The position numbers and the translations under genes were made by a program. A stretch of 64,000 nt of DNA from Chromatiales bacterium (GTDB taxonomy: Bacteria > Pseudomonadota > Gammaproteobacteria > SpSt-1174), in assembly GCA_014762505.1 (NCBI GenBank), contig JABURS010000032.1, positions 1 through 64,000 on the forward strand, written 5' to 3'. The notes under the pieces were generated by a model. It saw only the letters and a program-made list of their open reading frames with translations, made no database searches and was not told where the DNA came from. Positions 1-64,000 of this stretch are shown here, piece after piece. Position 1 is the stretch's first letter; each line of letters begins with the position of its first letter.

Positions 1-1
1 C

Positions 2-448
2 GCCGCCCCCAGACCGGCGCCCACGCCGCCCCCCCCGGCGCGCCCGGCCATGCCGGACATCCGCGACGTGGTGATGAACGGCCAGTGGAGCGCAACCGGT
101 GTACCGGCACTGTTCCTGCCCTCGGCGACCACCCGCTGCCTGGTATCCGGCGAGGACGTTGTGTGCTTTTCCAGCGAGCAGACCCGCGGCCTGGACGGGC
201 AGGACGTGACCTTCACCACCAAGGCCACCCTCAGCGGCTTCGACCCGGAGGGGCGTTTCGGCGTGAACTACATCTACAACGTCACGGACGTGGACCGCCG
301 CGGCAACAGTGGCGGCGTCGTGCCGCCCGGGCTGCGTGCCGAGGAAGGCTGGCTGGAGCCCGGGCGCAGCCTGCGTTGCGAGGCCGCCTCGCGCACCGAG
401 CTGCGCTGCGCGGGCAGCGGCGAGACCCACGTACTGCGCACGCGCTGA
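2..448 (+). CDS. C-terminal part of an unknown protein (5' end outside window)
   Basis: The reading frame is open from the window edge to a TGA at 446-448, so this is the 3' end of a longer gene. The first 16 codons encode an Ala/Pro-rich stretch, probably a linker after an N-terminal signal or membrane segment. About 130 residues follow, rich in Gly, Asp and Arg, with two Cys pairs; a possible extracytoplasmic domain. I recognise no family motif. An internal ATG at position 50 lies just after the Pro-rich run and could be mistaken for the start. Function unknown. Confidence 0.5.
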   Translation, partial: AAPRPAPTPPPPARPAMPDIRDVVMNGQWSATGVPALFLPSATTRCLVSGEDVVCFSSEQTRGLDGQDVTFTTKATLSGFDPEGRFGVNYIYNVTDVDRRGNSGGVVPPGLRAEEGWLEPGRSLRCEAASRTELRCAGSGETHVLRTR

Positions 449-556
449 TACGGGCCATCCGGGCAATCGGCCCTTTTGTACCTGGCCGGCTGGTGGTGAC
501 GGGACGGTTTCCGCTATAACAGGCTGCTGATGGCCCAACCCCGAGAAAGGATGCCC

Positions 557-1975
557 ATGGCCCCGCCCGTCTCCACCCAGCTCGATACCTGGCTCGCCCG
601 CATCGGGCATGGCGGCCTGCCGATACTCTCGGAAACGGACCGGCAGATCGCGGCGCTGGCGCGACGCGATGGCAGCACGGCCAACGAGCTGGCAACTGTC
701 ATCCTGCGCGACCCGGCCATGACCTCCCAGGTCCTGCGCGTGGCCAATACCGTCTTCTACAATCCCACCCGCCATCGCATCAGCACCATCAGTCGTGCGG
801 TGGTCGTGCTGGGTTTCAATGCCATCTTCACCATCTGCGTCTCCAAGACCGTGCTCGACGCCTTCGGCGGGGCCGATGCCCAGCAGGAGGCCCTGGCCGC
901 CATCGCCCGCTCGCTGCATGCCGGCGTCCAGGCACGAGCCTTCGCCGAGCTGCTCAGATCCAGCCAGATCGGCGACTTCGAGCCGGAGGACGTCTTCATC
1001 GCCGCCCTGCTCTTCAACCTGGGTGAGATCGCCCTGTGGACCCATGCACCCGACAAGGCCCTGGAGATCATCCGCCGGGCGGGGAACGGCGGCATAGGCG
1101 ACGAGGCCAGTCAGCGCGCCGTGCTGGGCTTCACGCTGGCCGAACTCACCTGTGCCCTGAGCCGGGACTGGCACCTGAGCCCGCTGCTGGACCAGACACT
1201 GTCGCCCGAGCACGGCAGGTCCGCCCTCGGCCGCCTGATCCGGCGGGCCAACGAGGTGAGCGAGGCACTGGCACGCGGGCAGCGCGAACGTCAGCTGGAA
1301 CTGGCCGAGAAGGTCGCCGAGCTGCTGCAGCAAAGGCCGCGCGACGTGCGTGAACGCATCCACGCCAGCCTGCAGGCCGCACGGGAGCTGGTGGCCGGCT
1401 ACGGTCTGGATACGTCGATGCTGGAGGCCGTGGCCGCCGAGACAAACAGCCCGAATCAGCCGGTGGCAGTACCGGACCGACAGACTGTGCAACTGCAGAT
1501 ACTGGGCGAGATCGCGGCCCTGCTCGGCGAACGCACCGAGGCGGGGCTGCTGCTGGAGATGGTGACCGAGGGGATCTATCGCGGCGTGGGATTGGCGCGG
1601 GTGGCGTTGCTGCTGCTCAGCAAGAACCGGCAGCAGCTGGTGACGAAGATTGCCCTCGGCCAGGACGCCGATGCACTGCGCAAGGATCTGCAGCTCTCGC
1701 TGGCCACGGCCCCGCGCCTGCAGGAGCTGCTGCAGGCCGGCCAGCCGGCGTGGCTGAGGGCCGGCGAGGGCCGTGACGCCGTGCTGGCGCGCGCCGTCGG
1801 GGAACCGGCCTGCTTTCTCATGCCCGTCGGCCTGCCCGGTCACATGATCGGCCTGCTGTACGCGGACCAGGGAAACGCCCCCGATGCCCCGCCGCTCGGC
1901 GAGGCCGACTACCAGGGCTTTCGCCTGTTCGGCCGGCAGGCCAGCCTGGGGCTGGCCTATCTCGACCCCCGCTAG
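557..1975 (+). CDS. HDOD domain protein with C-terminal GAF-like domain
   Basis: Predicted cytoplasmic signalling protein. Residues about 20-215 match an HDOD domain (a degenerate HD-type helical domain): the segments ATVILRDPAMTSQVLRVAN and ISRAVVVLGFNAI are typical, and the catalytic HD pair is absent as usual for HDOD. Residues about 320-465 look like a GAF sensor. HDOD proteins usually act in c-di-GMP-linked or stress regulation, and this window has two GGDEF proteins, but no direct link is seen. Start chosen at 557 because AGAAAGGA sits six bases upstream; in-frame ATGs at 530 and 551 are alternatives. Ligand and partner unknown. Confidence 0.8.
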   Translation: MAPPVSTQLDTWLARIGHGGLPILSETDRQIAALARRDGSTANELATVILRDPAMTSQVLRVANTVFYNPTRHRISTISRAVVVLGFNAIFTICVSKTVLDAFGGADAQQEALAAIARSLHAGVQARAFAELLRSSQIGDFEPEDVFIAALLFNLGEIALWTHAPDKALEIIRRAGNGGIGDEASQRAVLGFTLAELTCALSRDWHLSPLLDQTLSPEHGRSALGRLIRRANEVSEALARGQRERQLELAEKVAELLQQRPRDVRERIHASLQAARELVAGYGLDTSMLEAVAAETNSPNQPVAVPDRQTVQLQILGEIAALLGERTEAGLLLEMVTEGIYRGVGLARVALLLLSKNRQQLVTKIALGQDADALRKDLQLSLATAPRLQELLQAGQPAWLRAGEGRDAVLARAVGEPACFLMPVGLPGHMIGLLYADQGNAPDAPPLGEADYQGFRLFGRQASLGLAYLDPR

Positions 1976-2011
1976 GGCGGGCCTCCCCGAACAGGCCCTC
2001 TCGATGACCTG

Positions 2012-2209
2012 CTAGAGGCGGATCTCCGCCACCGGCAGCCACTCCACCTCGATGTTGCTCTGCGGTGATTCGGGAATGCGCCGGTCGGCGCGCACGATGT
2101 CGCCATCGCGATCCAGGATCGGGAATTCCGTCCCGTCTACCGTCGCCCCCCGGTCGGTCGCCCGGCGGGCGGGATGCGGCTGGCCTCGAAAACTTAGTAC
2201 ATTGGACAT
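2012..2209 (-). CDS. small conserved-looking protein with P-[IL]-x-D-x-DG motif
   Basis: A 65-residue protein with an AGGATAAA ribosome-binding stretch just before the ATG and a long upstream gap, so probably its own transcript. The core FPILDRDGDIVRADRR closely matches NYPLVDSDGNLITRNRR in the N-terminal arm of the FHA protein at 2646-3155. The two proteins therefore share a short charged motif followed by Arg-rich residues. No membrane segment or catalytic motif is visible. It could be a regulatory adaptor or a degraded paralogue of the FHA N-terminal arm. Function unknown. Confidence 0.5.
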   Translation of the reverse strand: MSNVLSFRGQPHPARRATDRGATVDGTEFPILDRDGDIVRADRRIPESPQSNIEVEWLPVAEIRL

Positions 2210-2420
2210 GTCTTTTTATCCTGTGCATTAAGTACGAATCATAACCTATTGAATAAAAAGAACCGAGTCAAGCGCGACGCTGCCTGGCGCGTGATTGCGC
2301 GCACAGTTCCTGCACGATGCCCCCACACCAGCCACCGGGATGTGATCGATGCCACAGCCCGTCGGCACGAAGGGCACATAATCACCCTCCACGCAGTTTC
2401 CGCGACAGGAGGACAAGGAT

Positions 2421-2537
2421 ATGCGCGCCTACAGAACGCATGTGCACCACCAGCCGCAGATCACGTTTGCACGCATCGCCCGCGCCGCCACCCTGGTGGC
2501 CGCCTTCGTCTACACCGTGCATCTGCTCTATAACTGA
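2421..2537 (+). CDS. 38-residue small membrane protein
   Basis: A very short ORF behind a strong ribosome-binding site (ACAGGAGGACA, about eight bases before the ATG). The protein has a basic, His-containing N-terminus (MRAYRTHVHHQ) and one hydrophobic stretch, about residues 21-36 (ARAATLVAAFVYTVHLLY), ending two residues before the stop. This is the layout of a single-pass small membrane protein. It stands alone between two minus-strand genes. Function unknown; ribosome profiling or homologue conservation would decide whether it is real. Confidence 0.5.
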   Translation: MRAYRTHVHHQPQITFARIARAATLVAAFVYTVHLLYN

Positions 2538-2645
2538 GTGCGTGGCAGGCCGGCCACAGCGGCCGCAGGAAACGGACGGGCCTGAGTCACGACGGGCCCG
2601 CCAGCACATCGACCAGCCGACCGGCCGGCCGGGAAGGAAAGACGA

Positions 2646-3155
2646 TCAGGCCAGGTGGTAGGCCAGCTTCACCGCCCGGGGATCGTCCGGCGGCAGCCCC
2701 AGGTACATCACGCCACCACCCGACAGCGCCAGGTGCTCGCCACTGAGGTGGTGGGTCACACCAGCGGCGTCCACCACGAAGGTGCCATTGCTGCTCGAGT
2801 CGGTCACGACGAAGTGCCCGCCATCCCAGCTGATGCTCAGGTGCCGCCGGGACACGGTCTTGGAATCGGCACGCAGGTCGCTCTCGCTGTGACGACCGAC
2901 CACGAACCCGCTCACCGGGGCCTCCAGCGCCACCTCCTGGCCCGACAGGTTCAGGACCAGCCGCGACCCGGCGGTTGTCTCGGCCACGGCCGGTGCCGCC
3001 TCGACCACCTCCTCCTCCGACGCCTGCCGGTAGCGGCGCTCCACGACCCGGCGACGGTTCCGGGTGATCAGGTTGCCGTCACTGTCCACGAGGGGGTAGT
3101 TCGGTCGTTGGCCATAGCGACGACGGTCGCCTTTGCGTCTCTCGGTCATGGGCAT
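2646..3155 (-). CDS. FHA domain protein
   Basis: A 169-residue cytoplasmic protein. The C-terminal ~95 residues form an FHA phosphothreonine-binding domain: GFVVGRHSESDLRAD, then SRRHLSISW and DSSSNGTFV, which are the conserved GR, SRRH and NGT positions. The N-terminal ~55 residues are strongly basic (ERRKGDRRR, NRRRVVERR) and hold the P-L-x-D-x-DG motif shared with the protein at 2012-2209. No kinase gene is adjacent. The gene diverges from uspA-like 3268-3714 across a 112-bp promoter region. An ATG two codons downstream (3149) is an alternative start. Confidence 0.85.
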   Translation of the reverse strand: MPMTERRKGDRRRYGQRPNYPLVDSDGNLITRNRRRVVERRYRQASEEEVVEAAPAVAETTAGSRLVLNLSGQEVALEAPVSGFVVGRHSESDLRADSKTVSRRHLSISWDGGHFVVTDSSSNGTFVVDAAGVTHHLSGEHLALSGGGVMYLGLPPDDPRAVKLAYHLA

Positions 3156-3267
3156 GTGTCGATGACAGGGTATCGTGGATGAATTATAACAAGCATAAGG
3201 TTGTGCCGATGCGGCAACAAGCGTGCTTCAACGGCGCGACACGTCTTCTCCGCATGCATGGAGTCAC

Positions 3268-3714
3268 ATGTCCTACCAGCACATCATCGCCGCCGTCGAT
3301 TTCTCGGCCGCCTCGCAGCGGGTGCTCGAGCGCGCCATGGATCTCACGCGCCGGCACGAGGCGCGCCTGACGCTGATCCACGTCTTCGAGTACTTCCCCC
3401 CGCTGGACATCGCCGACACCCCCCTGGGCTCGGTGAGCTGGGGCGTGAACGAGCAGGAACTGGTGGAGCTGCATCGCCAGCAGCTCGGGAAGCTCGCGGC
3501 CCGTCTCGCCGACCCGCCCATCCTGCATCACCTGCTCACCGGCAACCCGCGCGACGAGATCGTGGGCTATGCCCGCGAACAGCAGGCGGACCTGATCGTG
3601 ATCGGTTCACACGGTCGCCGCGGCATCGGTCGCCTGCTGGGCTCCACGGCGGCGGCGGTGCTGCACCATGCGCCCTGCGACGTCCTCGCGGTGCGCATTC
3701 GCGACGATGCCTGA
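3268..3714 (+). CDS. universal stress protein, UspA family
   Basis: A 148-residue single Usp domain. It begins with YQHIIAAVDFSAAS (beta-1 and the nucleotide-pocket Asp) and ends with IVIGSHGRRGIGRLLGSTA, the G-2x-G-9x-G-S/T ATP-binding motif, so the ATP-binding type is likely. UspA proteins are cytoplasmic and induced by starvation or stress. Start chosen at 3268 because GGAG lies just upstream and the family begins a few residues before the first beta strand; an in-frame ATG further upstream would add an unrelated extension. The stop overlaps the next gene by 8 bases. Confidence 0.92.
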   Translation: MSYQHIIAAVDFSAASQRVLERAMDLTRRHEARLTLIHVFEYFPPLDIADTPLGSVSWGVNEQELVELHRQQLGKLAARLADPPILHHLLTGNPRDEIVGYAREQQADLIVIGSHGRRGIGRLLGSTAAAVLHHAPCDVLAVRIRDDA

Positions 3715-4102
3715 GCCGCGGTACCTGTTCGTCTATGGCACGCTGCGACAGGATAGCCATCATCCCATGTCGCAGGTATTACAGCGCCATGCCCGGCGGC
3801 TGGGGCCTGCCGTCTTTGCCGGCCGCCTGTATCGCGTGAGCTGGTATCCCGGCGCCCGGGACGCGATGCAGCCGGGAGAGGTCGTCCATGGCGAGCTCTA
3901 CCAGCTCCTCCGTCCGGGCTGCCTGCAGATCCTGGACGACTACGAAGGCCCCGATTTTGCCCGCGTGCAGCGCGAGGTCCGTGCCGGACCGCGGCATTAC
4001 ACGGCCTGGATCTATCTCTACACCCCCGCGGCAGCGGATCTGCCGCGCATTCCGGGCGGCGACTTCACCGCCATCACCCGCCGCGGCGCTCATACGCGGT
4101 GA
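3707..4102 (+). CDS. gamma-glutamylcyclotransferase-like (AIG2/GGCT fold) protein
   Basis: A 131-residue protein with the family's opening motif YLFVYGTLRQ, which forms the substrate loop, and a later ILDDYEGPDF segment containing the expected acidic catalytic residue (Glu in DYEG). Family members cyclise gamma-glutamyl amines or peptides to 5-oxoproline; the real substrate cannot be told from sequence. It overlaps the end of the upstream uspA gene by 8 bases, so the two are probably translationally coupled. Its own 3' end overlaps the convergent DUF99 gene by 13 bases. Confidence 0.85.
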   Translation: MPEPRYLFVYGTLRQDSHHPMSQVLQRHARRLGPAVFAGRLYRVSWYPGARDAMQPGEVVHGELYQLLRPGCLQILDDYEGPDFARVQREVRAGPRHYTAWIYLYTPAAADLPRIPGGDFTAITRRGAHTR

Positions 4103-4650
4103 CGACTCTCGCCCGCCTCCAGGCCGCCCGCGATGAGATGGGCCGCACGCAGCGGCTCGGGTATCCGCGAATGCAGCGCGAAGCGCGCCAGCACCTCGCC
4201 GGCCGCATCGAGACTCAGGCCGGCGCGCTGCACGTAGACGCCCGCCAGGGGCTCCATCGGCCCGGCGGCCTCGATCAGGCGCCACTTGCGCGCCCCGCCA
4301 CGGACCTTCTCCAGCAACGCCCGCCGGATGGCCGGCAGGTCGGGGGCCTGCCTCGCCACCACCAGTACCGGCAGTTGCAGGGCCTCGTGCAGGGCATGGA
4401 TATCGATCACATTGAAGCCGGCGAAGGCGATGCCCTGGATCATCACCAGCTGCAGGTGGCGGCGAAAGCGTGAACCTGCGACCAGGCGCGTCAGCACCTC
4501 GGTGGCATTGCGCCCGTCGCGGCGCACCCGGCCGCTGAGGACACCGTCCAGGCGGGCATCGGCATAGACCGTGCCGACGATCCGCACATCGCCGCGGTGC
4601 GCGCGGGCGAAGGGGGCGTCGTCGAAGCCGATCACATGCGAGATGGACAC
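4090..4650 (-). CDS. DUF99 family protein
   Basis: A 186-residue protein matching the DUF99/UPF0215 layout: an N-terminal IGFDDAPF segment, a central MIQGIAFAGFNVIDIHAL segment, then LPVLVVARQAPDL, all typical of this mainly archaeal family (sometimes called endonuclease V-like, which is unproven). The start is GTG, preceded by a good GGGAGGGGAG site. It lies 17 bases downstream of greB on the same strand, so co-transcription is likely. Its end overlaps the convergent GGCT-like gene by 13 bases. Function unknown. Confidence 0.75.
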   Translation of the reverse strand: MSISHVIGFDDAPFARAHRGDVRIVGTVYADARLDGVLSGRVRRDGRNATEVLTRLVAGSRFRRHLQLVMIQGIAFAGFNVIDIHALHEALQLPVLVVARQAPDLPAIRRALLEKVRGGARKWRLIEAAGPMEPLAGVYVQRAGLSLDAAGEVLARFALHSRIPEPLRAAHLIAGGLEAGESRHRV

Positions 4651-4667
4651 GCTGCTCCCCTCCCGGA

Positions 4668-5183
4668 TCAGGCGCCCGCCGCCGGGGCATCATAGTCGAC
4701 GTCGAGTATCACCCAGGTCTCCTCGCCCCGCGGCAGGGAGACCGTCACCTCGTCGTCGATACGCCTGCCGAGCAGGGCGCGTGCCAGCGGCGAGTCCATG
4801 CTGATGTAGGCCGGCTCGGCGTCGAACTCGTCCGGCCCGACGATGCGATAGCGTCGTTGTTCCCCTGCCGCATCCTCCAGGCTCACCCAGGCGCCGAAAA
4901 AGACCCGGTCGGGGTCGTCCGGCGCCCGGTCCACGACCTTCAGCTCGGCCAGCCGCTTTTGCAGGAAACGCACCCGGCGATCGATCTCGCGCAGGCGCTT
5001 CTTGCCGTAGATGTACTCGGCGTTCTCGGAGCGGTCGCCCAGTGCCGCCGCCTCCTGCACCGCCTTCGTCACCTGCGGCCGCTCCACGCTCCAGAGCTGG
5101 TGCAGCTCCTCGCGCAGACGCCGCGCCCCTTCCGGGGTGATATACGGTGAACCGCGCCCGAGCGGCGCGCGATAACGTCCCAT
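4668..5183 (-). CDS. greB: transcription elongation factor GreB
   Basis: GreB stimulates the transcript-cleavage activity of backtracked RNA polymerase. The 171-residue sequence has the N-terminal coiled coil with the catalytic acidic tip in [20 protein letters not shown] (the conserved Asp/Glu pair that enters the polymerase secondary channel), followed by the C-terminal FKBP-like domain. YIYGKK and RVRFLQKRL distinguish GreB from GreA. Start placed at 5183 ([19 protein letters not shown]), which matches the usual GreB N-terminus; an in-frame ATG 18 bases upstream is possible. Leads a probable operon with the DUF99 gene. Confidence 0.93.
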
Positions 5184-5497
5184 TCGAATAAACCATCCCA
5201 TCCGGTACCTGCAGCGAGTGTGCCGCAGGTGGGGCAGTCGGCCAAGGATCGCCTGCCGTCCATCGGACCGACAGGCAACCTCATCCGTTTTTTCACGCCG
5301 CCCGGCCTGTGAACCAGCTCACACTTTCCCAGGCTTTGCTAAAGTCAGGGCATAGGGTGAAGGAAGCAGTGAGCATACCCTGCGCGGCCGGCCGAGACAC
5401 GCTGAGCCCGCCACGCGTACGATGAAGGGAGTCCAGACCGACTGGGGGCAGCACCGGGGTAGATGGCCGGGGCCTCCATCAACCGGAGGACCTCGGC
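5184..5497. other. intergenic region between greB and a small exported protein
   Basis: This divergent 314-base gap must hold the promoters for greB (minus) and 5498 (plus). I see only a short interrupted inverted repeat near 5251-5276 and no convincing coding sequence, RNA or promoter match. Confidence 0.4.
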
Positions 5498-5746
5498 ATG
5501 AAGAAACAGCAGCTCAGCAACGGCATCGTCCTGGCAACGGCCTGGCTGGCCCTGGCCGCCGCATCCGGCCTCGCCTTCCAGGAACCGGCCACCACGACCG
5601 CACGGGCCACGATGCCCGCCATCCCGGCCGGGTCGCCGGTACCCCGACAGGAATCCCTGCACATCACCCCGCCCGGCAAGGCCAGCGAGGCCGAAAAGGA
5701 AAACAGCGGGGGTGGCTGGAAGCGGCGCCGTACGGCCGTGGCCTAG
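5498..5746 (+). CDS. small exported protein of unknown function
   Basis: An 82-residue protein with a good ribosome-binding site (CCGGAGGA). The N-terminus is a signal peptide or membrane anchor (MKKQQLSNGIVLATAWLALA, then AAASGLAFQ with a possible cleavage after ALA). The remainder is low-complexity, Ala/Pro/Thr-rich, ending in a basic cluster (WKRRRTAVA). No domain is recognised. Its last 4 bases overlap the convergent gene at 5743-5976. Confidence 0.5.
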   Translation: MKKQQLSNGIVLATAWLALAAASGLAFQEPATTTARATMPAIPAGSPVPRQESLHITPPGKASEAEKENSGGGWKRRRTAVA

Positions 5747-5976
5747 ACCGGGTGCAGGAACAGCAGGTCGATGAGGGCACCCAGGGTCGCGGCCAGGGCC
5801 ACCAGGAGGAGGACGAGCACGGCACCGCCAAATCGCCGCCCGAAGAGCGCCTGACTCGCCAGCAGCACGCGTTCGGCCAGGGATGGCAGGGGTGCCTCCT
5901 CGATGCGGACATCGCGTCCGCTGAGGTAGGGGATGCCGTTGATGTACTTGAGTTTTCCCGGTTCCCGCCTGTCCAT
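5743..5976 (-). CDS. small single-pass membrane protein
   Basis: A 77-residue protein with a soluble N-terminal half (YINGIPYLSGRDVRI) and one C-terminal transmembrane segment (GGAVLVLLLVALAATLGALI). It lies about 45 bases downstream of the probable true stop of the LOG-family gene on the same strand, with AGGGATG upstream of its ATG, so the two may be co-transcribed. As currently read, the LOG frame runs straight through this gene in another phase, which supports a frameshift in the LOG gene. Function unknown. Confidence 0.55.
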   Translation of the reverse strand: MDRREPGKLKYINGIPYLSGRDVRIEEAPLPSLAERVLLASQALFGRRFGGAVLVLLLVALAATLGALIDLLFLHPV

Positions 5977-6021
5977 TGCCGCATCCCTGTCAGCCGGGCC
6001 AGCCCGGCGTATCCACCGAGA

Positions 6022-6737
6022 CTAGTCCAGCCACGAGGGTTTGGCGAGCACGCACAGCGAGTCTCCGTGCCCCGCTCCTCCGCGTCGGCGATCTTGCCGA
6101 GCTTCCAGTCGCGGTGTCTCAGCATCACCTCGACCACCTGCTCCGGCTCATCGCATAGCTCGATGTAGCGCAGGTCCTCTTCGCCGATCGCGCCATGGCG
6201 CAGCATGGTGCCGCGAATCCAGTCGAGCAGTCCCTGCCAGTACTCGCTGCCGTAGAGCACCAGCGGCATGGGGTAGACCTTGTGGGTCTGCAGCAGCGTG
6301 AGCGCCTCGAAGAATTCGTCCAGTGTGCCGAAACCGCCGGGCAGGCAGACGTAGCCCATGGAGTGCTTGACGAACATCACCTTGCGCGCGAAGAAGTAGC
6401 GAAACTCCAGCGACACGTTCTGGTAGGGGTTGGGCCTCTGCTCGGTCGGCAGGGTGATATTGAGCCCCACCGAACTGCCACCCCCCTCGGCGGCCCCGCG
6501 ATTGGCGGCCTCCATGATGCCGGGCCCACCGCCGGTGATCACGGAAAAGCCGGCGGCGGCGAGGCGATGGCTGATGGTCTGCGCCGCCTGGTAATACGCA
6601 TCGTCCGGCGTGAGTCGCGCCGAGCCGAACACGGAGACGGCGAAGCCCAGGTCGGAGAGCTTGTCGAAGCCCTCGGTGAACTCACTGATGATGCGAAACA
6701 GGCGCCAGGATTCGTCGCCCTTGAGGTCCTGGATCAT
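6022..6737 (-). CDS. LOG family (TIGR00730) protein with probable frameshift near its 3' end
   Basis: Lysine-decarboxylase-like LOG proteins are Rossmann-fold enzymes; related members release cytokinin-type bases from nucleotides. The motif PGGFGTLDEFFE (PGGxGTxxE) and GGGPGIMEAANRGA are intact. Start at 6737 has GAAAGGA upstream. In the sequence as given the frame does not stop where the family ends (about 240 residues) but runs on to 5664, through the downstream gene. Adding one base in the C run at 6070-6073 gives a high-GC3 ending GDSLCVLAKPSWLD and a TAG at 6022-6024, yielding 238 residues. Either a real frameshift or a homopolymer sequencing error; the coordinates follow the corrected reading. 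Confidence 0.75.
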
Positions 6738-6812
6738 GGTTGTCCTTTCTCGTCGTAACAGCGGTAACAGCAGGTCCGGCAAAATCCCGTTCGGGCATGC
6801 AGCCGGCGCCAC

Positions 6813-7928
6813 TCAGGGTATCGGCTCATCGGCGGCGGCCAGGGCAGACAGGGCCTTGCGCAGCTCGTCGGGGACGTCGCCTGCAAACCGGTACAGGGCG
6901 ACGTCATCCAGCCCGTCCCAGGCCGCCGCATAACGCGCATCGGCCACGGCCGGCTCCACCGCGCCGACCTCACGGATCACGATGGCGCGTACCCGCCCCG
7001 GATAGCGCCGCGCCATCTCGGCGTAGACCTCCGGGTCCTGCTCGCCGGAATCACCCACCAGGATGAAGCGGCGCCCGTCCAGGCGGCTGAACAGGCCCTC
7101 GAGCAGGCCGAGCTTGTAGGCATAGGGATCGGCGAACAGCGAGAAGAAGCTGCGGTCCTTGAGACGGAAGGACTTGAGATGGAAGCTGCCCTCGGGCAGC
7201 CCCTCGGCGGCGAAGAAGTCCGCCAGCGGGACATAGAGCTGCCAGGGACTGGCCGAGAGATAATGAAAACGTGTGCCCGGATGGCTCGCCAGCTCCTTGT
7301 AGAGACCGGCCATGCCCTCGACGGCCTGCCAGGGCCGGAGAAAGGTGTTGGCGAGCAGCGCCCGGGCATCGTGCACCTCGCTGATCTTGAGCGTGTCATC
7401 GATGTCGGAGATCACGCTCACGCCACCGCGCGGGGCGCAGGCGAGGGGCGCGGCGAACTGCCGCCCGTCAGGCGCCTGGTAACGCACCGCTGCGGCCGGC
7501 TCGGTCAATGAGACTTGCGCACGGGTGTGTCCGTCGGGCGTGGTCGGCGGCGTGACGAACTCCGTTGCGCCGACCTGCAGGCGCAGACGCTTGCCCCGTT
7601 CGTTGTCCACCAGGAACCAGCGCAGGCGCTCCCGGAGCAAGATCTCCTCCCCGTCCTCGACGGGCACCTCACCTGCCAGCCAGCGCCAGGCCTCCCGTGC
7701 CTCGATCAGCGGCGGCTCGTACACCCAGGCATGCAACTCGGCCTGCCAGCCGTCGCCGGCCTCGGCCGGCCAGCACAGCGTGGGGAACAGCAGCAGATCC
7801 TCGTCAGGCTTGACCGGGTCGGCCAGCGGGTCGGCATAGGCCAGCGGCAGCAGACCGAGTCCCGCGGCCCCGGCCAGGACCCTGCGCCAGAACATGCCGG
7901 TGATGCGCTGTAAACGCGTGAGGGGCAC
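6813..7928 (-). CDS. App1-type (DUF2183) phosphatase domain protein, exported
   Basis: Resembles the bacterial relatives of yeast App1 phosphatidate phosphatase, a HAD-superfamily enzyme. The nucleophile motif is SDIDDTLKISEV (DxDxT), with a later LVGDSGEQDPEVYAEMA carrying the conserved Asp residues. The N-terminus has a signal peptide (MFWRRVLAGAAGLGLLPLAYA if translation begins at the internal ATG 7895; the longer form begins at GTG 7928). The GTG abuts the stop codon of the upstream lipoprotein gene, so coupling is likely. Periplasmic lipid or polyphosphate substrate is inferred only. Confidence 0.8.
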   Translation of the reverse strand: MPLTRLQRITGMFWRRVLAGAAGLGLLPLAYADPLADPVKPDEDLLLFPTLCWPAEAGDGWQAELHAWVYEPPLIEAREAWRWLAGEVPVEDGEEILLRERLRWFLVDNERGKRLRLQVGATEFVTPPTTPDGHTRAQVSLTEPAAAVRYQAPDGRQFAAPLACAPRGGVSVISDIDDTLKISEVHDARALLANTFLRPWQAVEGMAGLYKELASHPGTRFHYLSASPWQLYVPLADFFAAEGLPEGSFHLKSFRLKDRSFFSLFADPYAYKLGLLEGLFSRLDGRRFILVGDSGEQDPEVYAEMARRYPGRVRAIVIREVGAVEPAVADARYAAAWDGLDDVALYRFAGDVPDELRKALSALAAADEPIP

Positions 7929-8345
7929 TCAGAAATCGGGGAACGGGCTTTCCAGCCACCAGCGCTCGTCATCCTCGCTGTAATACCACTGCTGTCGCTG
8001 GTGCAGGGTACGGATGCGGTTGTCGAACTCCAGGTGATAGTCGATGCGGGTCTCCACCACGGCCTCGCCAGAGTCGGGGTTGCCGACGCTGCCGAGGATC
8101 TTGTAATCCGTCACGCGGATGCCGTCGAGCCGCTCGAAGTCCGGCAATTCCGGCTCGCCCTCGCGGGGCTTGTGATAGGCCGCGGCATCCGGCCATTCGC
8201 CCCAGCGCACCATCGAGCCATAGACCTGGATCGAGTAGTTGAGGGCGTCGCCGCGCTCGCGCAGCTCGTGTTTCTTGCAGCCCATGGGCAGGGTGGCGAG
8301 GGCCAGCACCACGCAGCCGATGAGCAGCTGACGGATTCTCTTCAT
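7929..8345 (-). CDS. putative lipoprotein of unknown function
   Basis: A 138-residue protein starting MKRIRQLLIGCVVLALATLP followed by the lipobox-like MGC, so a membrane-anchored lipoprotein is predicted. The mature part is mixed charged, with YHLEFDNRIRTLHQRQQWYY near the end, suggesting a small beta-sandwich rather than an enzyme. Start 8345 is supported by AGGAGGA; an in-frame upstream start would add ten residues. It directly precedes the App1-type gene with no gap, as a two-gene operon. Family not recognised. Confidence 0.7.
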   Translation of the reverse strand: MKRIRQLLIGCVVLALATLPMGCKKHELRERGDALNYSIQVYGSMVRWGEWPDAAAYHKPREGEPELPDFERLDGIRVTDYKILGSVGNPDSGEAVVETRIDYHLEFDNRIRTLHQRQQWYYSEDDERWWLESPFPDF

Positions 8346-8418
8346 CTGCACTATCCTCCTGAATGGCCCAAGCATAAACGATCACCCCCATGGACACGAG
8401 CCGTCGCAAGGAGACTGC

Positions 8419-8982
8419 ATGAAGACCCTGTTCACCATACTCGCGACCCTGCTGCTGGCGGCCTGCCAGGGGACCCTGCCGCGCGACGAGACCTCGCCCT
8501 GGTATCACCCACCCGCGGGCACGACGGTCACGGTGCATCGCGCCATCGATATCCCGCCGGGCCGGGCCCGCATCTTCCTGCAGAACGGGCAGATCGTTGC
8601 CTACACCGCACGCAACCTGTACTACCCGAACTGCGAGTTCGAGGTACTTACCGTGGACGAGACGGTACGCCGCATCCTGCCGGGCGAGTTTCGGGTGCAG
8701 CGCGTGCTCATACGCCAGGACCAGGTCGCCGGAGGTGATCCCGTACGCCTGGTGGACGCCGGCCGACACCTCGGTATCGGCCTTGGGATCGGGCCGTGGG
8801 GCGGGATGGGGCTGGCCGCCGACGACGACGGTCCCAGCTACATCATGTACGTGGTGGAGATGCGCCTGCGCTCGCCAGAGCAGCCCGATGTCTATCGCCT
8901 GGTCTGCCGCGGCGGGGAGGACGACCCGGCCGATGCGATCCCGCCCTCCATCCGCGAGATGCGCCAGGCCTTGGGCGATTAG
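8419..8982 (+). CDS. putative lipoprotein of unknown function
   Basis: A 187-residue protein with a lipoprotein signal (MKTLFTILATLLLAAC), the Cys being residue 16. GCAAGGAGA lies before the ATG. The mature part has a hydrophobic Gly-rich segment near residues 118-135 (GIGLGIGPWGGMGLAADD) within an otherwise polar, beta-rich sequence. It is divergent from the lipoprotein at 7929-8345 across 73 bases, so they may share regulation. No domain recognised. Confidence 0.7.
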   Translation: MKTLFTILATLLLAACQGTLPRDETSPWYHPPAGTTVTVHRAIDIPPGRARIFLQNGQIVAYTARNLYYPNCEFEVLTVDETVRRILPGEFRVQRVLIRQDQVAGGDPVRLVDAGRHLGIGLGIGPWGGMGLAADDDGPSYIMYVVEMRLRSPEQPDVYRLVCRGGEDDPADAIPPSIREMRQALGD

Positions 8983-9017
8983 GCCACGCTGACCCTGCCG
9001 GACGCACCCGCCGAGGA

Positions 9018-9551
9018 CTAGCCGCGCAGGCGCATCCAGAGTTCGATGAAGTGGCGCCGCGCCTCGGGATCTGTGGCCGACTGATCCCAGACATGCGTAC
9101 CGAAACCGATCTGCGCCAGCACGTACTCGCCCAGTGCAATCTGGCCGATGGCGGTGGCACCGGTCGCCAGCTGCCCGATGCCGAACTCCAGGGCCAGTGC
9201 CAGCTGGCCGATGCCATACACCCCCGTGGCCGCCTGCCCCAGCCCGAACAGCAGGCCCAGACCGAGCTGACCAATGGCCAGCAGGCCGAAGGCCGCCTGC
9301 CCCACGGCAACGCCACCGACGGCGACACGGCCGACGGCCAGCACGCCACGCGCCACCTTGCGCCGCCCCGTCTCCGGGCAGATGCCGCGGGTGTAGTGCA
9401 GCAGCGGCCAGCCGGCGAAGCGGGCATGTGAGACGAACTCTGCATAGGCCCGGCCATCGGGATAGAGATAGCGTCGCCACACGCCGCGGCGGGTACGCTC
9501 GATCCGGTATTCGATCTCCTCGAGCAGGAGATTGCGCGCCGCTCTAGGCAT
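9018..9551 (-). CDS. pentad-repeat (xxAxG) hydrophobic protein coupled to a diguanylate cyclase
   Basis: A 177-residue protein. Residues 1-65 are polar and basic; residues about 66-151 consist of some 16 near-tandem five-residue units ending in Gly (VLAVG, RVAVG, GVAVG, QAAFG, LLAIG, QLATG, ATAIG, QIALG); the last 25 are polar. This could be a regular beta-helix-like solenoid or packed Gly-rich helices in a membrane. The ATG overlaps the stop of the upstream diguanylate cyclase gene by 8 bases, so expression is coupled. Start 9551 chosen for this overlap; longer frames upstream run through the cyclase gene. I recognise no named family. Confidence 0.7.
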   Translation of the reverse strand: MPRAARNLLLEEIEYRIERTRRGVWRRYLYPDGRAYAEFVSHARFAGWPLLHYTRGICPETGRRKVARGVLAVGRVAVGGVAVGQAAFGLLAIGQLGLGLLFGLGQAATGVYGIGQLALALEFGIGQLATGATAIGQIALGEYVLAQIGFGTHVWDQSATDPEARRHFIELWMRLRG

Positions 9552-11241
9552 GAGCCACCACCCGGTCACGCCCCCCCTCCTTGGCCTGATACAGGGCGAC
9601 ATCGGCCCGCCCGATGAACTCGCCGGGCGGCCCGCCCTCGCACCATTCGGACAGGCCAAAGCTGCAGCTCAGGCGCCCGACATGCGGGAACTCCTGTGCG
9701 CGCAGCAGCGCCTGCAGCTTGTTCGCCAGCTGCTCGGCATCGGCCAGCGTGGTCACCGGGCAGAGCAGTGCGAATTCCTCGCCACCCCAGCGTGCCAGCA
9801 CATCCTGCTCACGCACGTTGTCGCCAACCAGCTGCGCAAAGGCACGCAACACCGCATCACCCGCCTGGTGACCATAGCGATCATTGATGCTCTTGAAGTG
9901 ATCGATATCCATCAGGACCAGGGACAGCGGGGAGAGATAGCGCTCGGCACGGCTGATCTCGTGACGCAGGACGTTGTTGAACTCGCGCCGATTGGCCACC
10001 CCGGTGAGGCTGTCGGTCGTGGCCAGCGCCTCCAGCTCGGCCTGCAGCTTCTCGCGCTGACGGATCTCGTGCGCAAGCTCGGCATTCGTCGCTTCCAGTG
10101 CCGCCGTGCGCTCGGCCACCATGGCCTCGAGCTCCTCCTTGCCACGCAGCAAAATGGCTTCTGCATCCTTTATGCGGGTAACCTCGGTACGCACGGAGAC
10201 GTATTTGTACGGCAGCCCTTCCGTATCCAGAAAGGGCACGATGGTCGTGGCCACCCAGTAGAGGCTGCCATCACGGCGGCGGTTGCAGATCTCCCCCTGC
10301 CAGATGCATCCCTCGGTGATGGTCTCCCACATCTGCCGGTAGAAGTCATCATCGTGCACACCGGAACGCAGCAGGCGGTGGTTGTTGCCGATCAGTTCGG
10401 CGCGGGAGTACTGGCTCACCTCGCAGAACTTGTCGTTGGCATAGATGATGTCGCCGGCCGCATCGGCAATGCTCACGATGTTGTGACGGTCGGTGGCCTG
10501 GCGCTGGAACTCGTTCTCCTTGAGCATCGCATCGAGCCGCACCGCCTGGTCCTCGATGGTGGCCGTGCCACGGGCCACCTGGCGCACCGTGAGCGCGGCA
10601 ATGCCCGCCACCAGGGCGATACCGATGGTGCCGAAAGCGAGCAACAGCCAGTAGACGCGCCGGGACAACAGGGTGGCCTGCAGGGTCTGCTCGTGCGTAC
10701 GCCCGGCATGCAAGGCCAGCGCCACCTCCAGCCGTTCGAGCATCCGTGTCTGGCGTGGCTGCACTTCCTCGACCAGCAGGCGACCGGCCAAATCGTGCTC
10801 GCCGCCACGCAGCAGATCGATGATCCGCTCCTGAAATGCGACGATCTCCAGGGCGATCTCACGCTGGCTGGCAAGCAGCGCCTGTTCCGTCGGCGGCAGC
10901 CCCAGGGCAAGCAGCTCGGACCGCGCCATGGCGAACTCGGTCCCCAGTGCGTAGAAGGTCTGCACCTTTTCTTCGAACAGGAAGGGGTCGGTCGTCTCGC
11001 TGGCCTGCAGATCGTGCAGTATCGCCAGACGTCGCCGTGCGGCGTCCAGCATGCGAAACAGGGACTGATTGGCCACCTGCTCCTCCTGCGCCACCTCGAT
11101 CAGCGACGACTGGGTGCTATGCAGACCGACCACTCCGAGCGAGACGGTGACGACCAGCGTGATGCCCGTGGCTGCGAACGCCGCCAGCAGCACCCGGCGG
11201 ATTCTGCGCGAATAGATGAATGCGGTGCGGTTGTCTGTCAC
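9544..11241 (-). CDS. membrane diguanylate cyclase (sensor - PAS - GGDEF)
   Basis: Makes c-di-GMP from two GTP. Order: transmembrane helix ~15-40, periplasmic helical sensor of about 150 residues, second transmembrane helix ~190-215, PAS domain ~250-370 with a PAC-like YVSVRTEVTRIKDAE tail, coiled coil, GGDEF domain ~400-560. The active site WGGEEFALL is intact, and no RxxD inhibitory site is seen before it. Start uncertain: GTG 11241 gives a sensible short cytoplasmic N-terminus; the longest frame begins with TTG at 11295 and lacks a ribosome-binding site. Coupled to the pentad-repeat gene. Confidence 0.88.
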   Translation of the reverse strand: MTDNRTAFIYSRRIRRVLLAAFAATGITLVVTVSLGVVGLHSTQSSLIEVAQEEQVANQSLFRMLDAARRRLAILHDLQASETTDPFLFEEKVQTFYALGTEFAMARSELLALGLPPTEQALLASQREIALEIVAFQERIIDLLRGGEHDLAGRLLVEEVQPRQTRMLERLEVALALHAGRTHEQTLQATLLSRRVYWLLLAFGTIGIALVAGIAALTVRQVARGTATIEDQAVRLDAMLKENEFQRQATDRHNIVSIADAAGDIIYANDKFCEVSQYSRAELIGNNHRLLRSGVHDDDFYRQMWETITEGCIWQGEICNRRRDGSLYWVATTIVPFLDTEGLPYKYVSVRTEVTRIKDAEAILLRGKEELEAMVAERTAALEATNAELAHEIRQREKLQAELEALATTDSLTGVANRREFNNVLRHEISRAERYLSPLSLVLMDIDHFKSINDRYGHQAGDAVLRAFAQLVGDNVREQDVLARWGGEEFALLCPVTTLADAEQLANKLQALLRAQEFPHVGRLSCSFGLSEWCEGGPPGEFIGRADVALYQAKEGGRDRVVAHA

Positions 11242-11409
11242 TGGCGTTTTTATGCCCCGTCCGATGCATTCCTTCGCGCTGTCTGCAGGAGGCAAAATGA
11301 TAGCCGCAAGCAGGTTCGTCTGTCGCCGACCTTGACAGTCTCTGGCGATGCGTCCTGAATAGCTCTATCACGATACGTCCAGCGACACGACGGAAAACCG
11401 CCCCCTGCC

Positions 11410-12720
11410 ATGAATTTCCGCCAATCTTTTGAGATCGATCAACTCGGCGCCTGCCGCATCGACAACCCCATGGCCAGCGAGGGCGACTTCCACTTCGTCG
11501 ACGATCGCGAGCGCCTGCTCTGTGATCCCCATCTGAGTGGCCTCGAGGAGGCCATACAGACCGGCGCGCAGCCCAACGGCTTCGAGGTGGCCGGCCCGCG
11601 GCGCCTGATCCACTTCGAGCCCGAGCGGGTACGCGCCGCGGTGGTCACCTGCGGCGGACTCAGCCCCGGCCTGAACAGCGTGATCCGCGGCCTGGTGATG
11701 CAGCTCTGGTACCACTACGGCTGCCGCGACATCCTCGGCATCCGTTACGGCTACAACGGCCTGAGCCCGGACGCCCAGCCGCCGCTGGCCCTCACCCCCG
11801 AACGGGTGAGCAACATCCACCTGGAAGGCGGCACCATCCTCGGTTCCTCGCGCGGCACGCCACCGACCGCCACGCTGGTCGACACCCTGGTGGCGCTGGG
11901 CATCGACGTCCTCTTCACCGTGGGCGGCGACGGCACGATGCGCGGTGCAGCGGCCATTCAACGGGAGCTGCACGATCGCCGGCTCGACATCGCCGTGGTC
12001 GGCATCCCCAAGACCATCGACAACGACATCCCCTTCGTCCGCCGCGCCTTCGGCTTCGAGACGGCGGTGGCCATTGCCACCCAGTCGGTGCGTGCCGCCG
12101 AGGTGGAGGCCAAGGGTTCACCGCGCGGCGTCGGCCTGGTGAAGCTGATGGGGCGTCATGCGGGCTTCATCGCGGCCACCGCGGCGCTGGCCGCGGGCAA
12201 TGCCAACCTGGTGCTGATACCTGAGGTACCCTTCGCGCTGGACGGCCTCCTGCGCTGGCTGGAAGAACGGCTCGAACGCAAGAATCACGTGGTGATCGTG
12301 GCCGCGGAGGGGGCCGGTCAGGACTGTTTCGATACCGAGACACTGGGCACGGATGCCTCGGGAAACCAGGCCCTGGGGGACATCGGCGTGCTGCTGCGCG
12401 ATCGCATCAAACAGCACTTCGCCGAGGCCGGCACCCCGGTGACGATGAAGTACATCGATCCGAGCTATCTCATCCGCTCGACCCCCGCCAACCCCACCGA
12501 CCAGATCTACTGCGACCGCCTGGCCCGTGCCGCCGCGCATGCTGCCATGGCCGGCAAGACCGGTATGCTCATCGGCTACTGGCACGGCCGCATGACCCAT
12601 GTCCCCATGCAGGCACTGGAGGGCCAGACCCGGCGCGTGAATCCCCAGGGCGAACTGTGGCATGCCGTGCTGGAGAATACCGGGCAGCCGGCGCGGATCG
12701 ATCCGCCGCAGGACGATTAA
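11410..12720 (+). CDS. 6-phosphofructokinase, group with GGDGT and PKTIDND signatures
   Basis: Phosphorylates fructose 6-phosphate in glycolysis. The 436-residue length and the motifs HLEGGTILGSSRG, TVGGDGTMRGA (~172) and GIPKTIDNDIP (~200) place it with the long PfkA-superfamily enzymes. PPi-dependent enzymes usually carry Asp in the GGDDT position, whereas this has Gly (ATP-type); but it has Lys in PKTIDND (PPi-type). This mixture is known in ATP-using plant and trypanosome enzymes, so ATP is the better guess for the donor. The N-terminal ~70 residues are the extension typical of that group. No good ribosome-binding site is seen before 11410. Confidence 0.88.
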   Translation: MNFRQSFEIDQLGACRIDNPMASEGDFHFVDDRERLLCDPHLSGLEEAIQTGAQPNGFEVAGPRRLIHFEPERVRAAVVTCGGLSPGLNSVIRGLVMQLWYHYGCRDILGIRYGYNGLSPDAQPPLALTPERVSNIHLEGGTILGSSRGTPPTATLVDTLVALGIDVLFTVGGDGTMRGAAAIQRELHDRRLDIAVVGIPKTIDNDIPFVRRAFGFETAVAIATQSVRAAEVEAKGSPRGVGLVKLMGRHAGFIAATAALAAGNANLVLIPEVPFALDGLLRWLEERLERKNHVVIVAAEGAGQDCFDTETLGTDASGNQALGDIGVLLRDRIKQHFAEAGTPVTMKYIDPSYLIRSTPANPTDQIYCDRLARAAAHAAMAGKTGMLIGYWHGRMTHVPMQALEGQTRRVNPQGELWHAVLENTGQPARIDPPQDD

Positions 12721-13562
12721 TCACCCCGCGCCACCGGCCGCGCCGGGTCCCTGATCCACTCGCTCCAGGAGCCGGCATACAGCCGCGACCCGGGCAGGCC
12801 CGCGACCTCCATCGCCAGCAGGTTGTGACAGGCCGTCACCCCCGATCCACACATGTGCATCACTTCGCTCGGCAGGGCATCACCCAGTAGCGAGAGGAAG
12901 GCCGCGCGCAGGGCATCCGGTGGCAGGAAGCGCTGCGCCTCGTCGAGATTGGTGGTGAAGGGCCGGTTCAGTGCCCCCGGCACATGCCCGGCCACCGGGT
13001 CGATGGGCTCCTCCTCCCCGGCAAAACGCGCGGGGGCGCGCGCATCGATCAGCACGCCCTGCCCGAGGGCCAGCGTCTCGGCCACGTAACCGGCATCCAC
13101 CCAGCGGTCCGCATCGGGCCGCGCGACGAAGTCGGCCGACGGCCGCGTCACCTCGCCGGTCTCCAGCGGCAGGCCCGCAGCCTGCCACACCGCATGGCCA
13201 CCGTTCAGCAGGGCGACCTGCCGGTGCCCGAGCCAGCGCGCCAGCCACCAGAGCCGTGCGGCCATCGCCCCGCCCGCATCGTCCAGGGCCACCACCTGGG
13301 TACCGGGCCCGATCCCCCAGGCCGCGAAGCGGCGGGCGAGCTGTGCCGGTTCAGGCAGGGGATGCCGCCCGGTATCCGGCCCGACCGGCCCCGAGAGGTC
13401 CTGCTCCAGGTCGGCATACACGGCACCCGGCACATGCCCCGCCAGGTAGGCCCGGCGCCCCGCCTGCGGATCGGCGAGCGAAAAGCGGCAGTCGACCACG
13501 ACCACCCCCGGGTCCTGCAGATGCGCCTGCAACCAGCGCAGTTCCACCAGCGTATCGAACAT
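12717..13562 (-). CDS. 3-mercaptopyruvate/thiosulfate sulfurtransferase (double rhodanese)
   Basis: Transfers a sulfane sulfur to a thiol or cyanide acceptor. Two rhodanese domains: an inactive N-terminal one (~5-125; [24 protein letters not shown]) and a C-terminal one (~155-280; [22 protein letters not shown]) carrying the active loop [11 protein letters not shown]. The CGSGVT loop is typical of mercaptopyruvate-preferring enzymes rather than thiosulfate-preferring ones (CRKGVT). No signal peptide, so cytoplasmic. The 3' end overlaps the phosphofructokinase gene by 4 bases, convergently. Confidence 0.9.
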
Positions 13563-13771
13563 GGCGTCCTCTCCTTCCGATGCAAAAGGCTATGACAGGA
13601 CAGGCGCGCGTCACGAAGTCTTCATCGATACGCGGCCAAAAAACCTTTCACACCCGTAAAAGCTGCATGATAATAAATCCCGACACGTCGACAATGCCCG
13701 GGCGGCAGCCTGCGCCTGGTCAACGTGTCGAGTGGCAACAGGATTTTTTCGCGTTCTCGAGGAAAAGCAGC

Positions 13772-13975
13772 ATGGCTACCGGTACCGTCAAGTGGTTCAA
13801 CGAGACCAAGGGCTTCGGCTTCATTGCGCAGGACAATGGCGGCCCTGACGTCTTCGTGCATTACAGCGCCATCACCGCCGAGGGCTTCCGCACCCTGCGT
13901 GAAGGCCAGAAGGTCAGCTTCGAGGTGCAGCAGGGCCCGAAGGGTCCGCAGGCCGCCAACGTCGTCCCCGAGTGA
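13772..13975 (+). CDS. cold-shock protein, CspA family
   Basis: A 67-residue single cold-shock domain that binds single-stranded RNA/DNA. RNP1 (KGFGFI) and RNP2 (VFVHY) are both present after the canonical [15 protein letters not shown] opening. GAGGAAAAG precedes the ATG. About 200 bases separate it from the divergent sulfurtransferase, leaving room for a long 5' leader as in cold-regulated csp mRNAs. It is closely similar to the second csp at 24933-25136; this copy has Tyr where the other has Phe in RNP2. Confidence 0.95.
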
Positions 13976-13979
13976 CAGG

Positions 13980-14008
13980 ACGGGCCCGGGGCGTGCCCCC
14001 GGGCCCGT
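13980..14008 (+). terminator. GC-rich hairpin after csp
   Basis: A 12-bp stem (ACGGGCCCGGGG with its complement) and a short loop begin four bases after the csp stop. There is no T run, so it may be a weak terminator or an mRNA 3'-stabilising structure. Confidence 0.5.
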
Positions 14009-14085
14009 GTCACCGCCCACACCTCGCTCGCGCACGGGCGGCGTGATCACGCCGCCCGCGTCCCGGGTATGATCCGGTAATCCCC

Positions 14086-14928
14086 ATGCTCGGCTATCGC
14101 CACGCCTTTCATGCCGGCAACATCGCCGATGTCCTCAAGCACGCCGCCCTGGCGCTTGCGCTGGAGGCCCTCAAGCGCAAGGACAAGCCCTTCTGCTATC
14201 TGGAGACCCATGCCGGCAGCGGCCGCTACGACCTCGCGCAGGAGGCGGCGCAAACCACCGGCGAATACCACGATGGCATCGGGCGCCTGTGGGGGCGGGA
14301 CGACAACCCGGCCCTGCTCGCCCCCTATCTCTCCGCCGTGCAGGCACTGAACCCGAACGGCCAGCTGCGTCATTATCCCGGCTCGCCACGCGTCGCCCGA
14401 CACCTGCTGCGCAGCGGCGATCGCATGATCCTCTGCGAACTCAACCGCAAGGACCACGAGGTACTGGAACGGGCGTTTGCCGACGACCGGCAGGTGCGTA
14501 CCTACCGGCAGGATGGCTATCAGGCCCTCAAGGCCTTCCTGCCGCCGCCCGAGCGCCGCGGCCTAGTGCTGATCGACCCGGCCTACGAGGGACGCGACGA
14601 GTACCGCCGCCTGCTGGAGGCCCTGGCCGAGGGCCTGCGGCGCTGGGCCACCGGCTGTTACGCCGTCTGGTATCCCATCCACCAGCGGGCCATCGCGAAG
14701 CGGTTTCTCGACTCCGTGGTGGCGCGCGGCTGGCGACGCCTGCTGGTGGCGGAGCTCACGGTGTTGCCGGACGATCGCCGCGACCGTCTCAACGGCTCGG
14801 GCATGCTGTTCGTGAATCCGCCCTGGCAGCTCGACACCCGGCTCGCCGAGTTGCTGCCGGCCCTCTGGCAGCGCCTCTCGCCGGCGGGCGAGGGCGGCAC
14901 CCGCGTGGAGTGGTTGATCGGGGAATGA
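14086..14928 (+). CDS. rlmJ: 23S rRNA (adenine(2030)-N6)-methyltransferase RlmJ
   Basis: SAM-dependent methylation of A2030 in 23S rRNA. The 280-residue sequence begins MLGYRHAFHAGNIADVLKHA, the family signature. The SAM-binding motif is YLETHAGSGRYDL (~40-53) and the catalytic motif is LIDPAYE (~165), the DPPY-like loop. Length agrees with E. coli RlmJ (280). Its stop abuts the stop of the convergent flavoprotein gene, with no spacer for a separate terminator. Confidence 0.93.
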   Translation: MLGYRHAFHAGNIADVLKHAALALALEALKRKDKPFCYLETHAGSGRYDLAQEAAQTTGEYHDGIGRLWGRDDNPALLAPYLSAVQALNPNGQLRHYPGSPRVARHLLRSGDRMILCELNRKDHEVLERAFADDRQVRTYRQDGYQALKAFLPPPERRGLVLIDPAYEGRDEYRRLLEALAEGLRRWATGCYAVWYPIHQRAIAKRFLDSVVARGWRRLLVAELTVLPDDRRDRLNGSGMLFVNPPWQLDTRLAELLPALWQRLSPAGEGGTRVEWLIGE

Positions 14929-16206
14929 CTACTGCCCGCCACCCTGCCGCAGGGTGGCGCCCGCCGCGCGGCCGGCGAGATAGCCGCTCGCCCAGGCCCA
15001 CTGGAAATTGAAGCCGCCGATGCGCCCGTCCACGTCCAGCAGCTCCCCCACCAGGTAGAGCCCGTCGCAGACGCGCGAGCGCATGCTGCGCGGATCGATC
15101 TCGGCGAGCGGCACCCCGCCCGCCGTCACCTCGGCGTAGGCGTAGCCGCGATCGCCCACCACGGGCAGCGGCATGTCGGTGAGCAGGGCCAGCAAGTCGC
15201 GGCGCCGGTCGCGGGGCAGCTCGGCGCAGGTGGCCTCCGGCGTGATGCCCGCCAGGGCGCAGAGGGCATCGGCCAGGCGCTGCGGCAGCCACTGGCGCAC
15301 CAGGCCGCGCACCGTCTTGCGTCCACCCTCGCGCAGCTGCCGGTCCACCGCCTCCGCGGCCTGCGCCGGCAGCCAGTTGGCGTAAAGCCCCGCCGCCCGG
15401 TCCTCGCGCTGCGCACTCAGCCAGTGACGGCTGATGTCGAGCACGGCCGGACCCGAGAGGCCGAAGTGGGTGCAGAGCAGGTCGCCCTCCGCCTCGGCGA
15501 GCGGCTTGCCGCTGCCGCTGCGCACGAGCAGCCGCACCGGCGTGGCCACTCCCGCCAGCTCGCGCAGCACGTGTACCTTCGCCAGCACCAGTGGCACCAG
15601 CGCCGGGAACAGGGGCCCCGGCACACTGTGGCCAAGGGCCTGGACCAGCGCATAACCCGAACCGTCCGAGCCGCTCTTGGGCAGGCTGCGTCCGCCGGTG
15701 GCGAGCACCACCTGCCGGGCGCGGCACTCGCCCCAGTCGCCCGTCAGACGGAACCCGCCGGCCACGCTCTCGATCTGCGCGACCTTGTGACCGGCGAGCA
15801 GCGGGATGCCGAGGCGTTGCAACTCGCCATGAAAGGCCGCCAGCACGTCGCGCGCCGAGTCGCTCACGGGGAACAGCTTGCCCGTGGCCTCGCGCTTGAG
15901 CGCCACGCCCAGTTCCTCGAAGAACGCGCGGGTGGCGCTCACCGGCCAGGCACGCAGCACGCGCCGGATGCTGTTGCGCGAGCCGCCGTTGAAATCGGTC
16001 TCGTCGACCACATCATGCGTGACATTGCAGCGTCCGCCGCCGGCCACCAGGATCTTCGCCCCCGGCCGGCGCGCGCCGTCGAGCACGAGGATGCGGGCGC
16101 CGGGCGCCTCCCGTCCGGCCCATACCGCCGCCATCAACCCGGCCGCACCGGCGCCCACCACGGCGAGGTCGGCATCGTACTGCTGCAACTGGGGAACGGA
16201 TGGCAT
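14929..16206 (-). CDS. BaiN/HI0933-type FAD-dependent oxidoreductase
   Basis: A 425-residue flavoprotein. It has the N-terminal dinucleotide-binding motif DLAVVGAGAAGLMAAVWAG (~13-31), the family-specific GAKILVAGGGRCNVTH (~48-63) and the late YAEVTAGGVPLAEIDP and FQWAWASGYLAG segments. HI0933-like proteins are widespread; the characterised relative BaiN reduces bile-acid enones, but the physiological substrate in free-living bacteria is unknown. Cytoplasmic. Convergent with rlmJ with no spacer. Confidence 0.88.
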   Translation of the reverse strand: MPSVPQLQQYDADLAVVGAGAAGLMAAVWAGREAPGARILVLDGARRPGAKILVAGGGRCNVTHDVVDETDFNGGSRNSIRRVLRAWPVSATRAFFEELGVALKREATGKLFPVSDSARDVLAAFHGELQRLGIPLLAGHKVAQIESVAGGFRLTGDWGECRARQVVLATGGRSLPKSGSDGSGYALVQALGHSVPGPLFPALVPLVLAKVHVLRELAGVATPVRLLVRSGSGKPLAEAEGDLLCTHFGLSGPAVLDISRHWLSAQREDRAAGLYANWLPAQAAEAVDRQLREGGRKTVRGLVRQWLPQRLADALCALAGITPEATCAELPRDRRRDLLALLTDMPLPVVGDRGYAYAEVTAGGVPLAEIDPRSMRSRVCDGLYLVGELLDVDGRIGGFNFQWAWASGYLAGRAAGATLRQGGGQ

Positions 16207-16355
16207 GGCAGATGGTCCAGGGAGGTGACGTGGGCATTCTACCCAAAGGTCCGCTGACTGCCGAAAAATCTGCTGGACAGCGAATGATGAATGACTAATA
16301 TCCGTTGCACAGGGGCCACGCTCCGCCCCGGGTTTGTTCTCTGGAGGCCTGTCTC

Positions 16356-16775
16356 ATGAGCAAGTCCACGATCTGGTATGGTTATCTCGACGCGGGTGAG
16401 AAGAGCTCGCCGGTGGTGATCGACGAGCGACTCAACACCGGCAACCCGCAGACCCTGTATGTGTTCAACCTGGCGCGCGGCAAGATCCTGGAATACCGTC
16501 GCGACATCGCCGAACCCAAGCTGCGGGAACTGAAGGCAGCCGAGCAGTCGGTGGTCAGCGAACTCAAGACCGCCTTCGACGCCGCGCGTCACGAATTCCG
16601 GACCCGCGGGGCCCGCATCCTCAATCTGCCCGAGCGCTGTGCTGCCGCCGCCAGCACAGCAGAGCCGCGCCTGCAGGAAGGCGAGGACGAGGAGATGGAT
16701 TTCGAGGACTTCGACATCGACCTCGTGGCCGATGACGAAGAGGCCGAGGAACTGGACGAAGTGGAAGAGATGTAA
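16356..16775 (+). CDS. unknown small protein with very acidic C-terminal tail
   Basis: A 139-residue protein. The N-terminal ~95 residues look folded (STIWYGYLDAGEKSSPVVID, then TLYVFNLARGKILEYRRDIAEPKL) and include a helical segment rich in Glu/Lys. The last ~35 residues are almost all Asp/Glu (DEEMDFEDFDIDLVADDEEAE), an intrinsically disordered acidic tail that may bind basic partners. Start at 16356 is supported by TGGAGG. A perfect hairpin follows immediately. Family not recognised. Confidence 0.65.
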   Translation: MSKSTIWYGYLDAGEKSSPVVIDERLNTGNPQTLYVFNLARGKILEYRRDIAEPKLRELKAAEQSVVSELKTAFDAARHEFRTRGARILNLPERCAAAASTAEPRLQEGEDEEMDFEDFDIDLVADDEEAEELDEVEEM

Positions 16776-16780
16776 TCACC

Positions 16781-16811
16781 GCCCCGGTCGTCCATGAGGG
16801 ACGACCGGGGC
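16781..16811 (+). terminator. hairpin after the acidic-tail gene
   Basis: A perfect 13-bp stem (GCCCCGGTCGTCC and its complement) with a 5-base loop starts five bases after the stop codon. No T run follows, so it is a likely but not classical terminator. Confidence 0.5.
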
Positions 16812-16859
16812 ACCCTGCCCTGATGCCCTGCCGGCATCACCCTGCAAAGAGCTGCCCGC

Positions 16860-17498
16860 ATGCAACCCGCCCTGCCCCTGCCCGCCGATACGCTGCCGCT
16901 GGCCGTCGTCGACGACCTCGTCGATCACGGCTACAGCCTGCGCCCGGGGTATTTCGATCCGGCCCTTGTAGCCGCCCTGCGCCGCGAACTGCGCCTGCTG
17001 CACCGGGAAGATCGCCTGCGCGCCGCGCGCATCGGCAAGGACGGCGAACGCCAGCTGCGTGAAGACATTCGCGGCGACCAGATCCGCTGGCTCACCGGCG
17101 AGACCGACGCCCAGCAGGCCTTTCTGGCGCAGATGGAGGCGCTGCGGGAGACCCTGAACCGCGAGCTGTTTCTCGGCCTGGAGGACTTCGAGGCGCACTT
17201 CGCCCTCTACCCGCCGGGCGCCCACTACGAGCGCCACCTCGACAGCTTCAACAACAACAACCTGCGCCGCGTCACCATCGTCGCCTATCTCAACGCCCGC
17301 TGGCGGCCCTGGGACGGCGGCGAACTGAACCTCTATGACGGCGACCGGGTCTTCGAGTCCATTCGCCCCGAGGGCGGCACGCTGGTCACCTTCCTGAGTG
17401 AACGCATCCCGCACGAGGTCGCCGTGACGCAGCGCAGCCGACTGAGCATCGCCGGCTGGTTCAGGGTGCGCCCGCTGCCCCAGACACCCCCGCTCTGA
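16860..17498 (+). CDS. 2-oxoglutarate/Fe(II) oxygenase, prolyl-4-hydroxylase-like
   Basis: A 212-residue protein matching the P4Hc-type dioxygenase fold. The iron facial triad is visible: HLD in YERHLDSF (~123), and the distal His in ERIPHEVAVT (~183); the 2-oxoglutarate-binding Arg follows in RSRLSIAGWFR. Such enzymes hydroxylate protein or small-molecule substrates; the bacterial form often targets EF-Tu, but no substrate is shown here. Cytoplasmic. Its stop lies one base from the convergent hemerythrin gene's stop. Confidence 0.88.
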   Translation: MQPALPLPADTLPLAVVDDLVDHGYSLRPGYFDPALVAALRRELRLLHREDRLRAARIGKDGERQLREDIRGDQIRWLTGETDAQQAFLAQMEALRETLNRELFLGLEDFEAHFALYPPGAHYERHLDSFNNNNLRRVTIVAYLNARWRPWDGGELNLYDGDRVFESIRPEGGTLVTFLSERIPHEVAVTQRSRLSIAGWFRVRPLPQTPPL

Positions 17499-17499
17499 G

Positions 17500-17907
17500 C
17501 TAACGGATGCCCTGGGCCTTCATCCAGGGCACATAGGCCTTGTCCACCTTGAGGATGTGGTGGGTGAGCCAGTCCTTGAGCAGGCCGAGCGCCTCCTCGT
17601 CCACCTGCTCACCCGCCTCGTGGCGGTCCAGCAGGTTCGTGACACTGGCCGTGAACTGGTTGTGCTCGGCCTTGTGCGCGGCCTCCGCCTCGTAGCCATG
17701 TCGCTGGAACAGCTCTTCCTCGACAATGAAGTGATTCATGGTGTAGTCGACCAGGCCGAACAGGATCTCGCCGATGGCCTCGCGACTGGGCGCGGGCTTC
17801 GAGATCTCGTCGTGCAGCGCATTGGTGCTGTCGACCAGCCAGCGGTGCTGTTCATCGATCAGATCGATACCGATACGCAGCTCATCCGTCCAGGGCATGA
17901 ACGTCAT
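17500..17907 (-). CDS. bacteriohemerythrin
   Basis: A 135-residue diiron O2-binding protein. The iron ligands are in order: His in WTDELRIG-IDLIDEQHRWL, His/Glu in MNHFIVEEELF, His pair in HKAEHNQF, and His/Asp in LTHHILKVDKAYV, the standard hemerythrin set. Start at 17907 is backed by GAGAGGGGGAAG; a longer frame is unlikely. Roles in the family are O2 storage, delivery or sensing. No chemotaxis domain is attached. Convergent with the dioxygenase gene. Confidence 0.92.
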   Translation of the reverse strand: MTFMPWTDELRIGIDLIDEQHRWLVDSTNALHDEISKPAPSREAIGEILFGLVDYTMNHFIVEEELFQRHGYEAEAAHKAEHNQFTASVTNLLDRHEAGEQVDEEALGLLKDWLTHHILKVDKAYVPWMKAQGIR

Positions 17908-18101
17908 GCTTCCCCCTCTCAGCGGCTTCGTGAGCAGACACATGCGGGCACGCGGAGATGCCCCTGTGGGCGACCATGCGCCGCTCGTTTAACCTTATTT
18001 TTTGTGCGAGTATAAACACGCCCGCGACGCCCGGACAAGCACGCCGCGCGGGGCGTTGATACACTGGCCGGCATTGCCCGTCGCATGCCTGAGGAGCAGG
18101 G

Positions 18102-19544
18102 ATGAGTGGAGACTGGAACTGGGGCCTGCTCGCGCCCCTGGCATTCGCGCTGATCGAGGCGGTCGCCATCGTCACCGCGTTGCGCGCCATCATGACGGTG
18201 CGCACCTCCCAGGGGGCCATCGCCTGGTCGGTGGCCCTGGTGAGTTTTCCCCTGCTCTCCCTGCCGCTTTACTACCTCTTCGGGCGCAACCGCTTCCAGG
18301 GCTACGTGCTGGCCCGCCGGGCCGGCGACCTGCGCATCCACCATATCGCGCAGAACCTCGCGCGGGACTTCCCGCCGCAATACCTTGCCGCACTGGGTAC
18401 ACCGGGCAGCGCCTTTCATGCCCTGGAGCGGCTGGCCCGTATCCCCTTTACCCGCGGTAACCGGCTGGCGCTGCTGGTCAATGGGCAGGCCACCTTCGAC
18501 GCCATCTTCGAGGCGCTCGAGACGGCGCGCGACTACGTCCTGGTGCAGTTTTTCATCGTGCGTGACGACGGCCTCGGCCGCCGCCTGCACGCGGCGCTCG
18601 CGGCCTGCGCCGCCCGCGGCGTGCGCGTGTATTTCCTCTACGACGCCATCGGCAGCCGCGAGCTGCCGGACACCTATGTGGACTCGTTGCGCGAACGCGG
18701 CGTCGAAATGGAGGCCTTCAATGCCGGCAGCGACCGACGCAGCCGCTATCAGATCAACTTCCGCAACCATCGCAAGGTGCTGGTGATCGACGGCCACCAG
18801 GCCTTCATCGGCGGGCACAACGTGGGCGACGAGTACCTCGGCCAGGACCCGGCCCTGTCGCCCTGGCGCGATACCCACGTGTCTCTCGAGGGCCCGGCGG
18901 TACTGGCGGCGCAGCTGACCTTCATCGAGGACTGGCACTGGGTGACGGGCAGGGTGCCGACACTGGCCTGGCAGGCCGTGGCCGCGGCGGACCACGATCA
19001 GCCGGTACTCATCGCACCCACCGGCCCGGCCGACGAACAGGAGACCGGCTCCCTGCTCTTCACCCAGCTCATCGGCATGGCCCGGCGGCGACTATGGATC
19101 GTGAGCCCCTATTTCGTGCCGGACTCCTCTGTGATGAACGCCCTGCGTCTGGCCGTGCTGCGCGGCGTGGATGTGCGCCTGCTGGTACCGCAGCGACCGG
19201 ACCACCGCCTGGTACACCTGGCGGCCCAGGCCTATTACGCGGATGCGGTACCCGCGGGCATCCGCATCCATCGTCATACCCGGGGATTCCTGCACCAGAA
19301 GGTCGTGCTCATCGACGACGAGATTGCGGCCGTCGGCACGGTGAATCTCGACAACCGCTCCCTGCGCCTCAATTTCGAGGTCACCGTGATCAGTGCCTGT
19401 CCCCGGTTTGCCGCCGAGGTCGAGGCCATGCTCGAACAGGACTTCGCCGCCAGCACGCCACTGACCCCCGAGATGATCAACGCCCGCCGCCTGCCGGCCC
19501 GCATCGCCTGTCGCGTGGCCCGTCTCTTCTCCCCGGTGCTTTGA
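18102..19544 (+). CDS. cls: cardiolipin synthase (two-HKD phospholipase D family)
   Basis: Condenses two phosphatidylglycerols, or PG with PE, into cardiolipin at the inner membrane. Two N-terminal transmembrane helices (~10-30, ~40-60) are followed by two phospholipase-D catalytic motifs: NHRKVLVIDGHQAFIGGHN (~222-240; HxKxxxxD) and HQKVVLIDDEIAAVGTVN (~400). The 480-residue length fits ClsA-type enzymes (486 in E. coli) more than ClsB or ClsC. ATG preceded by GAGGAGCAGGG. Monocistronic, ending at a terminator hairpin that also serves the opposite strand. Confidence 0.93.
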   Translation: MSGDWNWGLLAPLAFALIEAVAIVTALRAIMTVRTSQGAIAWSVALVSFPLLSLPLYYLFGRNRFQGYVLARRAGDLRIHHIAQNLARDFPPQYLAALGTPGSAFHALERLARIPFTRGNRLALLVNGQATFDAIFEALETARDYVLVQFFIVRDDGLGRRLHAALAACAARGVRVYFLYDAIGSRELPDTYVDSLRERGVEMEAFNAGSDRRSRYQINFRNHRKVLVIDGHQAFIGGHNVGDEYLGQDPALSPWRDTHVSLEGPAVLAAQLTFIEDWHWVTGRVPTLAWQAVAAADHDQPVLIAPTGPADEQETGSLLFTQLIGMARRRLWIVSPYFVPDSSVMNALRLAVLRGVDVRLLVPQRPDHRLVHLAAQAYYADAVPAGIRIHRHTRGFLHQKVVLIDDEIAAVGTVNLDNRSLRLNFEVTVISACPRFAAEVEAMLEQDFAASTPLTPEMINARRLPARIACRVARLFSPVL

Positions 19545-19550
19545 GCGCAT

Positions 19551-19575
19551 AAAAAAGGCCGCCATGAAGGCGGCC
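19551..19575 (-). terminator. rho-independent terminator of the rhodanese gene
   Basis: On the minus strand a 7-bp GGCCGCC/GGCGGCC stem with a 5-base loop is followed by six T. On the plus strand a shorter T run follows, so it may be bidirectional between the convergent cls and rhodanese genes. Confidence 0.9.
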
Positions 19576-19599
19576 TTTCCAGCAGGAACAGGGGAGGAC

Positions 19600-20202
19600 T
19601 CAGTTGGACGCGATCTGCGTCATCTTGTTGCGTTCGAGCTTGTAGGTCCACGGCAGGCCCTGGTTGCGCCAGCCATTGACCACGCGCTGACCGGCATGCG
19701 GACCTTCCTTGGCCTTGTCGCCCTCGTAACCCTCGAGCACGCTGTAGACGCGGGTATAACCCAGCTTGGCCAGCAGGTCGGCCGCCTTCGCGGAACGGCT
19801 GCCGGAACGGCACAGCACGATGATCGTGTCGTCCTTGCCCAGGCCCTTGGCCTGCAGGCGACGCTCGACCTGGTTGGCGAACTCGCTGTTCACGTCCATC
19901 ACGTAGCTCTGCTTCTTGTCGTCGAAGGCATTCCATTCGCTGAGCTGCATGTAGGGGATGTTCGCATCGGCCACGGTAGGCATGCCGAGGAAGTTCACTT
20001 CCGCGTGCGAGCGCACGTCGAGGAACAGCGTCTTGTCGCCCTGGGCCTGCATGTGGTCGTAGGCCTCCTTGGCGCTCATATAAAGACCAAGCGTCGTCTG
20101 CTTCTTCTTCGGCACGTCGGCGCCCTGGGCGGCGACAGCCAGCGAAGCGGAAACGACCAGGATCAGGCTGGCAATAACACTGACGAGAAGGGATTTTTTC
20201 AT
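19600..20202 (-). CDS. exported rhodanese-domain protein
   Basis: A 200-residue protein with a clear signal peptide (MKKSLLVSVIASLILVVSAS, cleavage likely after AVA-A). A single rhodanese domain follows, with LFLDVRSHAEV and the active-site loop LCRSGSRSAKAADLL, including the catalytic Cys. The periplasmic location and C-R-S-G-S-R loop are consistent with sulfane-sulfur handling, fitting an organism with sulfur metabolism, but the substrate is not shown. Terminated by the hairpin at 19551-19575. Confidence 0.88.
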   Translation of the reverse strand: MKKSLLVSVIASLILVVSASLAVAAQGADVPKKKQTTLGLYMSAKEAYDHMQAQGDKTLFLDVRSHAEVNFLGMPTVADANIPYMQLSEWNAFDDKKQSYVMDVNSEFANQVERRLQAKGLGKDDTIIVLCRSGSRSAKAADLLAKLGYTRVYSVLEGYEGDKAKEGPHAGQRVVNGWRNQGLPWTYKLERNKMTQIASN

Positions 20203-20518
20203 GGGTCAAACTCCATATTGACGGGGTGATGTCCTGCTGGCCGGGATCCCAGGCGGATACCCAAGGCAGGCGCAAGATACACCAACCGGCATGTCAGGTG
20301 TAAGCACGAAACCACGGGAATGTGCGAAACCGCGACCGGGTTCGCGTCATGATGCGGGAGCGGCGCGGTGATGCACCGCCATGGCACGTTCCCGGCGCCC
20401 TGCGCGCCATCCCGGCGCACGCCGGCTGCCTCTGCCACCTGTGCAGCGGTCCCCGCCGCACTGGCACAGAACCTGCTGGAAGCGCTTCCATCGACACCGG
20501 AAAAGGACGCCTGCGAAC
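20203..20518. other. intergenic region between rhodanese and unknown gene 20519
   Basis: This 316-base divergent gap must contain the rhodanese promoter. I see no convincing ORF, RNA structure or repeat in it. The frames that cross it on both strands are high-GC noise. Confidence 0.4.
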
Positions 20519-20932
20519 ATGCCATTCGAAGACCCGCTCGACGCCGAGACCATGCGCATCATCATCCAGCTGCGCCGCGTGCTGCTGGACGACCACGGCG
20601 TGGATATCGATCTCGAAGACCCCCACGTGATGGAAAATCTCTTCGACGCCGCCCGCGAGGCACGGGACCGGAAGGCCGAGCAGCTGGCCTACGCCCTCTG
20701 CGACCACCTCACGGCCCTGCACTACGAGGTCAGCGGTCCCGGCTGCCGGGAGCGGCTGCAGCCGCAGTTTCGCAGCCCCCTGCATGAGCGCTTCGTCGGT
20801 GCGAACCCCGGACGGGTCTACCGCGGCCAGGTGCAGGACGAGCAGCAGCCGCCACCGGCCTCCAACGATGCCGGCCCGGCCGGGGAGCCGCGCCGGGAGG
20901 TGATCTACCGGGGCCGGCGCGTGGTGGTCTGA
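20519..20932 (+). CDS. unknown protein, 137 residues
   Basis: A soluble acidic protein, MPFEDPLDAETMRIIIQLRR onwards. The first ~80 residues look helical; the C-terminal third is Pro/Ala/Gln-rich and ends with REVIYRGRRVVV, a short beta-strand-like tail. The start at 20519 gives a compact N-terminus; longer upstream frames encode basic low-complexity sequence and are unlikely. Its stop lies three bases from the stop of the convergent uup gene. No family recognised. Confidence 0.6.
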   Translation: MPFEDPLDAETMRIIIQLRRVLLDDHGVDIDLEDPHVMENLFDAAREARDRKAEQLAYALCDHLTALHYEVSGPGCRERLQPQFRSPLHERFVGANPGRVYRGQVQDEQQPPPASNDAGPAGEPRREVIYRGRRVVV

Positions 20933-20935
20933 GGC

Positions 20936-22837
20936 TCAGCCCGCACGCAGCGCCTCCAGCGCCTCCCACCGGGCATAGGCGGCCTCGAGTTCCGACTCGA
21001 CCCGGGCAAGCCGCGCCTGAGCATCGGCCATCGCCTCCGCCCCCTGCTGGTAGAAGTCCGGATCGGCCATGGCCTCGTGCAGGCCGGCCTGCTCGGCCTC
21101 CAGGGCCTCGATGCGCGCGGGCAGCTGATCGAGTTCACGCTGGTCCTTGTAGGAGAGCCTGGCGGCCTTTGCCGGGGCCGGCCTGGCGCGTTCCGCGGCC
21201 GGGGCGGCAACCGGCCTGGCCGGCGCCGGTATATCCGCGGGGTCACGCCGCTGGCGCAGCCAGTCCTCGTAACCGCCCACGTACTCGTTGACCACCCCGT
21301 CGCCCTCGAACACCAGGGTGCTGGTGACCACGTGATCGAGGAAGGCGCGGTCGTGGCTCACCAGCAGCACCGTGCCCGCGTAGTCCATCAGCAGCTCCTC
21401 GAGCAGGTCGAGGGTGTCGGCATCGAGGTCGTTGGTGGGCTCGTCGAGCACCAGCACGTTCGAGGGCCGGGTGAACAGGCGCGCCAGCAGCAGGCGGTTG
21501 CGCTCGCCGCCCGACAGGGCCCGCACCGGCTGACGGGCACGCTGCGGGGTGAACAGGAAGTCCTGCAGATAACTCAGCACATGGCGCGGCTGGCCGTTGA
21601 TGGTGAGCATGTCGCGCCCCTCACCCACGTTCTCCTGCACGGTCTTTTCCTCATCCAGGATCGCGCGGTACTGGTCGAAATAGGCGATCTCCAGGTTCGC
21701 GCCGCGCTTGATGCGGCCGGTCTGTGGCTCGATATCGCCCAGCAGCAGGCGCAGCAGCGTGGTCTTGCCGGCACCGTTGGGACCGATGATACCCACCTTG
21801 TCGCCACGCATGATGGTGGTCGTCAGGTCGCGGATCACCGGCTTGCCGCCGTACTCGAAACACACGCCCTCGGCCTCGACCACGATCTTGCCGGAGCGCT
21901 CGGCCTCCTGGATCTGCATGCGGGCCTTGCCGACCTGGCCGCGCCGCTCGCGGCGCTCCTCGCGCATGGCCTTGAGCGCCCGTACCCGGCCCTCGTTGCG
22001 CGTGCGCCGCGCCTTGATGCCCTGGCGTATCCAGGCCTCTTCCTGGGCCAGCTTCTTGTCGAACAGGGCGTTCTGCCGCTCCTCGGCGTCCAGCACCTCC
22101 TGCTTGCGCCGCAGGTAGGTGTCGTAGTCGCCGGGCCAGTCGGTGAGTCGCCCGCGATCCAGCTCGATGAGGCGGGTGGCCAGGCGCTTGAGAAAGGCGC
22201 GGTCGTGGGTGATGAACAGCAGCGCGCCGTTCCAGTCGAGCAGGAACTCCTCCAGCCAGGTGATGGCCTCGATGTCGAGGTGGTTGGTGGGCTCGTCCAG
22301 CAGCAGCAGGTCGGGGTCGCCCACCAGGGCGCGGGCCAGCAGCACGCGGCGCTTGAGACCGCCGGAGAGGCTGGACATCGCCACCTCCGGGTCGAGCTGC
22401 AGGCGCGAGAGGGTGGCATCCACCCGTTGGTTCATGTCCCAGCCATCCACCGCCTCGAGCGCGTGCTGGCAACGCTCGAGCTCGGCCATGCGCGCCTCGC
22501 TCGGGTCCTCGGCGATGGCATGGGCGATGGCGTGGTAGCGGCGCAGCAGCTCGCCGGCCTCGCCCAGGCCGCTGGCCACCACGTCGAACACGCTGCCGGT
22601 CGCGTCACGCGGCACCTCCTGCTCCAGCCGCGCGATGCGCAGGCCCTGGTTACGGGTGATCTGGCCGTCGTCGGGCGCGATCTCGCCGGATACCAGGCGC
22701 AGCAGGGTGGACTTGCCGGCGCCGTTGCGCCCGACCAGGCAGAGGCGTTCGCCCCGCTCGATCTGGAAATTCACGTGGTCCAGCAGCGGCGGGTTGCCGT
22801 AGGTGACGACGACATCGCGGAAGGTCAGAAGGGCCAT
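20936..22837 (-). CDS. uup: ABC-F ATPase Uup
   Basis: A 633-residue soluble tandem ABC ATPase without membrane domains. ABC1 has Walker A GRNGAGKST and signature LSGGLKRRV; ABC2 has GPNGAGKTT and LSGGERNRL; both Walker B segments end LLLDEPTN/LVLDEPTN. The C-terminal ~90 residues form the coiled-coil DNA-binding arm typical of Uup. Uup acts in ribosome and replication maintenance and limits transposon excision in E. coli. It lies about 100 bases downstream of a terminator in an RNA-metabolism neighbourhood (rhlE, RRM). Confidence 0.92.
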   Translation of the reverse strand: MALLTFRDVVVTYGNPPLLDHVNFQIERGERLCLVGRNGAGKSTLLRLVSGEIAPDDGQITRNQGLRIARLEQEVPRDATGSVFDVVASGLGEAGELLRRYHAIAHAIAEDPSEARMAELERCQHALEAVDGWDMNQRVDATLSRLQLDPEVAMSSLSGGLKRRVLLARALVGDPDLLLLDEPTNHLDIEAITWLEEFLLDWNGALLFITHDRAFLKRLATRLIELDRGRLTDWPGDYDTYLRRKQEVLDAEERQNALFDKKLAQEEAWIRQGIKARRTRNEGRVRALKAMREERRERRGQVGKARMQIQEAERSGKIVVEAEGVCFEYGGKPVIRDLTTTIMRGDKVGIIGPNGAGKTTLLRLLLGDIEPQTGRIKRGANLEIAYFDQYRAILDEEKTVQENVGEGRDMLTINGQPRHVLSYLQDFLFTPQRARQPVRALSGGERNRLLLARLFTRPSNVLVLDEPTNDLDADTLDLLEELLMDYAGTVLLVSHDRAFLDHVVTSTLVFEGDGVVNEYVGGYEDWLRQRRDPADIPAPARPVAAPAAERARPAPAKAARLSYKDQRELDQLPARIEALEAEQAGLHEAMADPDFYQQGAEAMADAQARLARVESELEAAYARWEALEALRAG

Positions 22838-22882
22838 AAGGGTTCGTCAGGGTACCTGTGTGCGGAAGATGGTCATGCCAGT

Positions 22883-22921
22883 AAAAAGGCCGGGGGCGAT
22901 AGTGTATATCGCGCCCCGGCC
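22883..22921 (-). terminator. terminator between the RRM gene and uup
   Basis: Reading on the minus strand, a GGCCGGGG/CCCCGGCC stem closes an 18-base interior and is followed by five T. It lies just after the RRM gene and before uup, separating the two transcripts. Confidence 0.7.
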
Positions 22922-22945
22922 CGGGATCATCGCCAGCCTGTGAAA

Positions 22946-23215
22946 CTAGCGGCGGCGACCGCGGCCCTTGCTGTCCTTGGCGCGCTCCTGGTTCACGCGC
23001 AGGGGGCGGCCGTTGAAGTCGCTGCCGTCCAGGCCGGCGATCGCTGCGCGGGCCTCGTGCCCCTCCATGTCGACGAAGGCAAAGCCCCGGCACTTGCCGG
23101 AGAAGACGTCACGCGACATCTTCACCCCGCGCACCTTGCCGTACTGCGAGAACAGGGTCTCCACATCGTTTTCCCGGGTATCAGGGGGCAGGTTGCCCAC
23201 GTACATCGTTAGCAT
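22946..23215 (-). CDS. RRM-type RNA-binding protein
   Basis: An 89-residue protein with a single RNA-recognition motif: RNP2 as MYVGNL at the start and RNP1 as RGFAFVDM (~43-50), then a basic tail (KDSKGRGRRR). Bacterial and cyanobacterial Rbp-type proteins of this shape are often cold-induced. The ATG has GGAG upstream and lies nine bases after the rhlE stop, so rhlE and this gene form an operon. Followed by a hairpin terminator. Confidence 0.92.
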   Translation of the reverse strand: MLTMYVGNLPPDTRENDVETLFSQYGKVRGVKMSRDVFSGKCRGFAFVDMEGHEARAAIAGLDGSDFNGRPLRVNQERAKDSKGRGRRR

Positions 23216-23224
23216 GCTTGTCTC

Positions 23225-24508
<1,284 letters not shown>

Positions 24509-24932
24509 ATTGTGGATATACCTCTGGATGGACCCGTGCCGGTATGCCGGCGGTCCGATGCGATGAAGTGCGAAGCGAAAACCCGATGAGGGATACAGAC
24601 GCGCCGCGGCCGGTTTGCCGTACCAGCCACACAGTGTTGCGTCTCGGGGGTACTTTGCGGCCTCGTGAATGACGCCGCGACAAACATGAAGGCTTAGAGT
24701 AACACGAACTGCCCTGGTTCCCTACAACTATCGGGTTTTTTGTCTCCCGGGCAGGCTGCATTTTGCAGTAGTTTTCCGTCAAGGGTTGTTGTAGAGTGAT
24801 TTTGCTGCAGCTTGTGGTTCAGGCAGTTTAGGTAGTGTCCCGCCAGGTTTACCTCCCGAACGACCCATCATGATCTGCACGCAACACCCCGTTTTCATGC
24901 ATTTTGTTAAGTAGTTCTAGAAGGTGAACATC
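24509..24932. other. divergent leader/promoter region of rhlE and csp
   Basis: A 424-base gene-free region between two cold-type genes. It is AT-richer than its surroundings near 24700-24800 and 24880-24920. Long 5' leaders are usual for csp and some helicase mRNAs, which act as thermosensors. I see no ORF that looks real and no promoter strong enough to name. Confidence 0.5.
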
Positions 24933-25136
24933 ATGGCGACAGGTACCGTGAAGTGGTTTAACGAATCCAAGGGCTTTGGCTTTATCTCGCAGGACGCCGG
25001 TGGCGACGACGTGTTCGTCCACTTCTCCGCGATTCAGGGCTCGGGCTTCAAGACCCTGGCCGAAGGCGAAAAGGTGACCTTCGACATCCAGCAGGGTCCG
25101 AAGGGCCCGCAGGCCGCCAACGTCGTTCGCGGCTAG
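24933..25136 (+). CDS. cold-shock protein, CspA family (second copy)
   Basis: A 67-residue cold-shock domain with RNP1 KGFGFI and RNP2 VFVHF. AGAAGGTG precedes the ATG at 24933. It is about 75% identical by eye to the copy at 13772-13975 and shares the end [13 protein letters not shown]. Placed next to rhlE and the RRM gene, it belongs to the RNA-chaperone neighbourhood. Followed by a strong terminator. Confidence 0.95.
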
Positions 25137-25160
25137 GCAACGACAGTCAGGCCCCAAGAA

Positions 25161-25186
25161 CCCCGCCCCTGTGGCGGGGTTTTTTT
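25161..25186 (+). terminator. strong rho-independent terminator of csp
   Basis: A 7-bp CCCCGCC/GGCGGGG stem with a 5-base loop and seven T, 24 bases after the csp stop codon. Confidence 0.95.
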
Positions 25187-25268
25187 ATGCCAGCGCCGTG
25201 GCTGGACGGACAGGTGAGCGGCTTCTAGACTCCCTGTTACGTCTAACGGCAGACCAAGGAGGTTCACC

Positions 25269-25592
25269 ATGAGAGGCTACAGCAACATGCCCCACCTGGC
25301 CTGGAACGACGGCCATGCCGTGGCCAGGGCCAGGCTCCAGATCCAGCGCCTGGAACCCTTCATCCTCGACATGCCGGACGACATGGACCTGCACCTGGAC
25401 GGCGAGGCCCTGCACTGCCGCGAGATCACCGACGACGGCGTGCTCGTCAGCTGCGACGTCGAGGCCGGCCTCAACACCCTCGCCGACCGTAACCAGGCGC
25501 CACGCCTGAAGGAAATCGCCGCCGAGATCGACCGGTTCCACATGACCATCGACGTGGACGCGGACAGGCACCGCATCATCGTCCACGACTAG
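25269..25592 (+). CDS. unknown protein, 107 residues
   Basis: A soluble acidic protein behind a very strong ribosome-binding site (AAGGAGG, six to seven bases from the ATG). The sequence alternates hydrophobic and charged residues (ARARLQIQRLEPFILDMPDD, then FHMTIDVDADRHRIIVHD), suggesting an alpha/beta fold. It is followed by a perfect GATGGCGGGG hairpin. No motif recognised. It is not clearly co-transcribed with its neighbours. Confidence 0.6.
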   Translation: MRGYSNMPHLAWNDGHAVARARLQIQRLEPFILDMPDDMDLHLDGEALHCREITDDGVLVSCDVEAGLNTLADRNQAPRLKEIAAEIDRFHMTIDVDADRHRIIVHD

Positions 25593-25605
25593 GCGCTCCA
25601 GCCAC

Positions 25606-25631
25606 GATGGCGGGGCGCCGACCCCGCCATC
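25606..25631 (+). terminator. hairpin after gene 25269-25592
   Basis: A perfect 10-bp stem GATGGCGGGG/CCCCGCCATC with a 6-base loop begins 13 bases after the stop. No T run. Confidence 0.5.
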
Positions 25632-25772
25632 CCTCCAGCAGTATCCCCCGATCCCGGTCAGGCTGTGACCCCCGACCTCGCCAGCGCGGCCCATGCCCGG
25701 TATATTTCCCCTGAGACACACCGGCGCGCCGGATGCGCGTCCGTCAAAACCATACGAACAAAAGACACCCGC

Positions 25773-26717
25773 ATGGAATCACTCAAAGAAAGCATTCAGA
25801 GACAGCGCCAGTCGCTGGAGGGCATGCTGGCCGAACCCCTGGCGCGCATCGCCGCCAGCTGCGCCCCCATCTGGGGGCATCGCGAGGCGCTGGACGGCGT
25901 GCTCAGCGAGAGCCTGGAGAACGTGCCCTACTGCACCTTCCTCTACGCGCTGAACACCAACGGCGTGCAGATCACCGACAACGTCTCCCGCTCCGGCCTG
26001 TTGCCCGAACACTTCGGTCGCGACCGCTCGCAGCGCCCCTACATGAAGGAGGTCGTGCCGGCCACCGGCTTCCTGCTGTCCGATGCCTACATCAGCCTGC
26101 TGGGCCGCCGCCCCTCGCTCACGGCCCTGCAGCTGGTGCACCGGGACGACGCGGTGGTGGGCTTCATCGGCGCCGACTTCGACCTGCGCAACCTGCCGGT
26201 CACGGCCGAGCTCTACGACGAGCCCACCCAGTGGCGGCAGATCAAGGGGGATGCGGCCATCCGCGGCACCCTGTTCCAGCAGACCCGCGTCGAGAGCCTG
26301 ATGGACCAGAACATCGACCAGGCCATGTCCATCCTGGAAGAGCTGATCGCCGAGCGCGGCGTGTTCCAGTGCGTGCTGCATTTCTCCAGCAGCCGCGCCA
26401 CCGTGTGGACCCTCGACGACCCCTACCGCTACCGCCTGCTGCAGCACGACGCCCTGAGCGACCCGGACGTCTGCCTGGCCTACCCGCGCCGCGATTACTC
26501 GCCCGAGGCCCTGATCCCGCACGACGTCATCGGCGGGATCCTGACGGAGATGGGCAAACTGCGCTTCGCCGACGAGACGGTGTACCTGCGCTCGGCCTCC
26601 ATCAACATCTTCAACGGCATGATCAGCCTGACCTTCTCCTGCGACGGCTCACACTACATGTCCTGGGACGAGTTCCTGGAGAAGAACGTGAGCTTCTGGC
26701 TGGGCAGCGCCGCCTGA
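25773..26717 (+). CDS. PDC/Cache-like sensor domain protein
   Basis: A 314-residue protein with no transmembrane segment or signal peptide. Residues about 40-150 carry the double-Cache (PDC) core, in particular the GRDRSQRPYMKEV segment, the usual ligand-loop signature, then FLLSDAYISLLGRRPSLTALQLVHRD. The C-terminal half has no output domain that I recognise. In most bacteria PDC domains are extracytoplasmic and attached to kinases or GGDEF domains; a free-standing soluble form is unusual. Start at 25773 chosen as the first ATG giving a helical N-terminus. Confidence 0.75.
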   Translation: MESLKESIQRQRQSLEGMLAEPLARIAASCAPIWGHREALDGVLSESLENVPYCTFLYALNTNGVQITDNVSRSGLLPEHFGRDRSQRPYMKEVVPATGFLLSDAYISLLGRRPSLTALQLVHRDDAVVGFIGADFDLRNLPVTAELYDEPTQWRQIKGDAAIRGTLFQQTRVESLMDQNIDQAMSILEELIAERGVFQCVLHFSSSRATVWTLDDPYRYRLLQHDALSDPDVCLAYPRRDYSPEALIPHDVIGGILTEMGKLRFADETVYLRSASINIFNGMISLTFSCDGSHYMSWDEFLEKNVSFWLGSAA

Positions 26718-26735
26718 TCCGGGCCTGCCGGCCCC

Positions 26736-27209
26736 TCAGCCCAGGTCGAGCCAGTAGCGGTGGGCGTAGTGACGATCCGGATCCTCCGGATCCAGCGCGA
26801 CGAATCCATTGCCCTCGAAGAAGCCCCGCGCATCGGCCTGGGCCTTGACCAGCACCCCGGCCTGCCCGTCTCGCGACGCCACCTCCCGCACGGCCGCGAG
26901 CAGGCGGCGCCCCACCCCCTGGCGTTGCCAGGCCGGGTCGACATACAGGCCATGCAGCAGCAGTGCCGCCCGCCCTGCCGGCACATCACGGGGATCGGCC
27001 GGCTCCCAGGTCGCCACCCCGACCACGCGCCTCTCCGCCTCCGCCACCACGGCCGCGAGATGCGCCAGGTCGACGCTGTCGTAACGGTAGGATGGCAACG
27101 ACAGCCGCTTGACCCGCTCCGGCAGGTCCCAGCCCATCACCGCCGCCTCGATCACGGCGTTGATGGCCGCAAGATCCGCCCCGTCCGTCGGCCTCACATG
27201 AATCAGCAT
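26736..27209 (-). CDS. GNAT family N-acetyltransferase
   Basis: A 157-residue single GNAT domain transferring acetyl from acetyl-CoA to an amine. The acetyl-CoA-binding motif is LYVDPAWQRQGVGRRLL (Q/R-x-x-G-x-G/A), followed by GVLVKAQADARGFFEGNGF, the usual motif B. Start at 27209 is supported by GGGGAG. Substrate unknown. It stands alone between the PDC-domain gene (convergent) and a long noncoding stretch. Confidence 0.88.
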   Translation of the reverse strand: MLIHVRPTDGADLAAINAVIEAAVMGWDLPERVKRLSLPSYRYDSVDLAHLAAVVAEAERRVVGVATWEPADPRDVPAGRAALLLHGLYVDPAWQRQGVGRRLLAAVREVASRDGQAGVLVKAQADARGFFEGNGFVALDPEDPDRHYAHRYWLDLG

Positions 27210-27485
27210 AAGACTCCCCGCTGACAAGTTGAACCCGCCATCCTACCAGCAAAGCCGTGCGCCTCACGCCCTTGTAGGATGCCAGCCCTCTGGCCGATGG
27301 GGTTATCACCGGCATGGTCGTCATCACCGAGAGGGCCCGGCTCCTGCGACGCACCTCGATGACCAGTCCGGGCAATAACGCCTACGCTTGATCGCGCCTT
27401 GCAGCGCTCCTACGAGGCAGCGTGCCTGCTCTGTGACCTCTGTGCCCTCTGTGGCGCCTTGAATCTCCGTCTCACGCCTGACGCC
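27210..27485. other. intergenic region upstream of the tRNA-Gln repeats
   Basis: No gene recognised. The stretch near 27430-27460 contains short internally repetitive text (CTCTGTGACCTCTGTGCC, then CTCTGTGGC), probably a small dispersed repeat or degenerate sequence. A frame that runs from here across the tRNA is not a real gene. Confidence 0.4.
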
Positions 27486-27544
27486 AACATGAAAAAGGCC
27501 CGCACAGGGCGGGCCTTTTTCATGTTGGCTGGGGAACCAGGATT
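27486..27544 (-). repeat. duplicate of terminator plus tRNA-Gln 3' tail (copy A)
   Basis: A 59-bp segment with 57 of 59 bases identical to 27648-27706. It contains a copy of the tRNA-Gln terminator hairpin and of the last 19 bases of the tRNA (T-arm end, acceptor 3' strand and CCA) but not the rest of the gene. It lies 162 bp from the real copy. Confidence 0.85.
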
Positions 27545-27567
27545 GTCGGGCGCGTCCTGCGCCCGAT

Positions 27568-27593
27568 CCTACGGACTCGCTGACGCTCGCGAT
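27568..27593 (+). repeat. 26-bp motif shared with the tRNA-Phe locus
   Basis: CCTACGGACTCGCTGACGCT and the six following bases match the reverse complement of 33001-33026 at 24 of 26 positions. Both copies lie between a duplicated tRNA tail and the real tRNA. Confidence 0.75.
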
Positions 27594-27647
27594 AGCCCGC
27601 TCCCGGCGGGCTATACGAACAAAGGTCCGCCTCCCGCTCCCACATCG

Positions 27648-27706
27648 AACATGAAAAAGGCCCGCACAAGGCGGGCCTTTTTCATGTTGGCTGGGGAACT
27701 AGGATT
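27648..27706 (-). repeat. terminator plus tRNA-Gln 3' tail (copy B, overlapping the real tRNA)
   Basis: The original of the duplicated 59-bp segment: 19 bases of the tRNA-Gln 3' end and the following terminator. It differs from copy A by two substitutions. Confidence 0.85.
27654..27682 (-). terminator. terminator of tRNA-Gln
   Basis: A 7-bp GGCCCGC/GCGGGCC stem flanked by five A and five T, immediately downstream of the tRNA on the minus strand. It is symmetric and could act in both directions. Confidence 0.85.
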
Positions 27707-27761
27707 CGAACCTAGATTGACGGAGTCAGAGTCCGCTGTCCTGCCGTTAGACGATTCCCCA
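27688..27761 (-). tRNA. tRNA-Gln (anticodon CTG)
   Basis: Minus-strand cloverleaf of 74 bases including an encoded CCA. The acceptor stem TGGGGAA pairs with TTCCCCA, the anticodon loop is CTCTGAC, giving anticodon CTG for CAG codons, and the T-arm is CTAGGTTCGAATCCTAG. It precedes the terminator at 27654-27682. No other tRNA is in this cluster. Confidence 0.95.
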
Positions 27762-27867
27762 ATGAGCGTTGAAGCTTAAGGCGTCTCGTGCTTTGCGACA
27801 ACACCTGACAGTTCGCTCGCACCCGGGCCGGCCCGCGGACGGCCGGCTCGGGGGAATCCAGAGGCGA

Positions 27868-28263
27868 TTAACGCTTGGAGAACTGGGTGGCGCGGCGGGC
27901 CTTGCGCAGGCCGACCTTCTTGCGCTCGACTTCGCGGGCGTCGCGGGTCAGGTAGCCGTGCTTGCGCATCTCGCTGCGCATGGCTTCGTCGTAGTTGACC
28001 AGCGCGCGGGCGATGCCCAGGCGAATGGCACCGGCCTGACCGGAGGCGCCGCCACCTTCCACGGTGACGTGGATGTCGAACTTCTCGGTCATCTCGGCAG
28101 CCTCGAGCGGCTGGCGCACGACCATGCGGGAGGTCTCGCGACCGAAGAATTCGTCCAGCGGACGGCGGTTGACCATGATCTGGCCCTTGCCGGGACGCAG
28201 GAAGACGCGCGCGGCCGAACTCTTGCGACGACCGGTACCGTAATACTGTTCAGTTGCTGCCAT
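27868..28263 (-). CDS. rpsI: 30S ribosomal protein S9
   Basis: A 131-residue S9. It begins with [21 protein letters not shown], has [18 protein letters not shown] and ends with the conserved [11 protein letters not shown] tail, whose terminal Lys-Arg reaches the P-site tRNA. It follows rplM by 24 bases, in the universal rplM-rpsI operon. The tRNA-Gln gene lies downstream (minus strand) with about 105 bases between. Confidence 0.98.
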
Positions 28264-28287
28264 TGTCAGTGCTCTTCAGATGACGGA

Positions 28288-28716
28288 TCAGAGTTCCAGC
28301 GCCTGGGGCTGCTGGGCCTGATGGTTGTGCTCGGGGCCGGCATAGACCTTGAGCTTCTTGAACATGGCGCGGCCCAGCGGGTTCTTGGGCAGCATGCCCT
28401 TCACCGCGATCTCGATGGCGCGCTCGGGGGCCTTGTCCAGCATGTCCTGCAGGTTGATGGACTTCATGTTACCGATGTAGCCGGTATGGTGATAGTACAC
28501 CTTGTCCTGCATCTTGTTGCCGGTCACGCGTACCTTGGAGGCGTTCACCACCACGATGTAGTCGCCGGTATCGACGTGCGGCGTGTAAATCGGCTTGTGC
28601 TTGCCGCGCAGACGGTGGGCGATTTCGGTCGCCAGGCGACCCAGGGTCTTGCCCGTGGCGTCAACCACAAACCAGTCGCGACGGACTTCAGCCGGCTTGG
28701 CGCTTACAGTTTTCAT
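28288..28716 (-). CDS. rplM: 50S ribosomal protein L13
   Basis: A 142-residue L13, beginning [20 protein letters not shown] and carrying the family's [15 protein letters not shown] and [20 protein letters not shown] segments. First gene of the rplM-rpsI operon, with a near-consensus sigma-70 promoter about 45 bases upstream of the ATG. Confidence 0.98.
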
Positions 28717-28761
28717 CCAAACGCTCCAAACAGGTACGTTCTATCCAAGGAAAGGCGCGAG

Positions 28762-28790
28762 ATATTACTTGATTGAGACGGGGGTGACAA
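28762..28790 (-). promoter_or_regulatory. sigma-70 promoter of rplM-rpsI
   Basis: On the minus strand: -35 TTGTCA (28785-28790), 17-base spacer, -10 TAATAT (28762-28767), five of six at each box. The predicted start is near 28755, giving a 5' leader of about 40 bases before the rplM ATG at 28716. Confidence 0.8.
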
Positions 28791-28866
28791 GTGCCGACGG
28801 CACGGAAATACCGCCCGCCCCGGCTCGCGGGACTCCCGCCCGGGGGCCGACCCCTGAATCGCAGGC

Positions 28867-28902
28867 AAAAAAAAAGCGCGGCAAAGAGGGGAGGGCCGCG
28901 CT
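28867..28902 (-). terminator. strong rho-independent terminator of the candidate sRNA
   Basis: An 8-bp AGCGCGGC/GCCGCGCT stem with a 12-base loop followed by nine T on the minus strand. It is 198 bases past the ferredoxin stop, which already has its own GC-rich hairpin (29040-29077); this supports a separate short transcript here. Confidence 0.9.
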
Positions 28903-28966
28903 AAATACCACCAAAGGAGGATGGAGGAGTCCACTGATACCGGCGGGGCCGGTGAATCAGTATGTG
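28867..28966 (-). ncRNA. candidate small RNA with anti-Shine-Dalgarno motifs
   Basis: On the minus strand a perfect -35 TTGACA (28994-28999) with a 16-base spacer to TAGAAA predicts a start near 28966. The ~100-base transcript would hold a hairpin (ACTGAT arms, 28933-28961), then a single-stranded C-rich tract at 28911-28929 containing CTCCTCC and CCTCCTTTGG, then a strong terminator at 28867-28902. The C-rich tract resembles the 16S rRNA anti-SD end, a layout known for base-pairing sRNAs. It lies between the ferredoxin gene and the rplM promoter. No homologue is recognised and no expression data exist. Confidence 0.5.
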
Positions 28967-29100
28967 AGCATTTTCTAATATACCAAATCGTGATGTCAAC
29001 CCCTGTTTTCATTTTTTTGTCATGTATGGAGCAGACGGACCGCCGCCCGTGCCCGGGGTCCCGGGTGCGGGCGGCGGCTGGGGTCGTCAGATCGGGTGGA

Positions 29101-29409
29101 TCAGATCTTGAGGCGTTCGACCGGGCGGCCGTTGATGAGGTGTTCCTGGATGATCTCGTCGATGTCTTCCTGGTCCACGTAGGTGTACCAGGTCTCGTCC
29201 GGGTAGACGACGATGACCGGCCCCTCGCTGCAGCGGTCCAGGCAGCCGGCCGTGTTGATACGTATGCCCCCCTGCCCGCTGAGCCCGAGCTCCTTGATCC
29301 GCTGCTTGGCATAGGCGCGCTGCTTGCTCGCGCCGCAGTTCTCGCAGGCCTGGCGGCCAGGCGCACGCTGGTTGGTGCAGAAGAACACGTGATGCTTGTA
29401 ATAACTCAT
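29101..29409 (-). CDS. thioredoxin-like [2Fe-2S] ferredoxin
   Basis: A 102-residue protein of the Shethna/NuoE-like thioredoxin-fold ferredoxin type. The cluster Cys residues are seen in FFCTNQRAPGRQACENC (~10-25) and in NTAGCLDRCSEGPVIVVYP (~52-70), the usual C-x(n)-C...C-x3-C pattern. Low-potential electron carrier, cytoplasmic, partner not shown. A GC-rich hairpin at 29040-29077 follows the gene. Confidence 0.9.
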   Translation of the reverse strand: MSYYKHHVFFCTNQRAPGRQACENCGASKQRAYAKQRIKELGLSGQGGIRINTAGCLDRCSEGPVIVVYPDETWYTYVDQEDIDEIIQEHLINGRPVERLKI

Positions 29410-29442
29410 GGATAGCGGCTCACGAGGGCCGGCGGGCCCGGT

Positions 29443-30165
29443 TCAGAAATCGTAGACGAGGTTCACGGCGCTGAGGGTGTCGGTCTTCTTCGTGCCGGCC
29501 GGCACCTCGCTGTTGCGCTTGGCGGTAAAGCTGAGTTTCATGGCCAGGGCGCTGTTGATGCGCACCTTGAGGCCGGTCACCGACTCCGCATAGGTGTTGT
29601 CTTCACCCGATTCCACCAGGAAGTCCTGACTGAAGCGGGTGGTCGCCGTCCAGCTGTGGCGGTACTTCGCCTTCAGGCGCAGGATGGCCTCCTCCTCGCG
29701 CGCCCCGTCCTCGGGCTTGCTCTGGCGCGCACCGGGGCCGCCTTCCAGGTCCAGGTGGCCCAGGTCGCCGGCCTCCCAGACACGGTAGCCGTAACCCAGC
29801 GCCTCGGAGAGACGGTAATCATAGCCGCTGAACTTGTCCACCTCGCCGCGCACCGTACCGTAGAGGTAACTGCGCGGGCTCAGTTTGGCATCCGCCTGGT
29901 AGGCGGCCACGTAGCGCTCGGCCGTGTCCTCGCCGGAGTCGGAGGCGAACAGGCCCTCGCCATTGAGCGTGTGGCGCCAGCGATCCAGTTCGTAGAGCAC
30001 CTCCGCCTTGGCGTTCACGTTACGGGTATCCGTATTGCCGCTGGTGGTGCTGGCGCCCAGCTCGGCCGAACCGCTCCAGGGGTCGGCGGGGCCGCCGGCC
30101 TCCTGGGCCATGGCGCTCACGGCCCACAGGCAGAGACTGCTAACATAGATCGTCTGACGAAGCAT
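29443..30165 (-). CDS. DUF481 (YdiY-like) outer-membrane protein
   Basis: A 240-residue protein with a signal peptide (MLRQTIYVSSLCLWAVSAMAQ) and a mature part made of alternating beta strands (SGSAELGASTTSGNTDTRNV, GYDYRLSEALGYGYRV) ending in VNLVYDF with a C-terminal Phe, as for outer-membrane barrels. The SxxxGNTDT segment is characteristic of DUF481, often salt- or acid-induced. Function unknown. It is divergent from glcF. Confidence 0.88.
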   Translation of the reverse strand: MLRQTIYVSSLCLWAVSAMAQEAGGPADPWSGSAELGASTTSGNTDTRNVNAKAEVLYELDRWRHTLNGEGLFASDSGEDTAERYVAAYQADAKLSPRSYLYGTVRGEVDKFSGYDYRLSEALGYGYRVWEAGDLGHLDLEGGPGARQSKPEDGAREEEAILRLKAKYRHSWTATTRFSQDFLVESGEDNTYAESVTGLKVRINSALAMKLSFTAKRNSEVPAGTKKTDTLSAVNLVYDF

Positions 30166-30214
30166 TCATTCCTCCCGTAACGTCTGGAAACCGAATCCTA
30201 ACAAACTCGCCCGC

Positions 30215-31429
30215 ATGCCGCCGCCCAACCCGAAACTGGCCGCCACCGACCGCTGTGTGATGTGCGGCATGTGCCTCCCGCACTGCCCCACCTACGGCAA
30301 GACGCGCAACGAGGCCGACTCCCCGCGCGGGCGCATCGCCCTGATGCAGGGCCTGAACAGCAGCCGCCTCGCCGTGGACGAGCACCTGCTCGCCCACCTG
30401 GACGGCTGCCTGGCCTGCCGCGCCTGCGAGTCGGTCTGTCCCTCGGGCGTGCCCTACGGCGAGCTGATCGATGCGGTACGCGAGGAGCTGAATGACGCCC
30501 GGCAGGCAGGGGCGGGGGCAAGACTCGGGCAGGAGTTTATCGATTCACGCCGTCTGCGGCGCGTGACCACAAAGGCCTTGCGGTTTTACCAGGCCAGCGG
30601 CCTGCAGCGGCTGGCCCGCGCCAGCGGCGTGCTGCGGGCCACCGGGCTGGCGCGGGCCGAGGCCCTGCTGCCGCGCATCGACACCGCCAACCTGCAGCCA
30701 CGGGGCGAGGGCCCGACGGTGGCGCTGTTCACCGGCTGCGCCAGCGAGGTCTTCGACCGGCGCACGCTGGCCGACACCCTCACCGTGCTCGGCGCCCTCG
30801 GCTACCGGGTCGAGATCCCGGCCACCCAGGCCTGCTGCGGGGCCATCGACCGGCACGCCGGTCGCAGCAGCCGCGCCGATGACCTGATGCAGCGCAACCT
30901 GGCCGCCTTCGATGCCCCCTACCAGGCCATCATCGGCACGGCGAGCGGCTGCACCGCCCAGCTCGCCGAGTACGACCGGGCCGGCGACGACGAACGGGGC
31001 CCGTCCTTCGCCGGGCGCGTCGTCGACGTCAGCCGGTTCCTGGCCCAGGCCCTGGCCGAACGGGAACTCAATCTCGCCCCGCTCCAGGCCCGCGTCGCCA
31101 TCCACGCCCCCTGCTCGCTCACCCACGTCCTCAAGGCCGCCGCCTGGCCACGCCGCCTGCTCGAACACATCCCGGGCCTCGAACTGCTCGACCTGCCCGA
31201 CAACGCCCGCTGCTGCGGTGCCGCCGGCAGCTACATGCTCACCCAGCCCGACATGGCCGACCAGCTCCGGGAAGACAAGCTCGCCCACCTGCGCAACCTC
31301 AGGCCGGACATCCTCGTCACCAGCAACATCGGCTGCGCCCTGCACCTGCGCGCCGGCCTCGAGGCCGAAGGCATGGCGATCGAGGCACTGCATCCGGTGT
31401 CGCTGGTGGCCAGGCAGATGGGGTTATAA
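30215..31429 (+). CDS. glcF: glycolate oxidase iron-sulfur subunit
   Basis: Electron-transfer subunit of glycolate oxidase, passing electrons from GlcD/GlcE FAD to the quinone pool. Two [4Fe-4S] motifs: CVMCGMCLPHCP (~14) and CLACRACESVCP (~69). Two CCG-type domains follow, with Cys pairs near QACCGAID and ARCCGAAGSY. Length (404) matches GlcF. No glcD or glcE is next to it in this window, unlike the usual glcDEF operon, so the partner subunits must be elsewhere. Confidence 0.85.
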   Translation: MPPPNPKLAATDRCVMCGMCLPHCPTYGKTRNEADSPRGRIALMQGLNSSRLAVDEHLLAHLDGCLACRACESVCPSGVPYGELIDAVREELNDARQAGAGARLGQEFIDSRRLRRVTTKALRFYQASGLQRLARASGVLRATGLARAEALLPRIDTANLQPRGEGPTVALFTGCASEVFDRRTLADTLTVLGALGYRVEIPATQACCGAIDRHAGRSSRADDLMQRNLAAFDAPYQAIIGTASGCTAQLAEYDRAGDDERGPSFAGRVVDVSRFLAQALAERELNLAPLQARVAIHAPCSLTHVLKAAAWPRRLLEHIPGLELLDLPDNARCCGAAGSYMLTQPDMADQLREDKLAHLRNLRPDILVTSNIGCALHLRAGLEAEGMAIEALHPVSLVARQMGL

Positions 31430-31453
31430 ATCAGGACGAGATATTGATGTGGC

Positions 31454-31510
31454 TCTATCGTTCCGGCTCACGCGCCAGCGTAACCGATCGCGTGGACCCG
31501 GTTGTTAGCG
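31454..31510 (-). repeat. degenerate integron attC site (end of cassette array)
   Basis: Minus strand: R'' core CGCTAAC (31504-31510) immediately after the stop of gene 31511-31936, then an imperfect inverted repeat (ACCGGGTCCACGCG against CGCGTGAGCCGGAACG) and an R'-like end CGATAG in place of GTTAG. The loss of the GTTAG core suggests a decayed terminal attC. Confidence 0.55.
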
Positions 31511-31936
31511 CTAATCTTCATCAGTAAACCAAGCACAACCGATGCGCTCTGTGGTGATAACCAGCACTCCTGTATCAAACGTCGCGATTGTAGCCGGCGT
31601 CCAACTGGGGCCAACATTTGGATGTTTGCGGGGGCATCCGTAGTCGCCGTTCGTGAAATACTTAGGCTTGTCACCTGAAAAGTGGCGCACAAATTCTTTA
31701 GCTAGGCCATCGGCCTCGTTCTGTGGCATGAGCTCAACGTGATATGCCATGTCTCGACTTAGCACAGTTTTCAAAACGGACACCGCATCCTGTTCGGAAA
31801 TCTCGAAATAGATACCCGGCGAATCGAATAGCCCAAATTGGGCTGCCGCCTCCTCTACGCTCGCGACCTTCGCAGGCCGAATATCAACGATGGTATCGCT
31901 ACCTCGTGCCTCGATGATTCGTGACGTTATGTCCAT
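31511..31936 (-). CDS. integron-cassette-borne protein of unknown function
   Basis: A 141-residue soluble protein. Its ATG lies three bases after the attC core GTTAGCG, and its stop runs directly into the next attC, as in mobile gene cassettes. The C-terminal half has a small Cys-containing segment (GDYGCPRKHPNVGPSWTPA) and TGVLVITTERIGCAWF. Its GC content is lower than the chromosome's. No family recognised; it may encode a stress or immunity-type function, but this is not shown. Confidence 0.6.
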   Translation of the reverse strand: MDITSRIIEARGSDTIVDIRPAKVASVEEAAAQFGLFDSPGIYFEISEQDAVSVLKTVLSRDMAYHVELMPQNEADGLAKEFVRHFSGDKPKYFTNGDYGCPRKHPNVGPSWTPATIATFDTGVLVITTERIGCAWFTDED

Positions 31937-31939
31937 TTG

Positions 31940-32000
31940 CGCTAACGTCTCGCCTCAAGCGCGCGGCGTAGTCGCGTCGCCTTGGAGGCAGTTGTTAGAT
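31940..32000 (-). repeat. integron attC recombination site
   Basis: A 61-bp site with R'' ATCTAAC (31994-32000, minus orientation) and R' GTTAGCG (31940-31946). The arms ACTGCCTCCAAGGCG and CGCTTGAGGCGAGAC pair with one unpaired base, which is the orientation-defining extrahelical base of attC. It separates genes 32004 and 31936. Confidence 0.8.
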
Positions 32001-32003
32001 TGC

Positions 32004-32306
32004 CTACTTGAGAAACAACCATAGTGCAACACAGCAAGCCATTACCAAGAAGCTAATTAATTTGTTTCGCAGCCTAATACTGCCTGGATAAAAGAAGACT
32101 GATTTCCAACCAGGAGGCCGAGGATAGCCAGACCGATCTAGCCATGCTTCTGCAAGTGCGTTTGAGAAACCCCTATCCTCAATTAACGCCTTCTTCACCA
32201 CTTCTCGTTGTTCATAAGCGTATATCTGCTCATCAACAGTTTCTTCTGTAACATCTGGATATTGCAGCAGCATCTTTCTCAATGCTTGTCGTTCATTATT
32301 ATCCAT
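32004..32306 (-). CDS. cassette-borne small protein with C-terminal membrane anchor
   Basis: A 100-residue protein: a charged helical N-terminal part (MDNNERQALRKMLLQYPDVT, then QIYAYEQREVVKKALI) and a C-terminal transmembrane segment (LISFLVMACCVALWLFL). Its stop lies three bases before the attC core. It is only 30 bases downstream of gene 32337-32720 with no full attC between them, so both probably form one two-gene cassette. Low GC. No family recognised. Confidence 0.6.
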   Translation of the reverse strand: MDNNERQALRKMLLQYPDVTEETVDEQIYAYEQREVVKKALIEDRGFSNALAEAWLDRSGYPRPPGWKSVFFYPGSIRLRNKLISFLVMACCVALWLFLK

Positions 32307-32336
32307 ATGGACTATCCCATGCGCAGGTACTCTTTG

Positions 32337-32720
32337 TTAGAGCTCTGTACCAACCAATGCATAAGGTGTCTGCTCTTCTAGCCGTGATACAAATTCCATA
32401 ACTTTGATGTAATTGGGGTGCCAATGCTCATAGTCACTATTTTTCAGCAATGAACCATTAGCCCCATACCATTCTGAAAATATTGTCTGTAGTTGTGATT
32501 TTGTTACAACTGCCACATATGCACCCCATTCTGTTTTCTTCCCGGGGCATCTGCCTGACTCAATCAGGTCAGCGACCTTAAAATATAGATTTTCACTGCT
32601 ATTTGGCAGCGGAGGTAAATTCGGGCTAATGCTGGTAGGAATAGTTCCACTCCAATTTCCACCCTCCCACTTGAAATTGGGGTCGTCCAGAGATCCTATG
32701 TAACCTTCATATATTGTCAT
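32337..32720 (-). CDS. cassette-borne protein of unknown function
   Basis: A 127-residue acidic protein, AT-rich in codon use (AATTGG, TATATT), with many aromatic residues (NWSGTIP, EWGAYVAVV, SEWYGANGS). The ATG at 32720 lies five bases after a perfect GTTAGGT integron core site at 32726-32732. A TTG two codons upstream is a less likely start. No family recognised; the composition resembles known hypothetical integron-cassette products. Confidence 0.6.
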   Translation of the reverse strand: MTIYEGYIGSLDDPNFKWEGGNWSGTIPTSISPNLPPLPNSSENLYFKVADLIESGRCPGKKTEWGAYVAVVTKSQLQTIFSEWYGANGSLLKNSDYEHWHPNYIKVMEFVSRLEEQTPYALVGTEL

Positions 32721-32725
32721 TGGCA

Positions 32726-32732
32726 ACCTAAC
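32726..32732 (-). other. integron-type core site GTTAGGT upstream of the first cassette gene
   Basis: Matches the GTTRRRY core exactly and sits five bases before the ATG of 32337-32720. Only this right half of an attC or attI is evident; I could not find the matching left arm in the next 130 bases. Confidence 0.55.
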
Positions 32733-32916
32733 AGCTTCGCTGCAACTCCGGGGACCGGACCATCTTAACTCATTGATCCAGCATATAAAGCTACTTATAG
32801 AAGCCCCGGTTTCGGCTTTAAACCGCCATTAATTGACCTGAAATCGTGCCCATAAGACGGCACGCACTCAATGTAGTTTAGCCGCACCGGCAGCCACCCA
32901 GATCTCACGGGCACGG
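32733..32916. other. AT-rich gap between the cassette cluster and the tRNA-Phe repeats
   Basis: About 180 bases without a gene. This is where an attI, promoter or decayed integrase end could lie, but none is recognisable. Confidence 0.4.
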
Positions 32917-32979
32917 ACGACAAAGGCCACGGTTTGCACCGTGGCCTCTGTACTTGAAGATGGTGGCCAGGGAGGGAAT
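32917..32979 (-). repeat. duplicate of terminator plus tRNA-Phe 3' tail (copy A)
   Basis: A 63-bp near-copy of 33119-33180, holding a second tRNA-Phe terminator hairpin and the last ~18 bases of the tRNA plus CCA, about 200 bp away. The two halves are near-identical; a short middle part (after the hairpin) differs. Confidence 0.8.
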
Positions 32980-33000
32980 GGGCCACGCCTTTGGTGGCCC

Positions 33001-33026
33001 ATCACGAGCGTCAGCGAGCCCGTAGG
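33001..33026 (-). repeat. 26-bp motif shared with the tRNA-Gln locus (inverted copy)
   Basis: On the minus strand it begins CCTACGGGCTCGCTGACG and matches 27568-27593 at 24 of 26 positions. It lies between the two copies of the tRNA-Phe tail. Confidence 0.75.
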
Positions 33027-33118
33027 GCGAGGCCCCAGGCATAAGCGGATGCGCGCCGAGTAATCTCCCCCGACACATCGAACAAAGCCGTCGGGGGTTC
33101 GATTCCAGCCAGGCAGAA

Positions 33119-33180
33119 ACGACAAAGGCCACGGTTTGCACCGTGGCCTTTGCGTGGAATATGGTGGCCAGGGAGGGAAT
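33119..33180 (-). repeat. terminator plus tRNA-Phe 3' tail (copy B, overlapping the real tRNA)
   Basis: The original of the duplicated segment. Just upstream on the plus strand, 33089-33106 carries an inverted copy of the tRNA T-arm (TCGGGGGTTCGATTCC), a further trace of local rearrangement. Confidence 0.8.
33124..33151 (-). terminator. terminator of tRNA-Phe
   Basis: A perfect 12-bp stem AAAGGCCACGGT/ACCGTGGCCTTT with a 4-base loop, 11 bases past the tRNA CCA. Only three T follow, within the stem end. Confidence 0.75.
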
Positions 33181-33237
33181 CGAACCCCCGACACGGGGAT
33201 TTTCAATCCCCTGCTCTACCAACTGAGCTACCTGGCC
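33162..33237 (-). tRNA. tRNA-Phe (anticodon GAA)
   Basis: A 76-base minus-strand cloverleaf with encoded CCA. Acceptor GGCCAGG pairs with CCTGGCC, the D-arm is GCTCAGTTGGTAGAGC, the anticodon stem-loop GGGGATTGAAAATCCCC carries GAA, and the T-arm is GGGGGTTCGATTCCC. It follows yggX (minus) by about 80 bases. Confidence 0.96.
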
Positions 33238-33319
33238 GGCGTTGACGCGTCTGGCAGGGGCCCCCTGCCGAGCGAGCCGCCTATTAAAGCGACTCGCCCC
33301 TTCGGCGTCAAGGGCAGAC

Positions 33320-33595
33320 TCAGGATTCCGGCGGTACGTAGCCTTCCGGCTTGGCCGTTTCCTCGCCACTGAAGAAGAACTTTTCCATCTCCTCCTCGAG
33401 GAACTTGCGGGCCTTGGGGTCCACCGGGGTGAGGCGGTACTCGTTGATGAGCATGGTCTGGTGGCGCAGCCACGCCTGCCAGGCCTCCTTGGAGACGTTT
33501 TCCCAGATCCGCTTGCCGAGATCCCCCGGATAGGGCGGCAGGTCGAGGCCTTCGGCCTCCTTACCCAGCTTGACGCATTGCACCATGCGAGCCAT
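33320..33595 (-). CDS. yggX: Fe(2+)-trafficking / oxidative-damage protection protein
   Basis: A 91-residue YggX. It begins [20 protein letters not shown], with the family's single Cys near the N-terminus, and contains [29 protein letters not shown], then an acidic helical C-terminus. YggX helps protect Fe-S proteins, so its pairing with the Fe-S enzyme MutY is functionally apt. It overlaps the end of mutY by 35 bases, in the usual gammaproteobacterial mutY-yggX order. Confidence 0.95.
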
Positions 33596-34661
33596 TGCTT
33601 GCTCCTGTCTGTTCTGCGCGTAAACGCTCGATGAGACGTTTCACCGGTGTGGCGAAGCCGCCCGGTGGCGAAAGCGAAGTGTTATACCAGACCTGGCCAT
33701 CGGCTTCCATCACACGGTTTGCAGGGGCTTGCAGGCGGAACACCAGCGGGGTGATGTGCAGGCGGAAGTGGCTGAAGCTGTGCACGATGGGCTCCCAGGC
33801 CGCCTCCTGCGCCGGTTCGGTGCCCAGTTCGCGGGCACACCAGGCCCGTGCGGCGTCGGCGTCCGCGAACTCGGGAAAGCCCCAGAGCCCGCCCCAGAGG
33901 CCGCTGGGTGGCCGGCGGGCCAGCAGCACCTCGCCCGCCGGGTTGACGGCCAGCAGCATCACGGTCTCGCGCTCGGGCAGGGCCTTCTTCGGCCGGCGCG
34001 CCGGCAGCTCCGCCTGCCGGCCCTGCGCCTGTGCCGCGCAGTCGCCGGCCACCGGGCAGGCGCTGCAGCGCGGGCGGGCGCGGGTACAGACCGTGGCGCC
34101 CAGGTCCATGATGGCCTGGGTGTAATCAGCCACGCGCGCCGCCGGCGTGTGCCGCTCGGCGAGGGCCCAGAGGGCCTTGAGCACCGCCGCCTGCCCCGGG
34201 TAGCCCTCGACCAGGTGGTGGCGGGCGAGCACGCGCTTCACGTTGCCGTCGAGGATCGCATGCCGCTGCCCGTGGGCCTGGGCCAGGATGGCGCCGGCGG
34301 TGGAGCGGCCGATGCCCGGCAGGGCCTCCAGCGCCTCGATGTCCGCCGGCAGCTCGCCGCCATGCTCGTCCACCACGATGCAGGCCGCCCGGTGCAGGTT
34401 GCGGGCGCGGGCGTAGTAGCCCAGCCCGGTCCAGTGATGCAGCACCTCGTCGACTGGCGCCCCGGCCAGCACGGCCAGCGTGGGGAAGCGGGCCATGAAG
34501 CGCTCGAAATAGGGGACCACGGTGGCGACCTGGGTCTGCTGCAGCATGATCTCCGAGACCCACACGGCATAGGCGTCGCCCTGCCGCTTCCAGGGCAGAT
34601 CGGCGCGACCGTGCTCGTCGAACCAGGTCAGCAGGCGGCGGGCGAACTCATCCATACGCAT
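33561..34661 (-). CDS. mutY: adenine DNA glycosylase MutY
   Basis: Removes adenine mispaired with 8-oxoguanine. The 366-residue sequence has [23 protein letters not shown] with the catalytic Glu (SEIMLQQTQ), the helix-hairpin-helix [16 protein letters not shown], the catalytic Asp in [10 protein letters not shown], the [4Fe-4S] motif [17 protein letters not shown] (C-x6-C-x2-C-x5-C), and a C-terminal NUDIX-like 8-oxoG recognition domain. The start may be the second ATG (MDEF) at 34655. Confidence 0.95.
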
Positions 34662-34753
34662 TCAACAGGCAGTGGCGGCTACGCCGGGCACGGTACACAA
34701 TCCGGCGCAGGCTTCCAAGCGCCAGACCGCCCGCGCTCACCTATACTCGCCAC

Positions 34754-35542
34754 ATGACCCTACGCCCCCTGCTCCTCGCGCTCCTTTGCACGACCTGCCC
34801 GCTGGCCGCTGCGGCCGGCGACTTCCGTGCCTACCCCTTCATCCATTACTTCGATTACACCGAATGCGACGACAACAACGTCTTCCTGGACGGAGAGACC
34901 GGTCCCCTGCCCGGCTTCGGTGTGTCCGCGTCGGGCAACAGCGGGCCGCATGGCCTGCGGGGGAAGTTCGAGCTCGCGGGCGGCACGGTGGACTACGACG
35001 GCCAGACGCAGACGGGCATCCCGCACACCACCGATACGGACACCCTGCTCTACCGCCTCGGCCTGGACTACGAATACGCCGCCGTGCCCGAGCGCGTGAC
35101 GCTGATCTTCGGCGGCGATTACGTGGCCTGGGATCGCGACATCCAGCCCAGCTAAAACCCGCTGGTCGGCGGCGTGGTCGGCGGCCTGCTGGAGGAATAC
35201 CGCTGGTGGGAGCTGCGCGCGGGGGTCGATGCGACGCTGTTTGCCCGCAACCGCCACCACTGGTCGCTGCGCGGTTCATGCACGAGGAAGGGGCCGTAGA
35301 CGACGTCGTCGCTGCGGCCGAATTCCCATTCCTCCCAGTAGAGCTCGGTGCCGATCCACCAGTTGTCCGGCCGCTATCTCTACGAGCGCCCGGACAACTG
35401 GTGGATCGGCACCGAGCTCTACTGGGAGGAATGGGAATTCGGCCGCAGCGACGACGTCGTCTACGGCCCCTTCCTCGTGCATGAACCGCGCAGCGAGACG
35501 GAGCACCGCGGCATCCGCCTGATCATGGAGCAGCGCTTCTGA
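34754..35542 (+). pseudogene. broken outer-membrane-barrel-like gene (nonsense codon plus palindrome)
   Basis: The first 133 codons encode a signal peptide (MTLRPLLLALLCTTCPLAAA) and beta strands (FRAYPFIHYFDYTECDDNNV). A TAA at 35153-35155 interrupts, after which the same frame continues with barrel-like sequence (VVGGLLEEYRWWELRAGVDA), is destroyed by the left arm of a palindrome, and resumes in frame with YLYERPDNWWIGTELYWEEW to a natural end at 35542 (RLIMEQRF). Two independent lesions make a functional product unlikely, unless the palindrome is an assembly artefact. Diverges from mutY. Confidence 0.7.
35264..35496. repeat. perfect 107-bp inverted repeat (palindrome) with 19-base spacer
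   Basis: Arms 35264-35370 and 35390-35496 are exact reverse complements across all 107 bases, with spacer 35371-35389. The right arm reads as plausible barrel-protein coding sequence in the gene frame; the left arm contains stop codons in that frame. So the left arm is the likely duplicated, inverted copy. Confidence 0.95.
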
Positions 35543-35609
35543 CCCACGGCCCGGGTGGCGGCAGGACCGCCCGCCCATGGGCCGTTCCAGGGAGTTCCGG
35601 CCGCCGGGC

Positions 35610-37700
35610 CTAGCGGTCGAACAGCCCCTTGAGCTTGTCCTTCACCTTCTCCTCGACGTCCTGCTTGAACTCCTGCTTCTTCTGCTGCACCTCGGCCTCG
35701 GCCTTCTCGCCCAGCTTGTCCTTGGCGAAGCGCTCGAGGTCGGGGTTGTAGCTGAGGTCGTCCAGGGGCCCCTTCACCGTGGTGTAGAGATAGGTGCGCG
35801 AGCCACCCAGCTTGGCGACGCCGAAGCTGTAGTTCATGCGGCTCTCGACCAGGTTCACGCTGCCCTCGCCCTTCGCCTGCAGGATGGGGGTGAGGACGTG
35901 CAGGTCCCTGTTGCTGGCCACGCCGTTGCGGATGGCGGCCGTGCCAGTGAGGCTGGTGAAGCGCACCTCCCGCGCCCCGCCCTCGCCGGCGGTCTTGTCC
36001 TCGTAGATGGTGGTCTCGATGAGCCGCACGATGCGGGCGAGCTTCTCGTCCTGGATGGCGCCGTCCTTGAAGGCGAAACGCAGGTCGCCGTTGAGGCCGC
36101 GCTTGAGGGCGGAGAGCCGGTCGCCGCTGGTGGTGATATCGGCATCCATCTCCGTCTGGCCGGTGAGCCAGACCTTCTCCAGCATGTCGGCCTGCAGGGC
36201 GCCCATGTCCATGCCGCGCAGCGCCTGGCTGGTGCGGTAGACGGGGCTGTCGCCGCGCGCATCGAGACTCGCGTTGCCCTTGAGGCTGCCGCCGTAGAGC
36301 GTGAGTCCCATGGGGTCAACACGGATCAGGCCATTCTTCGCCGAGAGCGTGGCATGGATGTCGGAGAGCACGATGCCGCTCACGATCGCCTCGCCCACGT
36401 CGGCGGTGCCCTCGAGATCGAGGCTGCGCAGCAGCGCCATCGGCAGCTCGATGGGCGTATCGGCAGCCGCGGCCCCAGCGGCCGGCGCGGGCGCCGGTTC
36501 GGGGGTGGGCGGCAGGTAACGGTCGACGTTGATGGCATCCACGGTGAGGCCGAAGCGCACGGCCGGCCGGGCGAAGCCGGCCACGCTGGCCGTGCCCTTG
36601 AGCGTGGTGTCGTCCAGCACCACGGTCAGGTCCTCGAGCTGCGCGCTGTCCTTGGTGGCGGCGAACCCGGCGCGCAGCTCGGCCTTGTTCAGCACGTTGT
36701 CATCGCTGGTCTCGGGCGCGGCGATGGCCAGGCGCTGCATCAGGTCGCGCGGACTGAAACGGTCGGAGGCGATACTGCCGTTGACCCGGAGATCACCCAG
36801 CAGCCCGGTGGCCGCCGCCTGCCCGGTGAGCTGCATGCCCAGGGTCTCGAGGCGCAGGTCGCTGACCTTGGCCGTCTGCGCATTAAGGTCGGCGACGATC
36901 CCGGCGCCCAGGCGCGCCTCGACCCGGCCGGCCGGGACGTCCCGGCCACTGGCGGCCACGTCCAGCACCAGGTCGGCGATGCGGTAGGCGCCGGCGGCCG
37001 GGTCGGCGGTGACCTCGGCATCCAGTGCGGCGGTGAGCACGGTGACGGGGCTGCCCTGTTCGATACGCAGGTCCATGTGCAGGGCCATGGGCTCGCCGAT
37101 GGCGAAGGCACCGGTGCGCAGGTTGAAGGGGTCCAGCCGCATCTCGGTGCCCGCCTGGGCGTCGCGCCAGGAGACCCGGGCCGCGGAGATGTCCACGCCG
37201 CCGATCCAGATGGTCGGCAGGGGGCGCGCCTCGGCGGGCGGGCGCCCGGGGGCCGGCTGCGCCGTCTCCTCGCCCCGAGCCTCACCCGGGACCTCACTCT
37301 GGGCCGGCACCAGGTCGTCCCAGTTGGTCACGCCCTGGGCGTTGCGCTGCAGGTCCAGGCTGAGGCCACGCAGCACCACCCGGTCGATGCGCACCTCGTT
37401 CTTCAGCAGCGGCAGGATGGCCACGCGCACCGCCACCTCGTCGACACTGGCGAACGGCGCATCGCCAAAGCCGGCGGCGTTGCTCAGGCGCGTCTCGCCC
37501 AGGCTGAAGCCCAGCGGGAAGAAGGTGAGGTCGATCTCGCCCTCGATGGCCAGCTCGCGGCCGGTGGCCTCGTGCACGCCCTGGGTGATCTGCGACTTGT
37601 AGGCATTGGGATCGAAGGTGGCGACGAAGATGCCGATCGCGACCGCCAGCACCAGCACCACGGCCACTACCGCCAAACCTGCCCACTTCAACCACTTCAT
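35610..37700 (-). CDS. AsmA family protein
   Basis: A 696-residue envelope protein. An N-terminal transmembrane anchor (LKWAGLAVVAVVLVLAVAIGIF) is followed by the family opening TFDPNAYKSQITQGVHEATGRELAIEG and a long beta-rich, periplasmic repeat domain of the bridge-like lipid-transfer type. The C-terminal segment MNYSFGVAKLGGSRTYLYTT then a charged helical end matches AsmA. AsmA-like proteins are thought to move phospholipids between membranes. Monocistronic. Confidence 0.9.
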   Translation of the reverse strand: MKWLKWAGLAVVAVVLVLAVAIGIFVATFDPNAYKSQITQGVHEATGRELAIEGEIDLTFFPLGFSLGETRLSNAAGFGDAPFASVDEVAVRVAILPLLKNEVRIDRVVLRGLSLDLQRNAQGVTNWDDLVPAQSEVPGEARGEETAQPAPGRPPAEARPLPTIWIGGVDISAARVSWRDAQAGTEMRLDPFNLRTGAFAIGEPMALHMDLRIEQGSPVTVLTAALDAEVTADPAAGAYRIADLVLDVAASGRDVPAGRVEARLGAGIVADLNAQTAKVSDLRLETLGMQLTGQAAATGLLGDLRVNGSIASDRFSPRDLMQRLAIAAPETSDDNVLNKAELRAGFAATKDSAQLEDLTVVLDDTTLKGTASVAGFARPAVRFGLTVDAINVDRYLPPTPEPAPAPAAGAAAADTPIELPMALLRSLDLEGTADVGEAIVSGIVLSDIHATLSAKNGLIRVDPMGLTLYGGSLKGNASLDARGDSPVYRTSQALRGMDMGALQADMLEKVWLTGQTEMDADITTSGDRLSALKRGLNGDLRFAFKDGAIQDEKLARIVRLIETTIYEDKTAGEGGAREVRFTSLTGTAAIRNGVASNRDLHVLTPILQAKGEGSVNLVESRMNYSFGVAKLGGSRTYLYTTVKGPLDDLSYNPDLERFAKDKLGEKAEAEVQQKKQEFKQDVEEKVKDKLKGLFDR

Positions 37701-37866
37701 GTCCTGCCTCCGCTCACCGGCTTCTTACATTACGGATTCATCGTATCGTTAATCATAGCGGGTTGAAGACGGGTAGTGACAGGCCACACAATCCACGGGA
37801 CGACGACGTGCGTCCCACGCGCTTTTGCGTACAATGACCGGCATCACACCGAAGGACGACAAGCTC

Positions 37867-38964
37867 ATGCGTGACACCCTGCTCGACTGGCTGGCCGCCC
37901 TGCGCGACGCCCTCACCCGCCTGGGCCAGCGCCTGCTGCGTCTCTATCACCCCGACACCTGGCGTCGCAAGGGCTTTTCCTGGAGCGTCGGTATCGTGGC
38001 TGCCACCCTGCTGGTGTTCGTGCTGATCCTCGGCCTGTACTGGAGCGACGAGCCGGAGCCCTTCGACGTGCGCGCCCACGCCCAGTCGCTGGCCCAGGCG
38101 CGCACCGGCGCGGCGGATACCTCGCTGGTCACCGGCGAGGTGACCACGGCCACCCTGATCCGCGTGGCCGGCACTCTGCTCGACAAGCCCGGCGGCTATC
38201 TGAGCAACGACATCTTTCCCCCCGGGCTGTACCTGGACAACATCCCCAACTGGGAATACGGGGTGCTGGTGCAGGTGCGCGACCTCTCGCGTGCCCTGCG
38301 CAACGACATCAGCCGCTCCCAGTCCCAGTCGGCCGAGGACCGCGACCTCATCATCGCCGAGCCGCAGTTCAGCTTCGACAGCGAATCCTGGATGCTGCCG
38401 CCCACCGAACGCGAATACCGCGAGGGCATCCGGGCGCTGGAACGCTACCTCGCCCGCCTGAGCGACACGGACCAGGCCGACGCACAGTTCTACGCCCGCG
38501 CCGACAACCTGCGCGAGTGGCTCGGCATGGTGGAAAAACGCCTGGGCTCGCTGTCGCAGCGCCTCTCGGCCAGCGTCGGCCAGACCCGCATCAACACCGA
38601 CCTGGCCGGCGAGCGTGCGGCCCAGCAGTCCACCCTGCGACCAGGCGAGATGCTGGTGAAGACACCCCGTTTCGAGGTAGATGACGTGTTCTACGAGGCG
38701 CGCGGCGCGGCCTGGGCCCTGCTGCACTTCCTCAAGGCCGCCGAGCACGACTTCCGGCCTGCGCTCGAGGACAAGAACGCCGTGATCAGCCTGCGCCAGA
38801 TCATCCGCGAACTCGAGGCCACGCAGCAGCCGATCTGGAGCCCGATCATCCTCAACGGCAACGGCTTCGGTATCATCACCAACCACTCGCTGGTGATGGC
38901 CTCCTATCTCTCGCGCGCCAATGCGGCCGTGATCGATCTACGCAATCTGCTTGAGCAGGGCTAA
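37867..38964 (+). CDS. DUF2333 family membrane protein
   Basis: A 365-residue protein with one transmembrane helix (~36-57, SVGIVAATLLVFVLILGLYW) after a cytoplasmic N-terminal arm, then a large periplasmic domain that ends TNHSLVMASYLSRANAAVIDLRNLL. This matches DUF2333, a proteobacterial family of unknown function. Start at 37867 chosen for GAAGGACG about eight bases upstream; a TTG at 37825 would add 14 residues. The phosphatase-like gene follows after 17 bases, suggesting co-transcription. Confidence 0.8.
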   Translation: MRDTLLDWLAALRDALTRLGQRLLRLYHPDTWRRKGFSWSVGIVAATLLVFVLILGLYWSDEPEPFDVRAHAQSLAQARTGAADTSLVTGEVTTATLIRVAGTLLDKPGGYLSNDIFPPGLYLDNIPNWEYGVLVQVRDLSRALRNDISRSQSQSAEDRDLIIAEPQFSFDSESWMLPPTEREYREGIRALERYLARLSDTDQADAQFYARADNLREWLGMVEKRLGSLSQRLSASVGQTRINTDLAGERAAQQSTLRPGEMLVKTPRFEVDDVFYEARGAAWALLHFLKAAEHDFRPALEDKNAVISLRQIIRELEATQQPIWSPIILNGNGFGIITNHSLVMASYLSRANAAVIDLRNLLEQG

Positions 38965-38981
38965 ACGAGGAGCAGGAATCC

Positions 38982-39425
38982 ATGTCCAGTTCACCGCGTC
39001 GCAAGCCGCATATCCTGTTTCTCGGAGCGCACAACACGCACCGCACCCTGATGGCCGAGGCCTATATGCGCAAGCTCGGCAGCGACATCATCGACGTGCA
39101 GTCGGCGGGACTCGCCTCGGACCGCACCGACCCGCGCACCATCGATGTGCTGCGCGAGGACGGCATCGAGCTCGGCACCCAGCCGCCGGCCCTGGTGAGC
39201 AGCGACCTGCTCACCTGGGCGGACCTGATCATCACCATCTCCGGCCACGACGAACACCTCAACGCCCCCATCCCCAACGGCGCGCGCGAAAAGCAGTGGA
39301 CCATCGCCTCGCCGCTCAAGCCGGAGGCCGGTGAAGAGGAAATGGATGCCTTCCGCCGGGTGCGCAACGACATCAAGCGCCGCGTGCAGCAACTGGTGAA
39401 CTCGATGCGCCTGTCGGCCCGCTAG
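38982..39425 (+). CDS. low-molecular-weight phosphatase/ArsC-like protein lacking the catalytic residues
   Basis: A 147-residue protein with the LMW-PTP fold order. The usual C-x5-R P-loop is replaced by FLGAHNTHRTLMAEAYMRKL, with Gly at the position of the nucleophilic Cys, while the Asn and Arg remain. The general-acid DP motif is replaced by SP in WTIASPLKPE. So it should not be an active phosphatase or arsenate reductase; it may be a regulatory or phosphoprotein-binding pseudoenzyme. Directly downstream of the DUF2333 gene. Confidence 0.8.
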   Translation: MSSSPRRKPHILFLGAHNTHRTLMAEAYMRKLGSDIIDVQSAGLASDRTDPRTIDVLREDGIELGTQPPALVSSDLLTWADLIITISGHDEHLNAPIPNGAREKQWTIASPLKPEAGEEEMDAFRRVRNDIKRRVQQLVNSMRLSAR

Positions 39426-39431
39426 CCGGGG

Positions 39432-39908
39432 CTAGTCACGCTCCCAGTCGCCCGACTTGCCGCCGGCCTTCTTCAGCAGGCGTACCTCGTCCATGCTCAT
39501 GCCACGATCCACGGCCTTGCACATGTCGTAGATGGTCAGTAGCGCCACCTGCACGGCCGTGAGGGCCTCCATCTCCACGCCCGTCTGCCCGGCGGTGCGG
39601 GTGGTGACACGGCAGTGTACGGCGGGCGGCGCATCCTCCAGCGCGAACTCCACGCTCACGTGGGTGAGCGGGATGGGATGACACAGCGGGATCAGGTCGG
39701 CGGTGCGCTTGGCACCCATGATGCCGGCGATGCGCGCGATGCCGAGCACGTCGCCCTTCTTGTGGCCACCGGCACGAATCAGCGCCAGTGTCTCCCCGGC
39801 CATGCGGATGCGCCCCTCGGCCACCGCCACGCGGTCGGTCACCGCCTTGTCGCCGACATCGACCATGTGGGCCTCGCCCTCGGCGTTGAAATGTGTCAGC
39901 TTGCTCAT
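39432..39908 (-). CDS. moaC: cyclic pyranopterin monophosphate synthase MoaC
   Basis: Converts the cyclic intermediate made by MoaA to cPMP, in molybdenum cofactor synthesis. The 158-residue length is standard. Catalytic segments are present: [30 protein letters not shown] (His at the active site), and [22 protein letters not shown]. It is oriented away from the gcr-moaD-moaE genes, with about 110 bases of divergent promoter between. moaA and moaB are not in the window. Confidence 0.95.
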
Positions 39909-40021
39909 GCCTTGCCCGCTCCCGCTTCACTCGATCATTGCAGTCAGTTCCAGCATGCGATGTTACATTATCGCTCGACATTCGGCCCGCAACCCCAGCC
40001 ACAGGGAACCCAGCAGAAGCA

Positions 40022-42046
40022 ATGGCCAGACCAAGACTCGAAACACTCCTCGACCGGGTCGTGGAGGACGAGACCCTCGACGCGGTGGACACCCTCACCC
40101 AGCTCGTGGACTGGCTGCGCCCGGACGACCCCGAGCACATCGCACCGGTGATCGCCCGTATCGAGGAGCTGGCCATGGCGCTGGAATCCCGCTCCAGCGT
40201 GCGTCACGCCCTGAGCGGCCGCGTGCAGGGCCAGCTGCTCGACTCACGTCATCTGCCGCTGTACACCGAGATCGGCCTGTTCTCCCGCCGCGGCTTCTTC
40301 CGCGAACTCGGCACGCGCATCTACGAGCGCCTGAATCCCGCGCCTGCCGACCGGCGCAACCTCAAGCACGTGCTCACCATCGTCTTTCACCGGCTCGACG
40401 ACCCGGAGTGGGTGACGGCGGTACCGGACGATGCCTGGCTGCGCCTGTTCGACCTGCTGATCGACGTCTCCGAGGGGCGCGAGAAGGCCCTGCGCCGGGC
40501 ACGCGAAGAGGCGCTCTATGCCCTGGAGACGCTCTCCACCTGGATCGCGGCCGAGGAGCTGGAGCCCGAGTTGCTGCGCCTGGACCCGCGCATCTGCGAG
40601 CGCAATTCGGCCTTTGTCGCCCAGCAGCGCGAGCTGGCCGTCTACGTGCGCGAGTACCTGGAGTGGACCCAGGACAGCGAACGCCCCTTCCACGACGACG
40701 AGCACGCGCGCGTGCTGCTCGAGCAGGTGGCCGAGCAGATCAGCCTGTTCCGCAAGCGCGCGGTGAAACGCGGCACCAGCATCGGCCTGACCTACCTGCT
40801 GGAGCGCCTGGACCAGACCCTGGAACGCATCGAGAACCTGCTCGACCTGCTCGATCCGGACGATGCCGAGAAGCGCCGCAGCACCGGCGTACGCCTGTTC
40901 AAGCAGATGGTGGTCAACAACGCCCGCCGCCACAGCCTGCGCGCGCTGTGGCAGGAAAACGTGAAGCTGCTCTCGCGCAGCGTGACCGAGAACGCCAGCC
41001 ATACCGGCGAGCACTACATCACGCGCAATCGCGCCGAATACCTGCAGATGCTGTGGTCGGGGGCCGGGGCCGGGCTCATCATCGCCTTCATGGCGCTGAT
41101 CAAGATCGAGGTGGTGGAACTCGGCCTGTCGCGGGGCCTGCAGACGCTCCTGGTCTGCCTCAACTACGGCCTGGGCTTCGTGCTCATACACATCCTGCAC
41201 TTCACCGTCGCCACCAAGCAGCCGGCCATGACCGCCGCACGCTTCGCCGCCGCCGTGGAACAGGGCGACCGGGGCATGGCCAACCTGAAGAAGCTCGCCG
41301 ATCTGATGATCGACGTGGGCCGCTCGCAGTTCGTGGCGGTCCTGGGCAACGTGCTGGTCGCCCTGCCCGTGGCCATCCTCGTCGGCTGGGCCTATCTCGA
41401 ACTCTGGCATACCCCGGTGCTGGATGCCGAGGCGGCCAATTACCAGCTCAAGGAGCTGTCGCCGATCACCGGGCTGGCGCTGTTCCATGCCGCCATCGCC
41501 GGACTGTGGCTGTTCGTCTCCGGCCTGATCGCGGGCTTCTTCGACAACCGCTGCGCCTATCTCGACCTGCCCGGCCGACTGCGGGAACACCCGCTGCTGC
41601 GCCGCATCATCCCCACCGGGCTGCGCGAGCGCATCGCCGACTACATCGACGGCAACTACGGCGCGCTGGCCGGGAATTTCTTCTTCGGCGTACTGCTCGG
41701 CGTCACGGGCTACATCGGCTACCTGCTCAGCCTGCCACTGGACATCCGCCACATCGCCTTCTCCTCGGCCAACCTCGGCTACGTGGTGGCTGGCGGCATG
41801 CCGGGCTGGGGCGACTTGACCCTGTATTTCATCTTCGTGCTGCTCATCGGCGCCATGAACCTGTGGGTGAGCTTCGCCCTGGCCTTCTGGGTGGCACTCA
41901 AGGCGCGCGGCGCGCGCATCGGCAGCGTCTCGCGCCTGCTGCGCGTCTACCTGCAGCGCATCGCCGAGCGCCCGCGGGAGCTGCTGCTCCCGCCCCCGCC
42001 ACCGCCCGAGATCGAGCCCTCTCCCGGGGACCGGGACAGGAAGTGA
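40022..42046 (+). CDS. Gcr/COG4389 family membrane protein (annotated 'site-specific recombinase')
   Basis: A 674-residue protein. Residues ~1-330 are a soluble helical region with no recombinase catalytic signature that I can see. Four or more transmembrane helices follow (e.g. GAGAGLIIAFMALI, FVAVLGNVLVALPVAILVGW, ALFHAAIAGLWLFVSGLIAG, FFFGVLLGVTGYIGYLL), and the end is Pro-rich. This matches the Gcr family, historically named a site-specific recombinase; the membrane topology makes that doubtful. 45 bases upstream of moaD, so co-transcription with moaD-moaE is likely. Confidence 0.75.
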   Translation: MARPRLETLLDRVVEDETLDAVDTLTQLVDWLRPDDPEHIAPVIARIEELAMALESRSSVRHALSGRVQGQLLDSRHLPLYTEIGLFSRRGFFRELGTRIYERLNPAPADRRNLKHVLTIVFHRLDDPEWVTAVPDDAWLRLFDLLIDVSEGREKALRRAREEALYALETLSTWIAAEELEPELLRLDPRICERNSAFVAQQRELAVYVREYLEWTQDSERPFHDDEHARVLLEQVAEQISLFRKRAVKRGTSIGLTYLLERLDQTLERIENLLDLLDPDDAEKRRSTGVRLFKQMVVNNARRHSLRALWQENVKLLSRSVTENASHTGEHYITRNRAEYLQMLWSGAGAGLIIAFMALIKIEVVELGLSRGLQTLLVCLNYGLGFVLIHILHFTVATKQPAMTAARFAAAVEQGDRGMANLKKLADLMIDVGRSQFVAVLGNVLVALPVAILVGWAYLELWHTPVLDAEAANYQLKELSPITGLALFHAAIAGLWLFVSGLIAGFFDNRCAYLDLPGRLREHPLLRRIIPTGLRERIADYIDGNYGALAGNFFFGVLLGVTGYIGYLLSLPLDIRHIAFSSANLGYVVAGGMPGWGDLTLYFIFVLLIGAMNLWVSFALAFWVALKARGARIGSVSRLLRVYLQRIAERPRELLLPPPPPPEIEPSPGDRDRK

Positions 42047-42090
42047 TAGAATGGCCCTTTCTGGACCATCACCGACGTGATCCCATCCCC

Positions 42091-42324
42091 ATGAGCCTGA
42101 CCGTCCGATTCTTCGCCAGCCTGCGCGAGCGCCTGGGGCGCGACGCGGTAGAGCTGACTGCCACCGATGCCGGTACCGTGAGCGAGGCCTGGGCCCGCGC
42201 CACCGACGGCGCCGCCATGCCCGCCAACGTGCTGGCCGCCGTCAATCAGGAATACGCCGCACCCGACCAGCCCGTGAATGACGGCGACGAGATCGCCTTC
42301 TTCCCCCCGGTGACCGGCGGCTGA
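42091..42324 (+). CDS. moaD: molybdopterin synthase sulfur carrier subunit MoaD
   Basis: A 77-residue ubiquitin-like protein ending in the essential Gly-Gly (FFPPVTGG), which carries the thiocarboxylate used to make molybdopterin. The N-terminus VRFFASLRERLGRD is typical. It is one base short of overlapping moaE (TGA-G-ATG), so the two subunits are translationally coupled. No strong ribosome-binding site is visible before its ATG. Confidence 0.95.
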   Translation: MSLTVRFFASLRERLGRDAVELTATDAGTVSEAWARATDGAAMPANVLAAVNQEYAAPDQPVNDGDEIAFFPPVTGG

Positions 42325-42325
42325 G

Positions 42326-42772
42326 ATGGACGGCATCCGCCTCATCGACGGGCCCTTCGATCCCTGGGCAGAGCTGCAGCGTTACCAGGCCGAACGGCTG
42401 GCGGGTGAGGCCGGCGTGGGCGCCACCGCCGTGTTCGTCGGCAGCATGCGCGACCTCAACGAGGGCGACACCGTCACCGCGATGACGCTGGAACACTATC
42501 CCGGCATGACCGAGAAACACCTGGCCGCCATCCTCGACGAGGCACGCGGGCGCTACACGCTCATCGATGCCCTCATCGTGCATCGCGTCGGCCGCATCCT
42601 GCCCACCGACCCCATCGTGCTCACGGCCGCCTGGTCGGCCCACCGCAAGGACGCCTTCGAGGCCTGCCGCTTCCTCATGGAGGCGCTCAAGAGCCGCGCG
42701 CCCTTCTGGAAAAAGGAAACGCTCGCCGATGGCGGCGAGCGCTGGGTGGAGAAGAACACCCCCGGTTACTGA
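42326..42772 (+). CDS. moaE: molybdopterin synthase catalytic subunit MoaE
   Basis: A 148-residue MoaE, which forms the heterotetramer with MoaD that converts cPMP to molybdopterin. Conserved segments are GATAVFVGSMRD, MTLEHYPGMTEKHL, HRVGRILPTDPIVL, AHRKDAFEACRFLMEALK and the catalytic Lys in APFWKKET. Last gene of the gcr-moaD-moaE set, ending 12 bases before the convergent degQ stop. Confidence 0.96.
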   Translation: MDGIRLIDGPFDPWAELQRYQAERLAGEAGVGATAVFVGSMRDLNEGDTVTAMTLEHYPGMTEKHLAAILDEARGRYTLIDALIVHRVGRILPTDPIVLTAAWSAHRKDAFEACRFLMEALKSRAPFWKKETLADGGERWVEKNTPGY

Positions 42773-42784
42773 CCCGGGACAGGA

Positions 42785-44173
42785 CTACTGCAACAGCAGG
42801 AAGAGCGCCGAACGCCCGCGCTGGATGTTGAGCAGCAGGGCCCGGTCGCGATCGCTGATGGCCTTGCCCATCTCCTCGATGGACGTCACCGGCTGGCGAT
42901 TCGCCGACAGGATCACGTCCCCCGGTCGCAGACCGTTGAGATGGGCCGGACTGCCATGCGTGACATCGGCCACCAACACGCCCTCCACCTTGCCATAAAG
43001 CGGCGATCCCTCGCGGATGTCGCTCAGGGTGGCCCCCTCGAGCTTCCTGCTGAAGCGCCCGGCCTGCGCCGTGTTCACCTCGGGTTCGGCCACCCTGGCC
43101 ACCAGGCGACGCTCCTTGCCGTTGCGAATGACGGTGAGTTCCACTTCCGAGCCGATGGGCAGCAGACCGACGGCATTGCGCATGTCGGCCGAGCGGCGTA
43201 TCGGCCGGCCATTCACCGCCACCACCACGTCGCCGGGCTTGAGGCCGGCCCTGTCCGCCGGCGACTCGGGTGCCACCTGGGCGATCACCGCCCCCTGGAC
43301 GCGACGGATGTCGAAGGCCTGCGCCAGCTGCGGCGTGAGATCCTGCACCGACACGCCCAGGCGGCCACGGCGCACCTCGCCGTATTCAACCAGCTGCTCC
43401 ATGATGCCGCGCGCCATGTTCACCGGGATGGCGAAGCCGATACCGATGTTGCCGCTGGAGCCGAGGATGGCCGTGTTGATGCCCACCAGCTCGCCGCGCA
43501 GGTTCACCAGCGCACCGCCGGAGTTGCCGGGATTGATGGAGGCATCGGTCTGGATGAAGTCCTCGTAGGACTCGATGCCCAGCCCGCTGCGGCCGAGCGC
43601 GCTGACGATGCCGGAGGTGACGGTCTGGCTCAGCCCGAAGGGGTTGCCGATGGCCACCACGAAGTCGCCCACCTGCAGCGCATCCGAGTCGGCCATCTCC
43701 ACCTGGGTCAGGCCCTCGGCCTCGATCTGCAGCACCGCCACGTCGGCGTCGGCATCCGCGCCCACCAGCCGGGCCGGGTACTCGCGCCCGTCACGCAGCG
43801 TCACCGCGATCTCGTCGGCGCGATCGATCACGTGATGGTTGGTGATGATGTAGCCGTTCTGCGCGTCCACGATGACGCCGGACCCCAGCCCCTGGGTCTG
43901 GCGCTCGCGCGGCTGTTCGGGCACGCCGAAGAAGCGGCGGAAGAAGGGATCGTCGAACAGCGGGTTCTGCGCGGCGGCGCGCCCGCGCGTGGAGATCTTC
44001 ACCACCGCCGGGGTCACCCGCTCGATCATCGGTGCCAGTGTCGGCAACGGCTGGCCATCCACCGCCTCGGGCAGCACCGCCCGTGCCGGGACAGCGGTGA
44101 AGAACAGACCGGAGAAGAGCAAACCCATGAACAGAACGGACAACAGCATCCGTGCACCTGCGGTCTTCAGCAT
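42785..44173 (-). CDS. degQ: periplasmic serine protease, DegP/DegQ/MucD family
   Basis: A 462-residue HtrA-type protease and chaperone. Signal peptide (MLLSVLFMGLLFSGLFFTAV), trypsin-like domain with the catalytic triad His (TNHHVID), Asp (DADVAVLQIE) and Ser (INPGNSGGALV), then two PDZ domains (GRLGVSVQDL... and VLVADVTHGSPAHLNGL). Length and two PDZ domains fit DegQ/MucD rather than DegS. It lies 94 bases from cbpA on the same strand within a protein-quality block. Confidence 0.92.
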   Translation of the reverse strand: MLKTAGARMLLSVLFMGLLFSGLFFTAVPARAVLPEAVDGQPLPTLAPMIERVTPAVVKISTRGRAAAQNPLFDDPFFRRFFGVPEQPRERQTQGLGSGVIVDAQNGYIITNHHVIDRADEIAVTLRDGREYPARLVGADADADVAVLQIEAEGLTQVEMADSDALQVGDFVVAIGNPFGLSQTVTSGIVSALGRSGLGIESYEDFIQTDASINPGNSGGALVNLRGELVGINTAILGSSGNIGIGFAIPVNMARGIMEQLVEYGEVRRGRLGVSVQDLTPQLAQAFDIRRVQGAVIAQVAPESPADRAGLKPGDVVVAVNGRPIRRSADMRNAVGLLPIGSEVELTVIRNGKERRLVARVAEPEVNTAQAGRFSRKLEGATLSDIREGSPLYGKVEGVLVADVTHGSPAHLNGLRPGDVILSANRQPVTSIEEMGKAISDRDRALLLNIQRGRSALFLLLQ

Positions 44174-44267
44174 GCCTTACCTCGCTTTCGGATTCCGACG
44201 GGCCGGACGGCCCGCCACGACTGTGGTACTAGAACCCCGGCAGCCGCGAAAAGTTCAGGCGCAGGCC

Positions 44268-45200
44268 TCAGCCACCGGTCAGATGCGCGCGGGGATCGAA
44301 GGCCAGCTCCTTCTGCATGCGCGCGTAGAAGTCGCGCTGCGCCTCCGTCTCGGCCGGCGGGGTCACGACCTGCACCAGCACGTACTGATCGCCCGGCGGA
44401 CTGCCCGGCAGGCCACGCCCCTTGAGCCGCAGCTTTCGTCCGGACTGGGTGCCCGGCGGGATCTTGAGCTCCACCGGACCGCCCAGGGTCGGCACCTTGA
44501 TGCTGGCGCCCAGCGCCGCCTCCCAGGGGGCCACGGGCAGGTCGAGCAGGATGTCGCGACCGTCCAGCCGGTAATAGGCATGCGGCGCGGCATTGAGCGT
44601 GAGATAGAGGTCGCCGTTCGGCCCGCCGTTGACGCCGGGGCCACCCTGACCGGCCAGGCGGATCTGGCCGCCGTCGGCCATGCCCCGCGGGATGCTGATC
44701 TTGAGCGAGCGGCCGCTGGCCAGGCGTATGGTCTTGCTGGCGCCGTGGTAGAGGTCCTCGATGTTCACGCGGATGCTCGCGCGCTGGTCGGCCCCCTTCT
44801 GCCGGAACATGCCGCCGGCCCCGCCGCCGGCACGACGAAAGCCGCCGCCGAACAGCGAGTCGAAGAAATCGCTGAAGCCGTTGCCGCCAAACCCGCCGTC
44901 GGCCGCGCGCGCACCACCCGCCGCACCGCCGAAGCCGAACATGTCCTCCCAGTCCGGCGGCGGACGAAAGTCCTGCCCGGACTTCCAGTTGGCACCGAGC
45001 TGATCGTAGGCACGGCGCTTCTCCGGGTCCTTGAGCACCTCGTAGGCCTCGTTGACCTCCTTGAAGCGGTCCTCGGCCTGCGCCTCCTTGCTCACGTCCG
45101 GGTGGTACTTGCGCGCAAGCCGGCGGTAGGCCTTCTTGATCTCGTCGGCGGAGGCACCGCGATCGACACCGAGAATCTCGTAATAGTCCTTGAATTCCAT
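44268..45200 (-). CDS. cbpA: DnaJ-class chaperone CbpA
   Basis: A 310-residue Hsp40. J domain (1-70) with the HPD motif in [10 protein letters not shown]; a Gly/Phe-rich linker (~80-140); then two C-terminal beta-barrel domains ([19 protein letters not shown]... and [14 protein letters not shown]) without the zinc-finger repeats of DnaJ. This domain pattern is CbpA/type II. Works with DnaK in stress and stationary phase. Flanked by hsp20 and degQ on the same strand. Confidence 0.93.
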
Positions 45201-45273
45201 CAGCAGTCACACAATCGAGGCGGCGTCACAGCATACACCGATGACGCCGCCAGCGTGTTGTACGTCGGGATGA

Positions 45274-45705
45274 TCAGCCTTCAACCGCGATGCGCCGCGG
45301 CTGCACCTTTTCCTGCTTGGGAATACGCACCTCCAGCACCCCGTGCTCACTGCGCGCCGTGATCTTCTCGGCGTCCGCCGTATCGGGCAGGCTGAAGCGC
45401 CGATAGAAGGAACCGCGCACGCGCTCCACGCGGCGGAAGTTGTCGCGCTCCTCCGTGGTCTCGGCCTTGCGTTCACCACGGATGGTCAGCACGCCATGCT
45501 CCATGTTCACCTCGATGTCCTTCGGGTCCACGCCCGGGATGTCGGCGTAGATCAGGTAGGCATCGGCCTCTTCCTTGATGTCCACGGACGGATGCCAGTC
45601 GCTGGTGGCCAGCGCACTCTCGTCACCGCCACCACGAATCATGTTGTCCATCTCCCGGTGCAGCTGGTTGAGCAGGCTCCAGGGTTCATAACGCGTGATT
45701 GCCAT
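45274..45705 (-). CDS. small heat-shock protein, Hsp20 family
   Basis: A 143-residue protein with an alpha-crystallin domain (~40-130): WHPSVDIKEEADAYLIYADI, GVLTIRGERK and FYRRFSLPDTADAEKITARSEHGVLEVRIPK, ending with the A-x-x-x-G-V-L and IxV-type C-terminal anchor (PRRIAVEG). ATP-independent holdase. On the same strand as cbpA, 73 bases upstream, so a stress-induced transcript is likely. No promoter with sigma-32 match was verified. Confidence 0.93.
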   Translation of the reverse strand: MAITRYEPWSLLNQLHREMDNMIRGGGDESALATSDWHPSVDIKEEADAYLIYADIPGVDPKDIEVNMEHGVLTIRGERKAETTEERDNFRRVERVRGSFYRRFSLPDTADAEKITARSEHGVLEVRIPKQEKVQPRRIAVEG

Positions 45706-45811
45706 GGTTCCACCTCCACTACAGGTTATGCGACAGGGTGTTTGCGTGTCCTTCTAGATAGGGGCAGGAGGAGACTTTTCAAGTGGACAGCAAGGCGCGC
45801 CCAGGGCTGCC

Positions 45812-45837
45812 AAAAAAATGCCCGCCTGGCGGCGGGC
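45812..45837 (-). terminator. terminator of the BON-domain gene
   Basis: A 7-bp GCCCGCC/GGCGGGC stem with a 4-base loop, followed on the minus strand by A and seven T, 28 bases after the BON gene's stop. Confidence 0.9.
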
Positions 45838-45865
45838 GAATCTCACAGGAGGTTCCGCTGGAGGG

Positions 45866-46567
45866 TTAGCGGGGCCTCACTTCCAGTCGGTTGTGCACGG
45901 CGTGCACGCCGGGGATGTACCAGCAGTCGGAACTCGCGATGCGCTTTTGCTCCGCGCTGTGCACCACCCCGGCCAGGGTGACCTCGGCGTTGCGGGTCAG
46001 GATGCGGATCTCGTCGGCGTTGAGCGAGGGTTCCTTGTCCAGCACCAGGCGCACGGCATCGGAGATCTCGTCGTCGGTCTCCATCTCGGCCGGCTCCACG
46101 TGCAGGAGGTTGAGCACGTCGCAGCAGCCGGGCACCCACCAGGCGATCACCTCGGCCAGACGCCGGTGCGAGAGACTGTTGACCCAGCCGAGCAGGACCA
46201 CGCGGCTGCCGTCCACCTTGACCTGGATACGCCCGCGGGGGCTGCCGGTCTCGCGCTGCTCGCCGTTGGCGATATCGAACTCGGCAAAGGCCGGCTCCTG
46301 CATGAGTGCATTCAGCACGCCGTTGAGCAGGGCCTTGCCCTCGCGGCGCTCGCCCGGGATCAGGCGCAGGCCATCCTCCACCGGCCGGCCGTCGGCCAGC
46401 CGCCGGGCGATGAGCAGGGCCTTGCGCTTGGCCTCGATGGTGCCGACTTCGCCCTCGAGACGAAGACTGCCGTTGTGAATGATGCGGATGGGATATTCGT
46501 GGAGGTTGATGCCGCCATCGCGTTCCATGGCCGCGCGAATGGCGGAGACGAGCGTGTCTCGTGCCAT
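45866..46567 (-). CDS. BON domain protein
   Basis: A 233-residue soluble protein with no signal peptide. At least three BON-type segments are seen: ~25-60 (IIHNGSLRLEGEVGTIEAKR), ~115-150 (VDGSRVVLLGWVNSLSHRR) and ~180-230 (LTRNAEVTLAGVVHSAEQKR... VHAVHNRLEV), each with the V-x-L-x-G-x-V pattern of BON domains, usually linked to membrane or envelope stress. It adjoins the proteostasis cluster but lies behind its own terminator. Confidence 0.85.
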   Translation of the reverse strand: MARDTLVSAIRAAMERDGGINLHEYPIRIIHNGSLRLEGEVGTIEAKRKALLIARRLADGRPVEDGLRLIPGERREGKALLNGVLNALMQEPAFAEFDIANGEQRETGSPRGRIQVKVDGSRVVLLGWVNSLSHRRLAEVIAWWVPGCCDVLNLLHVEPAEMETDDEISDAVRLVLDKEPSLNADEIRILTRNAEVTLAGVVHSAEQKRIASSDCWYIPGVHAVHNRLEVRPR

Positions 46568-46729
46568 AGGGATCTCCCTCTTAGGTACCCGAGATTGCGG
46601 CCGACAAGTCCTTGCCGGCCTCCCGCGGCGGGGAATGCTGCCGCACTGACTGATGTTAGTTCATTCCCGGGCAAATGCAGGTGAAGGAACAACCCCTTTA
46701 CGATCAATACGTTACGACCAGGACCGGCC

Positions 46730-47596
46730 CTACTCGATGTTCTGCACCTGCTCGCGCATCTGCTCGATCAGCACCTTGAGCTCCACCGCCGCCTGGGTGG
46801 TCCGGGTGTCGTTGGCCTTGGAGCCCAGGGTATTGGCCTCGCGGTTGAATTCCTGCATGAGGAAGTCCAGGCGCCGGCCGACCGGCTCGTCGCGCGCCAG
46901 GGTGGCGGCAAGTTCCTTGAGGTGGGAATCCAGCCGATCGAGCTCCTCGTCCACGTCCAGGCGCTGGGCGATGATGGCCAGCTCCTGTTCCAGCCGCCCG
47001 GGATCGGCCTCCACCCCGAGGTCCTGGATGCGGGCGAGCAGCTTGTCGCGCACCCCCTGCATCACCTCGACGCGCCGCGCACGCACCTCGGTCACGATCC
47101 CGCCGATGGCCGCGGCCCGCTCCTCGATGATGGCCTGCAGCCGGGCCCCCTCGCGCTCGCGGCTCTCCACCAGCTCGTCCAGGGCCTGCTCCAGCAGCCC
47201 CAGCGCCGCCTCCTGCACCGGCGCCATGTCGCGCTCGGCCTCGCGGGCCACGCCGGGCCAGCGCAGGATATCAATGGCCGACTGGCGCTGGGCGTTGCTC
47301 ATCTCCTTCTCGATGCGGTCGCAGGCCTCGATCACGGCGCGGGCCAGCTCCACGTTCACGTCCACGGTGGAGACCGCCCCGCTGCCGGCCTGGTAGCGCA
47401 GGCCGCACTCGATCTTGCCGCGACCGAGGCGGGCCTGCAGCCGCTCGCGCACGGCGTTCTCCAGGGCGCGGAACTCCTCCGGCAGACGCAGGCCGGGCTC
47501 GAGGTAGCGGTGGTTCACCGAACGGATCTCCCAGACGAGCGTGCCCCAGTCCCCCTGCGCCTCGCGGCGCGCGAATGCCGTCATGCTGCGTAACAT
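46730..47596 (-). CDS. yicC: YicC family endoribonuclease
   Basis: A 288-residue YicC/YloC protein. It begins MLRSMTAFARRE and contains EIRSVNHRYLEPGLRLP, RGKIECGLRY, DELDRLDSHLKEL and GRRLDFLMQEFNREANTLGSK, with Glu/Asp-rich catalytic segments. YicC is a Mn-dependent RNase that affects sRNA stability. Start at 47596 was chosen over the later ATG (MTAFARR). It diverges from rph by about 130 bases, the usual gammaproteobacterial arrangement. Confidence 0.92.
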   Translation of the reverse strand: MLRSMTAFARREAQGDWGTLVWEIRSVNHRYLEPGLRLPEEFRALENAVRERLQARLGRGKIECGLRYQAGSGAVSTVDVNVELARAVIEACDRIEKEMSNAQRQSAIDILRWPGVAREAERDMAPVQEAALGLLEQALDELVESREREGARLQAIIEERAAAIGGIVTEVRARRVEVMQGVRDKLLARIQDLGVEADPGRLEQELAIIAQRLDVDEELDRLDSHLKELAATLARDEPVGRRLDFLMQEFNREANTLGSKANDTRTTQAAVELKVLIEQMREQVQNIE

Positions 47597-47723
47597 GTCC
47601 TGCCCTTGTGGTGTTTGGTGTGTCCCGCCATTGTAGTGCATTCGCCCCGCCCGCCCGACATCGGGCGGGCCGAGCCGCTATAATGCCGACCCGGCAACAC
47701 CACACCCCGACCAGGAGACAGGC

Positions 47724-48440
47724 ATGAGACCCAGCGGCCGCGCACCGGACCAGCTACGCGAGATCCAGTTCACCCGCAACTACACCAAGCACGCGGAGGG
47801 CTCGGTCCTGGTGGAGTTCGGCCACACCAAGGTGATCTGCACCGCCACGGTGGAGGAGCGCCTGCCGCCCTGGCTGAAGGGCAAGGGCCAGGGCTGGGTG
47901 ACGGCCGAGTACGGCATGCTGCCGCGCTCCACGGGCAGCCGCATGGCCCGCGAGGCGGCCCGCGGCAAGCAGGGCGGTCGCACCCAGGAGATCCAGCGCC
48001 TGATCGGCCGCTCGCTGCGCGCCGCCTGCGACCTCTCCGCCCTGGGCGAACGCCAGATCACGGTGGACTGCGACGTGATCCAGGCCGACGGCGGCACGCG
48101 CACGGCCTCGATCAGCGGCGGCTTCGTCGCCCTCTACGATGCCATCACCCACCTGATGAAGAAGGGCCAGCTCAAGACCAACCCGCTGCACGGTCTGGTG
48201 GCCTCGGTGTCGGTGGGCATCCACAACGGCACGCCGGTGCTGGACCTCGACTTCGACGAGGACTCCAGTGCCGAGACCGACATGAACGTGGTGATGAACG
48301 ACGGCGGCGCCTTCATCGAGGTGCAGGGCACCGCCGAGGGCCATGCCTTCCGCCGCGAGGAACTCGACGCGATGCTGGACCTGGCCGCCGCCGGGATCGG
48401 CAACATCATCGAACACCAGAAGCAGGCCCTGGGCATCTAG
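47724..48440 (+). CDS. rph: ribonuclease PH
   Basis: A phosphorolytic 3'-5' exoribonuclease for tRNA maturation. The 238-residue sequence has the expected [18 protein letters not shown] start, [13 protein letters not shown], the RNA-binding [27 protein letters not shown] segment and [19 protein letters not shown] with metal/phosphate-binding acidic residues. Length matches E. coli RNase PH. rdgB follows 12 bases later in the same operon. Confidence 0.97.
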
Positions 48441-48452
48441 GAGGGCATCCCG

Positions 48453-49043
48453 ATGAAACTCGTGCTCGCCACCGGCAACCAGGGCAAGCTCGCCGAGCTG
48501 CGCCAGCTCCTCGAGGGCACGGGCATCCAGGTGCTGCCGCAGTCGGACTTCGGCGTGCCGGATGCGGAGGAGACGGGGCTCAGCTTCATCGAGAACGCCA
48601 TCCTCAAGGCCCGCCACGCGGCCGCGCACACCGGCCTGCCGGCGATGGCGGACGATTCCGGCATCGAGGTCGACGCCCTCAACGGCGCGCCGGGCATCTA
48701 CTCGGCCCGCTATGCCGGCGTGCATGGCGACGATGCGGCCAACAACGCCCGTCTGCTGGCGGCGCTGGAAGGCCTGCCGACGGCCGAGCGCGGCGCGCGT
48801 TTTTACTGCGCGGTGGCCTTCCTGCGCCACGCCGAAGACCCCACGCCGGTGATCGCCGAGGGCATCTGGGAGGGTCGCATCCTGGAGTCCGCGCGCGGTG
48901 AGGGCGGCTTTGGCTACGACCCGCTGTTCTTCGATCCGGCACTGGACCGGTCGGCCGCCGAACTCGACCCCGCCGAGAAGAACCGCGTCAGTCACCGGGC
49001 GCGGGCGTTGCGCGCGATCGCCGAACGGCTGCGCGCACACTAG
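48453..49043 (+). CDS. rdgB: dITP/XTP pyrophosphatase RdgB (Ham1 family)
   Basis: Hydrolyses dITP, ITP and XTP to monophosphates, preventing mutagenic incorporation. The 196-residue sequence has LVLATGNQGKLAELRQLL (P-loop-like), ETGLSFIENAILKARHAA, the catalytic MADDSGIEVDALNGAPGIYSARYAG (DDSGxxVDAL), and FGYDPLFFDP. 12 bases after rph. Its last 56 bases overlap the end of the convergent GGDEF-EAL gene, so the two 3' ends are antisense. Confidence 0.96.
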   Translation: MKLVLATGNQGKLAELRQLLEGTGIQVLPQSDFGVPDAEETGLSFIENAILKARHAAAHTGLPAMADDSGIEVDALNGAPGIYSARYAGVHGDDAANNARLLAALEGLPTAERGARFYCAVAFLRHAEDPTPVIAEGIWEGRILESARGEGGFGYDPLFFDPALDRSAAELDPAEKNRVSHRARALRAIAERLRAH

Positions 49044-51912
49044 CCCCGGGCGCCAGCCCGTGATCCAGCCCGAGCTGCCCGATCAGCGGCGCGGGATGCT
49101 CGATGCCATAGCCCTGGGCATAGTCCACGCCGATGCTGCGCAGCACCGCCAGCGTCTCCTCGTCCTCGACGAATTCGGCGATGGTCTGTATCCCCATCAC
49201 GTGTCCCACCTCGTTGATGCTGCGCACCATGGCGCGATCGATGGGGTCGGCCACCATGTCGCGGATGAAGCTGCCGTCGATCTTGAGGTAGTCCACGGGC
49301 AGGTTCTTCAGGTAGGCGAAGGACGACAGGCCGCTGCCGAAATCGTCCAGCGCAAAGCGGCAACCGAAGCGCTTCATCTCGCGGATGAACTGGATGGCGC
49401 GCGCCAGGTTGGCAATCGCCGCCGTCTCGGTAATCTCGAAGCAGATCAGTTCGGGCGGCACGCGGTAGGCCTCGAGCTGGTGACGCACGAAACCGAGGAA
49501 GTCGTCATCGCTGAGCGTGCTGCCGGACAAGTTGATGGCGAGCATGGTCAGCTGGCTGGCCCCGCCCCGCGCCCGTAGCGCGCCGGCCAGGCGGCAGACG
49601 TGGTTCACCACCCACTTGTCCACCGAGGGCATCAGGTTGTAGCGCTCGGCGGCAGGGATGAAGGCGGCCGGCGGCACCAGCTCGCCCTCCTCGTCCAGCA
49701 TGCGCACCAGGATCTCGTAGTGCCTGCCCTCGTCCGCCTCGCCGCCCACCGGGCGGATTGCCTGGCCGTAGAGCACCAGCCGGTCGTTGGCCAGGGCATT
49801 GTTGATGCGCCCGATCCACTGCATCTCGCCGCGGCGCTGCTTGAGCTCCTCGTCGTTGGGCTCGTAGACATGCACGCGGTTGCGCCCCAGGTCCTTGGCG
49901 GCGTAGCAGGCCACGTCGGCGGCGCTCATCACCGTCGACAGGTTCTCCGAGTCCTCGTTGACCTCCACCACGCCGATACTGGCACCGATCTCGAAGGGCT
50001 TCTCGTCCCAGGTGAAACGGAAGTCCTTGATGACATGGCGCAGACTCTCGGCGATCTCGCGCGCCCGCCCCAGGGGACAGCGCTCCAGCAACAGGCCGAA
50101 TTCGTCGCCGCCCAGACGCGCCAGGGTGTCACTGTCGCGTACATGCTCCTTGAGCAGGAAGCTGAGCTGGCGCAGCAGCTCGTCGCCGGCCACGTGGCCG
50201 CAGGTGTCGTTCACCACCTTGAACTGGTCGAGGTCGATATAGAGCAGCGCATGCGTGCTGCCCGGCTCGCCGGGCTGGCGGATCAGCGCGGCCAGCCGGC
50301 GCTCGAACTCGGCACGGTTCACCAGCCCGGTGAGGGCGTCATGGGTGGCCTGCCAGGTCATCTTCTGCGTGAGCTCGCGCGCCATGGTCACGTCGTGGAA
50401 GACCATCACCACCCCGATGATGCGCCCGCTGCGATCGCGGATCGGGGCGGCCGAGTCCTCGATGGCGATCTCGTGCCCGTGGCGGTTGACCAGGATGGTA
50501 TTGCTGGTCAGGGCCGCCACCTTGCCCTCGTTCAGGCAGTAGTTCACCGGGTTGTCCAGCGGCTCGCGGCTGATCTCGTTGACGATGGGGAAGACCTCTT
50601 CCAGGGTCCTGCCCGCCGCCTCGGCCTGGGTCCAGCCCGTGAGCACCTCGGCGATGGGATTCATGAACACCACCAGGCCGGACTCGTCGGTGGTGATCAC
50701 CGCGTCACCGATGGAGTTGAGCGTGACCAGGGCGCGCTCCTTCTCCTCGAACAGCGCGTCCTCGGCCTGCTTGCGCTCGGTGATGTCGGTATTGGTGCCC
50801 ACCATGCGGTAGGCCCTGCCCGTGTCGTCATGCACCGAGATGCCCCGCTCCAGGTGCCAGCGCCAACTGCCGTCGCGGTGGCGGATGCGATGCACGCTCT
50901 CGTAGAAGGGGGTCTCGCCGCGCAGGTTCGCCTCGATCGCCGCCCGTGCCCGTGGCAGGTCCTCGGGGTGCACGCGGCTCGACCAGGCCTCCTCGGAATT
51001 GTCCAGCTCGTCTTCGGCAAAGCCCAGCATGGCCTTCCAGCGCGGCGAGTAGTACACGGTATTGCTCTGCGCATCCCAGTCCCACAGCCCGTCATTGGAG
51101 CCGCGCATGGCGAGGTCGAAACGCTCCTCGCTCTGGATCAGTTCCTGCTGGGCGGCAGTCAGGTCCTTCTCCTTCTGCTCCAGCACGTCGAGCATGCGGT
51201 TGAAGTCGTCCGCCAGCTGCGCGAGTTCCTCGGTGTGCTGCTCTGGGGCGCGCACGCCATGCCCGCCCTCGCGCACCCGCGAGGAGGTGACCACCAGTTC
51301 GTGCAGTCCGCGCGTCAGGCGCCGGGCCATGAGCACGGCGAACAGCACGCCGATGACGATGGCAATCACGGTGTAGAACACCCCGTCACGGGTGATCAGG
51401 CGCAGGCCGGCCAGGTTGTCCTGCTGGCTGAGCGCCACCCGGGCCCAGCCGATGAGTTCGCCGTTGACCAGGATCGGCGCCGCCACGTCGATGAGCTGGC
51501 GGGTCTCGATCAGCCGATGCGTGCCGGGCGGGGAGTCCAGCAGCTCGCGGCTCACCGGGTCGATGACGTGCTGACCGGCGAACCGGCGCTCGGTGTGCGC
51601 CATCACCTTGCCGCGCGTGCCGAGTACCATGGCGTATTCCAGGCCCGGATAGCTGGCCTGCGAGGCGAGCACCTCCTCCAGGCCGATGACATCGTTGGCC
51701 AGCAGCCAGGAACCGCTGTTGGTGGCCAGCGTCTCGGCCAGACTGGTGACCTGGGCGATGGCCTGGTCGTGCAGAAAATCGCGCTGACGCTCGACCAGGT
51801 CGAAGACGAAGATGGTCATGAGCACCGCGTGTACCAGCGCGATCCCCAGGATGAGCTGGCGCCGGATGGAGCCGAACAGTACCTGGCGCAGTCGGGTGGC
51901 GGTCGACGCCAT
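48988..51912 (-). CDS. membrane c-di-GMP protein: sensor - HAMP - PAS-PAS - GGDEF - EAL
   Basis: A 974-residue dual-domain protein. Transmembrane helix ~20-40, periplasmic sensor ~40-175, second helix ~180-200, HAMP-like linker, PAS ~270-380 and ~395-500, GGDEF ~525-690 with an intact LGGDEFGLLL, then EAL ~700-955, where the signature EAL reads EIL (HYEILVRM) but DDFGSGLSSFAYLKNLPVDYLKIDG is intact. So cyclase and phosphodiesterase activity are both possible. Start 51912 lies one base from the upstream PhnD-like gene's stop, as a coupled operon. Confidence 0.9.
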   Translation of the reverse strand: MASTATRLRQVLFGSIRRQLILGIALVHAVLMTIFVFDLVERQRDFLHDQAIAQVTSLAETLATNSGSWLLANDVIGLEEVLASQASYPGLEYAMVLGTRGKVMAHTERRFAGQHVIDPVSRELLDSPPGTHRLIETRQLIDVAAPILVNGELIGWARVALSQQDNLAGLRLITRDGVFYTVIAIVIGVLFAVLMARRLTRGLHELVVTSSRVREGGHGVRAPEQHTEELAQLADDFNRMLDVLEQKEKDLTAAQQELIQSEERFDLAMRGSNDGLWDWDAQSNTVYYSPRWKAMLGFAEDELDNSEEAWSSRVHPEDLPRARAAIEANLRGETPFYESVHRIRHRDGSWRWHLERGISVHDDTGRAYRMVGTNTDITERKQAEDALFEEKERALVTLNSIGDAVITTDESGLVVFMNPIAEVLTGWTQAEAAGRTLEEVFPIVNEISREPLDNPVNYCLNEGKVAALTSNTILVNRHGHEIAIEDSAAPIRDRSGRIIGVVMVFHDVTMARELTQKMTWQATHDALTGLVNRAEFERRLAALIRQPGEPGSTHALLYIDLDQFKVVNDTCGHVAGDELLRQLSFLLKEHVRDSDTLARLGGDEFGLLLERCPLGRAREIAESLRHVIKDFRFTWDEKPFEIGASIGVVEVNEDSENLSTVMSAADVACYAAKDLGRNRVHVYEPNDEELKQRRGEMQWIGRINNALANDRLVLYGQAIRPVGGEADEGRHYEILVRMLDEEGELVPPAAFIPAAERYNLMPSVDKWVVNHVCRLAGALRARGGASQLTMLAINLSGSTLSDDDFLGFVRHQLEAYRVPPELICFEITETAAIANLARAIQFIREMKRFGCRFALDDFGSGLSSFAYLKNLPVDYLKIDGSFIRDMVADPIDRAMVRSINEVGHVMGIQTIAEFVEDEETLAVLRSIGVDYAQGYGIEHPAPLIGQLGLDHGLAPGASVRAAVRRSRATPAPGD

Positions 51913-51913
51913 C

Positions 51914-52840
51914 TCAGCGCGCCTCCCGCGGGTCGCGCAGTTCCCGCGTGAAACGTTCGATGAACTCGCGTACCGGCCGGTAGGTTTCGTTGTCCGCCGG
52001 CTCGAAGCGCGACAGGGCCATGCGCGCGAGGATGGCGCGCCCTTCCTCGTGGTTGTGCAGGTCAAAGAGCAGCTCGCCCACCTCGGCCGCGATGGCCGGC
52101 GGCACGTCTTCGCGCACCACCAGCCCGTTGTTCGGCAGGTTGTCGGTCTGCCAGCGCACCTCCAGCGCCGCGGCCAGCTCCGGCCGCTCGCGTGACAGCG
52201 TGCGCCAGGGCGGTATCCAGGTGGCACCGGCCGCCGCCTCGCCGAGGTACACGTTCATGATGGCCGACTCCTGCGAGCCCACATAGCGGTTGTCCAGCTC
52301 GTGGAAGACGTCGATGCCGTGACTGTGCAGGAAGTGCTGCGGCAGCATGGTGGCCGCCAGCGCGGAGGGGGCGGGATAGGCCACGATCTTGCCGCGCAGG
52401 TCGCTGAACTCGTCGATGCCGCTGTCCCTGCGCACCAGGATGATGCCGCGAAAATCCTCGTCGTCGCCCATCTTGCCGAAGACCCGGTAGCCATGCTTCA
52501 GGGACTCGACGGTCTGATAGGGGTTGGGCAGGGAAAAGGCGAATTCGCCGGCAAACAGCTTGTCGTCGTAGGCCGCGTAGTTGCGCGAGGCCTCGAAACG
52601 GAACTCGGCGGCATCGACGTGGCGATTGAGGTAGTCGATGAGCGGGGAGAAGATCTCGTGCAGGCGCGCCGGGTTGTGCAGAGGGTGGATACCGAAGCGG
52701 TAGACGGGCTGCTCCGGCACCGGCGCCTCGCCGTACTGCGGCAGGGTGGGCTCGGCCTCCTGGTTGCAGCCGGCGAGCGCGGCGAGCAGCCACAGGCAGA
52801 GCCCCAAACCGGGCAACGATATCCGGGAAATAGCGGTCAT
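51914..52840 (-). CDS. PhnD-like periplasmic substrate-binding lipoprotein
   Basis: A 308-residue lipoprotein (signal LPGLGLCLWLLAALAGC; Cys lipobox). The mature part has a phosphonate/phosphite-type binding fold: FGIHPLHNPARLHEIFSPLIDYLN, then ILVRRDSGIDEFSDLRGKIVAYPAPSA and the two-lobe hinge. It is not followed by ABC transport genes but by the GGDEF-EAL gene (TGA-G-ATG coupling), so it probably acts as the ligand sensor for that protein rather than in uptake. Start at 52840 gives the lipoprotein signal; a longer frame upstream is less likely. Confidence 0.8.
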   Translation of the reverse strand: MTAISRISLPGLGLCLWLLAALAGCNQEAEPTLPQYGEAPVPEQPVYRFGIHPLHNPARLHEIFSPLIDYLNRHVDAAEFRFEASRNYAAYDDKLFAGEFAFSLPNPYQTVESLKHGYRVFGKMGDDEDFRGIILVRRDSGIDEFSDLRGKIVAYPAPSALAATMLPQHFLHSHGIDVFHELDNRYVGSQESAIMNVYLGEAAAGATWIPPWRTLSRERPELAAALEVRWQTDNLPNNGLVVREDVPPAIAAEVGELLFDLHNHEEGRAILARMALSRFEPADNETYRPVREFIERFTRELRDPREAR

Positions 52841-53096
52841 GCGTGCGTCACTGTCCTGGCAATGGCCGTAACTGTTGCCCGGCCGGGCCGCCGTACATTG
52901 CGGCGGCTGTTTTTTTGATAATAGCCACAAAAACTACGCTGACATAGTACAGGCCGCCGGCCCGGGCCCGCGGCCACCGGGCGACGGAGGGCGGTGTCTG
53001 CCCGACCGGCGGACGGCCAGCCCCGTCCGCCATTATGGCGGCAGCGGCCACACGCAACTTTAGCCGTCCACCCGCCGGAGCCGGTAGAATCGCCCC

Positions 53097-54263
53097 ATGC
53101 CCCAGTTCACCGCCCCCATCCCGCTTAGCGTCTACGTCCACATCCCCTGGTGCGTGCGCAAGTGTCCCTACTGCGACTTCAACTCGCATGCCATTCGCGA
53201 GGAGCTGCCCGAACGCCGCTACGTGGATGCCGTGATCGCGGACCTGGAGGCCGAACTGCCCGGTGTGTGGGGGCGGCGCATCGAGAGCGTGTTCATCGGC
53301 GGCGGCACGCCCAGCCTGTTCTCGCCCGAGGCACTGGACAGGCTGCTGACCGGCATCGCTCAGCGCCTGCCGCTGCGCCCGGACACCGAGATCACCCTGG
53401 AGGCCAACCCGGGCACCTTCGAGCAGGGCAGGTTCGCGGAGTTTCGCGCACTGGGCATCAACCGCCTGTCCATCGGCATCCAGAGCTTCGACGACGCAAT
53501 GCTCGAGCGCATCGGCCGCATACACAACGGCTTCGAATCCCGCCGTGCGGTGGAGATCGCCCAGGCCGCGGGCTTCGACAACCTGAACCTGGACCTCATG
53601 TTCGGCCTGCCCGGGCAGACACCTGCCCAGGCCCTGGCCGACGTGCGCCAGGCCGTGCAGGCCGAGCCCGACCACGTCTCCTACTACCAGCTCACGCTGG
53701 AGCCGAACACGCTGTTTCACGCCCGGCCCCCGGCACTGCCGGACGACGACGCCCGCTGGGACATGCAGGAGGCCGGCCAGGAGACGCTGGCCGCCGCTGG
53801 CTATACTCAGTACGAGGTCTCGGCCTATGCCCGGCCCGGCCGGCGCTGCCGGCACAACCTCAACTACTGGGAGTTCGGCGACTACCTCGGCATCGGCGCC
53901 GGCGCCCACGGCAAGCACAGCGATGCCGCCACGGGGACCATCGTGCGCTACCACAAGCAGAAGCAGCCCGCCGCCTACATGGACACCGCCGCCGGTGGCG
54001 GCGCGACCATCGCGCGCGAGACACTCGCCCCGGCCGCCCTGCCCTTCGAGTTCATGCTCAATGCCCTGCGCCTGACCGACGGCTTCGAGGAGGGGCTCTA
54101 TGCCGAGCGCAGCGGCCTGCCCCTGGCGTCCATCGCACCGCGCATCGAGCAGGCCATCGCCGGCGAACTGCTGGTGCGCGAGGGCCCGCGCCTGCGGCCC
54201 ACCGACCTCGGACGGCGCTTTCTCAATGACCTGATCGAACGCTTCCTGCCCGATGACGACTGA
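53097..54263 (+). CDS. hemW: radical SAM heme chaperone HemW
   Basis: Binds and delivers heme, related to the coproporphyrinogen III oxidase HemN. The 388-residue sequence begins VYVHIPWCVRKCPYCDFNSH, with the C-x3-C-x2-C [4Fe-4S] site (no fourth HemN Cys), followed by VFIGGGTPSLF and GINRLSIGIQSFD. The characteristic HNLNYWEFGDYLGIGAGAHGK is present. First gene of an overlapping operon with the CPXCG and Rof genes. Confidence 0.93.
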   Translation: MPQFTAPIPLSVYVHIPWCVRKCPYCDFNSHAIREELPERRYVDAVIADLEAELPGVWGRRIESVFIGGGTPSLFSPEALDRLLTGIAQRLPLRPDTEITLEANPGTFEQGRFAEFRALGINRLSIGIQSFDDAMLERIGRIHNGFESRRAVEIAQAAGFDNLNLDLMFGLPGQTPAQALADVRQAVQAEPDHVSYYQLTLEPNTLFHARPPALPDDDARWDMQEAGQETLAAAGYTQYEVSAYARPGRRCRHNLNYWEFGDYLGIGAGAHGKHSDAATGTIVRYHKQKQPAAYMDTAAGGGATIARETLAPAALPFEFMLNALRLTDGFEEGLYAERSGLPLASIAPRIEQAIAGELLVREGPRLRPTDLGRRFLNDLIERFLPDDD

Positions 54264-54453
54264 ACTCCTGCAAGCGGTGACCCTCGACTGCCCCTACTGC
54301 GGGGAGGCGATCGACACGGTGCTGGATCTCTCGGCGGGTGGGCAGGACTACATCGAGGACTGCCAGGTCTGCTGCCGGCCCATGGTGATCCACTACGCGC
54401 TGGACCACGCCGGCGGGCTGGCCGAGCTGCGGGCGGAACGGGACGACGCATGA
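54253..54453 (+). CDS. CPXCG-motif Cys-rich protein
   Basis: A 66-residue protein with two Cys pairs: LDCPYCGEAI and EDCQVCCRPM, a zinc-ribbon arrangement; the remainder is acidic (AELRAERDD). This matches the CPXCG-motif-containing cysteine-rich family of unknown function. It overlaps hemW by 11 bases and the next gene by 4 (ATGA), so it is translated from the same operon. A zinc-binding adaptor or regulatory role is only an inference. Confidence 0.85.
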   Translation: MTTELLQAVTLDCPYCGEAIDTVLDLSAGGQDYIEDCQVCCRPMVIHYALDHAGGLAELRAERDDA

Positions 54454-54710
54454 AAAGGCCCTACGAGCCCATCTCCTGCGCCCTGTACAGCGAATACGAG
54501 CTGGCCATCCTGCGCGCCCAGACGCTACGCGTCTCCTGGGTGGACGGCTGCGGTGTCTCGCATGTCGAGACCCTGCAGCCCGAGAACCTGCGCACCCGCG
54601 CCCAGCAGGAATTCATGATCGCGAAAAAGGCCGACGGCAGGCGCCACGTGCTGCGCCTGGACCGCATCCGGCACGCGGAGATCATCGAGTCGGGCACGAG
54701 GCTGGTCTAG
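54450..54710 (+). CDS. rof: Rho-binding antiterminator Rof (YaeO family)
   Basis: An 86-residue protein. It aligns with Rof: YEPISCALYSEYELAILRAQ (as YxPIxCDxYDxLExA in E. coli), a central beta-rich segment, and KADGRRHVLRLDRIRHAEII, matching the ELRLDKI region. Rof binds Rho and blocks RNA loading, reducing termination. Its ATG overlaps the CPXCG gene stop. The assignment rests on motif and length similarity by eye. Confidence 0.7.
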   Translation: MKRPYEPISCALYSEYELAILRAQTLRVSWVDGCGVSHVETLQPENLRTRAQQEFMIAKKADGRRHVLRLDRIRHAEIIESGTRLV

Positions 54711-54760
54711 CTTCGGGGGCTTTTAGCAGACCCGACGGGCGTCGGGGGAGGGAAACGCGA

Positions 54761-55324
54761 CTAGCGCGGGGCGCTCAGCGCGCGATGGCGCGCCTCGATG
54801 GCATCGGGCAGCAGCCCGAGCAGCCGCGACACCCCGCTGGAGAATCCGTTATAGGCATCGGCCAGGGCGAGCAGGCGGCGGCGGGCGGCGGCGTCCTCGA
54901 GTCGCAGCGGCTCGAAGCGGGGCTCGCCGCCGACCAGGGCCTCGGTCAGGCTGCCGAAGCTGGCGGCCGCGCGGGTGAAGCGGTCCGCCGCCGCCGTGAC
55001 CTCGGCCAGCACCAGACGCTCATCGCCCAGTGCCGCGACGCCCTGCCCGAGGGCGGCATCCATGGCGACCAGCGCCGCCTCCATGTCGTCCAGCGTCGCA
55101 CCGGCACCCACGGCGTCGATCCCCGCCGCGGATTCGGCACGCAAGCCCCTGATCTGCGTCCGCAGGGCCGGCAGCAAGCGCTGGCGCAGCTCGTCCGCCA
55201 CCCCCCGGTAGGCCGCCACGGCATCCGCCGCATCGTCCTTCGCCTGGGCCGGCAGGCCGGACAGGGCCAGCCAGAAGCCCAGGAGGAGGACCAGGGACAG
55301 TCGCATGGCGGGACGGGCGGGCAT
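54761..55324 (-). CDS. exported helical protein of unknown function
   Basis: A 187-residue protein with a signal peptide (MRLSLVLLLGFWLALSGLPAQAK). The mature part is almost entirely helical and Ala/Leu/Arg-rich (AAYRGVADELRQRLLPALRT, ALVAMDAALGQGVAALGDER), resembling a periplasmic coiled-coil bundle. The start at 55324 overlaps the upstream stop as TGATG, which indicates translational coupling; a shorter start (55306) is also possible. Third gene of the rimO operon. No family recognised. Confidence 0.65.
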   Translation of the reverse strand: MPARPAMRLSLVLLLGFWLALSGLPAQAKDDAADAVAAYRGVADELRQRLLPALRTQIRGLRAESAAGIDAVGAGATLDDMEAALVAMDAALGQGVAALGDERLVLAEVTAAADRFTRAAASFGSLTEALVGGEPRFEPLRLEDAAARRRLLALADAYNGFSSGVSRLLGLLPDAIEARHRALSAPR

Positions 55325-55626
55325 CAGTCGGCCTGCCCCGGCGTGGCGGGCAGCACGTTGGTCTGCGAGTGCACCGTGACGGTCTCGGCCTCGACACCGG
55401 CCGGGGGCTCCTCGCCATACACCCAGGCACCGGATGCGTCGCGCCACTTGTAGACCACGGTCTCGCGGGCGCTGAGCCGCTCGCGCACCCGCTCGACCGC
55501 GAGCCGCGGCTCGAGGAGGTGGCCCGGTGTCAGCAGCGGCCCGCCGTCCGGGCCGAAGGCGAAGAAGGGTGCAGCCAGGACGGCCAGTACGAGCAGCAGC
55601 AGGGCGACGAGGACGGCACGCTTCAT
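55324..55626 (-). CDS. DUF4124-like exported small protein
   Basis: A 100-residue protein. An N-terminal anchor or signal ([20 protein letters not shown]) is followed by a short helical segment and a domain with [20 protein letters not shown], the typical DUF4124 sequence (YKWxDxxGxxxYxxxPP). Its ATG overlaps the rimO stop as ATGA. The gene is coupled to both neighbours. Function unknown. Confidence 0.75.
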
Positions 55627-56948
55627 CGCGCCGCCTCCACGGGCCGGGCCCACAGGTCGTGCTCGCCGCTGCCGGTGATCTCCACCTCCACGAACTCGCC
55701 GGGGGCCAGGAATTCGCCCTCGATGTAGACCACGCCGTCGATCTCCGGCGCATCACCCGGTCCGCGGGCGATGCTGCCATGCGCGTCCTGCTCGTCCACC
55801 AGCACGGTGATGCGCCGGCCGACCTGCTCGGCCAGGCGGTCCTGGCTGATGGCGGCCTGCAGCTCCATGAAGCGCTCCAGGCGCTCCTGCTTTTCCTCCT
55901 CGGGCACCGCCCCCGGCAGCGCATTGGCCGCCGCCCCCTCCACCGGCGAGTAGGCGAAGGCGCCCACGCGGTCGAGCCGGGCCTCTTCGATGAATTCGAG
56001 CAGGGTCTCGAAGTCCTCCTCGGTCTCGCCCGGGAAGCCGACGATGAAGGTCGAGCGCAGGGTGATGTCCGGGCAGATCTCGCGCCAGCGGGCGATGCGC
56101 TCCAGCGCCTTCTCCGCCGCCGCCGGGCGCTTCATGGCCTTGAGGATCCTCGGGCTGCCGTGCTGCAGCGGCACGTCCAGGTAGGGCAGCACCAGGCCGT
56201 CGGCCATCAGCGGGATGAGGTTGTCCACGTGCGGGTAGGGGTACACGTAATGCATGCGCACCCATACACCCAGCGAGCCCAGGGCCTCGGCCAGCTGCTG
56301 CATGTGGGTCTTGAGCGGCCGCCCCTGCCAGAAGCCGGTGCGGTACTTCACGTCCACGCCGTAGGCGCTGGTGTCCTGCGAGATCACCAGCAGCTCCTTC
56401 ACCCCGGCGGCCACGAGGTTCTCGGCCTCCTGCATCACCTCGCCGATGGGCCGGCTCACGAGATCCCCGCGCATGCTGGGGATGATGCAGAAGCTGCAGC
56501 GGTGGTTGCAGCCCTCGGAGATCTTCAGATAGGCATAGTGGCGCGGCGTGAGCTTGATGCCGGCGGGCGGCACCAGGTCGGTGTAGGGGTCGTGCGGGGC
56601 CGGCAGGTTGTCGTGCACCGCCGCCATCACCTCTTCATAGGCGTGCGGCCCGGTCACGGCCAGCACGTTGGGGTGTGCCGCGCGCACCTTGCCGGCGTCC
56701 GCCCCGAGACAGCCGGTGACGATCACCTTGCCGTTCTCGTCCAGGGCCTCGCCGATGGCATCCAGCGACTCCTGCACGGCGGCATCGATGAAGCCGCAGG
56801 TGTTGACCACCACCAGGTCGGCGCCGTCGTAATCCGGGGCGATCTCGTAGCCCTCGGCGCGCAGCTGGGTGAGGATGCGCTCGGAGTCCACCAGGGCCTT
56901 GGGGCAGCCCAGGGAGATGAAACCGACCTTGCGTTGGATGTCTGTCAT
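55623..56948 (-). CDS. rimO: ribosomal protein S12 methylthiotransferase RimO
   Basis: Radical SAM enzyme that methylthiolates Asp88 of S12. The 441-residue sequence has the N-terminal MTTase domain with cluster Cys in [24 protein letters not shown] and TGCLGADAG, the radical SAM site [15 protein letters not shown] (C-x3-C-x2-C), and a C-terminal TRAM domain ([21 protein letters not shown]). [15 protein letters not shown] distinguishes RimO from MiaB. Leads an operon of three coupled genes. Confidence 0.96.
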
Positions 56949-57211
56949 GGGGATTTACCTGAAAAGCGGAGCGCCTCGATACCATATCCGCCAGCGCCCC
57001 TCAAGGCCCCTCGGCGGGTTTTTATGCACACAAACCGTGCGCCCCCCGGTCGGCATGCACCAAACAGTGCAAATTGCACGCCAGGCGCATGAGGAAAATG
57101 TTTTTCCCATATAAATCATTTAGTTAAACATGTGGCTAAAAAATAGCCAATGTAACAGGAATGCAACTATACCGCGAACCCGGCAGCGAATCTCCCGCCT
57201 CGTCCACAAAG

Positions 57212-57234
57212 TTATCCACAGGTTTTGTGGAAAA
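57212..57234. promoter_or_regulatory. pair of inverted consensus DnaA boxes
   Basis: TTATCCACA at 57212-57220 on the plus strand and TTTTCCACA on the minus strand (57226-57234), both exact matches to TTWTNCACA, five bases apart. The flanks TCCACAAA (57203-57210) and TTTGTGGA (57224-57231) make a wider inverted repeat. A DnaA-binding role is inferred from the consensus only. Confidence 0.55.
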
Positions 57235-57286
57235 ACCGGAAACCCAAAATCTTACAGGGGCTTACGTGAAAATCGTCATTTCCCAC

Positions 57287-57315
57287 TTGCCCGCGATGCC
57301 GCCTTTCAGTATGAT
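57287..57315 (+). promoter_or_regulatory. sigma-70 promoter of rpmE
   Basis: -35 TTGCCC (57287-57292), 17-base spacer, -10 TATGAT (57310-57315). The predicted start is near 57322, giving a leader of about 43 bases before the rpmE ATG at 57365. Confidence 0.65.
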
Positions 57316-57364
57316 GCCTCTCCTTTTCGATCCGCGACACACCGAATTTTTCGAGGACGGTTCC

Positions 57365-57571
57365 ATGAAGCCGGAGATTCACCCCGAGTACAGCGAAATC
57401 AACGTCGTCTGCAGCTGCGGCAACAGCTTCAAGACCCGTTCGACCATGGGCAAGGACGAGATGCAGGTTGAAGTCTGCGCTGCCTGCCACCCGTTCTTCA
57501 CCGGCAAGCAGAAGCTGATGGACACCGCGGGCCAGGTCGACAAGTTCCGTCGCCGCTACGGCATGAAGTAA
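57365..57571 (+). CDS. rpmE: 50S ribosomal protein L31 (zinc-binding form)
   Basis: A 68-residue L31. The zinc ligands are VCSCGNSF and VCAACHPFF (C-x-C, then C-x2-C), so this is the Zn-containing RpmE rather than the Zn-free YkgM paralogue. ATG at 57365 follows GAGGACGG. The stop is directly followed by the GTG of the secreted nuclease gene. Confidence 0.97.
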
Positions 57572-57574
57572 GCC

Positions 57575-58378
57575 GTGCCGCAGTCCTGGCTGACGCGAAA
57601 GGCGCTCCTTGCGGGCGCCTTTTTCGTGGCCGGCTGGCTGGCCGCCGTCCAGGCCCAGGCTGCCTGCGAGCTGCAGCGCGTCGACGAACGGGCCAGTGCC
57701 GACTACGTCTACGACGGCGACACCCTGCGCCTCACCGACGGCCGCCGTCTGCGCTTCGTCGGCCTGGATACCCCGGAGATGGGCCGCGACGGCCGCCCCG
57801 GCCAGCCCTATGCCCGCGCCGCCCGCGAACGCCTCATCGGACTGCTCACCGCCCAGGACAACCGCCTGCAGCTGCAGTACGACCGCGAGCGCCGGGACCG
57901 CCACGGCCGCCTGCTCGCCCACCCCGCCCTGCCCGACGGCACCAGTCTCACCGAGGTCCTGCTGCGCGAGGGCCTGGCCACCCAGCTGGTGGTCCCGCCC
58001 AATACGGCCCTGCTCGACTGCTATGCCGCCGCCGAGGCCGAGGCACGCCGTGCCGGGCGTGGCATCTGGTCGCTGCCGGCCTACGCGCCCCGACCCACCG
58101 CCAGCCTGCCCAGGGGTGCCGAAGGCTTCCACATCCTGCAGGGGCGGGTCGAACGCATCGGTCGCGGCCGCCACACGCTCTGGCTCAACCTCGAGGGCCG
58201 CGTGGCGGTGAAGATCGGCGAAGAAGACTACGTGCATTTCGGCGACATGGACTGGGACGCCCTCACCGGCCGGCGCATCGAGGTGCGCGGCTGGCTGCAC
58301 CCGCGCCGCGACGGCAGCCGCATGCTGCGCCTGCGCCACCCCGCCGCGCTGAGCCTGCCCGGGGAGGCGAATTCCTGA
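57575..58378 (+). CDS. exported thermonuclease (SNase-like) protein
   Basis: A 267-residue protein with a signal peptide (TRKALLAGAFFVAGWLAAVQ-AQAA). An SNase-like OB-fold domain spans ~45-165, with VYDGDTLRL (Ca-binding Asp), LRFVGLDTPEMG (Arg, Asp, Glu of the active site) and DRHGRLLAH (second catalytic Arg), so it is likely active as a secreted Ca-dependent nuclease. A C-terminal domain ~180-255 (FHILQGRVERIGRGRHTLWL) is of the kind often fused to these nucleases. GTG start, 4 bases after rpmE, with no clear ribosome-binding site. Confidence 0.85.
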   Translation: MPQSWLTRKALLAGAFFVAGWLAAVQAQAACELQRVDERASADYVYDGDTLRLTDGRRLRFVGLDTPEMGRDGRPGQPYARAARERLIGLLTAQDNRLQLQYDRERRDRHGRLLAHPALPDGTSLTEVLLREGLATQLVVPPNTALLDCYAAAEAEARRAGRGIWSLPAYAPRPTASLPRGAEGFHILQGRVERIGRGRHTLWLNLEGRVAVKIGEEDYVHFGDMDWDALTGRRIEVRGWLHPRRDGSRMLRLRHPAALSLPGEANS

Positions 58379-58427
58379 ACGCATCGGGCTAGAATCATCG
58401 GCACCCCCACGCAGATCACGGGAAGCC

Positions 58428-59885
58428 ATGTCACCTCGACTCCGCCTCAGCCTGCTACTGCTCGCCCTGGCCGCCCTCGGCGGCTGTGCGACCAACCCCG
58501 TCACCGGCGATCCGGACTTCGTCCTCATGACCCAGGACCAGGAGATCGCCACGGGCCGCCAGTATCATCAGCAGCTGCTCAAGCAGTATCCCGTCTACGA
58601 GGACGAACGCCTGCAGGCCTACGTCAGCCGCCTGGGTGACGAACTGGCGCGCAACAGCCACCGCAGCGACCTGGTCTTCCACTTCACGGTGCTGGACTCG
58701 CAGGACGTCAACGCCTTCGCCCTGCCCGGCGGTTACGTCTACATCACCCGCGGCATCATGGCCTACATGAACTCCGAGGCGGAGCTGGCCGGGGTGCTGG
58801 GTCACGAGATCGGGCACGTAACCGCACGCCACGGCGTGCGCCAGCAGAGCGCGGCCACCGTCACCGGCATCCTCGGCGCGGTGATCACGGCACGCGCCGG
58901 CAGCCAGGCCGTCGGCGACCTCAGCAACATGCTCGGCACCGCCCTTATCCGGGGCTACGGCCGCGAGCACGAGCTGGAGGCCGACCGCCTCGGCGCCGAA
59001 TACCTCGCCCGCCTGGGCTACGATCCGCAGGAGATGCTCGGCGTGGTCGGCATCCTCAAGGACCAGGAGGAATTCGAGAAACAGCGCGCCGCCGAGGAGG
59101 GCCGCGAACCGCGCATCTACCACGGCGTGTTCTCCACCCATCCGGACAACGACGCCCGCCTGCAGGAGGTGATACACGCCGCCGACCGGCTCAAGGGCAC
59201 GACCACCCGCCCCGCCGGGCGCGACACCTACCTCGGTATGATCGACGGCATGGTCTGGGGGCCCGGCGCGGCGCAGGGCGTGTTGCGCGGACGCGACTTC
59301 TACCACCGGGATCTGGGCATCACCCTGCGCTTTCCGCCGGACTGGCGCGTGGAGAACCTGCCCGACCGCCTGCTCAGCCTGCCGCACGACAACAGCGCCC
59401 TGCTGCAGCTCACGCTGGAGCCGCTCAACCAGCGCCAGTCCGCCCGCCAGCTCCTCGAGGCGAAGTTCGGCGCGGCCAATCTGCGCGAGTCGCGCGCCCT
59501 CGACCTGGGCGGCCTGGACGGGCACACCGCGCTCGCCAGTCTCGACACCCCCTTCGGCCAGCGTGCCACCCGCGTCGCCGTCATCCTGCACGGGAAGAAC
59601 GTCTACCAGTTTCTCGCCGCGAGCAAGACCGAGGGCGCGCGCCCGCGGCAGGACAGTGCGTTCCTTGCTACCATACAAAGCCTGCGCGGACTGCGCAGCG
59701 ACGAGGCCGCCCTGGCCGAGCCGCGCCGCATCCGCGTGATCACCGCAAAGACCGGCGACAGCTTCGCCCGGCTGGCCCGCGAGACGGACCTCAACCACCA
59801 CGCCGAAGAGATCCTGCGCCTGCTCAACGGCATGTACCCGGATGGCGAGCCCCGCCCGGGACAACGAATCAAGATCATCAAATAA
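58428..59885 (+). CDS. M48-family metalloprotease lipoprotein with LysM-like tail
   Basis: A 485-residue envelope protease. Lipoprotein signal (LLLLALAALGGC, Cys 20). The zinc site HEIGHVTARHG (HExxH) and the downstream third ligand (EADRLGAEYL) are intact. The middle (~290-430) is a beta-rich domain; the C-terminal ~50 residues (RIRVITAKTGDSFARLARET) look like a LysM-type peptidoglycan-binding motif. Related to BepA/YfgC-like quality-control proteases, but with a longer C-terminal domain than those. Confidence 0.88.
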   Translation: MSPRLRLSLLLLALAALGGCATNPVTGDPDFVLMTQDQEIATGRQYHQQLLKQYPVYEDERLQAYVSRLGDELARNSHRSDLVFHFTVLDSQDVNAFALPGGYVYITRGIMAYMNSEAELAGVLGHEIGHVTARHGVRQQSAATVTGILGAVITARAGSQAVGDLSNMLGTALIRGYGREHELEADRLGAEYLARLGYDPQEMLGVVGILKDQEEFEKQRAAEEGREPRIYHGVFSTHPDNDARLQEVIHAADRLKGTTTRPAGRDTYLGMIDGMVWGPGAAQGVLRGRDFYHRDLGITLRFPPDWRVENLPDRLLSLPHDNSALLQLTLEPLNQRQSARQLLEAKFGAANLRESRALDLGGLDGHTALASLDTPFGQRATRVAVILHGKNVYQFLAASKTEGARPRQDSAFLATIQSLRGLRSDEAALAEPRRIRVITAKTGDSFARLARETDLNHHAEEILRLLNGMYPDGEPRPGQRIKIIK

Positions 59886-59912
59886 CCGCGACCGACAACC
59901 AGAAGGTTACCC

Positions 59913-61163
59913 ATGAGCGACGAATTCAAAGAAGCTGCACTGCGTTATCACGCCGAGCCGCGCCCCGGCAAGATCGGCATCGAGATCACCAAGCCGACGC
60001 GCACGCAGAAGGATCTGTCGCTGGCCTACACCCCGGGCGTGGCCGAACCCGTGCGCCGCATCCACCATCACCCGGAGGATGCCTACCGCTACACCGCCAA
60101 GGGCAACCTGGTCGCCGTCATCACCGACGGCACCGCCGTGCTCGGCCTGGGCAACGTCGGCGCGCTGGCCGGCAAGCCGGTGATGGAAGGCAAGGGCGTG
60201 CTGTTCAAGAAGTTCGGCGGCATCGACGTCTTCGACATCGAGGTGGACGCCGACAACCCGGACGACTTCATCGACACCGTGGCGCGCATCGCCTCGGGCT
60301 TCGGCGGCATCAACCTCGAAGACATCGCGGCCCCCCGCTGCTTCGAGATCGAACGCCGCCTGGGCGAGATGCTCGACATCCCCGTCTTCCACGACGACCA
60401 GCACGGTACCGCCGTGATCATCGCCGCCGGCCTGCTCAACGCACTGGAACTGCAGGGCAAGCGCCTGGCAGACGCCCGCGTGGTCTGCCTCGGCGCCGGC
60501 GCCGCCGGCATCGCCTCCATGAACCTGCTGGTGGCCCTGGGCGCGAAGAAGGAAAACCTCTTCATGGTCGACCGCAAGGGCGTGATCCACGATGGCCGCG
60601 ACGACCTCAACGAATACAAGCAGGCCTTCGCCGTGCACACCGACAAGCGCACCCTGATGGACGCCTGCACCGATGCCGACGTCTTCATCGGCGTCTCCGG
60701 TCCCGATCTCATGACCCAGGACATGCTGCGCGCCATGGCGCCAAAGCCCATCGTCTTCGCGCTATCCAACCCGGACCCGGAGATCCTGCCCGAGCTCGCC
60801 TTCAAGACCCGCGACGACGTGCTCATGGCCACCGGGCGCAGCGACTACCCCAACCAGGTCAACAACGTGCTGGGCTTCCCCTACATCTTCCGCGGCGCAC
60901 TCGACGTACGTGCCACCGCCATCAACACCGAGATGCTGGTCGCCTGCACCCGCGCCCTGGCCGAACTCACCCACGAACCCGTGCCGCAGGAAGTGCTCGA
61001 GGCCTACGAGATCGACGCGCTGGAATACGGCCCCGACTACATCATCCCCAAGCCGCTGGACCCGCGCCTGGCCGAGCGCATCCCGGCCGCGGTCGCGCAG
61101 GCAGCGATCGACTCCGGCGTGGCCCGCATGGAGCTGGTGGAGGCCTCGAGGCAGAAAGACTGA
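59913..61163 (+). CDS. NAD(P)-dependent malic enzyme (short form)
   Basis: Oxidative decarboxylation of malate to pyruvate. The 416-residue sequence has DLSLAYTPGVAEP, the catalytic VFHDDQHGTAVI (metal-binding Asp), VVCLGAGAAGIASMNLL (Rossmann motif) and PIVFALSNPDPEI. It lacks the phosphotransacetylase-like domain of the ~750-residue MaeB-type enzymes, so it is the short, independent form. Cofactor preference cannot be told. It lies 82 bases upstream of mdh, so malate is handled by two adjacent enzymes. Confidence 0.93.
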   Translation: MSDEFKEAALRYHAEPRPGKIGIEITKPTRTQKDLSLAYTPGVAEPVRRIHHHPEDAYRYTAKGNLVAVITDGTAVLGLGNVGALAGKPVMEGKGVLFKKFGGIDVFDIEVDADNPDDFIDTVARIASGFGGINLEDIAAPRCFEIERRLGEMLDIPVFHDDQHGTAVIIAAGLLNALELQGKRLADARVVCLGAGAAGIASMNLLVALGAKKENLFMVDRKGVIHDGRDDLNEYKQAFAVHTDKRTLMDACTDADVFIGVSGPDLMTQDMLRAMAPKPIVFALSNPDPEILPELAFKTRDDVLMATGRSDYPNQVNNVLGFPYIFRGALDVRATAINTEMLVACTRALAELTHEPVPQEVLEAYEIDALEYGPDYIIPKPLDPRLAERIPAAVAQAAIDSGVARMELVEASRQKD

Positions 61164-61245
61164 GCCATCGTGCACCTTGCCGGCGGCACCCGGCGCCAGA
61201 TCGACTGTCTACACTCAAGGAAGAGGGCCATCACAGGAGGGCGTC

Positions 61246-62175
61246 ATGCAGAAGATATCGATCGTCGGTGCCGGCCGTGTGGGCGAGTCCACGGCGCAGT
61301 TCCTGGCCAAGGAAAACCTCTGCCGCGAGATCGTGCTCATCGACGTGAAGGACGGCGTGCCACAGGGCGCGGCGCTGGACATCCAGGAAACCGCACCGCT
61401 GTTCGGTTTCGACACGCGCCTGTCGGGGGCGACCGACGGGGCGGCGATGGCCGGCTCGGGGCTCGTCATCATCACCGCGGGCATCCCGCGCAAGCCGGGC
61501 ATGTCGCGCTCGGACGTGCTGGACACCAACGTCGCCATCATCGACAAGGTGATGGAAGACGTGGTGAAGCACGCCCCTGACGCCATGGTGCTGGTGGTCT
61601 CCAACCCCGTGGACGTGCTCACCTACCGCGCCTGGAAAAAGAGCGGCTGGCCGCGCAACCGCGTGTTCGGCCAGGCCGGCGTGCTCGACTCCTCGCGCAT
61701 GGCCTACTTCGTCGCCAGCGAGACCGGGCTGTCGGTGAAGAACATCCATGCCATGGTACTCGGCGGCCACGGTGACGCCATGGTGCCGCTGATCCGTTAC
61801 ACCACCATCTCCGGCATCCCCATCGAACACTTCCTCGACCGCGACGTGATCGACCGCATCATCGAGCGCACCCGCCACGGCGGCGCCGAGATCCTGGCCC
61901 TGAAGCAGACCTCCAGCGCCTACGACGCCCCGGCCGCCGCCATCGCCGAGATGGTCGACGCCATCGTGCGCGAACGCCGCCAGGTCCTGCCCACCGTCGC
62001 CATCCTCGATGGCGAATACGGCTATGACAACGTCGCCATGGGCGTCCCCTGCGTACTCGGCAGGAACGGCATGGAAGAAGTCGTGGCACTCGAACTCAAC
62101 CACGAAGAACACACGATGTTCGACGAATCGCTGGCCGGTGTGGTGGCGGACATCGAGCGCCTGAATGGGACGTGA
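61246..62175 (+). CDS. mdh: malate dehydrogenase (LDH-like type)
   Basis: Interconverts malate and oxaloacetate with NAD. The 309-residue sequence has the nucleotide-binding ISIVGAGRVGESTAQFLA, GIPRKPGMSRSDVLDTN (substrate loop with Arg, as MDH rather than Gln, as LDH), VVSNPVDVLTY and the catalytic His in GGHGDAMVPL. It matches the tetrameric LDH-like MDH, common in bacteria such as Chloroflexus, not the E. coli dimeric type. CAGGAGGG precedes the ATG. Confidence 0.95.
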   Translation: MQKISIVGAGRVGESTAQFLAKENLCREIVLIDVKDGVPQGAALDIQETAPLFGFDTRLSGATDGAAMAGSGLVIITAGIPRKPGMSRSDVLDTNVAIIDKVMEDVVKHAPDAMVLVVSNPVDVLTYRAWKKSGWPRNRVFGQAGVLDSSRMAYFVASETGLSVKNIHAMVLGGHGDAMVPLIRYTTISGIPIEHFLDRDVIDRIIERTRHGGAEILALKQTSSAYDAPAAAIAEMVDAIVRERRQVLPTVAILDGEYGYDNVAMGVPCVLGRNGMEEVVALELNHEEHTMFDESLAGVVADIERLNGT

Positions 62176-62242
62176 GGGGCGAGGAGTGAGGAGTGAGCGG
62201 TAAGACGATACACTAGTGCCTCGCGCCTAACGTCCAGAGCTC

Positions 62243-63142
62243 ATGCCCAACACCACCTACCTGGTCGACTCCAGCATCTACGTCTTTCGTGCCTGGTTCA
62301 CCCTGCCCGCCTCCATCACAGACGCGGCGGGCAATCCCGCCAATGCCGTGTTCGGCTTCTCCGATGTCGTCTACAGGCTGCTGAAGCAGGAGCGCCCGGC
62401 GCGCATCGGCTTCGGCTTCGACGAGAGCCTCACCACCTCGCACCGCAACGCGATCTACCCGGCCTACAAGGCCAACCGCGAGAGCGCGCCGGCCGAGCTC
62501 AAGCACCAGTTCCAGCTTGCCCGCCGCTTCCTGCGCGGCATCGGCATCAGCGAGTTCGGCAGCAACCGCTACGAGGCCGACGACCTCATCGGCACCCTGG
62601 CACGCATCGAGCGTGAACAGGGACAGCGCCTGGTGATCGTCACCGGCGACAAGGACCTGGCGCAGCTCATACACGAACGGGATCTGTGGTGGGAGTTCGG
62701 CAAGGATCAGCGCATGGACGCGAAGGGCATCCAGAAGCGCTTCGGCGTGCGTCCCGACCAGATCGCCGACCAGCTCGCCATCGCCGGCGACAAGGTGGAC
62801 AACATCCCGGGCGTGCCCGGTGTGGGCATGGCCACGGCCGCCTGCCTGCTGCGCAAGTTCGACAGCGTCGAGATCCTGCTGAGCCGCATCCCCGAGATCG
62901 CCCAGATGAAGGTGCGCGGCGCCAAGCGGCTGATGGGACTGATCGACGAACACCAGGACACCATCCGCCTGGCCCGCCAGCTCACCGGTATCCACCTCGA
63001 GGCCGACCTGCCCGCCGATCTCCAGCTCGCGCCCCGACCACCCGAACAGGACGCCTTCGACGCCACCTGCGACGAGCTGGACATGTCCCCAGAACGGCGC
63101 GCGCGCTGGGAACGCCTGCTCGACGAGCTGCACGGGGGATAG
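62243..63142 (+). CDS. 5'-3' exonuclease / flap endonuclease (Pol I-type nuclease domain)
   Basis: A 299-residue free-standing 5' nuclease. Metal-binding acidic residues are seen in [57 protein letters not shown] and [20 protein letters not shown] (the helix-3-turn-helix DNA-binding motif). It resembles ExoIX/Xni and the N-terminal nuclease of PolA, acting on flaps in replication and repair. Separated from mdh by 67 bases that contain a short GAGGAGT tandem repeat. Confidence 0.88.
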
Positions 63143-63246
63143 CCGTTCGTCACCACCGCGCCAGTCCTCTCCAGGTCCCAGACATGCCAGCGCCTGACTG
63201 CTGCCTTGCAACCACTGATCACGGACAACTGACCAGCAACCGTCTC

Positions 63247-63780
63247 ATGCACACCATCCTGTTCAACAAGCCTTATGACGTCCTCAGCCAGTTCACGGAC
63301 AGCGAGGGCCGGCGCACGCTCGCCGACTACATCCCGGTAGAAGGCGTGTACGCAGCCGGTCGCCTGGATCGCGACAGCGAGGGGCTGATGGTGCTCACCG
63401 ACGACGGCGAACTGCAGCACCGCATCACGCACCCGGACAACAAGATGAGCAAGACCTACTGGGCGCAGGTGGAGGGCATCCCGGACGAGGCAGCGCTCAA
63501 GGACCTGCGCGAGGGGGTGGAACTGAAGGACGGCATGACACAGCCCGCGCGCGTGAGGCGCATCGACGCGCCCTACCTGCTGTGGCCGCGCACGCCGCCG
63601 ATTCGCGAACGCCGGCACATCCCCACCTGCTGGCTGGAGATCACCATCGGCGAGGGACGCAACCGGCAGGTGCGGCGCATGACGGCCGCCGTCGGCCATC
63701 CCACCCTGCGCCTGATCCGCTATCGCATCGGTTCCTGGACACTCGACGGACTCGCCCCGGGCGAGTGGCGCGAGGCCTGA
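63247..63780 (+). CDS. rluE: 23S rRNA pseudouridine synthase, RluE type
   Basis: Pseudouridylates 23S rRNA (U2457 in E. coli). The 177-residue sequence has the RsuA/RluB/E/F-type catalytic motif [19 protein letters not shown], preceded by [14 protein letters not shown], and later [23 protein letters not shown]. No S4 domain precedes it, and the length is short, as in RluE. Start at 63247 gives the usual hydrophobic first strand. Confidence 0.9.
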
Positions 63781-63838
63781 TTTACAAGGCCCGGGGGATG
63801 CGACACACTCGATGGCGAATCCTGTTCGGGGAAGGGAC

Positions 63839-64000
63839 GTGATCGGATACCTGCACATCGACGGTCGCTGGCGCGAGATGACCGAGGCGGATCGCCTGGA
63901 TGGCGAGACGCTGTTCTGGCTGGACTTCACCCATCACGAGGACGACTGGCCTGCCGTGCTCGAGCGCCTGGGTGGCCATGCCGTGCACGAACGCCACGTG
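63839..64000 (+). CDS. probable CorA-family metal transporter, N-terminus (truncated by window end)
   Basis: A GTG-started frame open to the window end (54 codons), preceded by GGGGAAGGGA. The translation has LFWLDFTHHEDDWPAVLERL, with the xWxDxxx-then-leucine-rich pattern of the CorA/ZntB N-terminal domain. The diagnostic C-terminal GMN motif lies outside the window, so the family call is tentative. Confidence 0.5.
   Translation, partial: MIGYLHIDGRWREMTEADRLDGETLFWLDFTHHEDDWPAVLERLGGHAVHERHV

Follow-up and report, generated by a model that had tools for sequence, protein, structure and literature searches.

A cassette cluster with no integron integrase gene beside it in a Chromatiales bacterium, and its possible origin by insertion in trans

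CALINs are a well-known type of element, and beside those described in PMC9024848 the cluster reported here is small: with two full attC sites and one half-site it lies at the two-attC reporting threshold, and its terminal site is degenerate. A second point of comparison is the integration of cassettes into non-classical attG sites, which is established according to the account of Loot et al. (2024) given in PMC12444791 and PMC12901181. Set against that account, our locus is alike in its ordinary chromosomal position, in the non-att sequence before its first core and in a GNT-type target, but the case is read from the anatomy of its ends in one natural genome only. Within the same genome, the chromosomal integron on contig C13 resembles the cluster in the general type of its attC sites and in having cassettes mostly of unknown function; it also has intI and attI, whereas the cluster has neither. 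What is uncommon about the present locus is that both of its ends look like direct insertion into ordinary chromosomal DNA. We judge, with a probability of about 0.7, that a CALIN is present here in a genome which also has a complete integron, the cassettes having been inserted in trans by the integrase at an attG-type site.

attC sites and genes of the cluster

For the detection of attC sites we built a covariance model of our own, distinct from that of IntegronFinder and trained independently of the locus on 19 sites: 13 adjoining intI in other genomes of the class (a congener included) and six from other contigs of this genome. All 19 lie outside the window (the whole 64-kb stretch of contig C32 that was analysed). 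The variable terminal parts of the sites were trimmed before alignment with MAFFT. Because the training sites were picked partly by pairing, pair counts describe the model and are no proof of it; the home-made palindrome score was used for this choice only, and by itself it separated sites from shuffles poorly.

The model found exactly two full attC sites in the window, the next-best match having 14.0 bits. The attC-like site at 31940-32000, on whose detection by a covariance model the original prediction had been staked, was the best match (31.4 bits, E 2e-5 in the window), and the site it had described as degenerate (31454-31510) was second with 23.7 bits. Both half-site profiles likewise ranked the two sites first and second of about 128,000 positions. 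The at least two covariance-model sites of a CALIN are therefore present, and the cassette ORFs between them share one orientation. The DNA fold of the best site pairs its arms and is modestly better than that of shuffled sequences (z -1.3); attC stems are imperfect by nature.

Table 1. Features of the cassette cluster and its flanks (window coordinates)
Feature	Position	Strand	Basis or remark
Left flank: glcF-like iron-sulfur oxidoreductase gene	30215..31429	+	ORF, own-genome protein search; name from sequence
Terminal attC, R' = GATAGAG where GTTRRRY expected	31453..31510	-	Covariance model
ORF3, 141 aa, uncharacterised	31511..31936	-	Open reading frame
Intact attC	31940..32000	-	R'' CTAAC...GTTAG R', L''/L' arms with extrahelical base
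ORF2, 100 aa, uncharacterised	32004..32306	-	Open reading frame
5' half-attC CTCTAACAAAGAGTACCTGCG	about 32321..32342	-	Between ORF1 and ORF2; 3' half missing
ORF1, 127 aa, uncharacterised	32337..32720	-	ATG 5 nt past first core
First core GTTAGGT	32726..32732	-	Cluster start; probably target G + cassette TTAGGT
Right flank: tRNA-Phe	33162..33237	-	ARAGORN

The three small co-oriented ORFs of the original prediction are genuine open frames, their stops abut the sites as it had described, and the cluster is AT-richer than its surroundings, with 47.7% GC in 31457-32732 against 67.2% for the whole window; the 1.3-kb stretches with the lowest GC in the window overlap this interval. The proposed placing of each ATG three to five nucleotides past a core holds for ORF1 and ORF3, whose starts follow a core closely, the usual arrangement in cassette genes, but fails for ORF2, which has no core before its start, half of the middle attC being deleted. 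That middle site had been overlooked. Its remaining half, CTCTAACAAAGAGTACCTGCG, scored 11.5 bits with the 5'-half profile (training minimum 12.5) and ranked 7 of about 128,000 positions; the 3' half is absent and the full model gives no match there. The TAA stop of ORF1 lies inside the half-site, and the loss of the 3' half has joined ORF1 and ORF2 into a single unit.

Searches of Pfam, NCBIfam, PHROG and PADLOC gave no significant match for ORF1, ORF2 or ORF3, in keeping with the earlier view that all three proteins are uncharacterised, and searches with cassette proteins gave no homologue in the genome_contigs or viral_contigs collections. One other genus supplied two genomes with distant, near full-length homologues of ORF1 (28-33% identity), chromosomally placed and with no attC around them; a third genome of the class has a partial one. 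Its predicted structure (pLDDT 70, pTM 0.69) had no significant match in the PDB. ORF2, for which the plasmid and viral collections searched held no homologue, has a hydrophobic C-terminus with a single TM helix as judged by eye. ORF3 has one partial homologue, plasmid-encoded in Eleftheria terrae (54% over 56 aa), and there the remaining similarity continues in another frame; its single-sequence structure prediction reached a pLDDT of 38.

On the tRNA side of the cluster there is a 63-bp direct repeat of 90.6% identity (32917-32979 and 33119-33180, 139 bp apart) that takes in the tRNA-Phe 3' end together with the hairpin downstream of it, possibly the footprint of an element at tRNA-Phe or of a lost tandem tRNA. 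An Rfam search of the region returned the tRNA and sub-threshold matches only.

The resident integron, other arrays and relatives

A TIGR02249 search of the genome found a single integron integrase above cut-off, at C13:3426-4364, with 481.6 bits against a cut-off of 265. The gene has no internal stop and reads outward from a minus-strand cassette array; the cassettes, with three attC sites, lie upstream of intI on the opposite strand and reach the contig end. The same search detected no intI on C32, in agreement with the prediction of a cluster without a visible integrase. With no attI in the window either, the cluster lacks both of the components, intI and attI, that stand beside the array in a complete integron. 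The locus is confirmed as a CALIN. The suggestion that it might be an outlying part of an integron was right in the sense that the complete integron sits on another contig, C13. Across the class, 57 of 143 sampled genomes carried an integron integrase above cut-off.

Genome-wide, nine attC sites were found at E <= 10, three on C13, two on C42, the two in the window and one each on C33 and C5; six of these nine are training sites, the other three being the window pair and the site on C5. C42 harbours a second array with an attI copy but without intI; here the attI-like sequence is at 10742-10813 and the cassettes extend to about 6040, broken by an element that by eye is IS3-like. The C5 site (631-720) is flanked by an NYN-like gene, so judged by eye, and by a second cassette ORF; the contig is 3.6 kb long and has a GGGACAGTAT-type repeat at its start.

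The congener has the same integron platform at the same V-ATPase-side locus, with 86.5-89.7% nucleotide identity and different cassettes, which indicates an ancestral platform of the genus that has its home elsewhere than at the window locus. Its intI (contig C46 of that genome, 2563-3535) is in two overlapping frames, probably through a frameshift or else a sequencing error in the draft genome. A lipoprotein-like gene directly after an attC in the congener (6094-6522 of the same locus) is closely homologous to a chromosomal gene on C33 of the present genome, at 1864-2293 of the locus concerned and about 1.6 kb from another attC. The empty site was not found in the single congener compared, whose locus is rearranged: its tRNA-Phe side is conserved, but glnE, which in the present genome is on C24, adjoins tRNA-Phe in place of glcF. 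ORF1 and ORF3 are absent from this congener and from one other family member, so that the conserved presence in relatives that would have spoken against the original prediction was not seen.

Ends of the cluster and its origin

The GTTAGGT before ORF1 is, as predicted, a perfect core, but it ends no attC: the 21 nt before it are not attC-like and rank only 2411 with the 3'-half profile. An attI or degenerate attI at this position, taken from a MAFFT block, was ruled out by shuffle scores and an anchored comparison, as local attI scores stay inside the shuffled range and only 12-13 of 53 anchored positions match the genome's attI; by contrast, the attI copies of C13 and C42 align at 87.5% over 72 bp. 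The lack of any attI or attC half at this position favours insertion at a non-att site over loss of the integrase from an array already standing here, and the earlier description of the locus as a chromosomal cassette remnant is thus only partly right.

The IntI crossover falls after the G of the core, and insertion at a chromosomal GATAGAG would therefore leave precisely G/TTAGGT at one end and G/ATAGAG at the other (slash, crossover). We propose that the C13 integrase, or a relative of it, recombined a folded attC bottom strand with a secondary chromosomal site of attG type, whose target core GATAGAG would have lain 24 bp past glcF (24 bp separate the glcF stop from the last attC). A single insertion event of this kind would explain both end oddities, and the pre-insertion site would be expected to read ...GTGGCTCTAT/CAGCTTCGCTGC... 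across the junction, or ...GATGTGGCTCTAT/CAGCTTCGCTGCAAC... on the plus strand. The locus has the GNT target core and non-att flanks of an attG, and GAT triplets are described cleavage points in secondary-site reactions (PMC10127599). The R' GATAGAG still pairs with R'' CGCTAAC at five of seven positions, as a point-mutated normal core also would; insertion would be indistinguishable from a mutated core combined with a deletion that stopped at a core. If the locus is taken to be a CALIN, the sequence evidence makes insertion in trans at a secondary site the probable origin, and the fully specified version we hold at even odds: a natural, end-resolved case in which the integrase of the resident integron placed cassettes in an ordinary chromosomal site whose core is GAT rather than GTT.

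The attC between ORF1 and ORF2 would later have lost its 3' half by deletion. With this half gone and the core of the terminal attC poor, the array appears partly frozen; at most ORF3, which the last two attC sites enclose, could still be excisable. As the locus lacks a Pc promoter and attI, it is uncertain whether the cluster is expressed.

Distinctly less likely is an origin as the relic of a complete integron formerly at this locus, with intI and attI deleted and the terminal core and inter-cassette attC mutated, although decay of this kind does occur in the group: C42 keeps its attI copy and cassettes in the absence of intI, the C13-like intI of the congener looks frameshifted, and the middle attC of the window is clearly decayed. 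Such a relic sits poorly with the lack of any attI, intI or attC half ahead of the first core, with a perfect GTTAGGT whose upstream sequence is non-att, as the deletion would have to have stopped exactly at a core, and with an ancestral platform that lies at the V-ATPase locus and not at this one.

That the array block was moved here by general rearrangement, through homologous recombination or transposition and not by an integrase, would agree with the exchange of glnE for glcF beside tRNA-Phe relative to the congener and with the duplication of the tRNA-Phe 3' end 185 bp upstream of the cluster. We nevertheless consider it improbable, given that the cluster begins and ends at recombination cores, that there was no sign of an IS at either end and that the genome holds no second copy of the block. 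Least credible is the idea that these are ordinary AT-rich genes whose palindromes arose by chance: taken alone, the main attC does not fold exceptionally, but the two best model matches of the whole window each lie against an ORF end, in the same orientation, and with the covariance-model scores and half-site ranks given above chance palindromes are effectively refuted.

CALINs are common, and it is still under discussion whether they originate by loss of the integrase or from off-target insertion in trans. With both ends readable to the base and one intact integrase in the genome, this locus is a usable test case for CALIN origin, and it adds three uncharacterised cassette proteins. If insertion at a GAT core did take place here, it would support the view that some CALINs arise off-target and not by loss of intI.
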